From positions 124,001-188,000 of the forward strand of contig NZ_REFP01000009.1 of assembly GCF_003688725.1 (NCBI RefSeq): 64,000 nucleotides of DNA, written 5' to 3'. Below the pieces are notes generated by a model, which saw nothing but the letters and a program-made list of their open reading frames with translations, searched no databases and was not told where the DNA came from. A program made the translations under genes and the position numbers. Source of the DNA: Thermoactinomyces vulgaris. GTDB taxonomy: Bacteria > Bacillota > Bacilli > Thermoactinomycetales > Thermoactinomycetaceae. This document shows positions 1-64,000 of the stretch, in pieces (the first letter of the stretch is position 1; each line of letters starts with the position of its first letter).

Positions 1-1
1 C

Positions 2-847
2 GGAAAGGAATTGTTTGTCCAATCGATTCACAGTGCCTCCGGTCGTGTGAAGGGGCCGTTCATTGTGCAAAATTGCGCGGCGATTCCGTCAACTTTGCTG
101 GAGGGGATCTTATTTGGCACGGTGAAAGGAGCGTTTACAGGTTCCGAAGATCGCCCGGGATTATTCGAATTGGCAGATGGAGGAACGTTGTTCCTGGATG
201 AAATCCAATCGATGCCGATTGAGTTGCAGGCCAAATTATTGCGGGCACTCGAGGAAGGCGGTGTCCGGCGCGTCGGGGATGCGAGATTCCGTTCGGTGGA
301 TGTGCGGATAATTGTGGCGACCAACGAAGATCTGCTCATCAGCATGCAAAAAGGAAAGTTGAGAAAAGACTTGTACTACCGCATCCATGTGGTGGGAATT
401 CATCTTCCTCCTTTGCGGGAGCGAAAAGACGACATCCCATGTTTGACCCGTTATTTTTTCAGGAAGTTAAAGGCCGAAATCGATTCGCCGGCCGGAGAAA
501 TCGACGATGAAGTGTTCCGGCTGTTCCATCAGTACCATTGGCCCGGAAATGTCAGGGAGTTGGCACATACCATTGAAGGGGCTTTGACGTTGGCGACCGA
601 AAAAAAACTGAGCGTCGACCATCTGCCCGCCCATTTCAAAAACAGAAAATCCGATGCCGGGATCCAATTATCAACTTTATTCAAAGAAAACAGCAAGTCG
701 CTGCGGGAAGTGGTGAGAGAAGTGGAGACCCGGTTGATCCGGCAGGCGATGAAAGAAACCGGAGGCAATGTGTTAAAAGCAGCCCGCCGGTTGGGGATTC
801 CGCGCCAGACCCTGCAATACAAATTGAAGAAAATCAACTCGGTTTAA
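2..847 (+). CDS. Sigma-54-dependent transcriptional activator, 3' part (probable lysine-catabolism regulator)
   Basis: The reading frame is already open at the left edge, so the N-terminal sensor domain and most of Walker A lie outside the window; the first residues seen (GKE) look like the end of Walker A. Visible parts of the AAA+ domain are the sigma-54 contact loop GAFTGS, Walker B (GGTLFLDEI) and the RLRERKDDI-like region PPLRERKDDI. A Fis-type helix-turn-helix ends the protein (GNVLKAARRLGIPRQTLQYK). Family knowledge: such proteins hydrolyse ATP to open RpoN (SigL) promoters, as RocR does for arginine catabolism. The gene ends about 60 bases before a sigma-54 promoter driving the lysine operon, so it is most likely that operon's activator (KamR-like). 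The effector is unknown because the sensor domain is missing. Confidence 0.9.
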   Translation, partial: GKELFVQSIHSASGRVKGPFIVQNCAAIPSTLLEGILFGTVKGAFTGSEDRPGLFELADGGTLFLDEIQSMPIELQAKLLRALEEGGVRRVGDARFRSVDVRIIVATNEDLLISMQKGKLRKDLYYRIHVVGIHLPPLRERKDDIPCLTRYFFRKLKAEIDSPAGEIDDEVFRLFHQYHWPGNVRELAHTIEGALTLATEKKLSVDHLPAHFKNRKSDAGIQLSTLFKENSKSLREVVREVETRLIRQAMKETGGNVLKAARRLGIPRQTLQYKLKKINSV

Positions 848-852
848 AAAGT

Positions 853-874
853 GCCCAAAAATGGGCTTTTTTTT
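853..874 (+). terminator. Rho-independent terminator after the sigma-54 activator
   Basis: A 5-bp stem (GCCCA/TGGGC) with an AAAA loop is followed by eight T residues. It separates the regulator gene from the lysine operon and so makes the operon depend on its own promoter. Confidence 0.75.
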
Positions 875-909
875 ATGTTAAAAAACCCGGGATGCCCCGT
901 GTTTTCGGT

Positions 910-925
910 TGGCACCGGATTTGCA
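910..925 (+). promoter_or_regulatory. Sigma-54 (-24/-12) promoter of the lysine catabolic operon
   Basis: TGGCAC, five bases, TTGCA. The invariant GG (911-912) and GC (923-924) are exactly 10 bases apart, as RpoN/SigL promoters require. It starts 44 bases before the kdd start and lies just downstream of a gene for a sigma-54 activator, so element and regulator support each other. Transcription would start near 936-938. The activator binding site was not identified. Confidence 0.9.
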
Positions 926-953
926 TGAATAAAGGGCGAGAGGAGGGAACGAC

Positions 954-1994
954 TTGATTTATCCGAAAGGCCACCCCTATGGTTTGCATCGTGTGATGGA
1001 ACCGGCCGGCGCGTTGCCGCAACCGGCTTGGAAGCTGAATGCGGATCCGATGGTTTATGACAATGAACTGCTGATTGAAGTGGATTGCTTAAACATTGAT
1101 TCCGCTTCTTTTCAGCAATTGAAAGAAGAAGCACGCCATGACGCCGGCAAGGTGGAAGAACAGATTTTGTCCATTGTTTCCCGACGCGGTAAAATGCACA
1201 ATCCGGTGACGGGATCCGGCGGCATGTTGATCGGCACGGTGCAAGAGGCCGGCCCCCGTTTTCCATCCCGTGACGTCAAAAAAGGGATGAAAATTGCCAC
1301 CTTGGTATCCCTGACACTGACGCCGCTTCACATCGAAAAAATCAAAAAAATACACATGGATACCGGTCAAGTCGAAATCAAGGGGCGGGCCGTCCTGTTT
1401 GCAAGCGGACCATTTGCCCTTTTGCCGGATGACATCCCGGAAAAAGTGGCACTGGCTGTGTTGGATGTATGTGGTGCCCCTGCCCAAACGGCCCGTCTGG
1501 TCCGGCCGCAGGACCGGGTGGTGGTGCTGGGAGCCGGCGGAAAGTCGGGGATGCTCAGTTTGTATCAGGCATGGAAAAAAGCGGGCAAGTCCGGGCAAGT
1601 GATCGCCATTGAGGCCAGCGAAAAGGCATGTCGGGAAATCCGTTCCCTTGGGCTGGTCCATGAAGTGATCCGGTTGAATGCCACGGATCCGATGGCGGTT
1701 TATGAGGCGGTTCACAAAGCCACCTGCGGGAAGCTGGCTGATTTGACCATCAACTGTGTCAACGCTTGTGATACGGAGCTTTCCTCCATTTTGGCCACCC
1801 GGGATCAAGGATTGGTTTATTTCTTCAGCATGGCGGTACAGTTTACCAAAGCAGCTTTGGGAGCCGAAGGAATGGGCAAGGACGTGCAAATGATGATTGG
1901 AAACGGCTATGCTCCCGGGCACGCAACGTTGGCTTTTCAGTCTCTTCGGGAATGTGACCGGTTGTTTCAAGCTTTTGCCAAACGCTATCAATGA
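954..1994 (+). CDS. kdd: L-erythro-3,5-diaminohexanoate dehydrogenase
   Basis: This is the NAD-dependent oxidative deamination step of lysine fermentation: 3,5-diaminohexanoate to 5-amino-3-oxohexanoate plus ammonia. The 346-residue protein has a medium-chain dehydrogenase-like layout with a dinucleotide-binding glycine stretch (VVVLGAGGKSG) near residues 184-194. The TTG start at 954 is supported by AGGAGGG at 941-947 with a 6-base gap. It is the first gene of the sigma-54 operon and lies 16 bases before kamA. The product acts between lysine 5,6-aminomutase (KamDE) and the cleavage enzyme Kce, whose gene is found about 29 kb downstream. Confidence 0.9.
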   Translation: MIYPKGHPYGLHRVMEPAGALPQPAWKLNADPMVYDNELLIEVDCLNIDSASFQQLKEEARHDAGKVEEQILSIVSRRGKMHNPVTGSGGMLIGTVQEAGPRFPSRDVKKGMKIATLVSLTLTPLHIEKIKKIHMDTGQVEIKGRAVLFASGPFALLPDDIPEKVALAVLDVCGAPAQTARLVRPQDRVVVLGAGGKSGMLSLYQAWKKAGKSGQVIAIEASEKACREIRSLGLVHEVIRLNATDPMAVYEAVHKATCGKLADLTINCVNACDTELSSILATRDQGLVYFFSMAVQFTKAALGAEGMGKDVQMMIGNGYAPGHATLAFQSLRECDRLFQAFAKRYQ

Positions 1995-2010
1995 AAGGGG
2001 TCGGAGACAG

Positions 2011-3267
2011 ATGAGAGATTGGCGTGAGATCGAACTGTGGAAAGATGTGACGGAGGAACAGTGGAATGACTGGCTGTGGCAACTGACGCACACCATCCGC
2101 ACGTTTGAAGACTTAAGCAAGGTGATCCGTTTGACGCCGGAAGAGATCGAAGGGGTGAAGATCTCCAAACAGACCATTCCGCTGAATATCACGCCGTATT
2201 ATGCACTGTTGATGGATCCCGATGATCCGCAAGATCCCATCCGGATGCAATCGGTGCCGGTTTCTGCCGAATTGGACCGCACTCCTTACGACATGGAAGA
2301 TCCGCTGTTGGAAGATACCGATTCCCCCGTCCCCGGATTGACCCATCGTTATCCGGACCGGGTCCTGTTTTTGATCACCAACCAATGCTCCATGTATTGC
2401 CGCTATTGTACGCGCCGCCGCTTTTCCGGGCAAATCGGGATGGGCGTTCCCAAAAAACAGATGGATGCCTGCCTCGACTACATCCGAAACACACCCGAGG
2501 TCAGGGACGTGCTGTTATCCGGGGGAGACGGATTATTGGTCAACGACCGGATTTTGGAGTATTTGCTGAAAAACCTGCGCGAAATTCCCCATGTGGAAAT
2601 CATCCGGATCGGAACCAGGGCCCCGGTTGTTTTCCCGCAACGGATCACTGAAAATTTGTGCAATATCTTAAAGAAATACCATCCGGTATGGCTGAACACG
2701 CATTTTAACCATCCGAAGGAAATCACGCCGGAAGCCAAACGGGCTTGTGAAATGTTGGCGGATGCAGGGGTGCCGCTGGGGAATCAGTCCGTGATTCTGG
2801 CCGGGGTCAATGACTGTCCGCATATCATGAAAAAATTGATGCATGAGTTGGTGAAAATCCGTGTCCGGCCTTATTACATTTACCAATGCGATTTATCGGA
2901 AGGCATCGGGCACTTCAGAACTCCTGTTTCCAAAGGATTGGAAATCATCGAGTATTTGCGGGGGCATACTTCCGGTTATGCCGTTCCCACGTTTGTGGTG
3001 GATGCCCCGGGAGGAGGAGGCAAAATTCCGCTCAGCCCGAATTATCTGATCTCGCAAAGCACCGAAAAAACCGTTTTGCGCAATTTTGAAGGAGTGATCA
3101 CCAGTTATCCCGAGCCGACCCATTACCAACCACATAACAAAGAAGAATGTGAATACTGCAGAGCAGCCGGGGAGCAAGTGGGAATCGCCGCTTTGATGAA
3201 CGATGAACGGATCAATCTGGAACCGAAACAATTGACACGGGAAGACCGGCGTGTCCATCCGTCTTAA
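2011..3267 (+). CDS. kamA: Lysine 2,3-aminomutase
   Basis: Radical-SAM, PLP-dependent enzyme converting L-lysine to L-beta-lysine. The 418-residue protein carries the CxxxCxxC cluster motif at C126, C130 and C133. A glycine-rich PLP site contains K338, which corresponds to the PLP lysine known in clostridial KamA. Two aspartates in the YQCDLSEG and VVDAPGG segments match the substrate-binding acids of the family, and a C-terminal CEYC motif fits the zinc site. The ATG at 2011 follows a purine-rich site (GAAAGGGG). Presence of KamB-E next door indicates catabolism, not only osmolyte (acetyl-beta-lysine) production. Confidence 0.97.
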   Translation: MRDWREIELWKDVTEEQWNDWLWQLTHTIRTFEDLSKVIRLTPEEIEGVKISKQTIPLNITPYYALLMDPDDPQDPIRMQSVPVSAELDRTPYDMEDPLLEDTDSPVPGLTHRYPDRVLFLITNQCSMYCRYCTRRRFSGQIGMGVPKKQMDACLDYIRNTPEVRDVLLSGGDGLLVNDRILEYLLKNLREIPHVEIIRIGTRAPVVFPQRITENLCNILKKYHPVWLNTHFNHPKEITPEAKRACEMLADAGVPLGNQSVILAGVNDCPHIMKKLMHELVKIRVRPYYIYQCDLSEGIGHFRTPVSKGLEIIEYLRGHTSGYAVPTFVVDAPGGGGKIPLSPNYLISQSTEKTVLRNFEGVITSYPEPTHYQPHNKEECEYCRAAGEQVGIAALMNDERINLEPKQLTREDRRVHPS

Positions 3268-3277
3268 GGAACCGGCC

Positions 3278-4309
3278 ATGGGCTTAAAAATAGATATCTC
3301 CTCCTTGTCTGTCATCGGACTGTCCAAAAACGCCGGAAAAACAACCGTGTTGAATGCGTTGATCCGCGATGCCCCCAAGGCCGGTGTGCTTGGGATATTA
3401 AGCATGGGCGTGGACGGGGAGAAACATGATGCCATAAGCGGCAGGGAAAAGCCTTTGATCCGGGTGAGGGAGAATATGCTGGTGGCCACTTCCGCTCACT
3501 GGTTGAACCGTCAACCGGGGCACTGGGAAGTGATTCAATCCTGCGGAATCCAATCGGTGATGGGGGAAGTGTTCATTGCCCGCGCCAAACGGGAGGGACC
3601 GGTTCTGTTGGCAGGTCTTCCTTCCAAAAGCGGGGCGGAACGGGCGATGGAGTTTTTGAGGCAGGCCGGTGCACAAAAAATCCTGTTGGACGGGGCTTAT
3701 GACCGAAGATCGCCGTCCAGTCCCCAACTGACCGATGCAACCATTCTCGTCATCGGGGCTTCCCTTGATCCAAATTTTGCAGAGGTCCTCCGCAAAGCCG
3801 GGGAATGGAGCCGCTTGCTGCGCTTGAAGGCATGCAGCCATTTTCCGGAACAAAAAGCCGGAGCCTTGGCTTTGGAAAAAAAGCGGGTGGTCGGAGTTCT
3901 CCGCAACCGCATCGAACTGCTTCCTTTCACCGGTTTGTTTTCCGTCCGGGAGGACGGAGAATGGTTGCAAAAAGAATGGCAGGCACTGGCGATCAGCGGA
4001 GCGTTGACCGATCGGATGTTGCAAACTTTTCTCCGCTCCCGGAGGGCCGTCCGCATCATCGTTCCGGACATTACGCATTTATTTGTCAGTATGCCGGTGC
4101 TTCGCCGTTTTTACAAGCAAGGAGGGGAGATTCGCGTCCTGAAACCGATCCGTCTCCTTCAGGTGGCCGTCAACCCGGAATCGCCGGACGGATATTCCTT
4201 TCCCCCCGGGGAAATGAAAGAAAAAATCGGCCGCCTTTTCTTTCCCGTCCCCGTGGTGGATGTGATGAGGGACCGGCATGAGCAGGGAGTGTGGTGTGAT
4301 GTTTTGTGA
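3278..4309 (+). CDS. kamB: Lysine 5,6-aminomutase reactivase subunit KamB
   Basis: A 343-residue P-loop protein with Walker A GLSKNAGKTT at residues 14-23. Family knowledge: KamB, with the MutS-like KamC, restores lysine 5,6-aminomutase when its adenosylcobalamin becomes damaged. I prefer the ATG at 3278, which has AAGGA seven bases upstream, over the in-frame GTG at 3251 inside kamA. It overlaps kamC by 11 bases, which suggests coupled translation. The assignment rests mainly on position between kamA and kamC plus the P-loop; the rest of the sequence has few general landmarks. Confidence 0.88.
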   Translation: MGLKIDISSLSVIGLSKNAGKTTVLNALIRDAPKAGVLGILSMGVDGEKHDAISGREKPLIRVRENMLVATSAHWLNRQPGHWEVIQSCGIQSVMGEVFIARAKREGPVLLAGLPSKSGAERAMEFLRQAGAQKILLDGAYDRRSPSSPQLTDATILVIGASLDPNFAEVLRKAGEWSRLLRLKACSHFPEQKAGALALEKKRVVGVLRNRIELLPFTGLFSVREDGEWLQKEWQALAISGALTDRMLQTFLRSRRAVRIIVPDITHLFVSMPVLRRFYKQGGEIRVLKPIRLLQVAVNPESPDGYSFPPGEMKEKIGRLFFPVPVVDVMRDRHEQGVWCDVL

Positions 4310-5909
4310 TGAGCGTACTGCCAAAGAAATCGGCCTCTCGGTTTGCCTGGACTTGTTTCAGCCGCTCACCCCTTACGGAAGAGAGCAAAAGGATTGCCGG
4401 CCGTTTTTGCCGGGAGAGGAAGAAGCCTGGCAGCAATGTTTACAAGAGCAAGCAGAGATCAAAAAGCAATTTGACGCTTTTTCCATACGGGAACCGGTTC
4501 ATGCCCTTCTCACCGAAATCCCGGACATTTCCTCTGTATTACGGAAACTGGAGGAGTTCCGGTTATTGGACTTGACCGAATGGTTCCAACTGAAAACCTT
4601 TTTATACAGCACGCAGAAGCTCCATTCGCTGTTGAAACAAACCACGCTCTTCCGCATGATTCTCAAAAACAAAGCGATGGAAAAGCGGTGCGAAAAGGCT
4701 TTTCTCCTTTTAAATCCCGCCAAAACGCACACATCTTCTTTTTGGTTTGATGATGCCTATGATGACCGTTTGAGAGAAGCCAGAAAAACGCTCAGGAAAT
4801 TGCAGGCAAAAGTCAAACGGGATCAGGAACAAAAGGCGGTAAGGATTGCGGAAAAAACCGGGCAAACTTGCAACCGGTTTGGAGAATGGGTGGTGCCCCG
4901 GGATACAGAAGGGGACCGGTTGTTAAAAGAAGAGGCGGAATTGATGCTGGTTCGGCAAACGTCCCATGAATCGGTTTACCGCTTAAAAAACGAGCATCCC
5001 TTGTCGTGTGAAATTGCCGCATGGGAAGAACAGATCGCCCGGATCGAACAGGAAATCAACTGGTGGTTGGTAAAAGAACTGGTCCCGTTGGTCCCGGATT
5101 TCCGTGAATGGATGGTTCACATCACCCGGCTTGATCTGCAATGGGCCCGGATCCGGGCGGCCGAACACTGGCAAGGAGTCCGCCCGCGCTGGTCCAAAAA
5201 TCAATTCCGGGTGAAAGGCGCTTTCCATCCTGCCTTGGAGCAAAAGCTGAACGAACGCGGACAATCCATGACCCGTGTGGATTGTTCCATCCGGCGCGGG
5301 GTGACGGTGATCATCGGCCCCAATATGGGGGGGAAAACGGTCGGATTAAAAACATTCGGGTTGATTGCTGTCTTGGCGCAATACGGATTTTTTGTCCCGG
5401 CTGCCGCCTGTGACATGCCTTTGTTTTCCTGGGTTGCCGGTTTGATCGGTGACGGACAGGGAATCCGGCAAGGGCTAAGCCGTTTTGGTGCAGAAATGGT
5501 CCGGTTTCGTGAGTTTTTACAGCTTCCGGGAACGGGACTGTTGTTGTTGGATGAAACGGGAAGCGGAACCAATCCGGTGGAAGGAGGGGCATTGGCCCGG
5601 GCCGTCACGGCTTTTCTTGCCAAAGAGCGGCACTATTCCGTGCATGTGACGCATTATCAGGAGGTTCTGGAAGTCAAAGGCATCCGCCTGTACCAAGTGG
5701 CCGGGATTTCCGGGCGGATGGCCGAAGCCGGTGCATTTCTTCCCGATACTCTTGAAAAAAGGATGGATTACCGGCTGATCCCGGTCAAAGAGGGACGAAA
5801 AAGCATCCCGCATGAAGCCATCCGGATTGCTGAAGCCATTGGTCTGCCTCCCGAAATCATCCGGATGGCCAAACAACAAGCGGGGGAGAAAGCGGGGGAG
5901 GAACAGTGA
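4299..5909 (+). CDS. kamC: Lysine 5,6-aminomutase reactivase ATPase KamC (MutS-like)
   Basis: The 536-residue protein resembles the C-terminal half of MutS: a lever-like helical region followed by the ABC-type ATPase. Walker A GPNMGGKT is at residues 340-347 and Walker B is the LLLLDETGSGTNP segment. The N-terminal mismatch-recognition domains of DNA-repair MutS are absent, so a mismatch repair role is unlikely. The ATG at 4299, with GGGAG nine bases upstream, is preferred to the ATG at 4278. The stop overlaps the kamD GTG start (GTGA). It probably acts with KamB to exchange inactive cobalamin on KamDE. Confidence 0.92.
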   Translation: MFCDERTAKEIGLSVCLDLFQPLTPYGREQKDCRPFLPGEEEAWQQCLQEQAEIKKQFDAFSIREPVHALLTEIPDISSVLRKLEEFRLLDLTEWFQLKTFLYSTQKLHSLLKQTTLFRMILKNKAMEKRCEKAFLLLNPAKTHTSSFWFDDAYDDRLREARKTLRKLQAKVKRDQEQKAVRIAEKTGQTCNRFGEWVVPRDTEGDRLLKEEAELMLVRQTSHESVYRLKNEHPLSCEIAAWEEQIARIEQEINWWLVKELVPLVPDFREWMVHITRLDLQWARIRAAEHWQGVRPRWSKNQFRVKGAFHPALEQKLNERGQSMTRVDCSIRRGVTVIIGPNMGGKTVGLKTFGLIAVLAQYGFFVPAAACDMPLFSWVAGLIGDGQGIRQGLSRFGAEMVRFREFLQLPGTGLLLLDETGSGTNPVEGGALARAVTAFLAKERHYSVHVTHYQEVLEVKGIRLYQVAGISGRMAEAGAFLPDTLEKRMDYRLIPVKEGRKSIPHEAIRIAEAIGLPPEIIRMAKQQAGEKAGEEQ

Positions 5910-7486
5910 ATAAATTGAGGCTGGATCCTGAGAAAATCGCGCGTGCGCGTCAAGCGGCCAAAAAGATCGCCACCCAAGTGGACCGGTTGGTTTCCGATCA
6001 CACCACGGTTGCGGTGGAACGGACGGTTTTGCGTTGTTTTGGAATCGACGGGGTGAATGAAGATGGAGTGCCGCTGGCCAATGTGGTTGTGGATCACTTG
6101 CTGGAAAGAGGACAATTGGAAACGGGTGCCGCTTATTGGGTTTTAAATGCGATGGTGATCAACGGGTGTTCGGCGCAGTATGTCGCGGAACAAGTGGCGG
6201 AGGGAAAATGGGATTTGGTGCAACTCCGCCGTGCCCCCTTGGCTGAGATTCAGGAAAAAGGAAAGCAAATGTCCGCTCTGGCTCTGGATGAGATTTGGAA
6301 AAACCGGATGGTGCGACAGCAGTGGACCGGGAAAACCGGGGAGAGAAAAAATCCTTATTTGTATGTGATCGTGGCAACCGGCGACATCTACGAAGATGTT
6401 GTGCAGGCCAAGTCTGCGGCCCGCCAGGGGGCGGATATTATCGCCGTGATCCGCAGCACGGGTCAGAGTTTGCTGGACTATGTGCCTTATGGCGCGACAC
6501 GGGAAGGGTACGGGGGGACGTTTGCCACCCAGGAGAATTTCCGGATCATGCGGAAAGCGCTGGATGAAGTCAGCCGGGAAGAGGGGCGGTATATTTATCT
6601 GTGCAATTATTGCTCGGGGTTATGCATGCCGGAAATTGCCGCCATGGGAGCGTTTGAGCGGTTGGATGTTATGCTGAATGATGCCCTGTACGGGATTTTG
6701 TTCAGGGATATCAACATGCAGCGAACCCTGATCGACCAATCGTTTTCCCGCATGATCAACAGTTATGCCGGCATCATGATCAATACCGGGGAAGACAATT
6801 ATTTGACAACAGCCGATGCCGTAAAAAGCGCGCATACCGTGCTGGCGTCGCAATTCATCAATGAACAGTTGGCGCTGTTGTCGGGACTTCCCCCGGAGCA
6901 AATGGGACTCGGCCATGCGTTTGAAATGAATCCGGATTTGGAAGACGGGTTGCTGTGGGAAATTGCCCAGGCCCAGATGGCAAGGCAAATCTTTCCCAAT
7001 GCCCCCTTGAAGTATATGCCGCCGACCAAACACATGACCGGAAATATTTTTAAGGGCCATATCCAAAATGCACTGTTTAATTTGGTCGGCATCATGACGA
7101 ACCAAGGGGTGCAATTGCTTGGCATGATGACCGAAGCCATGCATACACCACATATCCATGACCGGCAACTGGCCATCGAAAATGCCCGGTACATTTTCCG
7201 CAATGCCCGCCATTTGGGAGAAGAAATCTGCTTCCGGCCAGGGGGGCGCATCGAACAAAGAGCCCGCCATGTTTTGGAGGAAGCGATGAAACTATTGGAA
7301 GAAATTCGTGAAACCGGCTTGTTTTATGCTTTGGAAAAAGGCATGTTTGCCGATGTGAAACGGTCAAGGACCGGAGGAAAGGGGCTGGAAGGGGTTCTCA
7401 AAAAAAGCCGTGACTATTATAACCCGATTGAAGCGGAACTCCGGTTGCGTCTCGGATTGAAACCAAGGGAGGGGGTTGGACGTTGA
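5906..7486 (+). CDS. kamD: Lysine 5,6-aminomutase, alpha subunit
   Basis: Large catalytic (TIM-barrel) subunit of the adenosylcobalamin and PLP enzyme that moves the terminal amino group of beta-lysine or D-lysine to carbon 5. Length is 526 residues, usual for the family. The GTG start at 5906 overlaps the kamC stop, and the gene ends by overlapping the kamE TTG start, so kamC, kamD and kamE look translationally coupled. No interruption or frameshift is visible. Confidence 0.95.
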   Translation: MNKLRLDPEKIARARQAAKKIATQVDRLVSDHTTVAVERTVLRCFGIDGVNEDGVPLANVVVDHLLERGQLETGAAYWVLNAMVINGCSAQYVAEQVAEGKWDLVQLRRAPLAEIQEKGKQMSALALDEIWKNRMVRQQWTGKTGERKNPYLYVIVATGDIYEDVVQAKSAARQGADIIAVIRSTGQSLLDYVPYGATREGYGGTFATQENFRIMRKALDEVSREEGRYIYLCNYCSGLCMPEIAAMGAFERLDVMLNDALYGILFRDINMQRTLIDQSFSRMINSYAGIMINTGEDNYLTTADAVKSAHTVLASQFINEQLALLSGLPPEQMGLGHAFEMNPDLEDGLLWEIAQAQMARQIFPNAPLKYMPPTKHMTGNIFKGHIQNALFNLVGIMTNQGVQLLGMMTEAMHTPHIHDRQLAIENARYIFRNARHLGEEICFRPGGRIEQRARHVLEEAMKLLEEIRETGLFYALEKGMFADVKRSRTGGKGLEGVLKKSRDYYNPIEAELRLRLGLKPREGVGR

Positions 7487-8241
7487 AGGCGGATTTGACC
7501 CGTGTGAAACCGTATGGCGACACACTGAATGACGGCATGGTCCAGCTGAGTTTCAGCATGCCGGTTCCGTATGGTGAAGAAGCCCGGGAAGCAGCCAGAC
7601 AACTGGCGATGAAAATGGGGCTGGATGAACCGCAAGTGTACCATATGAAAGACCTGACGGAAGGCTTCACTTTCTTCATCGTTTACGGAAAATGCCGCCA
7701 TGCCGTTGATTTCACGGCCATCCGGGTTCCGAAAGTGGACAGTGTCCGCATGGATTTTGATCAGATCAATCAGTATATCCGGGAGAACATCGGAAGGAAA
7801 GTGGTTGTGGTCGGGGCGTGCACCGGAACGGACGCACACACGGTCGGCATTGACGCGATCATGAATATGAAAGGTTATCACGGGGAATACGGACTGGAAC
7901 GGTATCCGGAAATCGAGGCTTACAATCTGGGAAGCCAGGTTGAAAACGAAGTGTTGATGGAAGAAGCTTTAAAGAAAAAGGCCGATGTGATTTTGGTTTC
8001 CCAAGTGGTGACCCAAAAAGGGGCCCACATCCAAACGCTTACCGGGTTGGTGGAATTGATGGAAGCGGAAGGGGTGCGGGACCGGTTTATCCTGATATGC
8101 GGAGGCCCCCGCATTCATCATGAACTGGCTTTGGAGTTGGGGTTTGATGCCGGTTTCGGCCCCGGCACATTGGCCCCGGATGTCGCTTCGTACTTTGTGC
8201 AGGAACTGGTTCGCCGCCAAAACCGGTCCCGGATGTTGTAA
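7483..8241 (+). CDS. kamE: Lysine 5,6-aminomutase, beta subunit (B12-binding)
   Basis: Small subunit that carries the cobalamin. The DxHxxG base-off B12 motif is visible as DAHTVG at residues 117-122. K130 in MNMKGYHG sits where the family's PLP-forming lysine is expected. Length is 252 residues. The TTG start at 7483 overlaps the kamD stop and has AGGGAGGGGG seven bases upstream. It is the last gene of the operon and is followed directly by a terminator. Confidence 0.95.
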   Translation: MKADLTRVKPYGDTLNDGMVQLSFSMPVPYGEEAREAARQLAMKMGLDEPQVYHMKDLTEGFTFFIVYGKCRHAVDFTAIRVPKVDSVRMDFDQINQYIRENIGRKVVVVGACTGTDAHTVGIDAIMNMKGYHGEYGLERYPEIEAYNLGSQVENEVLMEEALKKKADVILVSQVVTQKGAHIQTLTGLVELMEAEGVRDRFILICGGPRIHHELALELGFDAGFGPGTLAPDVASYFVQELVRRQNRSRML

Positions 8242-8268
8242 AAGGCTGACGCCAGCGCCAGCCTTTTT
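8241..8268 (+). terminator. Terminator at the end of the kam operon
   Basis: Stem AAAGGCTG/CAGCCTTT (8241-8248 with 8259-8266) runs into a T run. It lies between convergent genes and could also act weakly on the reverse-strand cassette, whose last gene ends at 8271. Confidence 0.8.
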
Positions 8269-8270
8269 CT

Positions 8271-8624
8271 TTAAAACGAAAATTCGGGAGGAGACAAGGG
8301 GATTTCATTTTCCTGGTAAACTTTTCTTACATAGACCAGATAGTAGGATCGGAACTCCTTGTTGTTTAAGGGATGAATTTCAATCAATTCTTTTTTCTCC
8401 AACTGTTCCATGGCAAAGGAAACACGCGAATAGGGAAAATCCATTTCCTTGGCCAACCGGAAATGGTTGATAATCAGCCCCCGTGGCGGAATATTCACTC
8501 TGAAAATGGTATCTTTTTTAGCGACAGGAGAGGCCAAGCGGCTCAGTTCGTAGTAAACGAATCGTTCCATGGGAGGGAGTTTGTCAACGACAGAATACGG
8601 GATTTGAAAAGAATGAGGCTTCAT
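8271..8624 (-). CDS. Winged-helix-like protein, third gene of the ParM-like cassette
   Basis: A 117-residue protein not recognised by name. The pattern around residues 18-80 (a helix with MERFVYYELSRLA, a beta turn with NIPPRGLI, then helices ending in a basic MEQLEKKELIEI stretch) resembles the winged helix of DnaD-like or plasmid/phage replication proteins. That is pattern recognition only. The start is ATG with an AGGAG-type site upstream on the reverse strand. It lies 27 bases after the ribbon-helix-helix-like gene in the same orientation, so probably the same transcript. Possible roles: an accessory DNA-binding factor for the actin-like system, or a remnant of a replication gene. Confidence 0.6.
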   Translation of the reverse strand: MKPHSFQIPYSVVDKLPPMERFVYYELSRLASPVAKKDTIFRVNIPPRGLIINHFRLAKEMDFPYSRVSFAMEQLEKKELIEIHPLNNKEFRSYYLVYVRKVYQENEIPLSPPEFSF

Positions 8625-8651
8625 ATTCTCTCTCTCCTATTCTATATAAAC

Positions 8652-8918
8652 TTAATAATCAAACGGGATGCCACTGGCTTTAATCTCTTGAAAAGAGGAT
8701 GGAGGTACATTTTGACTCGACAGCATCCGGGAATTTTTCACGGGAGAAAGATCTTTGGCAGGTTGCAATTGGCCCATGCAATAGGCAAACAACAGGTTTT
8801 TGACAAGTCCGGAAAAGTTGATGTCTTCCCGGTCTGCCAACTTGAGCAGTTCCAGTTCCACCGCATCTTCGGTATTAAAGGAAACTTGTCTTCTTTCCCT
8901 CTTTTTATATTCCCTCAT
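8652..8918 (-). CDS. Small ribbon-helix-helix-like protein, candidate ParR partner
   Basis: An 88-residue protein. The basic N-terminus (REYKKRERRQVSFNT) followed by a helix-turn-helix pattern (AVELELLKLADREDINFSGLVKNLL) fits a CopG/MetJ-type ribbon-helix-helix fold, the fold of ParR adaptors in plasmid partition. The C-terminal 35 residues are low in predicted structure, as expected for a tail that contacts the actin filament. Its ATG overlaps the stop of the upstream ParM-like gene (ATGA), a strong sign of coupled expression. No database check was possible, so the partner role is inferred from fold pattern and context. Confidence 0.65.
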   Translation of the reverse strand: MREYKKRERRQVSFNTEDAVELELLKLADREDINFSGLVKNLLFAYCMGQLQPAKDLSPVKNSRMLSSQNVPPSSFQEIKASGIPFDY

Positions 8919-9709
8919 TCACCGAGCGTCTCCTTTCCCAGTGCATAATAACCGAGTGCATTGGCATATTGCGGATTGCCAAAACTGGTGGCGTGGATGA
9001 AACCCACATGTTTGAAGGGCTCCACCAATTCCGTTGCCTTTCCGCCGATCAACTCGACCACATCGGTCGTGGACCACATTCCTCCCAAATGTCCGACGAT
9101 CATGGCCGCCATTTCCTCCGGATCGGCTTCCCGCACATTATCCCATCCTTTTGGCAACGTTCCGCTCTCCCGGTCAATAAAAATCCCGTCTTTAAACGTG
9201 GCATAGTTTGTCGTCCGGGCTCCCGGATCCACGATACGCACCGTTCCCATGCGCCGGTGCACCCAATAGGCCGCTCCTCCCTCAATGGTGATCGCGGCTT
9301 TGGTGATATTGATCTTTCGATATGTACCGTTTAAGACCACTTCGTGCTCTCCCTCCAACTTGGCACGAAGCCTCGCTCTTTCTTCCTCTTTATACATGTT
9401 GATCGGCACGCCGGTGACTAATTTTACATCCCCGATCGCTCCTGCTTTAAACAAAGCCGTCAGGATCAACAATACCGTTTCCACATTGACTTTGCTTTCG
9501 GTCATCATCTGTCTTGTGAAAGACCCTTCCCGCTCTGCCAGTTGCCCGATAAAATATTCCTTCCCTTGATACCGGAGCTCGATATCTTCCTCCAATGTCT
9601 GTACAAATGTTCTTTTTCTCGCTTTTGAAACTTTACTTGGAAATGAGAATTTTTGGTTTCCCGTTACTGTTTTTACAAAGGCACGTCCTGCATCCACCGC
9701 TATTAACAT
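8915..9709 (-). CDS. ParM/StbA-family actin-like ATPase
   Basis: A 264-residue actin-fold protein. Phosphate-1 motif is VDAGRAFVK (D6, G8, K13). Phosphate-2 is VDPGARTTN (D161, G163, T166). The adenosine-site glycines are in ELIGGKATEL (222-223), and the ending NPQYANALGYYALG is typical of ParM/Alp-type proteins, as is LVTGVPINMY near 97-106. Plasmid R1 ParM is about 320 residues, so this is a short member. ATG at 9709 has AGGAGG about eight bases upstream. Family knowledge: such proteins form filaments that push plasmids apart. Here it sits between metabolic operons, so it may be a domesticated plasmid cassette or an unrelated filament system. Confidence 0.85.
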   Translation of the reverse strand: MLIAVDAGRAFVKTVTGNQKFSFPSKVSKARKRTFVQTLEEDIELRYQGKEYFIGQLAEREGSFTRQMMTESKVNVETVLLILTALFKAGAIGDVKLVTGVPINMYKEEERARLRAKLEGEHEVVLNGTYRKINITKAAITIEGGAAYWVHRRMGTVRIVDPGARTTNYATFKDGIFIDRESGTLPKGWDNVREADPEEMAAMIVGHLGGMWSTTDVVELIGGKATELVEPFKHVGFIHATSFGNPQYANALGYYALGKETLGE

Positions 9710-9742
9710 AAAAACGCCTCCTGCATCATTTTTGGCAAACGG

Positions 9743-9851
9743 AGACTGTCGTCATGACAAGTGTCATTCAATTCGTCTGTCCGGGGACTTCAGTCCGGAC
9801 AAAAGTCAACGAAATGGAAAATCAGGTTGCCGTTTGTCATGACGACAGTCT
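9743..9851. repeat. Perfect 18-bp inverted repeat with arms 73 bases apart
   Basis: The left arm AGACTGTCGTCATGACAA (9743-9760) is matched perfectly by its reverse complement at 9834-9851. Each arm contains the palindrome GTCATGAC. Between the arms lies a shorter inverted repeat, TGTCCGG at 9778-9784 with CCGGACA at 9795-9801. In the ParM-like mRNA this would be a large stem with an inner hairpin; in DNA it is a candidate centromere-like or operator site. Confidence 0.8.
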
Positions 9852-9885
9852 GCATAAACGGAATAGAAATGTCCATAGTCCGGAC
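9751..9885. promoter_or_regulatory. Array of five GTC-n-GAC palindromes (candidate ParR operator or centromere)
   Basis: Sites are GTCATGAC at 9751-9758 and 9837-9844, GTCCGGAC at 9793-9800 and 9878-9885, and the longer form GTCCGGGGAC at 9779-9788. The last GTCCGGAC is inside an 18-bp near-palindrome (9873-9890, 16 of 18 symmetric positions). The array lies in the presumed 5' leader of the ParM-like transcript. Plasmid parC centromeres are arrays of short repeats bound by ParR, so this is the obvious candidate; binding itself is inference. Confidence 0.55.
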
Positions 9886-9893
9886 CATGGTCT

Positions 9894-9899
9894 ATTATA
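9894..9899 (-). promoter_or_regulatory. Candidate -10 element for the ParM-like cassette
   Basis: A perfect TATAAT is read on the reverse strand, about 185 bases upstream of the ParM-like start. A matching -35 box was not found at 16-18 bp spacing. The predicted start point falls on the GTCCGGAC palindrome at 9878-9885, which would suit repression by a cassette-encoded DNA-binding protein. Confidence 0.5.
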
Positions 9900-9988
9900 G
9901 CGCAAAAAAACGGCTTGGAGCATGAAAATATGCTAAAATTGAATAAATATCCATGGAAATGGATGAAGCTGGTTTTGATAAAAATTAA

Positions 9989-10006
9989 TGAATGACTGCT
10001 CAGTTT
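9989..10006 (+). promoter_or_regulatory. Candidate FadR-type operator upstream of fadF
   Basis: TGAATGACTGCTCAGTTT agrees with about 12 of the 16 defined positions of the Bacillus subtilis FadR consensus as I remember it (TGAATGA-n-TA-n-TCATTCA). It ends on a possible -10 element, TATGAT, at 10006-10011. No good -35 box accompanies it. Confidence 0.45.
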
Positions 10007-10103
10007 ATGATAGAATGTAAACAAACTGAATTTAAAGTAATTTTTGTGTGTTTGCAAAATCTTTTTTCTGAATTAACATAAATAATGGAAAGGAGAGAAA
10101 AGG

Positions 10104-12170
10104 ATGTCGATGCTGCAAATTGTGAACCTCTTGGTCTTTTTAGGAGTTACCGCTTATGCCGTATACTTATTTGCCAGTGTTGTATATCGTCGGTATCAAT
10201 ATGTGAAATTGGGAAAGCCGGCCGATTTGGAGGTGGATTTAAAAACCGGAATCAATCAAGTGCTGGTAAACGTTTTTGGACAAAAGAAGCTGCTCAAGGA
10301 TAAAAAAAGCGGGTTCATGCATGTATTGATGTTTTACGGTTTTATTATCATTCAATTTGGAGCGATTGATTTATTCATCAAAGGTTTGGCACCGGGACAT
10401 CATCTTCCCGTGCCGGCATATCCGTTTTTTCTGTTCTTGCAGGAACTGACGACATTCATCGTCTTGTTGGCCACCCTTTATGCGTTCTACCGGCGTTATA
10501 TTGAAAAATTGCCCCGGTTGAAAAGAGGTTTTAAATCCGGTCTTGTGATTATTTTTCTGACCTTATTGATGTCTTCCATTTTATTGTCCGCGGCCTTTGA
10601 AAAATTGTGGGCCGGCGAGGGGGTCACTTGGTACACCCCGTTTTCTTCCATCCTTGCCATGCCGTTTATGGATTGGATGAGTGCGGAGGCCGCCAAGGTG
10701 ATGTTTTACGTTTTCTGGTGGATGCATGCCTTGGTCTTGCTGACTTTCTTGGTCTACGTTCCCCAATCCAAACACTTCCATTTGTTGGTGGCGCCGGTGA
10801 ATGTTTTCTTGAAACAAAAACAGAAGCAGGCACCATCCAAGTTGTCTTTAATCGATTTTGAAGATGAATCCATCGAAGAATACGGGAAAGGAAAAATTGA
10901 AGACTTCAGCCAAAACCAATTGATCGATTTGTATGCCTGTGTTGAGTGCGGGCGTTGCACCAATATGTGTCCGGCTGCCGGAACGGGAAAAATGTTGTCT
11001 CCCATGGATTTGATCGTCAAAATGAGGGACCATTTGACCGCCAAAGGGGCAGCCATTACTTCCAAAAGCCCCTGGGTTCCGGGATTTGCCTTTGCCGGGG
11101 CGAATCAACAAGCTTTAAACACCGGGGAAGTCAATCTGATCGGGGATGTGATCACCGAGCAGGAATTATGGGCTTGCACCACTTGCCGCAACTGTGAAGA
11201 CCAATGCCCGGTGATGAATGAGCATGTGGATAAAATTATTGACATGCGCCGTTACCTTGTGATGACGGAAGGGAAAATGAGCCCCGAAGTTTCACGGACT
11301 TTCTCGAACATTGAACGTCAGGGGAATCCTTGGGGAATCAGCCGGAAAGACCGGGCCAAATGGATTGAAAATTCGGATGTCCCCGTTCCGACCGTCAAAG
11401 AAGAAAAAGAATTCGAGTACCTCTTCTTTGTGGGTTCAATGGGGTCTTATGACAACCGCAGTCAGAAAATCAGCCGGGCTTTGGTGAAATTATTGAATCA
11501 TGCAGGTGTGAAATTTGCCATTCTCGGGAATAAAGAGAAAAACTCGGGTGACACCCCCCGCCGTCTGGGAAATGAATTTTTGTTCCAACAATTGGCGATG
11601 GACAACATTGCTTTGTTCCAAAAGCATAAAGTGAAAAAAATTATTACGATTGATCCTCATGCCTATAATGCCTTTAAAAAAGAATATCCCGATCTTGGGT
11701 TGGAAGCGGAAGTATATCACCACACGGAAGTGTTGGCCGAACTCTTGAAACAAGGACGGATCAAGCCGACCAAAGAAGTGAAAGAACGTGTGACATACCA
11801 TGATTCCTGCTATCTTGGAAGATATAACGGGGTGTTTGATCCCCCGCGTTATATCCTGAATCAAATCCCGGGCATCGAACTGGTGGAAATGAAACGAAAC
11901 AGAGAAAACGGCATGTGCTGCGGAGCCGGCGGAGGATTGATGTGGCTGGAGGAAACCGAAGGGGTGCGCGTGAATGTCGCCCGTACCGAGCAGGCGCTTG
12001 AAGTGAACCCGACCGTGATCGGAAGTGCTTGCCCTTATTGCTTGACAATGTTGTCCGACGGAACCAAAGCCAAAGAAGTTGAAGACACAGTGCAAACCAT
12101 GGATGTTGCTGAAATTTTGGCTCTTTCCATTGAGGATGAGCCGGGAGAAGTGGCAGAAGGCGTCCATTGA
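10104..12170 (+). CDS. fadF: FadF-type membrane iron-sulfur oxidoreductase (acyl-CoA dehydrogenase electron transfer)
   Basis: A 688-residue protein related to heterodisulfide reductase D and to B. subtilis FadF (YwjF). The first 220 residues hold about five hydrophobic segments of NarI-like type. Two 4Fe-4S motifs follow, starting at C279 (CVECGRCTNMCP) and C358 (CTTCRNCEDQC). Two CCG-type domains lie in the C-terminal half, the second with CCGAGGG at 605-611. The inferred role is to take electrons from ETF or acyl-CoA dehydrogenases and reduce quinone. ATG at 10104 has AAGGAGA about eight bases upstream. B. subtilis places fadF next to acdA and rpoE; here acyl-CoA dehydrogenase genes follow within 8 kb. 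Confidence 0.88.
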   Translation: MSMLQIVNLLVFLGVTAYAVYLFASVVYRRYQYVKLGKPADLEVDLKTGINQVLVNVFGQKKLLKDKKSGFMHVLMFYGFIIIQFGAIDLFIKGLAPGHHLPVPAYPFFLFLQELTTFIVLLATLYAFYRRYIEKLPRLKRGFKSGLVIIFLTLLMSSILLSAAFEKLWAGEGVTWYTPFSSILAMPFMDWMSAEAAKVMFYVFWWMHALVLLTFLVYVPQSKHFHLLVAPVNVFLKQKQKQAPSKLSLIDFEDESIEEYGKGKIEDFSQNQLIDLYACVECGRCTNMCPAAGTGKMLSPMDLIVKMRDHLTAKGAAITSKSPWVPGFAFAGANQQALNTGEVNLIGDVITEQELWACTTCRNCEDQCPVMNEHVDKIIDMRRYLVMTEGKMSPEVSRTFSNIERQGNPWGISRKDRAKWIENSDVPVPTVKEEKEFEYLFFVGSMGSYDNRSQKISRALVKLLNHAGVKFAILGNKEKNSGDTPRRLGNEFLFQQLAMDNIALFQKHKVKKIITIDPHAYNAFKKEYPDLGLEAEVYHHTEVLAELLKQGRIKPTKEVKERVTYHDSCYLGRYNGVFDPPRYILNQIPGIELVEMKRNRENGMCCGAGGGLMWLEETEGVRVNVARTEQALEVNPTVIGSACPYCLTMLSDGTKAKEVEDTVQTMDVAEILALSIEDEPGEVAEGVH

Positions 12171-12183
12171 TCAACAACGGGAA

Positions 12184-12230
12184 AGCGAATATGGGAAGAA
12201 AACTTCCTGTATTCGCTGTCTTCTTCTTTT
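12184..12230 (+). terminator. Terminator after fadF
   Basis: Stem AGCGAATA/TATTCGCT (12184-12191 with 12210-12217), with an inner GGAAG/CTTCC pairing, precedes a T/C-rich tail ending in TTTT. It isolates fadF from the two-component genes. Confidence 0.7.
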
Positions 12231-12262
12231 GAGGAAAAAAAAGACAGGAAAGTGAAGCACAA

Positions 12263-12976
12263 ATGCCAAAGATTTTGATCGTGGAGGACGAAGTGGAATT
12301 GGCCGGTCTGGTTGCAGGGGAACTGCGCCGCGACAGTTATGATACGTTGGTGGCCCACACGGCCGGCGAAGGATTGGAACTTTGGAAACAGGAGCAACCG
12401 GATCTGGTGATTTTGGATTGGGTTTTGCCGGATATGGAGGGAATCGAGGTCTGCAGAAAAATCCGGCAGAAATCGGTGGTGCCGATTTTGATGTTGACGG
12501 CCCGTGGCAGCGAGATGGAGAGGATTTGGGGACTGGATGTCGGTGCGGATGATTACATGATCAAACCTTTCAGCACCGGTGAATTGAGAGCCAGGGTTCG
12601 TGCCATGCTTCGCAGAATGGTTTTGATGGAACAGGAGAAGGGAAAACACGAACAGACCTGTATCGATTACGGGTTTATCCGCTTGAATGTGGAGACCCGT
12701 GAGGTTTTTTTGGAGGATTCCCTGCTGGAACTCACACCAAAGGAATATGAATTGTTGCACTTGTTTTTGGCCCACCCGGGCCGGGTGTTCAGCCGGAAAT
12801 TTTTATTGGAACAAATCTGGGATTTGACGTATGATGGATTTGACCGGACGGTGGATACGCATGTATCGCGTTTGCGAAGAAAATTGGCGCCGTATTCAAA
12901 ACATATTCTGACGGTGTGGGGAATGGGTTATAAGTTTGTGTTAAAAACGGCAAATAATGATTCATCACAGGAGTGA
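12263..12976 (+). CDS. OmpR/PhoB-family response regulator
   Basis: A 237-residue two-domain regulator. The receiver domain has the acidic pair E8-D9, phospho-acceptor D52 in LVILDWVLP, the switch threonine in LMLTARG and the lysine in MIKPF. A winged-helix DNA-binding domain covers roughly residues 135-232 and ends with the usual VWGMGYKF motif. The ATG at 12263 follows a weak AGGAAA site. The kinase gene follows after a terminator-like hairpin. The target genes cannot be deduced; there is no PhoB, WalR or ResD-specific landmark I can rely on. Confidence 0.93.
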   Translation: MPKILIVEDEVELAGLVAGELRRDSYDTLVAHTAGEGLELWKQEQPDLVILDWVLPDMEGIEVCRKIRQKSVVPILMLTARGSEMERIWGLDVGADDYMIKPFSTGELRARVRAMLRRMVLMEQEKGKHEQTCIDYGFIRLNVETREVFLEDSLLELTPKEYELLHLFLAHPGRVFSRKFLLEQIWDLTYDGFDRTVDTHVSRLRRKLAPYSKHILTVWGMGYKFVLKTANNDSSQE

Positions 12977-13007
12977 AAAGGTCTCTGCACAGCAGATGAC
13001 CTTTTTT
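12976..13007 (+). terminator. Terminator-like hairpin between response regulator and kinase
   Basis: Stem AAAAGGTC/GACCTTTT with an inner TCTGC/GCAGA helix and an ACA loop, followed by T residues. The position between two genes that normally share one mRNA suggests partial termination, giving more regulator than kinase. Confidence 0.75.
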
Positions 13008-13032
13008 TAAAAGGGATTCGGGGGTCTCATTC

Positions 13033-15006
13033 ATGCAGTTGAAAAGTTTCCAAAAAGCAGGAATCAAACGGGTATTGATTGAAACCTTTGCCCCGTTTTT
13101 GCTTTTATATGTGCTGATGCTCCTTTGGCAGGTCCGTACCTTTTATGAGTTGGTTTGGATGTATATATTGACGTTTATTCCCGAGTTTTGGATGAGTGTC
13201 TGGCCGGCTTATCGTTTCAAAAAAGGAGAAAATGCCAAAGAAAGTCTGGCTTTGTGGGCAAAGTTTTTGATCCCTTACCTGACGGGGGTTTTTTGTTTTG
13301 AATGGATCATGGAATGGCTGTTGAAACGGTTGCCCGTTTTCAAAGAATATCCGGTTCTTTTGCCGGACAATCAGGAAGTTTATATGGATTATGTCTGGAT
13401 TTTGGCCATTGCGCTTTTCATCCTGGTTGCCTTCCGCCTGATCTTTTTCTTCCTGGGTGCCATTTGGGAATGGGCATCCGGCCGGTTGGTGCGCCAAATC
13501 ACTTTATCACATGTCAATCTGTTTCTTTTTCTGGTGTTTTCCCTGGTTTCTTCTCTTGTTTTTTATACCGTCACCACCTATATCCCGAAAGTGGTCCGGG
13601 GCGAAAATGAAACGGTTCAAGTGGCCCGTTGGGCCTCCTACATGATGGAAAACCCACGGCTTCAGTCGTCGTTGCCCGAGTGGATCCGGCAGGTGGAATC
13701 CACGGCATGGAATGATTGGATTTTCCGGTGGTCTCCTTATCAGGTTGAACGGTATTGGACCATTTACAACCAAAAAGGCGAGTTGGTGGCCGACAGCACT
13801 TATCCGTTTTTGAAAGAAGCCCTGATCTCACAAGCGGCCCATCACGAAGAAAAAGCGTTTATCCGGGAGGTGCTGAAGACGCAAAAAATGATCAGCATCC
13901 CGTTAAAAAGCGGGAGCCGGTATATGACGGCCGCTCCGATTTACGGACACGACGGGCAAATTTTGGGCGTGGTCAATCAGATGATCCGCTTTGACGATTT
14001 CTTTTACGTGGATGCAGTGGTGTTGACCATGTTCTTTTCGTTTTTGTTATCCATTCCGCTGATCCTGTTGACGGTTTTGCTCGCGTTCGTCATTGCTCTT
14101 CCGTTTTCCTATCTTCATGCCCGCTTTGTCACCCGCCGGGTCGTCCAGGTGGGGGAAGCCGCCAAAGCCTGGTCCCGGGGAGATCTTGCTTTTCGGATTC
14201 GTGACGAACAAATTGATGAGCTGGGAATCTTGAGCCGCCAATTGAATCAGCTGGCCGGATCTTTGGAGGAAACGACGCAGAAGTTGCACAATGAAAAGAG
14301 ACAAGTGGAGAGTTTATTGCGAAGCAAACAGGAGTTTGTCGCCAATGTTTCCCACGAATTGAGGAATCCCCTTGCCATTATCCAAGGGTATGTGGAACAA
14401 CTGCACATGCATGACCCGTGGAAGGAGACGAAAGAGGTTCAAATCTTGAAACGGGAAGTCACCCGGTTGCAAAGGATGATTGATGACCTTTTTGTCATTG
14501 CCACCGAAGATGAAAAAAAATCGCTTGCTTCTTTTTTACAGCCGGAAACAACGCAGGTGGCCGGACTCATCAAACAAAGTCATGAAACTTTTTCCCAGAT
14601 CGCATGGCAAAGCAAAAAAGTAAGTATTTTATTGGAGATCGAGCCCAAATTGCCCCTGATCCGGGTGGACCGGAAGAGGTTGTCGCAAATGCTGGACAAT
14701 CTGATCCGCAATGCATTGCGTTTCACCCCGAGCGGATCGATGATCAAATTATCGGCAAGGCCGGCGGGGAACCACTGTGTCATTGAAGTGCAGGATACGG
14801 GGATGGGGATTTCCGAGGATGAACTTCCGTATATTTTCGAGAGATATTACCAGGGAAAAACCGGAGGGCGCGAACACGGGGCAGGGCTGGGGCTTGCGTT
14901 GGTCAAAGAATGGGTGGAGGCCATGGGCGGAAAAATTGAAGTGGAAAGCAAGGCCAATCAAGGCACTTTGGTTCGCCTTTGTTTTCCTGTGATGGATTCC
15001 AAATAA
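13033..15006 (+). CDS. Membrane sensor histidine kinase with extended N-terminal membrane region
   Basis: A 657-residue kinase. About five hydrophobic segments occupy residues 10-180. An extracytoplasmic stretch of about 130 residues follows, then another membrane span near 320-350, a HAMP linker, a HisKA domain with phospho-acceptor H441 in NVSHELRNP, and a HATPase domain with DNLIRNAL and GAGLGLAL. Most OmpR-partner kinases have only two membrane spans, so the extra N-terminal region is unusual. The ATG at 13033 follows a G-rich site (CGGGGG). It partners the upstream regulator; the signal is unknown. Confidence 0.92.
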   Translation: MQLKSFQKAGIKRVLIETFAPFLLLYVLMLLWQVRTFYELVWMYILTFIPEFWMSVWPAYRFKKGENAKESLALWAKFLIPYLTGVFCFEWIMEWLLKRLPVFKEYPVLLPDNQEVYMDYVWILAIALFILVAFRLIFFFLGAIWEWASGRLVRQITLSHVNLFLFLVFSLVSSLVFYTVTTYIPKVVRGENETVQVARWASYMMENPRLQSSLPEWIRQVESTAWNDWIFRWSPYQVERYWTIYNQKGELVADSTYPFLKEALISQAAHHEEKAFIREVLKTQKMISIPLKSGSRYMTAAPIYGHDGQILGVVNQMIRFDDFFYVDAVVLTMFFSFLLSIPLILLTVLLAFVIALPFSYLHARFVTRRVVQVGEAAKAWSRGDLAFRIRDEQIDELGILSRQLNQLAGSLEETTQKLHNEKRQVESLLRSKQEFVANVSHELRNPLAIIQGYVEQLHMHDPWKETKEVQILKREVTRLQRMIDDLFVIATEDEKKSLASFLQPETTQVAGLIKQSHETFSQIAWQSKKVSILLEIEPKLPLIRVDRKRLSQMLDNLIRNALRFTPSGSMIKLSARPAGNHCVIEVQDTGMGISEDELPYIFERYYQGKTGGREHGAGLGLALVKEWVEAMGGKIEVESKANQGTLVRLCFPVMDSK

Positions 15007-15031
15007 CCGCACGCAACGTGCGGATTTTTTT
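15007..15031 (+). terminator. Terminator after the histidine kinase
   Basis: Stem CCGCACG/CGTGCGG with a CAA loop and a run of seven T residues. Confidence 0.88.
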
Positions 15032-15124
15032 ATAGAAAATTTTATCTATACAGAATAAAGCATTTTATGGTAATAAATAAATTCGATTAACTATTGTTAA
15101 AAATAATAATTTCCGGTAAGCTAA

Positions 15125-15142
15125 TGAATGAAGGCGTTTTCA
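15125..15142 (+). promoter_or_regulatory. Second TGAATGA-type site, upstream of the acyl-CoA operon
   Basis: TGAATGA at 15125-15131 and TTCA at 15139-15142 match the outer parts of a FadR-like site; the centre differs. It lies just downstream of a possible promoter, TTGTTA (15094-15099), 17 bases, TAAGCT (15117-15122). It shares TGAATGA with the site before fadF, which hints at joint control. Confidence 0.35.
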
Positions 15143-15156
15143 ACCGTATGCCAGCA

Positions 15157-15176
15157 TATCGAACGAACGCTCGATA
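15157..15176. promoter_or_regulatory. 20-bp palindrome, candidate TetR-family operator of the acyl-CoA operon
   Basis: TATCGAACGAACGCTCGATA is symmetric at 16 of 20 positions and ends 29 bases before the thiolase start. The core resembles C-n-AACG-nn-CGTT-n-G sites bound by TetR-type regulators of acyl-CoA catabolism. The operon encodes a TetR-family protein, so autoregulation is the natural reading, but this is inference. Confidence 0.6.
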
Positions 15177-15205
15177 GAGTGCCTATTTACCGGAGGTGAA
15201 GAGAT

Positions 15206-16387
15206 TTGTCCGAATCGGTGATTTTGGGTGGTGCACGAACTCCGATCGGGAAACTCGGAGGAGGATTAAAGGACAAAAAAGCAGTGGAATTGGGTGGCAC
15301 GGCCATCCGGGCCGCTCTGGACAAAAGTGGTGTGCCGGATCAATCGGTGGACGAAGTCATCATGGGGATGGTTTTGCAAGGCGGAGCCGGACAAATTCCC
15401 TCCCGCCAGGCCGCCCGGCTTGCAGGGTTGAGCTGGGAAGTGGGAACGGAGACGATTAACAAAGTCTGCGCTTCCGGTCTTCGCAGTGTGACCTTGGCGG
15501 ATCAGATTTTGCGGGCCGGCGATGCCGGATTGATGGTGGCAGGCGGCATGGAGAGCATGAGCAATGCGCCTTATGTTTTGCCCGGCGCGCGTTTTGGTCA
15601 TCGGATGGGCGACGGGAGATTGGTGGATTTGATGGTGCATGACGGTTTGTGGTGTGCATTTCACGATGTTCACATGATCATCCATGGAAGCAATACGGCC
15701 AAAGAACAAAACATTTCGCGGGAAGAGCAGGATGAATGGGCTTTGAGAAGCCATGAACGGGCATTAAAAGCCATTCAATCCGGCCTCTTTGCGGAAGAGA
15801 TTGTTCCGGTCACCGTCAAAACCAGAAAAAGTGAACATGTCGTGGATCAGGATGAATCGGTCCGGCCGGACACCACACTGGAGAAATTGGCTGCTTTAAA
15901 GCCCGCTTACCAAAAAGACGGCACCATTACAGCCGGAAATGCCCCCGGGGTGAATGACGGTGCTTGCGCATTGGTGGTTTCCACCGCCAAAAAAGCGGAG
16001 GAACTGGGCGTAAAACCATGGGCACGCATCTTGGGGCATGCATCCGTGGCGATGGAAGCCAAAGACTTTCCCATCACACCGGCATATGCCGTCCGGAAAC
16101 TGTTAAACAAGCACCAGTTGTCGCCCCAAGACATTGATTTGTATGAAATCAACGAAGCTTTTGCCGCGGTGGCCCTGACCAATCAAAAACTTTTGGGAAT
16201 CGATGCGGAAAAACTGAATGTCAACGGGGGTGCCGTGGCATTGGGGCATCCCATCGGAGCCAGCGGTGCACGCATTCTTCTCACCCTGATCATGGAATTA
16301 AAACGTCGTGGCGGAGGATTGGGGGTTGCCGCCATTTGCAGCGGAGCAGCCCAAGGAGATGCCGTCTTGGTCCGGGTGGATGGATAG
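15206..16387 (+). CDS. Acetyl-CoA C-acetyltransferase (thiolase)
   Basis: A 393-residue biosynthetic/degradative thiolase. The nucleophilic cysteine is in [11 protein letters not shown] (about residue 88), the catalytic histidine in [11 protein letters not shown], and the second cysteine in [12 protein letters not shown]. It cleaves acetoacetyl-CoA (or longer 3-ketoacyl-CoA) to acetyl-CoA. The TTG start at 15206 has GGAGGTGA six bases upstream. It is first in an operon with 3-hydroxyacyl-CoA dehydrogenase and two acyl-CoA dehydrogenases, the order of the B. subtilis mmgABC genes. It would also consume acetoacetyl units from lysine breakdown. Confidence 0.95.
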
Positions 16388-16402
16388 AAAGGGAGTGGAA
16401 TG

Positions 16403-17266
16403 ATGGAAATTAAACGGATTGCAGTGATCGGTGCCGGGCAGATGGGGAGCGGAATTGCCCAAGTGGCTGCCCAATCCGGTTTTTCCGTTTCTTTGCATGA
16501 CGTGGCTGAAGAGCAGGTGAAAAAAGGACTGGCGCGGATTGAAGGTCTCTTGGAAAAAGGAGTGGCCAAAGGGAAGTGGACCGGGGAAGAAAAAGAGGCG
16601 GTGTTGTCACGGATTCAAACCACCGCGGATTTGCAGGAAGCGGTCAAGGATGCGGATCTGGTGATTGAAGCCGTGGTGGAAAACATGGAAGTCAAAACCG
16701 ATTTGTTCCGCCGGTTGGACCAATACAGTCCGAAGTATGCGATTTTGGCCAGCAACACTTCTTCCCTGCCCATTACAGAAATTGCCGCAGCGACTTCCCG
16801 CCCCGAATCGGTCATTGGCATGCATTTTATGAACCCGGTTCCGGTGATGAAATTGGTGGAAGTGATCCGGGGATTGGCCACATCGGATGAAGTGAATGAA
16901 ACCGTGAGGAATTTGGCGGAAAAGATGGGGAAAGTTCCGGTGGAAGTCAACGATTTTCCAGGCTTTGTGTCCAACCGCATCCTGATGCCGATGATCAATG
17001 AAGCCATTTATGCCGTGCATGAAGGCGTGGCTTCGCCCGAAGATGTGGACACTGTCATGAAACTGGGGATGAACCATCCGATGGGGCCGCTGACGTTGGC
17101 GGATTTTATCGGATTGGATACCTGCCTGTATATCATGGAAACCTTGTATGAAGGGTTTGGCGACAGCAAATACCGCCCGTGCCCTCTGTTGAGAAAATAT
17201 GTGAAAGCCGGCTGGCTCGGAAAGAAAAGCGGTCGCGGTTTTTATCAATATGACAATGAAAAATAG
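16403..17266 (+). CDS. hbd: 3-hydroxybutyryl-CoA dehydrogenase
   Basis: A 287-residue NAD(P)-dependent dehydrogenase (mmgB/hbd type). The N-terminal Rossmann motif is [14 protein letters not shown]. The catalytic histidine lies in [15 protein letters not shown] and the C-terminal domain has the expected [16 protein letters not shown]. Two adjacent in-frame ATGs exist; the second (16403) is seven bases after GGGAG and is preferred to 16400. It oxidises 3-hydroxybutyryl-CoA to acetoacetyl-CoA, feeding the thiolase upstream. No crotonase gene is seen in this operon. Confidence 0.95.
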
Positions 17267-17313
17267 AGAAAAAGCATCCTGAACTTTCATTTTCACGGAG
17301 TGGAGTGATTCTC

Positions 17314-18456
17314 ATGCGGCTTTCCTTTACGGCTGAGCAAGAAATGATGCGCAAGATGGTGCGGGACTTTGCAGAAACGGAAATCGCTCCGTTGGTAAAC
17401 CGCATGGATGAAGAAGACCGGTTTCCGGGAGAAATTGTCAATAAAATGGCACAACTCGGTTTGATGGGAATTCCGATTCCCGAGGAGTGGGGAGGAGCAG
17501 GAGCGGATTTTATCTCCTACATCCTTGCACTGGAAGAGATCTCGAAAGTCAGTGCCACGGTTGGCGTGATTTTGTCGGTTCACACTTCCGTCGGCACGAT
17601 GCCGATTTTGACATACGGGAATGAGGAACAGAAAAAGAAATACGTTTCCCGTCTGGCTGCCGGCGAGTATCTCGGGGCTTTTGCCCTGACCGAACCCCAA
17701 GCCGGCTCGGAGGCTTCCAATCTTCGGACCAGTGCCCGGAAAGCAGGAGACAAATATATTTTGAACGGGAACAAGATCTTCATCACCAACAGTGGGGAAG
17801 CGGATGTATATGTCACGTTTGCCGTAACCGATCCCGATCAGGGTTCCAAAGGGATTTCGGCCTTTATTGTGGAGAAAGACACGCCCGGCTTCCGTGTCGG
17901 TAAAAAAGAGAAAAAGATGGGTTTAAATGGTTCCAATACGTGCGAGCTAATTTTTGAAGACGCGGAAGTACCGGCAGAAAACCTGCTGGGAAGCGAAGGG
18001 CAGGGGTATGAAGTGGCTTTGTCCAACCTGGCGGGAGGACGGATCGGCATTGCCGCGCAAGCCATCGGAATTGCCCAAAGAGCGATGCAGGAGGCACTTT
18101 CCTATGCCAAAGAACGGAAACAGTTTGGCCGGCCGATTGCAAAGAAACAGGCCATTCAATTCAAACTGGCCGACATGGCCACGCAAATCGAGGCGGCCCG
18201 TCTCTTGATTTACCAGGCAGCGGAGAAAAGGCAAAAAGGAAAACCGTGCAAGAAAGAGGCATCCATGGCCAAGATGTTTGCATCGGATACGGCCATGAAG
18301 GTGACCACCGAAGCGGTCCAAATTTTCGGCGGGTATGGTTATACGCGCGAGTATCCGGTCGAAAGATTGTTTCGTGATGCGAAAATTACGCAAATTTACG
18401 AAGGCACCAATGAAATTCAACGGATTGTCATCGCCGGCGAACTGTTAAATGGTTAG
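17314..18456 (+). CDS. Short-chain acyl-CoA dehydrogenase, first copy
   Basis: A 380-residue FAD enzyme of the butyryl-CoA dehydrogenase group (MmgC/AcdA-like). The FAD/substrate signatures [13 protein letters not shown] and [14 protein letters not shown] are present, and the catalytic glutamate is in [11 protein letters not shown] chose ATG 17314, with GGAG eight bases upstream, over the GTG at 17305. It introduces the 2,3-double bond in acyl-CoA and passes electrons to ETF. It is closely similar to the next gene. ETF genes are not in the window. Confidence 0.94.
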
Positions 18457-18485
18457 AAAACGATGATGGATGGGAGTGAAACCCG

Positions 18486-19628
18486 ATGGAGTTTCAGTTG
18501 AGTGAAGAGCATGAAATGATGCGCAAGATGGTGCGTGATTTTGCATTAAAAGAAGTGGCCCCGTCTGCAGCCGAACGGGATGAACAAGAGAGGTTCGACC
18601 GTACCATTTTCGAAAAAATGGCAACGCTCGGACTGACGGGCATTCCCTTTCCCGAAGAATACGGCGGAGGCGGAGCGGACTTTTTGAGTTATGTGATTGC
18701 CGTGGAAGAGTTGTCCCGGGTTTGCGCGTCCACCGGAGTGACCTTGTCGGCGCATATTTCCCTGGCCAGCTGGCCGATCTTTAAGTTCGGCACCCCGGAG
18801 CAGAAAGAACGGTTTTTGCGTCCGTTGGCCGAAGGAAAGAAGTTGGGCGCCTTCGGTTTGACCGAACCGGGATCCGGTTCCGATGCGGCGGCCATGAAAA
18901 CCACCGCCGTCCGCGACGGGGACGACTATGTTTTAAACGGCAGTAAAATTTTTATCACCAACGGGGGAGAAGCAGAGATTTATGTCGTTTTTGCCTTGAC
19001 GGATCCGTCGCTGAAACATAAGGGAACCACGGCATTCATTGTGGAAAAGGGAACTCCCGGCTTCTCCATCGGAAAAAAAGAAAAAAAATTGGGGATCCGG
19101 TCGTCCCCGACCACGGAAATTTTGTTTGAAGACTGCCGGATTCCGGCGAGCCAGCGCTTGGGGGAAGAAGGAGAAGGATTTAAAATCGCCATGATGACGC
19201 TGGACGGGGGCCGGAACGGGATTGCCGCCCAGGCGGTGGGAATTGCGCAGGGCGCTTTGGATGAGGCGCTTTCCTATGCCAAAGAACGGCATCAATTTGG
19301 GAAACCGATCGCGAAAAAGCAAGCCATTCAATTTAAACTGGCCGATATGGCCACCCAGATTGAAGCGGCCCGCCTTTTGACTTACCAGGCTGCTTGGAGG
19401 GAATCCGAAGGCATTCCTTACGGAAAGGCATCGGCCATGGCCAAATTGTTTGCCGGGGATGTTGCCATGCAAGTGACGACGGAAGCCGTTCAAATCTTCG
19501 GCGGCTATGGATACACCCGTGAATATCCGGTGGAGCGCATGATGCGTGATGCAAAAATCACACAAATTTATGAAGGAACGAATGAAATCCAACGTGTCGT
19601 GATCGCAAACCACTTGTTAAAAGAATAA
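18486..19628 (+). CDS. Short-chain acyl-CoA dehydrogenase, second copy
   Basis: A 380-residue protein, the same length as the preceding one and visibly paralogous over its whole length (RKMVRDFA near the start, [14 protein letters not shown] and [10 protein letters not shown] near the end). Differences cluster in the substrate-facing middle region, so a different acyl chain (for example branched) is possible. ATG 18486 has GGGAGTG upstream. The pair looks like an old tandem duplication, since the DNA has diverged at many third positions. Confidence 0.94.
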
Positions 19629-19650
19629 ACCGTCTCCGGGAGGGGGAGTG

Positions 19651-20634
19651 ATGGAGAGTTGGATCCAAGCCATCAGGCAAAAAAACAAGCGGAAGATTGC
19701 CCGCCTGATCACACGGATTGAAAATCAAGATCCGGATGCGGACCAATGGATGGAAGCGATTTATTCCAACACCGGAAATGCATACATTGTCGGGATCACC
19801 GGTTCGCCGGGGGCCGGCAAAAGCACGTTGTTGGACGAAGCCATCTCTTATTTGCGTCGCCAAAACTTGACGGTCGGGGTCATCTCCATTGACCCCTCCA
19901 GCCCCTATACAGGTGGGGCCATTCTGGGGGACCGGGTGAGAATGACCCGCCATTCCCTGGATGAGGGGGTTTTTATTCGGAGCATGGGAAGCCGCGGATC
20001 TTTGGGCGGCATTTCCAAATCCGCCAGAGACGCCGTCAAAATTTTGGATGCGGCCGGCTATGACCTGATTTTATTGGAGACGGTGGGAGTCGGGCAGGCC
20101 GAACTGGATGTGATGCATGTGGCCGATACCGTGTGCCTGGTTCTCAATCCGACCGCCGGGGATGTTATTCAGGTGTTTAAAGCCGGAATCATGGAAATTG
20201 CCGATTTGTTTGTCATCAATAAAGCCGATTTACCGGGAGCCGGACGCTTGGAATCGGAGATCAATGATTTGCTCGATTTGTCGAAGCAAAAGGAAGGCTG
20301 CTGGCGCCCTCCCATTGTCCGGACGATTGCGACGCGGGGGGAAGGAATTGAGAAATGGTGGGAAGCGATTGAACGGCACCGCCGCTACTTGGAAGAAAAC
20401 GGGGAATTAAAGAAGAAGCGGAAAAAACAGTTGGAGCTGGAAACCCGCCAAATCATCGAAGAATCTGTCCGGCGCCTTTTGGAGAGGGCATGGAGGAGTC
20501 CGGATTGGAAAAAAGATTTGCAAAATCTGGAATCCCGTGAGATCAGTCCGCGGAAGCTGGCTGAAAAATGGATCGGGGCATTGGGGAGGGGAGTCTGTGA
20601 AGAAACATTCCAAACTGATTCCTTCGATGATTAA
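19651..20634 (+). CDS. meaB: MeaB/ArgK-type G-protein chaperone of B12-dependent mutases
   Basis: A 327-residue P-loop GTPase with Walker A GSPGAGKS, DPSSPYTGGAILGDR switch region and NKADLPGA base-recognition motif. Family knowledge: MeaB guards methylmalonyl-CoA mutase and gates cobalamin loading. ATG 19651 is seven bases after GGAGG; the GTG at 19648 is adjacent. The operon's own mutase, IcmF, already carries a fused G-domain, so a separate MeaB is either redundant or serves another mutase elsewhere in the genome. It overlaps the TetR gene by 38 bases. Confidence 0.92.
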   Translation: MESWIQAIRQKNKRKIARLITRIENQDPDADQWMEAIYSNTGNAYIVGITGSPGAGKSTLLDEAISYLRRQNLTVGVISIDPSSPYTGGAILGDRVRMTRHSLDEGVFIRSMGSRGSLGGISKSARDAVKILDAAGYDLILLETVGVGQAELDVMHVADTVCLVLNPTAGDVIQVFKAGIMEIADLFVINKADLPGAGRLESEINDLLDLSKQKEGCWRPPIVRTIATRGEGIEKWWEAIERHRRYLEENGELKKKRKKQLELETRQIIEESVRRLLERAWRSPDWKKDLQNLESREISPRKLAEKWIGALGRGVCEETFQTDSFDD

Positions 20635-21247
20635 GAATGAGCGTTTGATCGAACAAAGGCGGGAACAGATCATCGAAGGGGCGGTTCGGTTATTCGTGGA
20701 AAAAGGCTTTCACAAAACCACCACTCGTGAGATTGCCAGAGAATGCGGACTGTCCATCGGGACCATGTATGAATACATCCAGAGCAAAGAAGACGTTCTT
20801 TATCTGGTCTGCGAGCACATCCATTCCAAATTGGAGAGCCGGTTGCTGAAAGTCATGAACGAAGAAGACACCGGAATGGAATCATTGCAAAAAAGCTTGA
20901 AACAATTGTTCCGAGTCATGGATGAGATGCGCTCCTTGGTTCTTTTGATTTATCAAGAAACCAAATCATTGCCCAAAGACAAGATGAAATATGTATTAAA
21001 AAAAGAAGAAGAGATCACCAATTTATTTTCCCGAATTTTAGAAAAAGGAATGAACGACGGAACCATCCGAATCGATCCTTCCTCCATCAAGTTGATGGCC
21101 CACAATATCATGGTGATCGGCCAAATGTGGACGTTTCGCCACTGGGCGTTGGGGCGCGAGTATGATGTGGAAGAATACACAAAGCGGCAAATGGCTTTGT
21201 TGTTGGGAGAATTTACAGCAGGAGGCGATCGGGATGCAGGGGATTAA
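20597..21247 (+). CDS. TetR-family regulator, FadR-like
   Basis: A 216-residue regulator. The N-terminal helix-turn-helix ([20 protein letters not shown]) is typical TetR; the C-terminal helical domain would bind a ligand, presumably an acyl-CoA. The GTG at 20597 has GGAGG seven bases upstream and lies inside the end of meaB; the later ATG at 20627 has no ribosome site. The gene is between meaB and icmF, so it probably controls this operon through the palindrome at 15157-15176, and perhaps fadF. The ligand is not known. Confidence 0.9.
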
Positions 21248-24200
21248 AACCAAGTATGCCATTCGGTTTGTGACCGCTGCGAGCTTGTTTGACGGACACG
21301 ATGCTTCGATCAATTTATTCCGCCGCTTGTTGCAACAGGCCGGAGTGGAAGTGATTCATCTCGGACACAACCGGTCCGTGGATGAAATTGTGGAGGCCGC
21401 CATTCAGGAAGATGTGCAGGGGATCGCGGTTTCTTCGTACCAAGGCGGGCACATGGAATTTTTTAAATATATGATCGATTTGCTCAGAAAACGCGGCGCC
21501 GGCCATATTCAAGTGTTCGGCGGCGGGGGAGGCGTGATTGTCCCGCGGGAAATCAAGGAACTGGAAGAGTATGGCGTCAAAAAAATCTTTTCCCCGCAAG
21601 ACGGGAGAAAGATGGGATTGGAAGGCATGATCCAAACCATGGTGGAGACGACGGATTTCCCCACGGTTCGCGACATTTCCCGGGAAATGAGTCGTGCCAA
21701 GAAAGGGGATAAACAAGCGATTTCCCGTTTGATCACTTGGGTGGAGGATGATCCTGACCAGCGGGCAAGGCTGGGGGAACAGTTATCCAAAGAATTGCAG
21801 GGATTTGTTCCGGTCATCGGGATCACCGGGACGGGGGGAGCCGGGAAAAGTTCATTGACCGATGAATTGGTCCGGCGTTTTATCCATGACTTTGAAGACA
21901 AAAAAATTGCGATTTTGTCCGTCGACCCCTCCAAGCAAAAAACGGGAGGCGCGTTGTTGGGGGACCGGATCCGCATGAATTCCGTCCATCATCCCAGGGT
22001 TTATCTGCGAAGCCTGGCCACCCGGAAAACCCGGTCGGAATTAAGCGGCGGAATCAAAGAAGCGATTCAAATCTTAAAAGTGGCCGGATATGATCTAGTG
22101 ATTGTCGAAACCAGCGGAATCGGGCAGGGAAATGCCGATGTGGTCGAAGTAAGTGACTTTTCCGTTTATGTGATGACATCGGAATTCGGTGCGCCTTCCC
22201 AGCTGGAAAAAATCGAAATGCTGGATTACGCCGACATGGTGGCCATCAACAAATTTGACAGGAAAGGATCGCAAGATGCCCTCAGAGACGTGAAAAAACA
22301 ATACCGCCGCAATCATCAGTTGTTTGACGCCGATGATGAGGAGATTCCGGTTTATGGCACGATGGCTTCCCGGTTTAATGATCCCGGAACCAACCGGTTT
22401 TACCAGGAAATGATCCGGAAATTGAATGAAAAGTTTGATCTCGGTTGGGAAACCAAAGTAAAAGCCCCGGTTTCGGAAATGGACATCCATCATATCATCC
22501 CTCCGGAAAGGAGCCATTATTTAAGGGAAATTGCGTCCACCGTGCGGAAATACCATCAAGAGACGGAAGCGCAGGCAAAGCTGGCCACAAGGCTTTATCA
22601 ATTAAATGGAAGCCTGCAATGCATGAAGGAAGAAGCGGCCGGGGAAGAAAGCCTGACGGAACGTTTTAAAGAGACCATTCAAAAAATTGAGGAACGCCTC
22701 ACCCCGGAGAACCGGAAATTGCTGGATGAATGGGGTTTGTTGGCCGATGCCTACCGGCAGGATCGATTCACCATCAAGGTGCGCAACAAGACAAAGGAGA
22801 TTCCTCTTTATACCAAAACGTTGGCCGGAAGCAAAATCCCCAAGGTGGCCTTGCCCCGGTTTGAGGATTGGGGAGAACGTTTACGCTTTTTGCGCAAGGA
22901 AAATGTTCCGGGGAGATTCCCGTTTACGACCGGTGTGTTTCCGTTTAAAAGAACGGATGAAGACCCGAAACGGCAGTTTGCGGGAGAAGGAACGCCCGAA
23001 CGCACCAACCGGCGGTTTCACTATTTGTCAAAAAATGATCAGGCCAAGCGGCTGTCCACCGCTTTTGACAGTGTGACCCTTTACGGGGAAGATCCGGACG
23101 AACGCCCGGACATTTACGGAAAAGTGGGTGAATCCGGCGTCAGTGTTTGTACCTTGGAAGATATGAAAAGGTTGTTTGAAGGCTTTGACCTTTGTGCTCC
23201 GAACACCAGTGTGTCCATGACGATCAACGGGCCGGCCCCCATTCTTTTGGCCATGTATTTCAATACGGCGATTGAGCAGCAGATGGTACAATTCCGCAAA
23301 AGGGAAGGACGGGAGCCCACGGCTGAAGAGGCGGAGGAAATCAAGAATCAGGCTCTGAAAAAGGTGCGCGGAACCGTTCAAGCCGATATCTTGAAAGAAG
23401 ACCAAGGGCAAAACACCTGCATTTTCTCCACTGATTTTGCGCTGAAGATGATGGGGGACATCCAGGAGTACTTTATTAAAAAAGGCATCCGCAATTATTA
23501 TTCGGTCAGCATCAGCGGTTATCACATTGCTGAAGCCGGCGCCAATCCCATTACCCAGCTGGCTTTCACTCTCGCCAATGCCTTTACCTATGTGGAGTAT
23601 TATTTGAGCCGCGGAATGAAGATTGATGAATTTGCCCCGAATCTTTCCTTCTTCTTCAGTAACGGATTGGATGCGGAGTATGCCGTGATCGGCCGGGTGG
23701 CGCGCCGGATTTGGGCCATTGTGATGAAGCATTTGTACGGAGCCAATGAGCGGAGCCAGAAATTAAAGTATCATATTCAAACTTCGGGCCGTTCCCTGCA
23801 TGCGCAAGAAATGGACTTTAATGACATCCGGACGACTCTGCAGGCATTGATGGCCATTTATGACCAATGCAATTCGTTGCACACCAATGCCTATGATGAA
23901 GCGATTACCACACCGACCGAGGAATCGGTTCGCAGGGCCATGGCCATTCAGTTGATCATCATGAAGGAACTGGGGCTTGCCAAAAATGAAAATCCTTTGC
24001 AAGGCTCCTACATCATTGATGAACTGACGGATTTGGTGGAAGAGGCCGTCCTCTGTGAATTTGAGCGGATCAGTGACCGCGGGGGCGTGCTGGGGGCCAT
24101 GGAAACCCAGTATCAACGGGGGAAAATTCAAGAGGAATCCTTGTTGTATGAAACGAAAAAACATTCCGGCGAGTTGCCGATCATCGGCGTGAATACTTTT

Positions 24201-24464
24201 GAAAACCCCAATCCCCCGGAAGATGTGGAAGTTCCGCTCAGCAGGGCCACCAAAGAGGAAAAAGACCTGCAAATCCGCCGTCTCCGTGAATTCCAGGAAA
24301 AACACCGGGAAGAGGCGAAAGTTGCGCTGGAGCGTTTGAAAAAAACGGCCCGCGAAAATGGAAACATTTTTGCCGAGTTGATGGAAACCGTAAAAGTGGC
24401 AAGCTTGGGCCAAATCACCCGTGCTTTGTATGAGGTGGGAGGCCAGTACCGCCGGAATATGTAA
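21234..24464 (+). CDS. icmF: Fused isobutyryl-CoA mutase IcmF
   Basis: A 1076-residue fusion: N-terminal cobalamin domain with DGH at residues 20-22, a MeaB-like G-domain with Walker A TGGAGKSS near 200, then the TIM-barrel mutase domain from about residue 540 ([39 protein letters not shown]). It interconverts isobutyryl-CoA and n-butyryl-CoA using adenosylcobalamin; related enzymes can also act on pivalyl-CoA. ATG 21234 has AGGAGG nine bases upstream and overlaps the TetR gene by 14 bases. In this operon it links branched-chain amino acid breakdown to the C4 beta-oxidation genes. Confidence 0.95.
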
Positions 24465-24478
24465 AGGTTTTCATGTCC

Positions 24479-24513
24479 GGGATGGAGACGGTTGTTGCTC
24501 CATCCCTTTTTTT
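24479..24513 (+). terminator. Terminator of the acyl-CoA operon
   Basis: A 9-bp stem GGGATGGAG/CTCCATCCC with a 10-base loop, followed by seven T residues. Confidence 0.92.
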
Positions 24514-24615
24514 GAGCCGTCCGGCTTTGGATGTTTATGGTTGACTTCACCTGTTTTTTGGATAAAATAGTTGTACTAGAAACAGGATATACGGTCTTCA
24601 CCTCTGGATGGAAGG

Positions 24616-25056
24616 ATGTGTCCGAATTTGAGTGACAATCTCGCTGTGGAAAGAGTGCGAGAGACTGCCATGGTTGATTTGGCTTACGACCTTTTGAAAC
24701 AAAAGGGAGAAGCAATGCTGTACCGGGATATCATGGACGAAGTTTCGAGCATGAAAGGGTTTACAAAGGAAGAAGCCGAGCATTACATCGCCCAGCTTTA
24801 CACCGAAATCAACATTGACGGAAGGTTTGTCTGTGTCGGCCGCAATTTGTGGGGATTGAGGGAATGGTATCCGACGGACCAAGCGACGGATTCCGCGGTT
24901 GCAGCCAACGTCAAAGAAGACGACGAATATCATGACCTTGATGAAGAACTGTTTGATGAGGAAGAAGAAGAGTTGGGCGAGATCGAAAATACGGAAGATG
25001 AATTTGCAATGGATGAGGAAGAAAATGAATTTGACGACGGGGATGAAGTGATTTAG
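24616..25056 (+). CDS. rpoE: DNA-directed RNA polymerase delta subunit
   Basis: A 146-residue protein with the folded N-terminal half of RpoE (AYDLLKQKGEAMLYRDIMDEV and NIDGRFVCVGRNLWGLREWYP are characteristic when compared with B. subtilis) and a strongly acidic C-terminal tail of Asp/Glu. Delta modulates initiation and polymerase recycling in Firmicutes. The start is uncertain: ATG 24616, or TTG 24628 with AAGGA 11 bases upstream. It precedes pyrG, as in B. subtilis. Confidence 0.92.
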   Translation: MCPNLSDNLAVERVRETAMVDLAYDLLKQKGEAMLYRDIMDEVSSMKGFTKEEAEHYIAQLYTEINIDGRFVCVGRNLWGLREWYPTDQATDSAVAANVKEDDEYHDLDEELFDEEEEELGEIENTEDEFAMDEEENEFDDGDEVI

Positions 25057-25060
25057 TTGC

Positions 25061-25102
25061 TTGACAATCGTCATTTCCTGCGATAAATTATTTTCTGGGC
25101 TC
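25061..25102 (+). promoter_or_regulatory. pyrG promoter with GGGCTC initially transcribed sequence
   Basis: TTGACA (25061-25066), 17 bases, TAAATT (25084-25089), then seven bases to GGGCTC (25097-25102). B. subtilis pyrG starts with the same GGGCUC, which allows extra G residues to be added when CTP is low. Spacing and sequence fit that mechanism. Confidence 0.85.
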
Positions 25103-25109
25103 GTTATGA

Positions 25110-26819
<1,710 letters not shown>

Positions 26820-26826
26820 GGCGAAA

Positions 26827-26856
26827 AACCCGGCTGATTTCAGAGCCGGGTTTTTT
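26827..26856 (+). terminator. Terminator after pyrG
   Basis: Stem AACCCGGCT/AGCCGGGTT followed by a T run. Confidence 0.93.
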
Positions 26857-26889
26857 GTATAGGGATTCGCAAACATTGGCTATTTTCTG

Positions 26890-26895
26890 TATAAT
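26890..26895 (+). promoter_or_regulatory. Candidate -10 element of the COX4-like gene
   Basis: A perfect TATAAT 38 bases before the TTG start; no convincing -35 box at the right distance (best is TTCGCA, 18 bases upstream). Confidence 0.45.
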
Positions 26896-26933
26896 AAAAA
26901 TAATCAGATTGAAAGAGCGGGGGTGCTTCCGGT

Positions 26934-27239
26934 TTGAAGACACAACTGCAAAACGAAGTGAAGCCGGTCAGGCAAAAAAGTGATACCGCTTTCAAACACG
27001 TGGTTTCTTTTTTATTCATGATTGTCCTGACGGCCGTTTCGTTTCTGGCCGTGATTAATCAATGGTTCAGTTTGCAGGGAACGCTCTTTGTGATTCTTTT
27101 TTTGGCGGCTGTTCAAGTGATTTTGCAGCTTTATATTTTCATGCATCTGGATCAAAAAGGGTACGGGATGATGAGGATTTTCATCTTTTTCGGTCTGTTG
27201 TGCGGAACGGTTTGTGCCGTGGGGATTCTCCTCATGTAA
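26934..27239 (+). CDS. Cytochrome c oxidase subunit IV-like membrane protein
   Basis: A 101-residue protein with three membrane segments (about 24-43, 50-72 and 80-99). The end of the second, LQLYIFMHLDQKG, is typical of the bacterial COX4/CtaF/QoxD family. These subunits stabilise haem-copper oxidases. It stands alone here, with its own -10 element and no other oxidase genes nearby, so it may serve an oxidase encoded elsewhere. The TTG start at 26934 has a G-rich site about ten bases upstream. Confidence 0.8.
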   Translation: MKTQLQNEVKPVRQKSDTAFKHVVSFLFMIVLTAVSFLAVINQWFSLQGTLFVILFLAAVQVILQLYIFMHLDQKGYGMMRIFIFFGLLCGTVCAVGILLM

Positions 27240-27309
27240 TGGGGGAGAAGTGTTCATAAAATGGTTAAATAAGGATTTGATTCATCGTTGTATTCGCTTT
27301 GCAGCCTGG

Positions 27310-27358
27310 TATAATTTTGTGTTGGAGCTGTCATGTCATATGACAGCTCTTTTTTTTC
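27310..27358 (+). promoter_or_regulatory. TATAAT followed at once by a terminator-like hairpin, leader of the GNAT gene
   Basis: TATAAT at 27310-27315 would place the start point near 27322. A 10-bp perfect stem GAGCTGTCAT/ATGACAGCTC (27325-27334 with 27340-27349) and eight T residues follow immediately. Either this is the terminator of the COX4-like gene 85 bases upstream, or the transcript begins with an attenuator hairpin. Confidence 0.6.
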
Positions 27359-27413
27359 GGGACTTTTATTATTGATTTTTTTGCGCAAATTAGTGACAAC
27401 AGGAGGGACAGAA

Positions 27414-27917
27414 ATGGAATTTGCAAAATCCGTACCATCACAAACCGATGAAGTTTTCCAAGTATACAAAGAAGCCACCAAAATCATGAATGCCAATAAT
27501 ATTTATCAGTGGTCTGAAAATTATCCGGTACGGGAGGATATTGAAAAGGATATCCAAAGCGGAAATTTATATGTGCTGATGAACGAAGGGGAAATCGTTG
27601 CTTGTGTTGTGTTGGATCAACATCAGGAACCGGAGTATGATCACATACCGTGGGAAGATTCATCCGGGCGGTTTTTAGTTGTTCACCGGCTTTGTGTGAA
27701 CCCAAAGTACCAAGGAAAAGGAATTTCGCGCACTTTGCTGGCGGAAATCGAACGATTTGCCAAAAAAGAAGGGTATGCCAGCATCCGGCTGGATACCCAG
27801 ATGATCAATGAAAAGGCCATGTATTTGTATGAATCTTGCGGTTACGAGAAAAGAGGAAAATTTTATTTTCCCCGTCATGATGAGCCGTATATGGCTTTTG
27901 AAAAACGGGTGACTTAG
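27414..27917 (+). CDS. GNAT-family N-acetyltransferase
   Basis: A 167-residue acetyltransferase. The acetyl-CoA loop motif is visible as PKYQGKGISRTLL, preceded by the VVHRLCVNP strand, and the fold ends with YESCGYEKRGK. ATG 27414 with AGGAGGG six bases upstream. The substrate cannot be predicted from sequence alone. It is monocistronic, with a hairpin in its leader and a terminator after it. Confidence 0.88.
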   Translation: MEFAKSVPSQTDEVFQVYKEATKIMNANNIYQWSENYPVREDIEKDIQSGNLYVLMNEGEIVACVVLDQHQEPEYDHIPWEDSSGRFLVVHRLCVNPKYQGKGISRTLLAEIERFAKKEGYASIRLDTQMINEKAMYLYESCGYEKRGKFYFPRHDEPYMAFEKRVT

Positions 27918-27930
27918 AAACAAGCAGGAC

Positions 27931-27961
27931 AGCAGGTTTCACGAGGTGGAGCCTGCTTTTT
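27931..27961 (+). terminator. Terminator after the GNAT gene
   Basis: Stem AGCAGGTTTCAC with GTGGAGCCTGCT (two G-U pairs) and a T run, between convergent genes. Confidence 0.75.
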
Positions 27962-28888
27962 CTATTGACTGGATTTCTCAAGTTCTTGCTGATAAATCGA
28001 CAACCTGCTGTAGACCGCTTTTATGAGCGGCAGACGGGCATCTCCGGGTGCCATTTTGAGCAAGGCCCCGTGGAAATGGTCGGATTCCACCGGCTTTCCT
28101 TTTTCCATGTCCCTCAACATGGAAGATTTCATGCTTGGGGAAAGGGATTCCATGTTGTGGAGGATTTTTCCGGCCAGGGTGGTCGGGATTTCCGGTTCCT
28201 GATGATGGGCAACCGAGACAATCTCCTCCAGCAGCTGTTGGTACATTTCTTTTCCGTAAGGTGCGGAAAGGATCGGACCGATACTGCTGTTCATCAGGCA
28301 GGTCATTCCGCTCATGGCGCTGATGAAAATATATTTTTGCCACATTTCAATCCGGATTTTTTGGCTGTATCTCGCGTCAAAACCGGCACCATCGAACAAC
28401 GCTTGGATGTCAAGGATCCGTTTTGTCACATCTCCGTTTAATTCGCCGTAAACGATTTCATGTTGCGGGCTGTATTGTTCAATCTCCCCTTTGTCATTCA
28501 AGGTGGATTCAATAAAGCATAATCCGCCCAGAATCTTTTCAGCGCCGAATTCGTTTTGTAACTGCTGAATGTGAATGATCCCGTTTAACAGGGGGAGAAT
28601 GGTGGTGTTTTCCCCGACATACGGCTTCAAATCATTGAGAGTCTTCGTTAAGTGATAAGCTTTAACCGAGAGGATGATCAGGTCAAAAGCGGGGGCCGGT
28701 TGTCCGGCGGTCAGGGTTTTCACTTTTAATTCGGCATTGCCGTTGACGCTTTTGATCACCAACCCGTTCTGCTCCAATTGCTCTTGTCTTTTCTTTCGCA
28801 CCAGGAAGGTGACATCTTCTCCTTTTTCAACAAGCCTTCCTCCGAAATATCCGCCTACCGCACCGGCGCCAACCATCAAAACGCGCAT
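27962..28888 (-). CDS. 2-dehydropantoate 2-reductase family protein
   Basis: A 308-residue KPR (PanE/ApbA-like) dehydrogenase. The N-terminal NADP site is VLMVGAGAVGGYFGGRL; the catalytic lysine is expected in LSVKAYHL and the C-terminal helical domain has SSMLRDMEKGKPVESDH, typical for the family. It may make pantoate for CoA synthesis, but many genomes hold several KPR paralogues with other 2-oxo acids as substrates, so the symbol is left open. The ATG at 28888 has AGGAGG six bases upstream. Confidence 0.88.
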   Translation of the reverse strand: MRVLMVGAGAVGGYFGGRLVEKGEDVTFLVRKKRQEQLEQNGLVIKSVNGNAELKVKTLTAGQPAPAFDLIILSVKAYHLTKTLNDLKPYVGENTTILPLLNGIIHIQQLQNEFGAEKILGGLCFIESTLNDKGEIEQYSPQHEIVYGELNGDVTKRILDIQALFDGAGFDARYSQKIRIEMWQKYIFISAMSGMTCLMNSSIGPILSAPYGKEMYQQLLEEIVSVAHHQEPEIPTTLAGKILHNMESLSPSMKSSMLRDMEKGKPVESDHFHGALLKMAPGDARLPLIKAVYSRLSIYQQELEKSSQ

Positions 28889-28976
28889 CGTATTCCTCCT
28901 TTTGTCAAACAAAGGTCCTCTTGTAAAGCTATTGTAACAAAGGACCGGGCGAGGAACCCAGACCTTTGTCTGCCGA

Positions 28977-29882
28977 TTAATAATGATATGTATTTTGGTT
29001 ATTTTTCATTAATTGCAGAAACTGGCTTTTGACACTGTGATAGCCGATTTGGTACCATCCGTTTTTCGGATCCCACTTGCCGTATACTTGGACGGCACGC
29101 TTGATTTTATTTGCATCCTGCGGAACCAGCAGTTTCATTGTATATTCTTTTTGTGTGGGTTTGTATTTTGTGAACCGTGTTTTGTAAATGGAAAGAAAAT
29201 ATAAAGTTTTTTCGCCCTGGATTTTGCCTTCTTTCTCAAATTCGCTCAGGACTTTTCCCAGCATCCTGTGATCCGGATGGTAATCCTCGATGCTCATCGT
29301 CCGGAAGTGGGCGTCCGGAAAACGTTGCAAAAGCTCGTCCACAATTTCGCGAATCTCTTGTTCCTGTTCTTCAAACCGGTCGTTTTCAAGATCATAGACA
29401 TGGACGTGATCTTCAGGAATCCCCAAAAGCTTGGCAGACTCTTTGAATTCCCGGACCCGGGCTTCCCCCAGATCGTCCACGGTGAGATAGAGATCCTGGT
29501 AGTGTTCTTTTTCCGGATCATGATATCGCTTGTGCAGAGGGCAATAAACCGGCGTTTTAAAGAGGAAGGGCTCTTGGTCGGAGTCTTTGAATCCGTTGAT
29601 CAAAAAGCGGGCGCGGGAGTGGCCGCCGGGACTCATCAAAACCAAATGCACATCATAGCGCAAGCGGATGTGGTTGACGATGTCGACACCCATGGACAAC
29701 AATTCATCATCGGCATGAGGGACCAAATACACCACTTGCGGCTGGTGAGACAGGTCGGATCCGTCCCCGCTTAACGCATGCAGTTCTTGATCCTCCAGAG
29801 CGGATACTTTGTGAAAAATGAAAAAAGCGGAGAATAAAAGGACGGCCAGCCCTGTGATGATGGGAAACCATTTCCGTTTCAT
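28977..29882 (-). CDS. Membrane-anchored PIG-L family deacetylase
   Basis: A 301-residue protein with an N-terminal membrane anchor (about residues 7-25) and a PIG-L/LmbE zinc hydrolase domain: PHADDE (family PHPDDE) near residue 55 and HPDH further on. The anchor orientation suggests an outward-facing enzyme acting on N-acetylglucosamine-type groups of a cell-surface substrate. The ATG at 29882 is preferred to GTG 29894, since AGGTG lies nine bases upstream. Neighbours give no clue; it is divergent from spo0F. Confidence 0.85.
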   Translation of the reverse strand: MKRKWFPIITGLAVLLFSAFFIFHKVSALEDQELHALSGDGSDLSHQPQVVYLVPHADDELLSMGVDIVNHIRLRYDVHLVLMSPGGHSRARFLINGFKDSDQEPFLFKTPVYCPLHKRYHDPEKEHYQDLYLTVDDLGEARVREFKESAKLLGIPEDHVHVYDLENDRFEEQEQEIREIVDELLQRFPDAHFRTMSIEDYHPDHRMLGKVLSEFEKEGKIQGEKTLYFLSIYKTRFTKYKPTQKEYTMKLLVPQDANKIKRAVQVYGKWDPKNGWYQIGYHSVKSQFLQLMKNNQNTYHY

Positions 29883-30142
29883 GAATGTCTGCACCTACTT
29901 TGTCCAAATAAAACTCTTTTGCAATGAATTTATTATACGATGAAAAGAGTCCCTCTTTTATAAGCTCATTTTAAAATTTAAAGGAATTTTCGTGGGAGAA
30001 GGGGGTGTCGCATTTTTCGCCAAGAAGCAGGAAATAAGTGAAGGAATCGATAAATATTAGTCATAAATCCCTTTTGATGTTCGAAGATGCAAAATGGAAG
30101 CGGGGTTTGCAGGGACGGATCTGAGAGGAGGCAAGAGGTGAA

Positions 30143-30505
30143 ATGGATAAAAAAATACTTGTGGTGGATGATCAATACGGAATCCGACTTTTGCTTCAGG
30201 AAGTGTTCTCCAAGGAAAATGTACATATTTTTCAAGCTTCCAACGGAAAACAGGCACTTGAAATCATACAAGCGGAAAAGCCGGACCTCATATTATTGGA
30301 TATGAAGATGCCGGGAATGGATGGTTTGGAACTGTTAAGGCGTTTGCGGAAGTTTAACACCGAATCGAAGGTGATTATGATGACGGCTTACGGCGAATTG
30401 GATATGGTTGCCGAAGCCAGCCGACTCGGGGCGCTCACCCATTTTACCAAGCCGTTTGACATTGAAGAGCTGCGTACGGAAGTGTTAAAGCAACTGGCAT
30501 CATAA
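30143..30505 (+). CDS. spo0F: Sporulation phosphorelay response regulator Spo0F
   Basis: A 120-residue single-domain receiver that passes phosphate from sporulation kinases to Spo0B. Acidic residues D9-D10, phospho-acceptor D53 in [13 protein letters not shown], then MTAYGELDM and [11 protein letters not shown] match B. subtilis Spo0F closely. The start ATG follows AGGAGG and GAGGTGA. Position before fba is conserved, but here two lysine catabolic genes are inserted between them. No clear sigma-H promoter was found upstream. Confidence 0.95.
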
Positions 30506-30528
30506 TGAGAATAAAGGGGATCATCAGG

Positions 30529-30921
30529 ATGGAAGCAAAAATTCGCTTGCGGATGAGTCAGTCGGATGCACATTACGGGGGCAATCTGGTGGATGGAGCC
30601 CGGGTGATGTCTTTGTTCGGGGATGCCGCGACGGAACTGTTGATACGCCATGATGGCGACGAAGGGTTGTTTGTGGCTTATGACCAAGTGGAATTTTTGG
30701 CTCCTGTTCATGCCGGCGATTTTATCGAAGTGACCGGACGGATCGTCAAAGTGGGAAACACGAGCCGGAAAATGACCTTTGAAGCGGTCAAGGTCATTGA
30801 AGGCGGCATTGACCCCGCTTGCCCGTCCCGTGCCCGGGTGCTCAAGGAGCCGGTGGTGGTTGCCAGAGCTTCCGGAACTTGTGTGGTTCCGAAAAAGAAC
30901 CGGACCGGATCATCGGTTTGA
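30529..30921 (+). CDS. kal: 3-aminobutyryl-CoA ammonia-lyase
   Basis: A 130-residue hotdog-fold protein. Family knowledge: Kal removes ammonia from L-3-aminobutyryl-CoA to give crotonyl-CoA, the last dedicated step of lysine fermentation. The sequence has the family's start ([20 protein letters not shown]) and compact length. ATG 30529 with AGGGGA nine bases upstream is preferred to ATG 30505, which overlaps the spo0F stop. It is 14 bases before kce. Linkage to kce raises confidence; hotdog proteins alone are hard to tell apart. Confidence 0.88.
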
Positions 30922-30935
30922 AGGAGGGAGCCGGT

Positions 30936-31760
30936 TTGCAAAAGCTGATCATTACGGCGGCGTTGGTGGGGGCGGAAGTGATGAAAGAGGACACCCCCCA
31001 TCTTCCGGTTACGGCGGATGAAATTGCCGCTCAAGCCGAAGAAGTGAGAGAGGCGGGCGCATCGGTTGTCCATCTTCATGTCCGTGACGAAAACGGCCGT
31101 CCCAGCCAAGATCGTTCGCTTTATCAGGAAGTGATCGAAAAAATTCAAAAACGGACCGATCTCATTGTGCAAGTTTCCACGGGCGGGGCGGTGGGGATGT
31201 CTCCGGATGAGAGGTTGCAGCCCCTTTCTTTGCGTCCGGAGATGGCCACGTTGACAACGGGAACCGTCAATTTCGGTCGGGAAGTGTTCATGAATTCTCC
31301 CGCGCATCTCACCCGATTTGCGGAAGAATTTGAACGGTACGGGGTCCGGCCTGAATTTGAAATCTTTGATGTGGGAATGATAGCTAATGCCTTGAAGCTT
31401 GTGAAAGAAGGCTATTTTACCGGTCATCTTCATTTTGATTTCGTGATGGGGGTTCCCGGTGCGATTCCGGCCACGGCGGAAAACCTGCTCCATTTGATCC
31501 GCCAGTTGCCGGAAGGGGCGACCTGGACGGTGGCGGGAATCGGGAGGCACCAATTGCCCATGGCTGCACTCGGCGTGATTTTGGGAGGGCATGTACGCGT
31601 CGGTTTGGAAGACAACATTTATTACCGGAAAGGGGAACTGGCAACCAATGTCCGGCTGGTCGAGCGCGTGGTCCGGATTGCCGGGGAACTGGAGCGGAAG
31701 GTGGCAACCCCGGATGACGCCAGACAAATATTGCATTTAACAAAGAGTCGGTTTTATTAA
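30936..31760 (+). CDS. kce: 3-keto-5-aminohexanoate cleavage enzyme
   Basis: A 274-residue zinc enzyme (BKACE family) that reacts 5-amino-3-oxohexanoate with acetyl-CoA to give acetoacetate and 3-aminobutyryl-CoA. Zinc ligands are visible as HLH in VVHLHVRDENG and a glutamate in VGLEDNIYY. The TTG start at 30936 has AAGGAGGG eight bases upstream. Together with kal it completes the pathway started by the kam operon 23 kb upstream. Other BKACE members use other keto acids; the kal neighbour supports this substrate. Confidence 0.92.
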   Translation: MQKLIITAALVGAEVMKEDTPHLPVTADEIAAQAEEVREAGASVVHLHVRDENGRPSQDRSLYQEVIEKIQKRTDLIVQVSTGGAVGMSPDERLQPLSLRPEMATLTTGTVNFGREVFMNSPAHLTRFAEEFERYGVRPEFEIFDVGMIANALKLVKEGYFTGHLHFDFVMGVPGAIPATAENLLHLIRQLPEGATWTVAGIGRHQLPMAALGVILGGHVRVGLEDNIYYRKGELATNVRLVERVVRIAGELERKVATPDDARQILHLTKSRFY

Positions 31761-31847
31761 GGAAGTGCATCTCTTTCTACCCAATCCTCCGATCAAGTGT
31801 TATAATGTCAAAATGATGATTTTTTGAACTGAAGGAGGCTACATATC

Positions 31848-32702
31848 ATGCCACTTGTATCGATGAATGCCTTTTTGCCGCAAGCCAAAAAAGAAGGTTT
31901 TGCTGTCGGGCAATTTAATGTAAACAACCTGGAATTCGTGCAAGCCATTATCGAAGCCGGGAAAGAAGAACGTTCCCCGCTCATTTTCGGAGCCAGTGAA
32001 GGTGCCATCCGCTACATGGGGTTGAACAACGTGGTGGCATTGGCCAAAGCCGCTGCGGAAGAAGCTGATGTACCCGTCGCCCTTCATCTGGACCACGGAA
32101 GCAGCTTTGAAGTGGTGATGAAATGTATCCGGGCCGGATTTTCTTCGGTGATGTTCGACGGTTCCCATTATCCGTTTGAAGAAAACATCCGCCTGACCAA
32201 AAAAGTGGTCGAAGCTGCCCATGCCGTGGGGGTATCTGTGGAAGGAGAATTGGGAACCATTGGTGGTGTGGAAGACGATTTGAACGTTTCCGAAGAAGAT
32301 GCCGCATTGGCGGATCCGGAGCAAGCCATCCGCTTCTGGGAAGAAACCAAAGTGGACGCGATGGCGATTGCGGTGGGAACGGCTCATGGCATGTATAAAG
32401 GAGAGCCGAAAATCCGCTACGACATCATTGAAAAAGTTGCCAGCCAAATTGAAGCTCCGATTGTTCTGCACGGCGGTTCTGGCGTGCCGGACGAATCCAT
32501 CCAAAAAGCCGTTTCCCTGGGTGTCGGAAAAATTAATGTGAATACGGAAAACCAAGTTGCCATGGTGAAAGTGGTTCGTGAGTTGCTGGATAAAAACCCG
32601 GATATGATCGATCCGCGCAAATACCTCGGGCCGGCCCGCGAAGCCATCAAAGAAACCGTTAAAGCAAAAATGCGTTTGTTTGGAAGCTCCGGCAAAGCGT
32701 AA
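31848..32702 (+). CDS. fba: Class II fructose-bisphosphate aldolase
   Basis: A 284-residue zinc aldolase of glycolysis and gluconeogenesis. Metal and catalytic residues fall in VALHLDHGSSFE, VEGELGTIGG and IVLHGGSGVP. The ATG at 31848 has AAGGAGG nine bases upstream. A TATAAT at 31800-31805 could be its own promoter. It precedes fsa by 34 bases, as in B. subtilis. Confidence 0.97.
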   Translation: MPLVSMNAFLPQAKKEGFAVGQFNVNNLEFVQAIIEAGKEERSPLIFGASEGAIRYMGLNNVVALAKAAAEEADVPVALHLDHGSSFEVVMKCIRAGFSSVMFDGSHYPFEENIRLTKKVVEAAHAVGVSVEGELGTIGGVEDDLNVSEEDAALADPEQAIRFWEETKVDAMAIAVGTAHGMYKGEPKIRYDIIEKVASQIEAPIVLHGGSGVPDESIQKAVSLGVGKINVNTENQVAMVKVVRELLDKNPDMIDPRKYLGPAREAIKETVKAKMRLFGSSGKA

Positions 32703-32736
32703 GCGATTGAACAATTATGGTTAGAAGGTGGTTGCG

Positions 32737-33384
32737 ATGAAATTTTTTTTAGATACGGCCATTGTTGATGAAATTCGCCAGGTTCATGAATGGGGACTGT
32801 TGTCCGGGGTAACCACCAATCCCAGCCTCATTGCCAAATCAGGACGGGATTTTGAAGAAGTGCTCAAAGAAATCACGGAGATCGTGGACGGTTCGGTCAG
32901 CGCGGAGGTCCTCAGCCGTGACGCGCAAGGGATGATTGAAGAAGGAGAGCGTCTCGCTTCGATTTCGGACCAGGTGACGATTAAAGTCCCGATGACCGTA
33001 GAAGGATTAAAAGCCGTCAATCATTTTGCCAAAAAAGGGATCCATACCAACGTCACTTTGATTTTTTCCGCCAACCAGGCCTTGATGGCTGCCCGGGCCG
33101 GAGCCACCTATGTCAGCCCCTTTATCGGCCGTCTGGATGATATCAGCCAGGACGGAATGCAATTGATCCGGCAAGTGGCTGAGATTTTCCGGATTCACGA
33201 CATTTCCTCACAAATCATTGCGGCCAGCATCCGTCATCCGGTGCATGTGACGCAAGCGGCCCTGAACGGGGCACATATTGCCACCTTGCCGTATAAGGTG
33301 TTGGAACAAATGGTTCGTCACCCATTGACGGATCAAGGGATTGAAAAGTTTGAGGCCGATTGGGAAAAAGTGAAACAATCTTGA
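32737..33384 (+). CDS. fsa: Fructose-6-phosphate aldolase / transaldolase-like protein
   Basis: A 215-residue small transaldolase-family protein (B. subtilis YwjH/Tal type). The Schiff-base lysine is expected in VTIKVPMT, with [13 protein letters not shown] near the start and [12 protein letters not shown]. The ATG at 32737 has AAGGTG six bases upstream; GTG 32728 is inside that site. It probably acts in the non-oxidative pentose phosphate branch with fba. Substrate choice between transaldolase and aldolase cannot be decided here. Confidence 0.93.
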
Positions 33385-33705
33385 TCGCAGACGGGTTTGG
33401 CCGGGAAGGAATCTCCCGGCCGGACTCCCCTTTTAACCGGTACATTCCTATTTTTGGGATTTTTCACTCTACTGTTTTTGATAGTCATGATTTATAAATA
33501 TCTTCGTCGTTCCCTCGCATTTTCTGTGCACAACCACTTTGTGTTCTCGTGATTTTCTTCACCGAAAAGGCGTTTCCTCCATCGAGATATCAAAAAATTG
33601 ATCCATCCCCGTACAATCGTGTAACATATATCATAAATATGTTACTCTGATTGGGAGTTTTGTTGTCATTTTGATGTTTATTTTAAACAGGTGAGGGGAT
33701 CGATC
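33385..33705. other. Intergenic region between fsa and glpX (no gene seen)
   Basis: About 320 bases. It holds a stem GGCCGGGA/TCCCGGCC (33399-33406 with 33414-33421) followed by a short T run at 33431-33434, probably a weak terminator for fsa, then an AT-rich stretch and the inverted repeat listed next. B. subtilis has murAB at this position; no trace of it is visible. Confidence 0.7.
33621..33645. promoter_or_regulatory. 25-bp inverted repeat upstream of glpX
   Basis: GTAACATAT and ATATGTTAC flank a 7-base centre. It starts 85 bases before the glpX ATG and has no T run, so an operator is more likely than a terminator. The binding protein is unknown. Confidence 0.5.
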
Positions 33706-34668
33706 ATGGAAAGAAGTTTAACGATGGAACTGGTGCGTGTGACCGAGGCGGCCGCTATTGCTTCCGCACGGTGGATGGGCTGCGGCAAGAAAGACGAAGC
33801 GGATGAAGCGGCAACAGAAGCGATGCGCAAAGTGTTTGACACGATTCCGATGCGCGGGACGGTTGTCATCGGCGAGGGAGAAATGGATGAGGCCCCGATG
33901 CTATACATTGGAGAAAAAGTGGGCTTGGGTTATCTCCCGGAAGTGGATGTGGCGGTGGACCCGCTTGAGGGCACCAATATTGTCGCTAAAGGTTTGTGGA
34001 ATGCGCTGTCGGTGGTGGCGATTTCCGACAGCGGCGGATTGTTGCATGCCCCCGACATGTATATGGATAAAATTGCCGTGGGGCCGCAAGCCGTTGGACA
34101 AGTTGATATTGATGCGCCGGTGGAGGATAATTTGAAGGCGGTTGCCAAAGCAACCGGCAAGGATGTCGAAGATTTGGTGGCGGTGGTGCTTGACCGCCCG
34201 CGACATGCGAAACTGATCGAGGATATCCGCAAAGCGGGGGCGCGGATCAAGTTGATTCCGGACGGGGACGTGGCTGCGGCGATTCATACCGGATTTCCCG
34301 ACACCGGGGTGGATATTTTGTTCGGGGCCGGCGGTGCTCCGGAAGGGGTTTTGTCTGCCGTTGCATTAAAATGCTTGGGCGGGGAAATCCAAGGCCGGCT
34401 GTTGCCGGAAAATGAGGAGCAATATAACCGCTGTGTTCAAATGGGGATCAGTGATCCGGGCAAAGTCTTGCGAATGGAAGATTTGGTCAAGGGGGATGAT
34501 GCGATTTTTGCAGCGACTGGGGTGACGGACGGCGAATTGTTGAAAGGCGTCCGTTACAAAGGAAACCTGGCCAAAACCCATTCGTTGGTGATGCGTGCAA
34601 AAACCGGAACCATCCGTTTCATGGACGGAACGCATAAACTTGAGAAAAAACCAAATCTTATTTTATAA
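33706..34668 (+). CDS. glpX: Class II fructose-1,6-bisphosphatase
   Basis: A 320-residue gluconeogenic phosphatase. Metal-binding segments [11 protein letters not shown] and [15 protein letters not shown] match the GlpX family. The ATG at 33706 is seven bases after GGTGAGGGG; the upstream GTG at 33691 is part of that site. It lies before rho as in B. subtilis (ywjI). Confidence 0.96.
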
Positions 34669-34675
34669 TTTTCTC

Positions 34676-34708
34676 CTCTTCCTCTTTCTGATCCGGAAAG
34701 AGGAAGAG
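34676..34708 (+). other. Hairpin between glpX and rho
   Basis: A perfect 13-bp stem (CTCTTCCTCTTTC with GAAAGAGGAAGAG) and a 7-base loop. It is followed by AATTTC, not a real T run, so it is not a standard terminator. It may protect or regulate the rho mRNA. Confidence 0.6.
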
Positions 34709-34740
34709 AATTTCAATAGAATCGTGTGGTGATGCGACAC

Positions 34741-36012
34741 ATGGAGCTCACGTTAAGTGATTTGGAAAATCGCCGCTTGGTGGATTTGTATAAGCTGGCG
34801 AAAGAATATCAAATTCCGTACTATTCACAGATGAAAAAGAAAGAATTGATTTTTGCGATTTTAAAAGCCAAGGCGGAAAAAGACGGATATATGTTTATGG
34901 AGGGTGTGCTGGACATCCTTTCCGAGGGATACGGTTTTTTAAGGCCGATTAATTTCCTTCCGTCCTCCGAGGATATTTACATCTCCGCTTCACAAATCCG
35001 CCGCTTTGATTTGCGGTCCGGAGATCTGGTGTCCGGTAAAGTCCGGCCTCCGAAAGAAAATGAGCGTTATTTTGGATTGCTTCATGTAGAAGCAGTCAAT
35101 GGCGAAGACCCCGACATTGCTGCGGAAAGGCTCCACTTTGCTGCGCTTACTCCTCTTTACCCGCAGAAACGTCTCTTTTTGGAAACCACCCCAGATCGGA
35201 TTTCAACGCGGATGATGGATTTGATCGCCCCGGTCGGTTTGGGACAGCGCGGTTTGATCGTCGCTCAGCCCAAAGCCGGCAAAACGATGCTGTTAAAAGA
35301 AATTGCCAATAGTATTACCACCAATCACCCGGATATCGAATTGTTCGTCCTGTTGATTGACGAACGGCCCGAAGAAGTGACGGACATGCAGCGGTCCGTG
35401 GATGCGGAAGTGGTGAGTTCCACTTTTGATGAGTTGCCGGAAAACCATGTTAAAGTGGCGGAGCTGGTTTTGGAAAGAGCCCAACGTCTGGTGGAACACA
35501 AAAAAGATGTGGTCATTTTGCTGGATAGTATTACACGCTTGGCACGGGCCTATAACCTGGTGATTCCCCCGAGCGGACGGACTTTGTCCGGCGGAATCGA
35601 TCCGGCTGCTTTGCACCGGCCGAAAAGATTTTTCGGTGCCGCTCGCAACGTGGAAGAAGGCGGCAGCTTGACCATTTTGGCGACGGCGCTGGTGGATACC
35701 GGGTCGCGGATGGATGATGTGATTTATGAGGAATTTAAGGGAACGGGGAACATGGAACTTCATTTGGACCGCCGTCTGGCCGAGCGCAGAATTTTCCCGG
35801 CCATTGACATCCGCCGCTCCGGAACGCGCCGTGAGGAATTGTTGCTCAGCAAGACCGAACTGGAAAAGTTGTGGATGATTCGCAAGTCATTGAATGATTC
35901 TTCTGATTATACAGAAGCTATGGTGAAACGGTTGAAAAACACCGAGTCGAATGAGGAATTCCTCGCTTCGATCGAGTTCAAGTCCCATCGCACCAAGACA
36001 TCGGTCTCTTAA
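34741..36012 (+). CDS. rho: Transcription termination factor Rho
   Basis: A 423-residue hexameric RNA helicase. The N-terminal Rho domain, the RNA-binding cold-shock-like fold ([24 protein letters not shown]) and the ATPase with Walker A PKAGKTML are clear, as is [21 protein letters not shown] prefer ATG 34741, seven bases after GGTGAT, from alignment with B. subtilis Rho; GTG 34726 and ATG 34732 are alternatives. Confidence 0.96.
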
Positions 36013-36104
36013 CGCCGGCTTGTTGTCATATTAAAGAAATTCCTCACATAAAGATAAAACCGGGTGAACTTCACCCCATCCATTATCTTCTGTGAGGTGC
36101 TAAA

Positions 36105-37091
36105 ATGTCTTCAAAACGTGCCTTATTGGCTTCTTCCTTAGCCATCTGTTCAACATCGGCTTCATGGATGATGGGGACGGATAAGCATCCGGTTTATGCC
36201 CGGGAATTGGCCGATGGAGCTGATCCGGAACCGGAGAAGGAGCAGATTGCACAGGAAGCAATGTACCAATTTTTAAGCCCCATTTCTCAGGTTGCCGAGG
36301 GGAATTTGGCTGCCACGGTGGAGACAAAGCCTCTCACTTATCGTGTGCAAAAGGGGGATACGCTGTCACAGATCGGCCGATTGTTCGGAATCCCTCATCA
36401 AGAGCTGGTCCGGTTCAACCGGTTGGAAAACCCGGACTTGTTATACATTGGTCAGGAGATCAAAATTCCTTTGGCGAAAAAATGGGTTCGCTTGGAGTCC
36501 GGGGATACCTTGTCGGCTTTGGCCGAGACGTACCATACATCCCGTGAACTGTTGCTTTATTTGAACCCGAAGCTGAAGGAGGCCCCGCTCACGTATGCCG
36601 GGCAACTCATTGCCGTTCCCGAGAAATGGAGGGAAAGCATTCCGGGGTCATGGCCGAAAAAAGCGGATGCGAACAAAAAGAAAAAGAATACGATCCGGTT
36701 GGCAGACCGTGAAGGGGCTTATGTGTTCCGGTGGCCGGTCAATGGGCAGATCACCAGCAATTTCGGCTGGCGAAACGGCCGTCAGCATAAAGGGATTGAT
36801 ATTTGGAACGCAAAGAAAGCCAAAGCTGAAATTTGTGCATCGTTAAGCGGAGTCGTGATCCAGGCGGGTTATTCCGGATCTTACGGAAATCTTGTGGTCA
36901 TTGACCATGGCGGCGGATGGGTCACTTATTATGCACATCTCAGCCAAATTTTGGTCAGCAAAGGCCAGGAGATTGAAACAGGGAACGTTTTGGGGATGAT
37001 GGGACAGACCGGTCGTGCCACGGGTTATCATTTGCATTTTGAGGTTCGCAAAAACGGGAAAGCGATTAATCCCTTGCGGGTTTTAAAATAA
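36105..37091 (+). CDS. Secreted LysM and M23 family peptidoglycan endopeptidase
   Basis: A 328-residue protein with a signal-like N-terminus (about 1-32), two LysM repeats (about 78-121 and 127-170, starting TYRVQKGDTLSQI and VRLESGDTLSAL) and a C-terminal M23 metallopeptidase (about 215-325). Zinc ligands are visible as HKGID and HLHFEV. It should cleave peptide cross-links in the wall, either in growth or spore formation. Its 5' region has GAGGTG before the ATG. It resembles SpoIIQ-like or LytH-like hydrolases in layout, but no specific match is claimed. Confidence 0.9.
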   Translation: MSSKRALLASSLAICSTSASWMMGTDKHPVYARELADGADPEPEKEQIAQEAMYQFLSPISQVAEGNLAATVETKPLTYRVQKGDTLSQIGRLFGIPHQELVRFNRLENPDLLYIGQEIKIPLAKKWVRLESGDTLSALAETYHTSRELLLYLNPKLKEAPLTYAGQLIAVPEKWRESIPGSWPKKADANKKKKNTIRLADREGAYVFRWPVNGQITSNFGWRNGRQHKGIDIWNAKKAKAEICASLSGVVIQAGYSGSYGNLVVIDHGGGWVTYYAHLSQILVSKGQEIETGNVLGMMGQTGRATGYHLHFEVRKNGKAINPLRVLK

Positions 37092-37123
37092 CTTGCTCTC
37101 ATATTGGTTTATTTTTATGGAAG

Positions 37124-37159
37124 GGCACACTCTCCTGAAACCGGAGAGTGTGCCTTTTT
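37124..37159 (+). terminator. Terminator after the M23 peptidase gene
   Basis: A perfect 12-bp stem GGCACACTCTCC/GGAGAGTGTGCC with a 7-base loop and five T residues. Confidence 0.94.
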
Positions 37160-37194
37160 AAACGGCCGGTTGCGACGGGGGCTGGTCTCTTTTC

Positions 37195-37224
37195 TTGCTT
37201 TCTCATCATCAAACGTGCTATAAT
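37195..37224 (+). promoter_or_regulatory. Promoter of rpmE
   Basis: TTGCTT (37195-37200), 18 bases, TATAAT (37219-37224) with an extended TGC just before the -10. It is 57 bases upstream of the rpmE start. Confidence 0.75.
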
Positions 37225-37280
37225 ACACCAGTGGTTCTAAATGTACGTATGGAAGCGGCATTAGGAAAGAGGTGAGACGA

Positions 37281-37481
37281 ATGAAACAAGGAATTCATCC
37301 GGAATACAAATTGACCAAAGTCACCTGTGCGTGTGGAAATACATTTGAAACCGGATCGACCGTTGAAAACTTGAGGGTGGATATTTGCTCAGAATGTCAT
37401 CCGTTTTTCACCGGGAAACAAAAAATGGTCAGTGCAGGTGGGCGTATCGATCGCTTCAAAAAGAAATACAACCTCAAATAA
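37281..37481 (+). CDS. rpmE: 50S ribosomal protein L31, zinc-binding type
   Basis: A 66-residue ribosomal protein. The cysteines CAC and CSEC (four-cysteine zinc form) identify the RpmE rather than the YtiA type, so it can serve as a zinc store. ATG 37281 has GAGGTGA upstream. It has its own promoter and terminator. Confidence 0.97.
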
Positions 37482-37495
37482 TATCCTGGCAAGTC

Positions 37496-37525
37496 AGGCA
37501 AGCAGAAAATCGGGCTTGCCTTTTT
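37496..37525 (+). terminator. Terminator after rpmE
   Basis: Stem AGGCAAGC/GCTTGCCT with a 10-base loop and a T run. Confidence 0.9.
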
Positions 37526-37582
37526 ATTTTTCATTCAGCAAACTTGAGACTGTGTATGTTAAAATAAAGAGAGTTTGCTTGG

Positions 37583-37608
37583 GCATCCAGAAGGGCTGGG
37601 TGCTTTTT
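37583..37608 (+). terminator. Second terminator-like hairpin, in the tdk leader
   Basis: Stem GCATCCAG/CTGGGTGC (one G-U pair) and TTTTT, 56 bases before tdk and well past the rpmE terminator. A possible -10 (TAAAAT, 37560-37565) lies just upstream, so it may act as an attenuator for tdk. Confidence 0.6.
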
Positions 37609-37663
37609 CTTTGTGTAAAGAAATGGATTGAGCATCAATTTTTCGGGAGTTGGAGGAACAACA

Positions 37664-38278
37664 ATGAGAGATATTCATCCATTAAGTGGTGATCACAGCG
37701 GCTGGATTGAAGTGATTTGCGGCGGGATGTTTTCCGGAAAAAGCGAAGAGTTGATCCGCCGGATCCGCCGTGCCAAAATTGCCAGGCAGAAAGTGGCCGC
37801 CTTTAAACCGGCCATTGATGACCGCTACCATCAAGAAGCGATCGCATCACACAATGGTTTGATGGCGGATGCCCGTCCGGTGAAAAGTGCAAGTGAAATT
37901 CCCGGATTGCTGGAAGAAAATGTGGATGTGGTGGCCATTGACGAGATTCAGTTTTTTGAACCCGAAATCGTCGATATTTGCCAGCAGTTGGCCGATCAGG
38001 GAAAACGGGTGATTTGTGCCGGATTGGATCAGGATTTTCGGGGAAAGCCGTTTGGCCCGACTCCGGTGTTGTTGGCTGTGGCGGAATATGTGACAAAATT
38101 GCAGGCCATTTGTGTAAAATGCGGAGGTCCGGCAAGCCGCACCCAGAGGCTGATCGATGGACGTCCGGCTGCCATTGATGATCCGGTGATCCAAGTCGGG
38201 GCCAAAGAACAATATGAAGCCCGTTGCCGGCACTGCCATGAGGTGTTGAGACAGAAAGAAGGGATTCTTGAAATATAA
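37664..38278 (+). CDS. tdk: Thymidine kinase
   Basis: A 204-residue type II thymidine kinase for pyrimidine salvage. The P-loop is [10 protein letters not shown]; the DEIQFF segment and the zinc pairs CVKC and CRHC are present. ATG 37664 has GGAGGA six bases upstream; the in-frame TTG at 37628 lacks support. Position between rpmE and prfA is conserved in Bacillus. Confidence 0.96.
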
Positions 38279-38305
38279 AAAACCCGCCGTTTGGAGACGG
38301 GGGTT
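38277..38305 (-). terminator. Terminator of the CPBP gene (reverse strand), possibly bidirectional
   Basis: Stem AACCC(G)CCGT/ACGGGGGTT with a bulge. On the reverse strand it is followed by TTTTTT (38277-38282), suiting the gene that ends at 38304; it also lies directly after the tdk stop. Confidence 0.65.
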
Positions 38306-39329
38306 AACTGCCCAACAGGCTCACGGAGATGTTATACGTCGCATGAATGATCATACATACGGTGGTGTTATAACGGATCCGTGCCCAACCCAGTACCAAG
38401 GCAAGCAACAGAACAACAAGGGAATTGAAACTGAATCCGTAGTTAGCGTGGACCAATGTAAACAACAGACTGGTGTAGACGAAGCCGAACCGCGGGAGCA
38501 ATGCCCCCCGGAAAATCATTTCTTCTCCAAGAGCCGCTGCCAGTCCGATGGTTAAAATGCCGGGAATGGATGAGAGTAACGGTCCGAGCATTTTGTCCGT
38601 CAACTCATTGGCATGCACGTTCTCGGACCAATTCAGGGTCTCTGCCACCGATTGTGCGATGATCGGGGCCAAAAGCATGATCAGTCCGATACTAATGCCG
38701 GCTGCCGCCTGCTTGAGGGTGATTTTTTTCAATCCCAAGCGGTCCAAAGATTCCTTGAATGATCGTCTGGACAGCCATCCCACCCCGACCAGTCCCAAAA
38801 TGCCGAACAGGATGTCTTGCGACCAGATGGAGGAAAGCGTTCCGGCTTCATCTCCGGGAACCGTCTGTTCATTGATCGATTCCAACCCGAAGCTCTGAGT
38901 GACAAAAAACTGAATAAAAACCAGCATGGAAAGGGATAAGGCGACGGCATGGACCTTGCTCCCGGGGTGAATGCGGAGAAAACGGGCACAAAACCGGCGT
39001 ACGGGCGGCAACAAAACCGACATGGCGATCAAGGACGGGATCCATAGTGACATACCGACGTTTTTAACCATGTTCACTGAATACGGATCGACATCGAAAT
39101 TTTGTGTCCATGGCAAGAAAGCATGGCTGTAGAAAAAAAGCAAGAGACCGATGATGAAACTGGCAAGATAACCGATCCATACGATCAAGTAACACAGAAA
39201 ACCCAAAATGTTTCCCTTTATATCGGAATCGGAGTATGTATTTTCGGAATGGTTTATCAGCCAAAATAAAACAATCAAAGGACCGATAAGCAACAGATTA
39301 TTGATGATGTTAAAGATGACTTCGTTCAT
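38304..39329 (-). CDS. CPBP-family intramembrane metalloprotease
   Basis: A 341-residue membrane protein with about eight hydrophobic segments. The C-terminal Abi/CPBP domain has the catalytic EEMIFRG motif and histidines in LVHANYG and IIHATYN. Family knowledge: related to Rce1-type CAAX proteases; bacterial roles include bacteriocin immunity and regulated proteolysis. The N-terminal 180 residues are an extra membrane region not recognised. It interrupts the tdk-prfA order on the opposite strand. Confidence 0.86.
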   Translation of the reverse strand: MNEVIFNIINNLLLIGPLIVLFWLINHSENTYSDSDIKGNILGFLCYLIVWIGYLASFIIGLLLFFYSHAFLPWTQNFDVDPYSVNMVKNVGMSLWIPSLIAMSVLLPPVRRFCARFLRIHPGSKVHAVALSLSMLVFIQFFVTQSFGLESINEQTVPGDEAGTLSSIWSQDILFGILGLVGVGWLSRRSFKESLDRLGLKKITLKQAAAGISIGLIMLLAPIIAQSVAETLNWSENVHANELTDKMLGPLLSSIPGILTIGLAAALGEEMIFRGALLPRFGFVYTSLLFTLVHANYGFSFNSLVVLLLALVLGWARIRYNTTVCMIIHATYNISVSLLGS

Positions 39330-39526
39330 GATCGCTCTCCTTTTATATTTTTTAACCGGTCTTCTGCTTTTTTATCATACCATTCTTTCCAATCCATTTC
39401 CTTCGCTTTCTTTCAAGGCTTGTGGTAAAATCAATTGATGCCAATTCTTGATCAATCATCATACTTATATCTTATAGTTAGCCGATATGCATGGCAAAAT
39501 GATCCGATTTTACGGGAGTGAGCACA

Positions 39527-40606
39527 GTGTTAGATCGTCTTGAGGCGATACATCAACGTTATGAAGAGTTAAGCCGCCTGCTTTGTGACCCGGAAGTGAT
39601 CAATGATACCAAAAAGTTGCGTGAATACTCCAAGGAGCAGGCCGGGTTGGAAGAAAAAAATCAAGCCTATATTGAATATAAAGAGACGATTGAGCAATTG
39701 AATGATGCGAAATCGATGTTGGAAGATAAACTGGACGAAGAAATGCGTGAATTGGTGAAAGCCGAAATCGACGAACTGAGCCGCCGGAAAGAGGAGCTGG
39801 AGGAAAGGATCAAAGTCCTGTTGCTGCCCAAAGACCCGAATGACGAGAAAAGCGTGATCGTGGAAGTGCGCGGGGCGGCAGGAGGAGAAGAAGCTGCATT
39901 GTTTGCCGCGGATTTGTACCGCATGTATACGCGTTTTGCAGAAAGACAAGGATGGAAAGTGGAAGTCCTGGAGGCAAACACCACCGGGCTCGGCGGATTT
40001 AAAGAAGTGGTTTTCTCTGTGGATGGCAACGGGGCTTACAGCAAATTGAAGTATGAGAACGGGGCACACCGGGTACAACGGGTGCCGGAGACGGAGTCCG
40101 GCGGACGGATTCACACGTCAACGGCCACGGTTGCCGTTTTGCCGGAGGCCGAGGAAGTGGAAGTGGAGATTCATGATAAAGACATTCGCATCGACACTTT
40201 CTGCTCCAGCGGCCCCGGGGGGCAAAGCGTCAACACGACCCAGTCTGCCGTACGCGTTACCCATCTTCCGACGGGGATTGTTGTTTCCTGTCAGGATGAA
40301 AAATCACAAAACAGCAACAAAGAGAAAGCGATGAGGGTGCTTCGTGCCCGCTTGTTTGACTTGAAGCAGGAAGAAGAAATGGAAAAAATGGCAAACGCCC
40401 GAAGAATGGCCGTGGGATCCGGTGACCGAAGCGAACGGATCCGGACTTACAATTTTCCGCAAAGCCGGGTAACGGATCATCGCATCGGACTGACGTTGCA
40501 CAAATTGGATCTGATTCTGAACGGAGAACTGGAAGAGATTATCGATGCGCTCATTTTGCATGAGCAAACCGAGTTGTTGAAGGAGCAGGAAACAAAGACT
40601 TCCTGA
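39527..40606 (+). CDS. prfA: Peptide chain release factor 1
   Basis: A 359-residue release factor reading UAA and UAG. The GGQ motif is at residues 231-233 ([10 protein letters not shown]). The GTG at 39527 gives MLDRLEAI, matching the B. subtilis start, and is eight bases after GGGAG; the earlier GTG at 39518 overlaps that site. It is followed 17 bases later by prmC, which methylates the GGQ glutamine. Confidence 0.97.
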
Positions 40607-40623
40607 TTCAAAGGGTGAGTTTG

Positions 40624-41520
40624 ATGAAAAATAAAACGATCCGGGAAGCCTGGCAAAAGGCTTCTTCTTTTTTACAGCAAAGCGGAACCGACTCTCCGCA
40701 GTTTGAAGCGGAATACATGATGCGCCGGCTTCTCGGGGTGGAGCGGGCAGCGTTTTTTGCGAAAATGGCCGATCCTTGGCCAAAGCGTCTGGAACCCAAA
40801 TTCCGGGAATGGCTGAAACGACGTGGCGAGGGGGAACCGCTGCAATATATCGTGGGGGATCAGGAGTTTTTTGGGCGGGTTTTTGAGGTGAAGCCCGGGG
40901 TGTTGATTCCCAGACCGGAAACCGAATTGCTGGTGGAAGCTGTATTGCGGGAAGGGGAAAAGCTGTTTGCCGGCCGTCCGGTACATGTGGTCGATGTCGG
41001 GACGGGAAGCGGGGCGATTGCTGTCTCGTTGGCACTGGAACATCCCCACTGGCAGGTCACCGCGATTGACATTTCAGAACAAGCATTGTCGGTGGCAAGG
41101 CAAAATGCCCGGAAATTCGGGGTGAAAGAGCGGATCCGGTGGGTTTTGGGAAGTTATTTAAAGCCGCTTGAAAAGGAGCATCCCCCCATCGACATTTTGG
41201 TTTCCAATCCGCCGTATATACGTTCCGGGGAGATTGCAAGCCTTGACAAAACCGTTTCTTGTTATGAGCCCCGCCTTGCATTGGACGGGGGAGCGGACGG
41301 CCTTGAACCGTACCGTCGGATCACCCGGCAACTTTCCGGTTGGCCAAAAAGCCCGCGGCTGGTTGCTTTTGAAATTGGCGCCGACCAAGGCGAAGAGGTT
41401 TGCGGGCTGGTTCGCCAAATGCCGCGCATCACCCGCGTGGAAGTGAGAAAAGATCTGGCGGGAAGAGACCGGATGGTTTTGGGATGGTTTCAGGACGGAG
41501 AATCAATTCTGAAAAAATAA
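40624..41520 (+). CDS. prmC: Release factor glutamine methyltransferase
   Basis: A 298-residue N5-glutamine methyltransferase acting on release factors. Motifs: LIPRPETELLVE, the SAM site VVDVGTGSGAIAVSLA and the NPPY catalytic motif in LVSNPPYIRSGE. ATG 40624 is eight bases after AAGGG; GTG 40615 lies inside that site. Pairing with prfA is conserved across bacteria. Confidence 0.96.
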   Translation: MKNKTIREAWQKASSFLQQSGTDSPQFEAEYMMRRLLGVERAAFFAKMADPWPKRLEPKFREWLKRRGEGEPLQYIVGDQEFFGRVFEVKPGVLIPRPETELLVEAVLREGEKLFAGRPVHVVDVGTGSGAIAVSLALEHPHWQVTAIDISEQALSVARQNARKFGVKERIRWVLGSYLKPLEKEHPPIDILVSNPPYIRSGEIASLDKTVSCYEPRLALDGGADGLEPYRRITRQLSGWPKSPRLVAFEIGADQGEEVCGLVRQMPRITRVEVRKDLAGRDRMVLGWFQDGESILKK

Positions 41521-41529
41521 GATTAAGTT

Positions 41530-41572
41530 TTCTCCTCTCTGTCCATACTGTGGGTAGGGATAAAGAGGAGGA
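41530..41572 (+). other. Hairpin that could hide the spoIIR ribosome site
   Basis: TTCTCCTCT (41530-41538) is complementary to AGAGGAGGA (41564-41572) with one G-U pair; the second strand contains the AGGAGG used by spoIIR. Pairing would block translation. Confidence 0.5.
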
Positions 41573-41579
41573 ATGGGCA

Positions 41580-42248
41580 ATGCGTAAATGGACTTATTTC
41601 ATTCTTGGTATCATCGTGCTTTCCGGAGGAATCTTTTTTTACCAACGGGTTTGGGAGGATACGACCCAAACGCAAATGGCGTCATCTTCGAACCGGATCC
41701 CGGATCAGGCCATCCGCCTCAGAATTTTGGCCAACAGCGACCAGCCGGAAGATCAGTGGTTAAAACGAAAAGTCCGCGACGAAGTAATTCACGAAATGAA
41801 TACATGGGTGACTCAGCCCCGTACGATTGAAGAAGCGAGAAAACTGGTGAAAGAGCACTTGCCCCGTTTTGAGGAAATTGCGCGGAAAACGGTCAGAGAA
41901 CAGGGGTATGATTACGCGGTCCGGGTGGACTATGGAATGGTTCCGTTCCCGACCAAATTATACGGAGACAAGGTTTATCCCGCCGGAGATTATGAGGCGC
42001 TTCGCATCCAGATCGGAAGCGGCAAAGGGGAGAATTGGTGGTGCGTGTTGTTTCCTCCCCTGTGTTTTGTGGATATGAGCAACGGGGATGCCGTCAAGGC
42101 CAAATCGCCCGAATCGTTCTCCACTTCCATGACATCGGCGCAACCGGTTTATGCTTCGGAAGCGAAAGCACAAAAAGAAGAACAGGACAAGAAGCCCGAA
42201 GTACGGTTTTTTCTCTTGGACCAGGCAAAGAAGTGGATGAATGACTGA
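41580..42248 (+). CDS. spoIIR: Stage II sporulation protein R
   Basis: A 222-residue secreted signalling protein that, made in the forespore, activates SpoIIGA and so sigma-E in the mother cell. One N-terminal membrane/signal segment covers about residues 5-22. The conserved core LRILANSDQPEDQWLKRKVRD and YPAGDYEALRI with WWCVLFPPLCF are clear. The last 50 residues are a charged, weakly conserved tail. ATG 41580 has AGGAGG eight bases upstream. Position after prmC follows B. subtilis. Confidence 0.94.
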   Translation: MRKWTYFILGIIVLSGGIFFYQRVWEDTTQTQMASSSNRIPDQAIRLRILANSDQPEDQWLKRKVRDEVIHEMNTWVTQPRTIEEARKLVKEHLPRFEEIARKTVREQGYDYAVRVDYGMVPFPTKLYGDKVYPAGDYEALRIQIGSGKGENWWCVLFPPLCFVDMSNGDAVKAKSPESFSTSMTSAQPVYASEAKAQKEEQDKKPEVRFFLLDQAKKWMND

Positions 42249-42299
42249 CTCTTTGGTTCTATGAAACCTTTTTCTTTCATACCGCTAATATCAAAGAGT
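42248..42299. repeat. Nested inverted repeats after spoIIR
   Basis: ACTCTTTG (42248-42255) pairs with CAAAGAGT (42292-42299), and inside it TATGAAA with TTTCATA. There is no T run after it. It may be an mRNA stability element. Confidence 0.45.
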
Positions 42300-42321
42300 T
42301 TCAGCGGAATGGGGGAAAGGT

Positions 42322-42795
42322 ATGTTTATCATCCGTCAAGCGGAGAAAAAAGATTTGTTTCAGATTCGCAAATTGCTCAAAGAAGTCGGATTAAATGACC
42401 GGGGGATCGAGGAGCACCTGGATCACTTTTTTATCGCCGAACTTCCCGGCGGAGGGGAAGGGGATGTTTCCCAAATGGTGGGCATCGTTGGCATGGAAGT
42501 GTATCCTCCGTACGGGTTGATCCGGTCTTTTGTTTTGGAGCGGGCTCCCTGGAACAGCAAAGTGGGAGTCCATATGATTCAAGTCATTCTTTCTTATGCC
42601 GAACAGATGGGGTTGTCCCGGATTTATTTGCTGGCCGGTCAATCCACGCATTTTTTCACCCGGCTCGGTTTTGTCAAGACCGGCGAAGAACATTTGCCGG
42701 AAGAGTTGCATCAATCCGCCCATTTGAAACAGTCGATCCACCGGGGGCAGCCGATGGTATACACCTGTGAGAATCCGACCTCGTTGCCGCATTGA
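42322..42795 (+). CDS. GNAT-like acetyltransferase
   Basis: A 157-residue protein of the GNAT fold (MFIIRQAEKKDLFQIRKLLKEV start; VGVHMIQVILSYAEQMGLSRIYLLAGQSTHFFTRLGFVKT is cut here to its features: a helix, a strand and the LGF turn). It resembles the YwlB/ArgA-like group in this position in Bacillus. The acetyl-CoA loop is degenerate (no R/Q-x-x-G-x-G/A). Substrate unknown. ATG 42322 follows a GGGGGAAAGG site. Confidence 0.75.
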   Translation: MFIIRQAEKKDLFQIRKLLKEVGLNDRGIEEHLDHFFIAELPGGGEGDVSQMVGIVGMEVYPPYGLIRSFVLERAPWNSKVGVHMIQVILSYAEQMGLSRIYLLAGQSTHFFTRLGFVKTGEEHLPEELHQSAHLKQSIHRGQPMVYTCENPTSLPH

Positions 42796-42843
42796 GAAAA
42801 TGTGTTATCATAAGTGGATAAAACGTGGAAAAGAAGGGAGCCA

Positions 42844-43911
42844 ATGTTGAAAAAGACAGAACGGTTTCAACTGGATTGCGGGATGGAGGAAAAACAGCTC
42901 ATTCATTCGGAAGCCATCAAACGGGCGGCGGCTTATTTGCGCCAGGGGAAACTGGTCGCTTTTCCCACGGAAACCGTCTATGGTTTGGGAGCGATTGCCA
43001 CATCCCGCGACAGTGTTGCACAGATTTATGAAGCCAAAGGAAGGCCTTCGGACAATCCGTTAATTATTCATATCGGAAAAAAAGAGCAGCTGGCCAAATG
43101 GGTCCGCCGGTTTCCGGAGAATGCGCAAAAGCTGGCGGAAAAATTTTGGCCAGGCCCTCTGACGATGGTATTGCCCCACCGTGATAACCTGGCGGAAAAC
43201 GTGACGGCAGGACTTTCGACGGTGGCGGTCCGGATGCCGGATCATCCGGTTGCGCTGGCCTTGTTAAACGAGGTGGACATTCCGGTGGCGGCTCCCAGTG
43301 CCAATCGTTCCGGGAAGCCCAGTCCCACGACGGCCGAGCATGTTTTAAATGATCTGGACGGAAGAATTGACGGAATCTTGGATGGAGGTCCGACCGGCAT
43401 CGGGGTGGAATCCACCGTGGTCGACGTCAGCGGGGAAATCCCCGTGTTGCTCCGGCCGGGAGGAATCACTTTGGAACAGTTGCAAGAAACACTGGGGGAA
43501 GTTCGCGTGGACCCCGGATTGATGGACGCAAGCCAAACGCCCCGTTCACCCGGCATGAAATACCGGCATTACGCCCCGCAGGGAGAAATGTGGCTGGTCA
43601 AAGGGAATCCGGAAGCGGTGATTTTGTACATACAACAACAAGTCCAAGAGGCCGTCAAAAACGGAAAACGGGTCGGGGTTCTCACCACGGAAGAGAACCA
43701 AGGAAAGTATGATCGGGCGGATTGTGTGATTGCAGCCGGATCCCGCCGCCATCCGGCCAGCGTTGCCCGCCATTTGTATGGTGCATTGCGCCGTTTTGAC
43801 GAACAAAAGGTGGATGTGATTTTTGCGGAAGCTTTTCCGGAACAAGGGTTGTATGCTTCCGTGATGAATCGCATGAAAAAAGCGGCCTCCGGCAACATGG
43901 TGGAAGTGTGA
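42844..43911 (+). CDS. ywlC: Threonylcarbamoyl-AMP synthase (Sua5/YwlC type)
   Basis: A 355-residue enzyme making threonylcarbamoyl-AMP for the t6A37 modification of tRNA. The YrdC domain (about 25-215) has VAFPTETVYGLG and KGRPSDNPLI, with SANRSGKPSPT; the C-terminal Sua5 domain follows after the linker SPGMKYRHYAPQ. The ATG at 42844 is rather close (3 bases) to GGGAG; no better start was found. The position matches B. subtilis ywlC. Confidence 0.94.
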   Translation: MLKKTERFQLDCGMEEKQLIHSEAIKRAAAYLRQGKLVAFPTETVYGLGAIATSRDSVAQIYEAKGRPSDNPLIIHIGKKEQLAKWVRRFPENAQKLAEKFWPGPLTMVLPHRDNLAENVTAGLSTVAVRMPDHPVALALLNEVDIPVAAPSANRSGKPSPTTAEHVLNDLDGRIDGILDGGPTGIGVESTVVDVSGEIPVLLRPGGITLEQLQETLGEVRVDPGLMDASQTPRSPGMKYRHYAPQGEMWLVKGNPEAVILYIQQQVQEAVKNGKRVGVLTTEENQGKYDRADCVIAAGSRRHPASVARHLYGALRRFDEQKVDVIFAEAFPEQGLYASVMNRMKKAASGNMVEV

Positions 43912-43930
43912 GCCAATAGGCCCTGAAACC

Positions 43931-43965
43931 AAAAAACAGCTGCAATCTTCTGCAGCTGTTTTTTT
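43931..43965. terminator. Bidirectional terminator between ywlC and the metallophosphoesterase gene
   Basis: A 14-bp stem with A and T ends (43931-43944 with 43951-43964) around a 6-base loop; works for both convergent genes. Confidence 0.94.
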
Positions 43966-43969
43966 CAGT

Positions 43970-45118
43970 TTATGTAAAATTCATCGTGATTTCCACGACT
44001 TCCGGCCGGTTTCCGATCCGAAGAGGCGGTCCCCATGTGCCGAACCCGCAGGAGACGACGGAATAAAAACCGCCTTTTTGCAAAAGTCCCCAGTCATTCT
44101 CGTAGATCATGGCGGTGATCCAGTTTCCGGGGAAAATTTGTCCGTGGTGGGTATGCCCGGAAAGCATCAGGTCAATGCCGTTTTTTTGTGCCTGTTCCAG
44201 CTCGATCGGTTGGTGATCCAGAAGAATCAAGGGTTGGGAAGAATCGGTTCCTTTCATCAAAGATGCCAGATCTTTGCGTCCCGGTTCCCGGATCAAATGA
44301 GGGTCATCCCGGCCGATCAGGGTGAAACGGTTTGGGAATACAACCTTCTCGTCTTTTAAAACCTTTATGCCGGCTTGTTGCAACGCCTGCATCAGTTCGC
44401 TTCCCCGTTCGGCAAGATCGCGGTCATGGTTTCCGGGAACGGCATAGACGCCATACGGTGCCTTGATATTTCCCAACGCGGTGGCCAATTTCCGGTCTTC
44501 CCCCGGCGGAAGAGGACCGTTGGTGATGTCACCGGCCAACAAAACCAAATCCGGTTTGATTTGATGAATCATCTGTTGCAAGGTTTTCAGTCTGTCCGTA
44601 TCGATGACGGGACCGTAATGGATGTCGGATACCATGGCAATCCGGAGTTGTTTCATTTCGCCGGCATCTTTGTTGACGTGGACGTTGTATTTTTTGACCA
44701 CCGGATGTTGTGCATTCCAACTGCCGTAAGCCACGGGAACCGTTGCGAGGAGAAAAACTGCCGCAGCCAGGGAATAAGGAGTGAAATGATGATTTTTAAA
44801 GGCGGGAGGAATGAATTTGGCCAGGCGGTCGATGAAGCGGACCACATCGAGCATCAGGATCAGAAAGAACAAATATAAAACGATGATCATGGAGTGTCCT
44901 CCCCAGATGCCCAACCAGGAACCGATGCGCTCAGGCAAAAGGTTTTTTCCCAGTTCGGACAGCGGGAAAGGGACGATCAGTGCCAACAGCGCCGCGATAA
45001 AAAGGACTTTGCTTACGGGGGAATCCTTACGGATCAAATATTTCCAACCTTTGCGGCCGATGTAATAACCCATCAGGCCATACAGTGTCAAAAAAATCAA
45101 AATAACCAGACCCCACAT
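43970..45118 (-). CDS. Membrane-bound calcineurin-like metallophosphoesterase
   Basis: A 382-residue protein. About four membrane segments fill the first 150 residues. The phosphoesterase domain (about 158-380) has the metal motifs SDIHYG, LAGDITNG, PGNHD and SGHTHHGQ. Related proteins (YkuE/YaeI type) act on lipid or nucleotide phosphates at the membrane; the substrate here is unknown. The ATG at 45118 has an AGGAGA-type site upstream; longer in-frame extension has no support. Confidence 0.88.
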   Translation of the reverse strand: MWGLVILIFLTLYGLMGYYIGRKGWKYLIRKDSPVSKVLFIAALLALIVPFPLSELGKNLLPERIGSWLGIWGGHSMIIVLYLFFLILMLDVVRFIDRLAKFIPPAFKNHHFTPYSLAAAVFLLATVPVAYGSWNAQHPVVKKYNVHVNKDAGEMKQLRIAMVSDIHYGPVIDTDRLKTLQQMIHQIKPDLVLLAGDITNGPLPPGEDRKLATALGNIKAPYGVYAVPGNHDRDLAERGSELMQALQQAGIKVLKDEKVVFPNRFTLIGRDDPHLIREPGRKDLASLMKGTDSSQPLILLDHQPIELEQAQKNGIDLMLSGHTHHGQIFPGNWITAMIYENDWGLLQKGGFYSVVSCGFGTWGPPLRIGNRPEVVEITMNFT

Positions 45119-45257
45119 ATGGCTCTCTCCTCTTAATTGATTGAAATGGTCTGTAGATGATTTTACTACAGATTCCGGTGGCCATGGCAAGCTTGGTTCT
45201 TTTTTTCGGGATCCGGCATATGATGGAATGTGACAAGCAGGCTCAGGGGGGGAACCA

Positions 45258-45818
45258 ATGGAGCTTACACTCATTCAATGGGGTCAAGTGATGACTTTAT
45301 CCATGATTGCGGTAGCACTCGGCATGGATGCTTTTTCCATGGGAATCGGGCTGGGATTGAAGCGGATTTCCGGTTCGCAAATGACGTTGATCAGCCTGTC
45401 CGTCGGCCTTTTTCATATCATCATGCCTCTTTTGGGAATGGGAATCGGGCACTTTTTAAGTGCTTTGTTGAAAGATATTGCCGTCATGCTGGGAGGCATC
45501 ATGCTTTGCTTGTTGGGGTTGAATATGCTGTACCAGGTCGTCAAAGGGGATGATTCGGAGGAACTTCAAGTTCAATCGTTCTGGCAAACATTGATGCTTT
45601 CACTGAGTGTAAGCATGGATTCCCTTTCGGCCGGATTGAGTCTCGGCTTTTTTTCGACAGACATGGTGCTCGCGGTTTTGTTGTTTGGTTTCGCCGGACT
45701 GACCATGGCGGGAACGGGACTGATGCTCGGACGAATTTTCGGGGGATGGATTGGCCGCTACGGGGAAGTGATCGGAGGGTTTATTTTGCTTTTTTTGGGA
45801 GGAAAATTTCTGTTTTGA
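45258..45818 (+). CDS. mntP: Manganese efflux pump MntP
   Basis: A 186-residue six-span membrane protein. The paired signatures GMDAFSMGIGLG and SMDSLSAGLSLGF identify MntP (B. subtilis ywlD). It exports Mn2+. The ATG at 45258 follows AGGGGGG. No manganese riboswitch (yybP-ykoY) was recognised upstream. Confidence 0.93.
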   Translation: MELTLIQWGQVMTLSMIAVALGMDAFSMGIGLGLKRISGSQMTLISLSVGLFHIIMPLLGMGIGHFLSALLKDIAVMLGGIMLCLLGLNMLYQVVKGDDSEELQVQSFWQTLMLSLSVSMDSLSAGLSLGFFSTDMVLAVLLFGFAGLTMAGTGLMLGRIFGGWIGRYGEVIGGFILLFLGGKFLF

Positions 45819-45955
45819 CCGCTGGCGGCAGGAACAGAGAAGATGTGGAAGCCGCCGGGGATTTAGTGGTATGTTTTTAAAAGAAAGGGGGAAAGGGTAT
45901 ATCATCCATCTGTTCAACGGATACTGAAGAACAGGTGAAAATTGAGGTGAACATC

Positions 45956-46600
45956 ATGAAAAGGGTGTTGTTTGTTTGCACGGGGAATACCTGCCGGAGT
46001 CCCATGGCAGAAGGATTGTTCCGTGAAACGGCCAGGAAAAGGAACATCCCGGTCGAGGTGAAGTCCGCCGGAATTGCTGCCATCGACGGGGTGAGGCCGT
46101 CCATGCAGGCGGTGGAGGTATTAAAAGAAAAAGGCATCAACTGCAATCATCGTTCCCGTTTATTGAATCAGCAACTCGTCGAATGGTCTGATTTGATTTT
46201 GGCGATGACGGAAGCGCATAAACAATTCATCGCACAAAACTTCTTGCAAAGCAGAGAAAAAATATACACTTTGAAAGAGTATGCTTTGTGGGGAGAAGAA
46301 TCTGAGCAAATCCATAAAAAGCTGGATCAATTGTATCTGGAAGCGGAAAGCATCCGGGCAAAAATTCAGGCCCAGTTTTCCGTCAAAGCGGACGAGCCTT
46401 GGCCGGACGAAGCAAAGGCCGCCCTGGAAAAAGCCCTGAAGCCGCTGAGGGAACAGGAACAACAATATCTGGAAGAGATGAATGGGACAATGGATATTGA
46501 AGATCCGGTCGGCGGCAGCGTGGAGCGGTACCGGGAATGCGCCGCGGAATTGAAAAAATACATTAACCGGATTTTAGACCGGTGGGAGCAAGAATCATGA
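45956..46600 (+). CDS. ywlE: YwlE-type protein arginine/tyrosine phosphatase with a large insertion
   Basis: Low-molecular-weight phosphatase. The P-loop CTGNTCRS holds nucleophile C8 and R14; the general acid D183 is in EDPVGGS. B. subtilis YwlE is about 150 residues, this one 214. The extra ~60 residues (about 112-178) lie between the TLKEYA segment and the DP motif and look helical and charged (QIHKKLDQLYLEAESIRAKI; ALEKALKPLREQEQQYLEEM). ATG 45956 has GAGGTGA upstream. Family role: reverses McsB arginine phosphorylation or acts on phosphotyrosine. Confidence 0.9.
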   Translation: MKRVLFVCTGNTCRSPMAEGLFRETARKRNIPVEVKSAGIAAIDGVRPSMQAVEVLKEKGINCNHRSRLLNQQLVEWSDLILAMTEAHKQFIAQNFLQSREKIYTLKEYALWGEESEQIHKKLDQLYLEAESIRAKIQAQFSVKADEPWPDEAKAALEKALKPLREQEQQYLEEMNGTMDIEDPVGGSVERYRECAAELKKYINRILDRWEQES

Positions 46601-46659
46601 CCCGGCGGGAAGGATTGATGATGTTATACTAAGATGGATCCAAGGAGGGAGATGAAGGG

Positions 46660-47103
46660 ATGAAGCTGATCATCGGATCCGATCACGGTGGCAGAAATTT
46701 GAAAGAAGAGATTAAAGGACTGCTTGAGGAAATGAACATTGCTTATGAGGACGCAGGTTGTGATTGCGACACATCGGTGGATTATCCCGATTATGCCAAA
46801 CCGGTGGCCAAACGCGTCGCCGAAGGGGAATTTGACCGGGGAATTTTAATTTGCGGAACCGGCATCGGGATGTCGATTGCCGCCAATAAAATCAAGGGAA
46901 TCCGTTGTGCGGTCGTCAGCGATGAATACTCGGCGCGGATGAGCCGTGAACACAACAATGCCAATGTCCTGGCATTGGGCGAACGGGTCGTGGGGCCCGA
47001 CCTGGCCAAATCCATTGTCCGCACCTGGCTGAAGGCCGAGTTTCAGGGAGACCGTCATCAGCGCCGTTTGGATAAGATCGAGCAATTGGAAAATGAAGGA
47101 TGA
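46660..47103 (+). CDS. rpiB: Ribose-5-phosphate isomerase B
   Basis: A 147-residue isomerase of the pentose phosphate pathway. The start KLIIGSDHGGRNLKE and the anion-hole region LICGTGIGMSIAANK with REHNNANVLALG are typical. The ATG at 46660 follows AAGGAGG at a somewhat long 11 bases. It overlaps or abuts the ywlG start. Confidence 0.96.
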   Translation: MKLIIGSDHGGRNLKEEIKGLLEEMNIAYEDAGCDCDTSVDYPDYAKPVAKRVAEGEFDRGILICGTGIGMSIAANKIKGIRCAVVSDEYSARMSREHNNANVLALGERVVGPDLAKSIVRTWLKAEFQGDRHQRRLDKIEQLENEG

Positions 47104-47108
47104 TCATG

Positions 47109-47645
47109 ATGAAAGAGGAAGTGAAAAGGGCCTTACGTGATTTATTGGCGGCGATGCCCTTGGATGCCGGACATGTTTTGGTTGTAGGTACGAGCACCAG
47201 CGAAGTGGCCGGGAAACGGATCGGTTCCGGCGGCAGTGAGGAAATTGCGCGCGAATTGTATGAAGGAATTTCGGAAATTCAAAAGCAAGCTGGCTTTCAT
47301 CTGGCATTTCAATGCTGTGAACATTTGAACCGGGCATTGGTGGTTGAACGAAAAACCGCCGAACGTTTTGGTTGGCCGGAAGTGACGGTGGTTCCCGTGA
47401 ACAATGCCGGCGGAGCCATGGCCGCATATGCGTACAGACACATGAAGCAACCGGTGGTGGTCGAACAGATTCAGGCCGATGCGGGCATTGATATCGGGGA
47501 TACACTGATCGGCATGCATTTAAAGCCCGTGGCCGTTCCCGTACGCTCTCAGCAAAAGACGATCGGACAAGCACATGTCACGTTGGCCAAGACCCGCCCC
47601 AAACTAATCGGGGGAGAGCGGGCCGTTTATGCGTTGGAAAAGTAA
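47109..47645 (+). CDS. ywlG: YwlG family protein, function unknown
   Basis: A 178-residue conserved Firmicute protein of the UPF0340 type. It contains VLVVGTSTSEVAGKRIGSGGS, ECC-like FQCCEHLNRALVVE and VPVNNAGGAMAAYAY. No catalytic role is established that I know. Three ATGs (47100, 47106, 47109) are in frame; 47109 is eight bases after AAGGA. It sits between rpiB and glyA, as in B. subtilis, hinting at a metabolic link. Confidence 0.9.
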   Translation: MKEEVKRALRDLLAAMPLDAGHVLVVGTSTSEVAGKRIGSGGSEEIARELYEGISEIQKQAGFHLAFQCCEHLNRALVVERKTAERFGWPEVTVVPVNNAGGAMAAYAYRHMKQPVVVEQIQADAGIDIGDTLIGMHLKPVAVPVRSQQKTIGQAHVTLAKTRPKLIGGERAVYALEK

Positions 47646-47715
47646 TCCGAGTCCAAAAAAGAGAACTTGTTTGATAAAATAGAGAAAATTACCGAACAGG
47701 ACAAGGAGGCAAATC

Positions 47716-48957
47716 ATGAAGCAATTAATCACCAGCGATCCGCAAGTGGCTGAAGCCATCCAACAGGAACTGGGGCGTCAACGGGATAAAATCGAGTTGA
47801 TTGCTTCGGAAAACTTCGTATCCCCGGCTGTGATGGAAGCGATGGGGACGGTCTTGACGAATAAGTATGCCGAAGGCTATCCGGGAAAGAGATATTACGG
47901 CGGCTGTGAGTATGTGGATGTGGTGGAAGACTTGGCAAGGGACCGTGCCAAGGAATTGTTTGGTGCAGAACACGCCAATGTTCAGCCTCACTCCGGCGCC
48001 CAAGCGAATATGGCCGTCTATTTTGCCGTTTTGGAACCGGGAGACACGGTATTGGGCATGAATCTTGCCCATGGGGGCCATTTGACCCATGGAAGCCCGG
48101 TGAATTTCTCCGGAAAAATGTACAATTTTGTCGCCTATGGGGTGGATCGTGAATCCCACCGGATCGATTATGAAGAAGTTCGCAAAGTTGCCTTGGAACA
48201 TAAGCCGAAGATGATTGTGGCGGGAGCCAGCGCCTATCCCCGGATCATCGATTTCAAGCGGTTTCGGGAAATTGCCGATGAAGTCGGTGCATATCTGATG
48301 GTGGACATGGCTCACATTGCCGGACTGGTGGCGACGGGACTTCATCCCAATCCGGTTCCTTATGCCGATTTTGTCACCACCACCACACATAAGACGTTGC
48401 GCGGACCGCGGGGCGGCATGATCTTGTGCAAAGAAAAATATGCAAAGCAAATTGACAAATCCGTCTTCCCGGGGGTTCAAGGAGGACCGCTGATGCATGT
48501 GATCGCGGCCAAAGCCGTGGCGCTCGGGGAAGCCTTGACCGATGAATTTAAAACCTATACCCAAAACATTGTCGACAATGCCAAAAAGTTGGCGGAATCT
48601 TTGAAAGAGGAAGGGTTTAACCTGATTTCAGGCGGAACGGATAACCATCTGATCCTGATGGATGTCCGCAACTTCAACCTGACCGGCAAAAAAGCGGAAC
48701 ATCTGCTGGATGAAGTGGGGATCACGACCAATAAAAACGCGATTCCTTTTGATCCGGAAAAACCGTTTGTCACCAGCGGAGTCCGTATTGGCACGGCCGC
48801 TGTGACCAGCCGCGGCATGGACGGAAAAGCCATGGAGGAAATCGCGCAAATCATCGGATTGACTTTGAAAAATCCGGAAGACGAAAATGCACGGGAGGAA
48901 GCCAAAAAACGGGTGGCCCGGCTGACGGAAACGTATCCCTTGTATCCACAACTTTAA
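47716..48957 (+). CDS. glyA: Serine hydroxymethyltransferase
   Basis: A 413-residue PLP enzyme interconverting serine and glycine with tetrahydrofolate. The PLP lysine is in [24 protein letters not shown] and [13 protein letters not shown] are signature segments. The ATG at 47716 follows CAAGGAGG. A terminator follows the gene. Confidence 0.98.
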
Positions 48958-48969
48958 CGGATTCATATG

Positions 48970-48994
48970 CCCGATCCGAGAGGGTCGGGTTTTT
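48970..48994 (+). terminator. Terminator after glyA
   Basis: Stem CCCGA/TCGGG with further G-rich pairing and five T residues. Confidence 0.78.
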
Positions 48995-49045
48995 GGCAAT
49001 AAGAAACATATATAAAAAAGTTGTGTACACAGGGTGAATTATGGT

Positions 49046-49051
49046 TATAAT
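49046..49051 (+). promoter_or_regulatory. Candidate -10 of upp
   Basis: TATAAT 39 bases upstream of the start; the likely -35 (TTGTGT, 49021-49026) is 19 bases away, longer than ideal. Confidence 0.5.
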
Positions 49052-49089
49052 CAGTTGGATAAAAAATAGATGAGAAAGAGGTGAAGCAA

Positions 49090-49719
49090 GTGGGTCGTGT
49101 ACATGTATTAGATCACCCGCTCATTCAACATAAGCTGACGTATATCCGGGACAAAAACACCGGCACGAAAGAGTTTCGCGAACTGGTGGACGAAGTCGCC
49201 GCTTTAATGGCTTATGAAATTACGAGAGACATGCCTTTGCGTGAAGTGGAAGTGGAAACGCCGCTGGCCAGGGCCAAATGTCAAGTGTTGGCCGGAAAAA
49301 AACTGGGCCTCGTTCCGATTTTGCGTGCGGGACTCGGCATGGTGGACGGAATTTTGAAATTGATCCCTGCCGCAAAGGTGGGGCATTTGGGAATGTACCG
49401 GGATCCGGAAACCTTAGAAGCGGTGAAATATTATTCCAAAATGCCTCCGGATATCGGAGAACGGGAATTGATTGTGATCGATCCCATGCTGGCAACGGGC
49501 GGGTCGGCCGCAGCGGGAATTTCCGTGCTGAAAGAAATGGGGGCCAAACAAATCAAACTGATGTGTTTGATTGCTGCTCAAGCCGGTATTGACCGCGTGC
49601 AAAAAGAACACGATGATGTGGATATTTATGTCGCGGCAGTCGATCCGGTTCTGAATGAAAAAAGTTATATCATTCCGGGACTGGGAGATGCAGGAGATCG
49701 ACTCTTCGGTACAAAATAA
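49090..49719 (+). CDS. upp: Uracil phosphoribosyltransferase
   Basis: A 209-residue salvage enzyme making UMP from uracil and PRPP, the same length as the B. subtilis enzyme. [20 protein letters not shown] and the PRPP loop [13 protein letters not shown] are diagnostic. GTG 49090 is seven bases after AGAGGTGA; GTG 49081 lies in that site. A weak hairpin (AAAAC-CCG with CGG-A-GTTTT, near 49725-49755) may end it. Confidence 0.97.
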
Positions 49720-49795
49720 TTTTGAAAAAACCCGGTGTTTCAAGCGGAGTTTTTTAAATTGCGACAATTTGTTCATAAGTGTTTTTGAGAAAACG

Positions 49796-49825
49796 TTGAC
49801 AAAAGATAGAACGCTTCGTTACTAT
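49796..49825 (+). promoter_or_regulatory. Promoter of the ATP synthase operon
   Basis: TTGACA (49796-49801), 18 bases, TACTAT (49820-49825). It is about 107 bases upstream of the first atp gene and is the best sigma-A site in the window. Confidence 0.78.
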
Positions 49826-49931
49826 AGGCAGGGGGAAGGATGGAAAACTGAGAAAACTTCACTCTTGTCAATCCGGCTCCCTACGGCGAAACTTCCCCTT
49901 TGAAAATGCCAAATGTTACGGGGGTTTTAAA

Positions 49932-50141
49932 TTGAACGGAAATGCATGGCGGTTGTTTGCCGTGATCAGTTCCATGGGAATGGAAATCGTTCTTTTGACC
50001 TTGGGGGGAGCTTGGTTAGGGAAAAAACTGGATACGGTTTGGGGAACCCGGCCGTATCTTTTGATGGCTGGAGTGTTGCTGGGATTGGGAGTGGGTTTTT
50101 TCAGTGCCATTTACACCCTGAAAGCATTGTTAAAGGAATGA
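49932..50141 (+). CDS. AtpZ-like small membrane protein
   Basis: A 69-residue protein with two membrane segments and a central GAWLGKKLDT motif, as in AtpZ/AtpI-type proteins found at the head of atp operons. Family knowledge: AtpZ with AtpI supports c-ring assembly and possibly Mg2+ supply. The TTG start at 49932 follows ACGGGGG. The next gene lies seven bases on. Confidence 0.8.
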   Translation: MNGNAWRLFAVISSMGMEIVLLTLGGAWLGKKLDTVWGTRPYLLMAGVLLGLGVGFFSAIYTLKALLKE

Positions 50142-50147
50142 ACCCTC

Positions 50148-50525
50148 ATGGATACCGTGAAGACCATTCGGAAGCGAGTGGTATCCCTCACAACCGGACT
50201 CCTCACTCTGTTATTGATCATTTGGTTTATGACTCCGCACCAACGCATTGTTGCAGGCGTTTTCCTGGGTTTATGTGTAAGTTTGTACAATGTCTTAAAC
50301 TTGTTGTGGAAAATAAAAATAGGTAGGGAAAGTGCCTTTCATGCAAAACCAAGATTTCGGGGAGTTGGAATGATTCATCGTTATCTCATGGTTGCCCTCG
50401 CTGTCATGATTGCTGTCAGATTTCCGGAATGGATTGAAGTCAAGGCAATTGTCGCAGGGTTACCAGTTTGCTATATATTGTTTTATTGCACTCAGTTTAT
50501 CCAAGTGATTCGCTCTTCATCTTAA
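50148..50525 (+). CDS. atpI: ATP synthase protein I
   Basis: A 125-residue membrane protein with about four spans, weakly conserved as is usual for AtpI, a c-ring assembly helper. Placement directly before atpB supports the call. ATG 50148 is eight bases after AAAGGA. Confidence 0.85.
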   Translation: MDTVKTIRKRVVSLTTGLLTLLLIIWFMTPHQRIVAGVFLGLCVSLYNVLNLLWKIKIGRESAFHAKPRFRGVGMIHRYLMVALAVMIAVRFPEWIEVKAIVAGLPVCYILFYCTQFIQVIRSSS

Positions 50526-50543
50526 AGAGAAAGGAGTGAGGGA

Positions 50544-51302
50544 ATGGAACTTACACCGAAGCTGGGATTTGAAGTGGCCGGGATTCCGATTCAATTTGAC
50601 GTCACGGTCATGTTTACAACCACGGTCGCATGCATCCTGGTTTTTGTGATCGCCATGCTTGCTGCCCGTCGCCTTTCGCTTGTTCCGACCGGCATGCAGA
50701 ATGTGGTTGAGATGGTGATCGAATTTACGCAGGGAATAGTCCGTGCCAGCATCTCGGGGAAAACGGCTGAACGTTTCTTCGGCTTTGCATTCACGCTTTT
50801 TCTGTTTATCTTTATCTCCAACCAGATGGGAGTCATGTTCAATGTCGTCGCCGAGTCGCATGTATCGATTCCGTTTTTGAAAATTTGGGCGGCCGATTCA
50901 GCCGGAGAAGGGGAACATTATGCGTATGCCCTGTGGAAATCGCCCACCGCCGACATCAATGTAACCATGGCCATGGCTTTGGCCATCACGCTGGCGGCTC
51001 ATTTCCTGGGCTTCAAAAAATCTCCCAAGCATTATATTTCCCACTACTTCCAGCCTTTCTGGCCGATGGTCTTGATGCATGCGGTGGATGAAGTGGCGAA
51101 ACCGTTGACACACGGCATGCGTTTATGGGCCAATATCTTTGCCGGTGAAGTGTTGATCATTGTGATGGTGAAAGGCAGCTGGTTCCTGACCGGGGCCCCG
51201 TTGATAGTCTGGCTGGGTTATTCCTTGTTCGTCGGAACCATTCAGGCCTATGTCTTCACCGTGTTGGCCATGGTTTACATGGCGCAAAAAATTGAATCAT
51301 GA
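50544..51302 (+). CDS. atpB: ATP synthase F0 subunit a
   Basis: A 252-residue membrane subunit forming the proton half-channels. The essential arginine is in HGMRLWANIFAGE. It follows AAAGGAGTGAGGG. Start and length match the family. Confidence 0.95.
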   Translation: MELTPKLGFEVAGIPIQFDVTVMFTTTVACILVFVIAMLAARRLSLVPTGMQNVVEMVIEFTQGIVRASISGKTAERFFGFAFTLFLFIFISNQMGVMFNVVAESHVSIPFLKIWAADSAGEGEHYAYALWKSPTADINVTMAMALAITLAAHFLGFKKSPKHYISHYFQPFWPMVLMHAVDEVAKPLTHGMRLWANIFAGEVLIIVMVKGSWFLTGAPLIVWLGYSLFVGTIQAYVFTVLAMVYMAQKIES

Positions 51303-51396
51303 CAATCAGAATGCAGTCTGAAGTCAGTCTTGTCTGATCCGCATATGGACTATCAAAAAAATTTTGAAACGAAAACAAATCAGAGGAGGAAATATC

Positions 51397-51621
51397 ATGG
51401 ATGTAAACATTTTGGCTGGTGCATTGTTGCTCGCAGTCGCAGCGATTGCCGGAGGATTTGGAAACGCAGTGGTATACAGCCGTTATTTGGAAGGGTCTGC
51501 CCGTCAACCCGAAATGGAAGGGAAACTTTTCACCCGGGCGTTTATCGGGATTGCGTTGGTTGAGGCATTGCCGGTTATTGCCGTGGCATTTGGTGTCATG
51601 TTGTTCTTCGGTGTAATTTAA
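51397..51621 (+). CDS. atpE: ATP synthase F0 subunit c
   Basis: A 74-residue hairpin protein forming the rotor ring. The proton-carrying E56 is in IGIALVEALPVI and the polar loop has RQPE (36-39). The residues around E56 show no obvious sodium-type pattern, so a proton enzyme is likely. ATG 51397 has AGGAGG seven bases upstream. Confidence 0.96.
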   Translation: MDVNILAGALLLAVAAIAGGFGNAVVYSRYLEGSARQPEMEGKLFTRAFIGIALVEALPVIAVAFGVMLFFGVI

Positions 51622-51644
51622 TGGATCGATCCGTATGATGGAGG

Positions 51645-51668
51645 CGGGGATTTGACTTTAAGTCCCCG
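51645..51668 (+). other. Hairpin between atpE and atpF
   Basis: CGGGGATT pairs with AGTCCCCG (one G-U pair) around an 8-base loop; no T run. A processing or stability element that keeps atpE mRNA abundant is a common arrangement. Confidence 0.6.
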
Positions 51669-51716
51669 TCTGGTCGTATTGAAGAAGAAACACGATCCCG
51701 AAGGGAGTGAGTTGGA

Positions 51717-52205
51717 TTGCTGACCATCGAAATCGGTACGATGCTGTTTCAGCTGATTGCATTTATTATTTTAATGCTTCTTGTGTCCAAGTTTGCCCTT
51801 CGTCCGATGCTGCAGGTGATGAAACAACGCCAGGATCACATCGAAGGCCAGATCAAGGAAGCGGAAGAACGCAGAAAAGAAGCGGAAAAACTGCTTGAAG
51901 AGCAACGGCAGGAACTGAAAAAAGCGCGTCAGGAAGCCAAAGAGATCATTGAACGTGCCAAAGCGCAAAAAGACCGCGAAGCGGAAGCGATCATCAAGCA
52001 AGCACAGGAACGGGCAGGGCGCATTCTGGAAGAGGCGACGAACGAAATTCAGCGCGAAAAAGAAAAAGCGTTGGCCAGCTTGCGTGATGAAGTCGGCGGG
52101 CTTTCCGTTCAGTTGGCGTCCAAATTATTGGAAAAAGAATTGGACAAAAACCGGCATTCCGATTTGGTTTCCAGCTATCTTGACGAGGTAGGAAGATTGC
52201 AATGA
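51717..52205 (+). CDS. atpF: ATP synthase F0 subunit b
   Basis: A 162-residue peripheral-stalk subunit: one membrane span (about 5-25) and a long charged coiled coil (KEAEERRKEAEKLLEEQ and following). The TTG at 51717 is nine bases after GGGAG. Its end overlaps atpH by four bases (ATGA). Confidence 0.95.
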   Translation: MLTIEIGTMLFQLIAFIILMLLVSKFALRPMLQVMKQRQDHIEGQIKEAEERRKEAEKLLEEQRQELKKARQEAKEIIERAKAQKDREAEAIIKQAQERAGRILEEATNEIQREKEKALASLRDEVGGLSVQLASKLLEKELDKNRHSDLVSSYLDEVGRLQ

Positions 52206-52744
52206 GTAAGACGGTAGCGAGACGTTACGCCAAAGCGCTGTTTGAAGTTGCCTCTGAACAAAAGCAGATCGATGCCGTTGAGAAGGATTTGAAGCAAATC
52301 ACCGATACATTGGAAGCTTTCCCGGAATTGACGGAATGGCTCAGCCATCCTTCAATCGGGAACGGACAAAAAAAGGAACTGCTCACCAAAATCTTTGATC
52401 AGTTGAATGCTTACACCAAGAATCTGATGTATCTGTTGGTGGATCGCCGGCGGGAAAACGTTCTCTTTGATCTGTATGAAGAATACAAAAAGCTGGCAAA
52501 TGAATCCAGAGGGATTGTCGAAGCTGTTGTCACGACGGCATTTGAATTGACCGAAGAGGATAAAAAACAAGTCAAAGCAACCTTTGAGCCAATGATCGGG
52601 AAAACCATGGAACTGGTTGAGAGAGTGGATTCAGATATCCTGGGCGGCGTGGTTGTGCAAATCGGCGACCGTTTGTACGACGGAAGTTTGCGAACCAGGC
52701 TGAATCGTTTCCAAGAACAGCTGAAACAAAATCAAGTTGGATAG
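52202..52744 (+). CDS. atpH: ATP synthase F1 subunit delta
   Basis: A 180-residue stalk subunit joining b to the alpha/beta hexamer; ARRYAKALFEVA at the start and DILGGVVVQIGDRLYDGSLRTR near the end are typical. Translationally coupled to atpF through the ATGA overlap. Confidence 0.96.
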   Translation: MSKTVARRYAKALFEVASEQKQIDAVEKDLKQITDTLEAFPELTEWLSHPSIGNGQKKELLTKIFDQLNAYTKNLMYLLVDRRRENVLFDLYEEYKKLANESRGIVEAVVTTAFELTEEDKKQVKATFEPMIGKTMELVERVDSDILGGVVVQIGDRLYDGSLRTRLNRFQEQLKQNQVG

Positions 52745-54292
<1,548 letters not shown>

Positions 54293-54313
54293 GCCGTTTC
54301 AGATAAAGTAGAA

Positions 54314-54340
54314 AAGAGTCGCTGGTCGTCAGCGGCTCTT
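54314..54340 (+). other. Hairpin between atpA and atpG
   Basis: An 11-bp stem AAGAGTCGCTG/CAGCGGCTCTT (one G-U pair) and a 5-base loop, without T run. Confidence 0.6.
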
Positions 54341-54374
54341 ACGGGGAGACTGGCAGCGGAAAGGCGGTGAAAAC

Positions 54375-55250
54375 ATGGGTCAATCGATGCGTGAGATCAA
54401 AAGGCGCATTCGTTCGACGGAAAAAATGAGACAAATCACCAAAGCGATGAAGATGGTTGCAGCCGCGAACTTGCGCCGTGCACAGGAAAGAGCCGAAAAA
54501 GCGCGTCCTTATGCGGAAAAAATGCGTGAAGTGATCGTAAGCATTGCCCAAGGTACGACGAATGCAAAACATCCCATGCTGGTTTCGCGCCCCGTACGTA
54601 AAACAGGCTATCTTGTGATTACGTCGGATCGCGGCCTTGCGGGAGGATACAACAGCAACCTTTTGCGGATGTTGCTTCAGACTTTGAATGAACGGCATCA
54701 AAGCAAAGATGAGTACGTATTGTTTGTCATTGGCCGGAAAGGCCGGGACTTCTTGAAAAAACGCAATTATCCAGTCATTGATGAGATTACGGGACTTTCT
54801 GATTCACCTTCTTATGATGAAGTGCAAGAAATTGCGAAAAAAGCCGTTCGTTTTTATGCAGAAGAGAAATATGACGAGCTGTACATCGTTTACAACGAGT
54901 TTGTAAACCCGGTTGTTCAGCGGCCTTTGGACAAACGGTTATTGCCGCTTGCGAGCGAGGATTTGAGCGGGCAGAAACAAGGTCCGAAAACAGCTTACGA
55001 ATATGAACCATCGCAGGAAGAAGTGTTATCCGTCTTGCTCCCCCGGTATGCTGAATCTCTGATTTACAGCGCCTTACTCGACGCGAAAGCAAGTGAATTT
55101 GCTTCCAAAATGACAGCGATGAGCAATGCAACGGATAATGCGACGGAGTTGATTGATCAATTGACGTTACAGTTGAACCGTGCGCGTCAGGCTGCAATTA
55201 CTCAGGAAATCGCTGAAATTGTCGGCGGTGCATCTGCGCTAAACGGCTGA
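54375..55250 (+). CDS. atpG: ATP synthase F1 subunit gamma
   Basis: A 291-residue rotor shaft. The N-terminal coiled coil ([20 protein letters not shown]) and the C-terminal helix with [10 protein letters not shown] and [18 protein letters not shown] are typical. The start follows AAGGCGGTGA. Confidence 0.97.
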
Positions 55251-55295
55251 GCATGATCTTTTCACAAGTGAAGAAACCAGTGCATGGCAGTTTAA

Positions 55296-56714
<1,419 letters not shown>

Positions 56715-56718
56715 ATCC

Positions 56719-56760
56719 CGGCATTTTTTGCGGCGGGTTTCCGGTTGAACCGGAATGCCG
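56719..56760 (+). other. Structured leader between atpD and atpC
   Basis: CGGCAT pairs with ATGCCG (56719-56724 with 56755-56760), enclosing TTCCGG/CCGGAA (56739-56744 with 56750-56755, sharing the edge). The atpD-atpC gap is 129 bases, much longer than the other F1 gaps. Confidence 0.6.
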
Positions 56761-56805
56761 ATCGATGGATACACGGCTCACTCCGCAGGACAAGGAGGTG
56801 AAGCC

Positions 56806-56847
56806 CTGCCACATCCCGTGGTTGTTCCCGGGATCAGCAGGTCATGA
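56806..56847 (+). CDS. Possible 13-codon leader peptide before atpC
   Basis: A very strong ribosome site (AAGGAGG, 56792-56798; extended AAGGAGGTGA) has no atpC start near it. Seven bases later a CTG codon opens a 13-codon frame (GTG at 56818 is also in frame) ending with TGA at 56845-56847, which overlaps the atpC ATG at 56844. A translated leader coupled to atpC is one explanation. CTG starts are rare, so this is speculative. Confidence 0.3.
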   Translation: MPHPVVVPGISRS

Positions 56848-57104
56848 TGGGGAATAAAGTGCAGTTGGATATTGTAACGCCTGAGCGGATTGTTTATTCC
56901 AAGCACATTGATATGGTGGTGACAAAGGCGGCCAATGGAGAGATTGGCGTGATGGCCAAGCATGTTCCGTTTGTGAGCCCGATTATCGGGGATACCGTTC
57001 GGGTGAAAAATGACGGATCGGAAGAGACGTTTAAAATCAGCGGCGGGTTCATTGAAGTGCGCCCTGATAAAGTCACCATTCTTGCTGAATCCGCAGAGGT
57101 ATAA
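56844..57104 (+). CDS. atpC: ATP synthase F1 subunit epsilon, lacking the C-terminal helical domain
   Basis: Only 86 residues; B. subtilis AtpC is about 132. The beta-sandwich domain is complete (VQLDIVTPERIVYSKHIDMV; NGEIGVMAKHVPFV; GGFIEVRPDKVTILAESAEV) and the protein stops just where the two-helix regulatory domain should start. A proper terminator follows 15 bases later, and no helical-domain coding was seen downstream in other frames. Epsilon couples rotor to c-ring; the missing part normally gives ATP-sensitive inhibition. Two ATGs (56844, 56847) are in frame. Confidence 0.92.
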   Translation: MMGNKVQLDIVTPERIVYSKHIDMVVTKAANGEIGVMAKHVPFVSPIIGDTVRVKNDGSEETFKISGGFIEVRPDKVTILAESAEV

Positions 57105-57392
57105 AAACGGATCTTCAAAAAGACACCTTTTCCGAAGGTGTCTTTTTTATTTTAAGGTTTGTGAAAAATATTTCCCGCTTTTGGTGAACCATCTCAGATA
57201 AGCGCTATTTTTCTCAAGGACACGATCCTTCTCACAATTGGGAAAGTAGTGTATAATCAAACAATAGAGGAGGGGATTGCCAACTTTTTAGCACTGCTTT
57301 AAAAAAGCATTTTATTACTGAAAAATTAGTATTTCATTTAAAGAATGTAAGCGTTTTATTTTTGTATAGATCAAGATGAAGGAGGGGTTTGT
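57105..57392. promoter_or_regulatory. Gap between the atp and nuo operons
   Basis: About 290 bases with the atp terminator, an AT-rich stretch and one promoter-like site: TTCTCA (57229-57234), 17 bases, TATAAT (57252-57257). The ~135-base leader after it has a GAGGAGGGG site followed by TTG and a four-codon frame, and a weak hairpin TGCTTT/AAAGCA near 57295-57309. Confidence 0.65.
57120..57148 (+). terminator. Terminator of the ATP synthase operon
   Basis: A 10-bp stem AAGACACCTT/AAGGTGTCTT with TTCCG loop and a T run. Confidence 0.94.
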
Positions 57393-57764
57393 TTGTCTGC
57401 CGTCAGTCACGGGATCATTGCCATCTTTTTTATTCTCGGCATTGTTCTGCACATTGTGGCGCTTTCCATTGGAAAACTGCTTCGTCCCCATCAGCCCGCC
57501 CCGGATAAGGCCATTTCTTATGAAAGCGGTGTGGATCCGACCGGGGACAGTTGGATTCAGTTTAATGTCCGCTATTATTTGTTTGCGCTCTTGTTTGTCA
57601 TCTTTGATGTGGAGGCGGTTTTTTTATACCCTTGGGCAGCCGGTTACGATGTTCTGCGCTCTGAGGTGGGGCTGTTCATTCTGGTGGAAATGGTTTTGTT
57701 TGTTTTCTTTCTGATCCTGGGTTTGCTTTATGCTTGGAAAAAGAAGGTGTTAGAATGGGAGTAA
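57393..57764 (+). CDS. nuoA: NADH-quinone oxidoreductase subunit A
   Basis: A 123-residue three-span subunit of complex [21 protein letters not shown] and [15 protein letters not shown] are diagnostic. The TTG at 57393 is six bases after AAGGAGGGG. First gene of the nuo operon. Confidence 0.96.
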
Positions 57765-58273
57765 ATTTTGAAAAATTGGCTCTGGTTGAGGAGCAGGAAT
57801 TAAAGCGCAATGTGGTGACGACGAATTTGGAACAGATCAAAGCATGGGCGCGCAGCAGTTCTTTATGGCCCCTTACTTTCGGGTTGGCATGTTGCGCCAT
57901 TGAAATGATGGGCACGGGGGCCCCGCATTATGATCTCGACCGGTTTGGCGTCATTTTTCGTGCGTCCCCGCGCCAGTCGGATGTCATGATTGTCGCAGGA
58001 ACCGTGACCAAAAAAATGGCGCCTTTGTTGCGCAGATTATACGATCAAATGCCGGAACCCAAATGGGTGATTGCCATGGGGTCTTGTGCTACTGCCGGCG
58101 GACCGTATGTGAAATCTTATTCTGTTGTCAAAGGCGTTGATCAAATTGTGCCGGTCGATGTCTACATTCCGGGATGTCCTCCCAACCCGGCAGCCTTGAT
58201 TTACGGAATCAACAAATTGCAGGAAAAAATCCGTTATGAAGCCAAACACGGGAAGAAGGTGACGAACCGGTGA
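57755..58273 (+). CDS. nuoB: NADH-quinone oxidoreductase subunit B
   Basis: A 172-residue subunit holding the N2 4Fe-4S cluster, ligands in [20 protein letters not shown] and [10 protein letters not shown] 57755 overlaps nuoA by ten bases and has GAAGGTG upstream. Confidence 0.97.
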
Positions 58274-58971
58274 GTTCTCATGAAGAGGATCGGAAAAAAT
58301 CTGAAGAAAAAGAAAAAGGACTGGAAGAGAAAAACGCATCAACTGCTGGATCAAGTCCAAATGCTTTAGAACCGGAAAAACCGGCTCCCCAATCCCCGAA
58401 ACCGAAAGACAAAGCAGTTCCCCGGCGGGCAAGGCCTGCTTCCGTCCGTTCCAAACCAGCCGACAAAGAGGAGAAAAAACCGGAAGAGCCGTCACCGCTT
58501 GAACCGGTTTTAAAACGTTTTAAGCAGGAAATCGTGGAAAAAGCAGGGGAAGACGCCGTGGTTGAAGATTATATCAACCGGGCCGGCGAACATATTCCCA
58601 CGTTTGTCATCGCCAGGGAAAAGTGGCTTGAGGTGGCCCGGCTTTTGAAAGAAGATCCGTTGTTTTCCTTTGATTATCTGCGCAATTTATCGGCTGTGGA
58701 TTACCAAAAAGAAATCGAAGTGGTATATCAGTTTTACTCTTTCAAAAAGAAACACCAGATTGCCATTCGCGTCAAAACAGACCGGGATGAAGCCAAAGTG
58801 CCGAGTGTGGCTCATTTATGGAAAGCAGCCGACTGGAATGAACGGGAAGCTTATGACCTGATGGGAGTGGTTTTTGAAGGGCACCCGAATCTGAAACGGA
58901 TTTTGTTGCCGGATGAATGGGTGGGGCATCCGCTCCGGAAAGATTACGAACCACTGGATAAGGAGGTTTAA
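58270..58971 (+). CDS. nuoC: NADH-quinone oxidoreductase subunit C with charged N-terminal extension
   Basis: A 233-residue protein. The last 150 residues are the NuoC domain ([39 protein letters not shown], listed as the two landmark regions). The first ~80 residues are low-complexity, rich in Lys, Glu, Pro and Ser ([15 protein letters not shown]-like [13 protein letters not shown]), a tail seen in some Firmicute NuoC proteins and likely disordered. The GTG at 58270 overlaps the nuoB stop. Confidence 0.93.
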
Positions 58972-58976
58972 TCCTT

Positions 58977-60077
58977 GTGCTTAGAACGGAAGAAATGTTG
59001 CTGAATGTCGGACCTCAACATCCCAGCACCCATGGCGTGCTCCGTTTGGTCGTGAAAATAGACGGGGAAATCATTGTGGATGCCGAGCCGGTGATTGGAT
59101 ACCTCCATCGGGGAACCGAAAAGCTGGCGGAGGATCTGAATTATACACAAATCATTCCCTATACGGACCGGATGGACTATCTGTCCGCCATGACCAACAA
59201 CTATTCCATCGTCCATGCCACCGAAAAGCTGATGCAACTGGAAGTTCCGGAAAAAGCCCAATTTTTGCGGGTGATTGTGATGGAACTGAACCGGATTGCC
59301 AGCCATTTGGTTTGGATGGGAACTTATTTGTTGGATATCGGTGCTTTAAGCCCCTTTTTATATGCATTTCGGGACCGCGAAAAGATTTTGGATCTGTTTA
59401 ATGAGTTGTGTGGTGCCCGGATCACGTTCAACTATATGCGCGTGGGCGGTGTCAAATGGGATGCGCCTCCGGGTTGGATTGACAAGGTCGGGCAATTCGC
59501 GGAGGACATGAAACGGCAAATGAAAGAATACCATGATCTCATCACCGGAAATGAAATCTTTATTCAACGGACCAAAGGAATCGGGGTGGTTTCGCCGTCG
59601 CTGGCCATTGAATACGGACTGTCGGGTGCCAATTTACGGGTGACCGGCGTGGATTGGGATTTGAGGAAGAACCAGCCGTATTCGATTTATGAACGGTTTG
59701 ATTTTGATGTGCCGGTCGGGAAAACCGGAGATTTGTATGAAAAATATTTGTGTCGGATGAGGGAAATTGATGAATCCTTGAAAATCGTCGAACAAGCGGT
59801 TGCTCAGTTCCCCGAAAGCGGTCCGGTCATGGGAAAAGTTCCCCGGGTCCTACGGGTTCCGGAAGGAGAGATTTATTGCGGTATCGAATCTCCACGGGGA
59901 GAGCTGGGTTGCCATATTGTCAGCAATGGGAAAGACAAACCGTGGCGGTTGAAGTTCAGGCGTCCGTCTTTTTATAATTTACAGATACTCCCGACTTTAT
60001 TAAAAGGAGAGAATATATCCAATTTGGTGGCGATTTTGGGCGGAATCGACATTGTGCTCGGGGAGGTGGATTGTTGA
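58977..60077 (+). CDS. nuoD: NADH-quinone oxidoreductase subunit D
   Basis: A 366-residue subunit forming the quinone pocket with NuoB. The quinone-site histidine is in VGPQHPSTHGVLRL, and the family's RGTEKLAE and SPRGELG segments are present. The GTG at 58977 has AAGGAGGT nine bases upstream. nuoH follows directly, with no nuoE, nuoF or nuoG. Confidence 0.96.
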   Translation: MLRTEEMLLNVGPQHPSTHGVLRLVVKIDGEIIVDAEPVIGYLHRGTEKLAEDLNYTQIIPYTDRMDYLSAMTNNYSIVHATEKLMQLEVPEKAQFLRVIVMELNRIASHLVWMGTYLLDIGALSPFLYAFRDREKILDLFNELCGARITFNYMRVGGVKWDAPPGWIDKVGQFAEDMKRQMKEYHDLITGNEIFIQRTKGIGVVSPSLAIEYGLSGANLRVTGVDWDLRKNQPYSIYERFDFDVPVGKTGDLYEKYLCRMREIDESLKIVEQAVAQFPESGPVMGKVPRVLRVPEGEIYCGIESPRGELGCHIVSNGKDKPWRLKFRRPSFYNLQILPTLLKGENISNLVAILGGIDIVLGEVDC

Positions 60078-61051
60078 TGAATCCGTGGATGATCATCGGA
60101 CCGGTTCTGCTTTTGCTGATCGTACTCGGGTTTGTGACGTATGCCATTTTGTTTGAGCGGAAAGTGCTGGGCTGGATGCAGAACCGCATCGGCCCGAACC
60201 GGGTGGGGCCCCGGGGGATGTTTCAAACCGTGGCGGATGTTTTGAAGCTGCTCATCAAAGAAGATGTCATTCCCGCAAAAGCGGATGCCGGATTGTTTAA
60301 ATTGGCGCCGGCGATTGCCTTTGTTCCCGCTTTTGCCGTGATGGCGGTGATTCCTTTCACCCCTTCCATTCAGTTTTCTGACTTTGCAGTCGGTTTGCTG
60401 TATTACATGGCAGTTTCCAGCATTACCATCATCGGAATCCTGGTGGGAGGCTGGGCTTCCAACAACAAATATGCATTGATCGGCGGGATGCGTTCGGCAG
60501 CGCAAATGATCAGTTATGAAATTCCGCTGGTGATGTCTGTCGTCGGGATTGCTTTGTCGGTCGGTTCATTAAATCTGGCCGAGATTGTGGAGGCCCAAAA
60601 AGAGGTTTGGTTTATTTTTCCGCAATTTATCGGTTTTGTGGTCTTTTTGATCGCGTCGGTTTCGGAATTGAACCGGACGCCGTTTGACCTGCCGGAAGCC
60701 GAATCGGAACTGGTGGCCGGTTACCATGTGGAATATACGGGTTTCCGGTTTGCGTTTTTTATGTTGGCGGAGTATACCTACATTTTTGCCATGGCATCCC
60801 TGACGACCGTGCTTTATCTGGGCGGATGGAATGCGCCATTCGGCTTCACGTGGGTTCCGCCGGTCCTTTGGTTTATATTGAAATTTTTGCTGGTCGTGTT
60901 TTTCCTGTTCTGGTTGAGAGCCACCATGCCGAGGATTCGTGTCGACCAACTGATGCAGTTTGCATGGAAGGTGTTGTTGCCGGTCGCTCTCCTCAATATT
61001 TTGCTGACTTGTCTTTTAAAAGAAGTGCCGGTGATCGGGACTTATTATTAA
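60077..61051 (+). CDS. nuoH: NADH-quinone oxidoreductase subunit H
   Basis: A 324-residue membrane subunit of about eight spans lining the quinone channel. ERKVLGWMQNRIGPNRVGP and ELNRTPFDLPEAESELVAGY are diagnostic. ATG 60077 shares one base with the nuoD stop and has GGAGGTG eight bases upstream. Confidence 0.97.
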   Translation: MNPWMIIGPVLLLLIVLGFVTYAILFERKVLGWMQNRIGPNRVGPRGMFQTVADVLKLLIKEDVIPAKADAGLFKLAPAIAFVPAFAVMAVIPFTPSIQFSDFAVGLLYYMAVSSITIIGILVGGWASNNKYALIGGMRSAAQMISYEIPLVMSVVGIALSVGSLNLAEIVEAQKEVWFIFPQFIGFVVFLIASVSELNRTPFDLPEAESELVAGYHVEYTGFRFAFFMLAEYTYIFAMASLTTVLYLGGWNAPFGFTWVPPVLWFILKFLLVVFFLFWLRATMPRIRVDQLMQFAWKVLLPVALLNILLTCLLKEVPVIGTYY

Positions 61052-61073
61052 CGGAAAAGGATTGGAGGGGAAA

Positions 61074-61520
61074 ATGGTGCTTGGCTTGATCAAAGGGTTG
61101 GGAGTCACCCTCAAAAACATGACAAAGCCGAAGGTCACTTACCGGTATCCGGATGAGCCGCTCGAGATGCCGGACCGCTTTCGCGGAATCCAGCATTTCG
61201 ATCCGGAAAAATGCATTGTCTGCAACCAATGTGTCCGCATCTGCCCGACCGATTGCATTTCACTGACGGGGAAAAAGCATCCGGAAAAGAAAGGGAAAGT
61301 GATTGACACTTACGATATTAACTTTGAAATTTGCATCTTATGCGATTTATGCACGGAAGTTTGCCCGACAGAAGCCATTGTCATGACCAATAACTATGAG
61401 CTCGCCGTTTACGGAAGGGATGAATTGTTTAAAGATTTGGAGTGGCTCAACCAAAATAATACAAAGATTCGAAAAGAAAACAGCACCAATCTCATCAAAA
61501 AACCGGGAGGAAAAAAATAA
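61074..61520 (+). CDS. nuoI: NADH-quinone oxidoreductase subunit I
   Basis: A 148-residue subunit with two 4Fe-4S ferredoxin motifs, CIVCNQCVRICP and CILCDLCTEVCP. In a complex without NuoEFG this subunit is the natural entry point for electrons. ATG 61074 is near GGAGGGG; GTG 61077 is a possible alternative. It ends by sharing a base with nuoJ. Confidence 0.96.
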   Translation: MVLGLIKGLGVTLKNMTKPKVTYRYPDEPLEMPDRFRGIQHFDPEKCIVCNQCVRICPTDCISLTGKKHPEKKGKVIDTYDINFEICILCDLCTEVCPTEAIVMTNNYELAVYGRDELFKDLEWLNQNNTKIRKENSTNLIKKPGGKK

Positions 61521-62023
61521 TGCCCGTAAACGCTGAATTCATTGCATTTTTTATCCTTTCCGTCATGGCGATTGGCGGGGCCGTGTTTATGATCAACTTT
61601 ACAAGGGTCATCCATATGGCTTTGGCGCTCGCATTCACTTTCTTCAGTATCGCAGGCATTTATTTGCTCTTAAACGCCGAGTTTTTGGCGGTGATCCAGG
61701 TGCTGATCTATACCGGGGCCGTTTCGATTCTCATGTTATTCGGGATCATGTTGACCAAACACCGGGATGAAGAGAAAAGTTCGATTGCGCCATGGCATGC
61801 CGTGCTCGGTTTTATCACTGTCGCTGCCTTTTTTGGCGTCATGATGTGGATCATTTATCAGGTGCCGGTATGGAGCGAACCGCATAACGGTGAAGGGTGG
61901 AACGTCGTCCGGTTGGGAGAGCGGGTCTTCACTGAATACGTGATCCCGTTTGAACTGGCATCGATCTTACTCTTGGTGGCACTGGTCGGGGCAGTCATTC
62001 TGGCAAAAAGGGAGGAGAAATGA
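61520..62023 (+). CDS. nuoJ: NADH-quinone oxidoreductase subunit J
   Basis: A 167-residue five-span membrane subunit. [20 protein letters not shown] is the family's bent-helix region and [14 protein letters not shown] follows. Starts at the nuoI stop with GGGAGG upstream. Confidence 0.96.
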
Positions 62024-62024
62024 G

Positions 62025-62330
62025 ATGGTCATCACCTCATATCTTGCTTTGTCGGCCATCTTGTTCAGTATCGGTTTGTATGGCGTGTTGACGAAGAAAA
62101 ACGCCGTGATGGTCCTGTTCTGCATTGAGTTGATGTTTAACGCCGCGAATATCAACTTTGTGGCATTTTCCAAATTTGGTCTGTTTCCCAATCTGGCGGG
62201 CCAGATCTTCACACTGTTTACGATTACGGTGGCAGCGGCGGAAGCGGCTGTGGGGATTGCCATTTTGATTGCCTTGTACCGGCAGGTGTCCACGGCGGAA
62301 GCCGACCGTTATCATTCGCTGAGAGATTAG
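62025..62330 (+). CDS. nuoK: NADH-quinone oxidoreductase subunit K
   Basis: A 101-residue three-span subunit; the glutamates in [13 protein letters not shown] and [11 protein letters not shown] are the conserved proton-path residues. ATG 62025 has GGAGGAGA upstream, directly after nuoJ. Confidence 0.97.
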
Positions 62331-62370
62331 CGGAAGCAATCAAACTTCTAAAAAGAAGGAAGGGTCAGAA

Positions 62371-64000
62371 ATGGAAGCAAACATGGCTCTGTTGATTCCT
62401 CTTTTTCCTTTCATTGCATTTCTTTTGCTTCTGTCCGGCCGTGGATTCATCCAAAGGAAAATTGCGGCCGCAACAGGAGTGACGGCAACTTTTCTTTCTT
62501 TGTTGCTGTCCGTTTACGTTTGGTTGTCCGGGGAAACCGTCACATGGAACATTCCTTGGTTGAATCTGGGGGACGTTGTGGTTTCATTCAGCATCCATCT
62601 GGGTTCCCTGCAAATCTTGATGCTTTTGATCATCAGCATCGTCAGTTTTCTGGTTCATCTGTATTCGTACGGTTATATGGAACGGGATGACCGGATCCGG
62701 GTGTTTTATGCTTATTTGGCTTTGTTCACTTTTTCCATGTTTGGTCTGGTCATGGCGGCCAATCTGTTGTGGATCTATATCTTTTGGGAATTGGTCGGGG
62801 TTTGTTCCTTCTTGTTGATCGGGTTTTGGTACTTCAAACCGGAGGCCAGGGAAGCGGCACACAAAGCGTTTGTCGTTACAAGGATCGGGGATGTCGGCTT
62901 CTTCATTGCCATTCTCTTGGTGTTTTGGCATGTGGGAAGCTTTGAAGTTTCCGATTTGAAAACGGCTGTGGTTTCCGGGCAAATGTCCCCCGGCTTGATC
63001 ACTTTGTTGGCAATTCTCATCTTTATCGGAGCGGTTGGAAAATCCGGACAGTTTCCATTACATACCTGGTTGCCGGATGCCATGGAAGGGCCGACGCCGG
63101 TCAGTGCCCTGATCCATGCGGCCACCATGGTAGCCGCCGGGGTTTATCTCGTTGCCAATCTGTTTTTCCTCTTTCAGGCATCTCCTCCGGCCATGGATGT
63201 GGTGGCTTATATCGGGGGGTTCACTGCGATTTTTGCCGCAACCATCGGATTGATGCAGCATGATGTCAAACGGGTGCTTGCTTATTCCACGGTGAGCCAG
63301 CTCGGCTTCATGATGTTGGCCCTGGGTTCGGCCGGATATGTGGCCGGGGTTTTTCATCTCTTTACCCACGCTTTTTTTAAAGCGTTGTTGTTTTTGGGAG
63401 CCGGCGCGGTCATTGTTTTGCTCGCCCATGAACAGGATTTGCGGAAGATGGGCGGGCTTTGGAAAACCCACCGCCAACTCGGTGTTTGGTTCTTGGCCGG
63501 TTGTTTGTCCATTGCGGGGATTCCGCCTTTCTCCGGGTTTTTCTCCAAGGATGAAATCTTGTTTTCCGTTTACCAGGATGGAAGGACGGGGCTTTTTGTC
63601 ACCGGTTTGATTGCCTCCTTCTTCACGGCTCTTTATATGTTCCGCCTTTTCTTTCTGGTATTTGCCGGGGAACCGAGGGGTCCCAAGGCAGACCGTCCGG
63701 TGTCTGCCGTGATGATGATTCCGGTGGCCGTGCTCGGGATTCTTTCAATTGGAAGCGGATGGGTCGGTTTGCTTCCCGGCGGGGGGTTTGAAAACTGGTT
63801 GGCCGCCGGCAACGGATCCGTTTCGGATGCCGCATCGGTTCCGGTGTGGTTGGCGGTCGTGACGGTTGCGGTTTCCCTTGCCGGAATCGGATTGGCCTGG
63901 CTGTTTTACGGAAACGGTAAGTTCAGCGCCTGTCAGGCGGCACAAACCGTTCCTTGGCTCCATCGCCTGGTTTTGAACAAATATTATGTGGATGAATTGT
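62371..64000 (+). CDS. nuoL: NADH-quinone oxidoreductase subunit L, 5' part
   Basis: Open at the right edge; 543 codons seen of an expected ~620. Antiporter-like membrane subunit: the key glutamate is in FWELVGVCSFLLIG and the lysine/histidine path residues in GKSGQFPLHTWLPDAMEGPT (only landmarks cited) and HAATMVAAG. ATG 62371 follows GAAGGAAGGG. nuoM and nuoN are expected beyond the window. Confidence 0.96.
   Translation, partial: MEANMALLIPLFPFIAFLLLLSGRGFIQRKIAAATGVTATFLSLLLSVYVWLSGETVTWNIPWLNLGDVVVSFSIHLGSLQILMLLIISIVSFLVHLYSYGYMERDDRIRVFYAYLALFTFSMFGLVMAANLLWIYIFWELVGVCSFLLIGFWYFKPEAREAAHKAFVVTRIGDVGFFIAILLVFWHVGSFEVSDLKTAVVSGQMSPGLITLLAILIFIGAVGKSGQFPLHTWLPDAMEGPTPVSALIHAATMVAAGVYLVANLFFLFQASPPAMDVVAYIGGFTAIFAATIGLMQHDVKRVLAYSTVSQLGFMMLALGSAGYVAGVFHLFTHAFFKALLFLGAGAVIVLLAHEQDLRKMGGLWKTHRQLGVWFLAGCLSIAGIPPFSGFFSKDEILFSVYQDGRTGLFVTGLIASFFTALYMFRLFFLVFAGEPRGPKADRPVSAVMMIPVAVLGILSIGSGWVGLLPGGGFENWLAAGNGSVSDAASVPVWLAVVTVAVSLAGIGLAWLFYGNGKFSACQAAQTVPWLHRLVLNKYYVDEL

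Follow-up and report, generated by a model that had tools for sequence, protein, structure and literature searches.

The three small reverse-strand genes at 8271-9709 of the window (by which we mean the whole 64,000-nucleotide stretch of Thermoactinomyces vulgaris DNA analysed here) form, together with an upstream array of palindromes at 9744-9899, a single unit; its A-B type is found near dnaA in this genome and in several relatives. Judged from sequence, the cassette is probably a chromosome-encoded, origin-proximal DNA-positioning system of the ParMRC type (type II, actin), with a four-site array and the origin region as cargo. A sequence-only reading had drawn attention to the genes; the array and the origin linkage were absent from it. 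One of its suggestions, a domesticated partition module, comes close to the explanation that we favor. In the order in which they would be transcribed, the features are:

9894-9899, minus strand: TATAAT, likely -10 box of the A-B-C operon
9871-9892, minus strand: array site 1, core GTCCGGAC, 11 of 12 consensus bases, starting one base past TATAAT
9829-9850, minus strand: array site 2, core GTCATGAC, 11 of 12
9786-9807, minus strand: array site 3, core GTCCGGAC, 12 of 12
9744-9765, minus strand: array site 4, nearest A and 34 bp from its start codon, GAC-N4-GTCATGAC-N4-GTC, 12 of 12
9709-8915, minus strand: gene A, actin-like protein of ParM/AlfA type, 264 aa
8918-8652, minus strand: gene B, putative ParR-like adaptor (by anatomy), 88 aa
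8624-8271, minus strand: gene C, predicted winged-helix protein, 117 aa, accessory and present in one subclade

The three reading frames are present as first described, with an ATGA overlap that couples A and B, and a gap of 27 bp separates B from C. Their setting between metabolic genes is also borne out: convergent to C, on its 3' side, is a lysine 5,6-aminomutase pair with a MutS_V-domain gene, and the divergent 5' neighbor of the cassette encodes a 4Fe-4S/CCG-domain protein. The same flanks (the Fe-S/kamE setting) enclose A-B-C in five other genomes (G015, G003, G016, G009 and G014). Shared flanks and strong purifying selection on A (below) together indicate that the association of the three genes is more than chance. 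The source genome (G000) comprises 2.56 Mb in 15 contigs; its relatives include Thermoactinomyces daqus, two Laceyella species, Hazenella, Lihuaxuella and Melghirimyces. The contig with the cassette is 446 kb long and also carries dnaA and two parB-type genes, and is thus not a low-copy plasmid.

By sequence similarity, A is clearly an actin-like protein (ALP) of the ParM/AlfA type, which upholds the actin fold assigned to it by the earlier reading. It matches Pfam ALP_N at E=4e-29 (102 bits, against a cut-off of 26) and PHROG 691, 'partition protein', at 7e-46; its profile finds pCBH ParM (7e-14), AlfA (~1e-10), Dh-cParM1 (2e-10) and CorM (2e-8) in the PDB. The columns of DAG (residues 6-8), DPGARTTN (161-168) and GGK (222-224), which we take to be the nucleotide motifs, are invariant in an alignment of seven orthologues, and A thus joins an ALP_N domain to the nucleotide motifs of ParM/ALP proteins. 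AlfA (275-278 aa, versus 264 aa for A) aligns to residues 40-244 of A with no long gaps. Against NCBIfam FcmB (NF052678) the score is 32 bits where the curated cut-off is 300, which places A outside that family.

Identity of A is 81-89% in six genomes of five other genera, and 25-36% in its plasmid and phage relatives (14 plasmid and 17 phage records). Between G000 and G015, G003 and G014, respectively, the amino-acid identity of A (0.89, 0.85 and 0.83) exceeds that of KamE each time (0.79, 0.78 and 0.77) and is never below that of the Fe-S protein (0.84, 0.81 and 0.83). Values of pN/pS for A (0.10-0.15 in four pairs with G000; G009 and G016 were left out) are like those of its neighbors (KamE 0.16-0.19; Fe-S protein 0.13-0.16), all of them indicative only, since synonymous sites are near saturation in most pairs. 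By these measures A is under strong purifying selection. There are 45 A-type matches in 41 relatives, of which 40 entered the partner, upstream and tree sets used below; the weak matches G029:C16, G025:C6, G029:C5, G001 and G017:C19 were excluded.

A B-type reading frame is found directly downstream of A in all 40 homologues, its start ranging from 34 bp ahead of the end of A to 42 bp past it; the partner was taken as the first listed downstream reading frame of 50-250 aa, and its likeness to ribbon-helix-helix proteins was judged by eye. The earlier reading was right about the ParM-ParR-type pairing and the chromosomal setting. The product of B has a ribbon-helix-helix-like head (approximately residues 7-48), a variable linker and a conserved tail, IKASGIPFDY. 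Across homologues, head and tail are conserved and linkers differ in both length and sequence; [SG]G[LMI]P[FVIM], the motif of the tail, falls within the last 12 residues of 31 of the 40 partners, including all 29 in the two main clades. Plasmid ParR is likewise described, in passages of PMC4911067 and PMC9426499, as a two-part protein in which a ribbon-helix-helix head is joined to a C-terminus that recruits ParM. The putative assignment of B to the ribbon-helix-helix proteins is based on sequence pattern and conservation. Its structural model, which is of low confidence (pLDDT 61, pTM 0.26), begins with an extended segment, followed by helices at 16-28 and 35-47, a layout compatible with a ribbon-helix-helix monomer. 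No Pfam family matched B over its cut-off, a B profile found nothing of worth among PDB sequences, and Foldseek with the low-confidence model gave no useful fold match.

Between TATAAT and A are four 22-bp palindromic sites with the consensus GAC-N4-GTC-NN-GAC-N4-GTC, spaced 42, 43 and 42 bp apart, or about four helical turns. Placed upstream of a parM-type gene and beside its likely promoter, they have the form of a parC-like repeat array of a type II system. Sites with at least 8 of the 12 consensus bases number four in G000, G015, G016, G009, G014 and G002, and five in G003; the regular array (41-44 bp) has four sites at six of these seven related loci and three in G002, the extra sites in G003 and G002 being strays. 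Shuffled sequences contain a mean of 0.15-0.83 sites and at most three, a comparison that is not independent because the consensus was derived from the same seven loci. At all seven, TATAAT stands 7-8 bp (start to start) ahead of the first array site. A promoter scan of the locus reported no promoter and no -35 match to TATAAT; the stretch at 9894-9950 of the window, with a TATAAT and no matching -35 box, suggests a promoter that may need an activator or another sigma factor.

Eight whole genomes were searched with a strict paired pattern. All matches fell in the array in G000 (three), G009 (two), G003 (one) and G016 (one), and G002 had one stray; the reversed-pattern control gave none in any of the eight. 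The pattern had no match in the arrays of G002, G014 and G015, which are loose, and none in the whole genomes of G001, G014 and G015. A looser single-site pattern allowing two mismatches scored below its reversed control in six of eight genomes and above it in G000 and G009, and was dropped in favor of the strict one. More distant orthologues have another palindrome, like TTGTATATACAA, in three copies in G012 and G013 and in two copies, 31 bp apart, in G038 and G039; upstream of A in G036 there is an 11-nt pair 32 bp apart and nothing more. At least two near-palindrome copies were found upstream of 10 of the 12 loci of the cassette's own type (group I, below), against 1 of 28 other ALP loci, where G014 and G015 count through AT-rich pairs other than the array, G002 and G036 have single copies, and the 28 include distant ALPs; none of the 17 core group II rows has two or more.

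Every group I locus that can be placed, 11 in all, is 29-71 kb from dnaA (G000 58, G015 59, G009 59, G003 61, G016 61, G014 62, G039 70, G002 70, G038 71, G013 33 and G012 29 kb), while none of the four placeable group II loci is close (G009, G030, G039 and G040; 0.95-1.10 Mb); the distances for G009 and G039, and all four of group II, assume closed circles for contigs that start at dnaA. The remaining group I locus, G036:C5, shares no contig with dnaA and is not placeable, so that contig sharing stands at 11 of 12. In a tree of the 40 ALPs, the deep branches of which are weakly supported, origin-proximal ALPs cluster with support of 94/86 (just under the support mark of the tool), with G036:C5 and the long branch G021:C15 inside the cluster. 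Group II is a clade of 17 ALPs (94/88) whose partner proteins end in SGLPF[GA]. The label 'origin-proximal', which we assigned from the dnaA distances, requires two changes on this tree, both due to G036:C5 and G021:C15, against a mean of approximately 10 in shuffled labels; 0 of 500 shuffles were as low.

Group I A-B pairs are intact in 12 of 42 genomes of the order and occupy five gene contexts. In G038 and G039 the cassette is beside kamE in an arrangement other than the Fe-S/kamE setting; elsewhere its neighbors are GerAC and sigma-54-activator genes (G002), Asn-synthase and PucR-type genes (G012), or SPOUT methyltransferase and HtrA-like genes (G013). The kam locus itself lies 64-82 kb from dnaA in four relatives that have no nearby ALP (G019, G022, G030 and G040), and part of the linkage is therefore inherited neighborhood; such a neighborhood could even be the cause of the linkage, without selection for position. 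In G012, though, the ALP is 29 kb to one side of dnaA and kamE 63 kb to the other, and this change of side, with the changes of context, suggests that a position near the origin has been kept, on the strength of few events that are not independent of one another. All 16 genomes tested have ParB-type genes, and 15 of them have at least two (presumably Spo0J and Noc); the cassette thus does not replace the ParB-type system.

Linkage to the origin is a property of this group and not of ALPs in general. Among 398 genomes of the class, 41 have a match to A at 1e-10, of which 30 are inside the order; those outside are at most 38% identical. Upstream of five ALPs from outside the order, no exact 8-bp palindrome recurs within 260 bp. 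We do not extend the linkage beyond the order: the contig of G392 begins at dnaA and has its two ALPs at distances of 1.6 and 1.8 Mb, and in G130, where an ALP of 34% identity lies at 38 kb on a single contig, dnaA is absent from the first 5 kb of that contig.

The group II loci (L060, at G009:C1:1742001-1762000, L065, L066, L081 and others) comprise an A-B pair that is array-free and widespread in the order; we regard this pair as a candidate non-DNA filament system.

Gene C is probably a later addition, a regulator partly independent of A-B. The structural prediction agrees with the fold first proposed for it: its model, of fair confidence (pLDDT 78), is a winged helix, with a single winged helix-turn-helix (wHTH) domain and a disordered end. 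Fold matches are to wHTH proteins of many kinds, none at a Foldseek E of 0.001 or better, and the longest (97-106 residues, Z 8.2-9.2) include N-terminal domains of plasmid initiators (4pql, 4pt7, 4pta and 5kbj); weak PHROG matches include replication initiation and DnaD-like proteins, and a C profile found nothing useful among PDB sequences. A RepA_N initiator would join a wHTH domain to a primase-binding C-terminal domain, and C, at 117 aa, has one domain.

Matches to C occur in 8 of 299 genomes of the class, at the cassette in G000, G001, G002, G003, G009, G014 and G016 and as a longer paralogue alone in G010; G015 was not in this sample, and its own locus carries C. Four of these genomes (G001, G002, G003 and G016) also carry such longer paralogues. 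The paralogues (L038-L042) are wHTH proteins of 180-273 aa with a signature like LTPRERxTYFELVRLAA and a variable tail, and in four of the five loci a conserved gene of approximately 280 aa follows. Searches of G012, G036, G038 and G039 found no match to C, and in G013 B is followed by HtrA-like and metallo-lactamase-like reading frames of opposite orientation.

In G001, from the same genus (L049:9015-10600, 62 kb from dnaA), stops and frameshifts disrupt both A and B, and two array sites can still be made out by eye, about half of the array being gone; C and the flanks are intact, and C is 78% identical to that of G000 with a pN/pS of 0.18. Because C has stayed intact where A and B decayed, it probably has its own use in G001. 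As a third, winged-helix member of the system, the role given to it by the sequence-only reading, C does not generalize: the other five group I loci showed none, and in G001 it outlives A-B.

How might such a cassette work? Dimers of B would bind the four palindromic sites and, since these are about four helical turns apart, would all sit on the same side of the helix and make up a docking scaffold. Binding at site 1, which abuts the likely -10 box, should repress the operon. The conserved tails of B would then capture filaments formed by ATP-driven polymerization of A, and these would push the array or keep it in place. With an array 58 kb from dnaA and a strict pattern found nowhere else in G000, the system would have the chromosome's origin region as its cargo and would operate beside the ParB-type system. 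The joint loss in G001 of A, B and about half the array favors partition. As a counterpoint, the B model is of low confidence and B has no Pfam match over cut-off and no PDB match of note, and the array is loose in G002, G014 and G015; moreover, with ParB-type genes in every genome tested there is no evident need for another chromosome partition system, and the limited distribution of group I, together with its decay in G001, marks it as dispensable.

Alternative explanations assign the same parts to other ends. A-B may have left DNA segregation to shape the cell or the hyphae, with the array serving autoregulation alone. The hosts are filamentous spore formers, which counts in favor of such a role, as does the presence of FcmB and CorM among the weak matches of A. 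There is precedent in the chromosomal, ParM-derived FcmBC of Nostoc, as described in passages of PMC12645912. We nonetheless think a cytoskeletal role unlikely: the FcmB score is far below its cut-off, a phased multi-site array and origin linkage exceed the needs of one operator, and the array-free group II paralogue is a better candidate. It has also to be considered that the array and B act against plasmids or phages, by titrating or capturing the partition complexes of incoming replicons that share the centromere. ParR-parC specificity is reported to set plasmid incompatibility in C. perfringens (passages of PMC9426499), and relatives of the ALP are present on plasmids and phages; these relatives, however, are so diverged from A (25-36% identity) that shared site specificity is unlikely, and a blastn search with the array stretch gave no match among 72,556 plasmid and 50,697 phage records, although such a search has little power for short degenerate sites. 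Origin linkage would be left unexplained, and we consider this reading very improbable.

A leftover of an integrated plasmid, par genes with a rep-like wHTH fragment and no present function, would account for the breakage of A and B in G001, for the patchy distribution of group I, and for the resemblance of C to plasmid initiator N-terminal domains (though other wHTH proteins score as well). The term 'remnant', used in the sequence-only reading, does fit the G001 locus; for the rest it fails as a general account, given a pair that is intact in 12 genomes and near dnaA wherever it can be placed. Conservation of A across genera with low pN/pS, array spacing preserved across seven loci, and the fact that the sequence relatives found for C are other genes of the same family's genomes make this explanation improbable. 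If A-B could not do without C, perhaps as a second DNA-binding adaptor or an activator, the system would truly have three parts. This would be in keeping with the occurrence of C after B in all seven intact loci of the subclade (that in the window and six others), and the conserved TATAAT with no -35 match leaves room for an activator. Against it stand the group I genomes with no match to C, the opposite-strand frames after B in G013, and the intact C of G001 beside broken A and B; its probability we put as very small.

A partition cassette is the reading we prefer, and several known systems bear comparison with it. AlfA, of AlfA-AlfB-parN from Bacillus subtilis, is co-linear with residues 40-244 of A (6f95, 6bqw) and of similar length. 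AlfA-type actins are short and have no subdomain IIB; AlfA is carried by plasmid pLS32, whereas A is chromosomal. CorM (9rmi), a weak match of A, was compared by molecule name alone. In its winged-helix fold over 97-106 residues C resembles the N-terminal domain of RepA_N initiators and DnaD, but differs from RepA_N initiators in having no room for a C-terminal initiator domain, and many other wHTH regulators score equally. The plasmid systems of pSK41, R1 and pCW3, as presented in passages of PMC4911067 and PMC9426499, share parC repeats directly upstream of parM and a parM-parR operon; the C-terminus of their ParR is thought to recruit ParM, and ParR autoregulates. Unlike the cassette, they are plasmid-borne and have direct repeats of 10-20 bp in place of chromosomal palindromes approximately 42 bp apart. 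FcmBC of Nostoc likewise pairs a chromosomal ParM-derived actin with a downstream gene annotated as ParR, but controls cell shape (PMC12645912, in part), and A is far under the FcmB cut-off.

The closest likeness is to the genome-encoded ParMR (cParMR) cassettes reported in 2025 from several bacteria, mostly Bacillota, in which, as far as passages of PMC12270681 go, two proteins polymerize and Cb-cParR binds one chromosomal parC, chromosome function not being demonstrated there. As with Dh-cParM1 of Desulfitobacterium hafniense and Cb-cParM of Clostridium botulinum, a chromosomal ParM-type actin has a nearby ribbon-helix-helix ParR candidate; the cassettes are lineage-conserved, and their genomes also have ParA/ParB (PMC12270681, same passages). 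The locus shares all that defines a cParMR cassette, a chromosomal ParM with an adjacent, lineage-conserved cParR, the adjacent gene here being ParR-like by anatomy. It differs in the length of A (264 aa, against a chain of 369 residues for Dh-cParM1), in its position near dnaA, in 22-bp palindromes phased at approximately 42 bp, and in a wHTH gene in one subclade; the 'oriC' and 'origin' passages of PMC12270681 give no position of cParMR loci relative to the origin. To call the system undescribed, as the earlier reading did, is accordingly an overstatement, since the kind is already known (PMC12270681, in part). New, as far as searches of the open-access literature show, are the origin linkage, the phased array, the order-wide occurrence and the wHTH follower in one subclade; 'Thermoactinomyces' and 'ParM' together retrieved no paper from one open-access library.

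ParMRC systems are known for moving plasmids; this locus offers a way to test if their chromosomal counterparts described in 2025 act on the chromosome, through a defined array, a strict pattern found at one place in the genome, proximity to dnaA, and relatives likewise placed in five neighborhoods. Natural controls are at hand in the array-free paralogue far from the origin and in a sister species (G001) that lost the system. The broadest form of our proposal, to which we give rather less than an even chance, is that in Thermoactinomycetaceae and relatives an actin-driven (type II) centromere next to oriC separates, spaces or anchors origins in parallel to the ParB-type system. If true, this would be a type II partition system with the bacterial chromosome as its natural cargo.

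One further observation concerns the flank of the cassette. The first gene of the lysine 5,6-aminomutase operon (4278-5909 of the window) encodes a stand-alone MutS_V-domain protein of 543 aa, whose identity to relatives at the corresponding position is 40-57%, compared to 74-83% for KamD and KamE.
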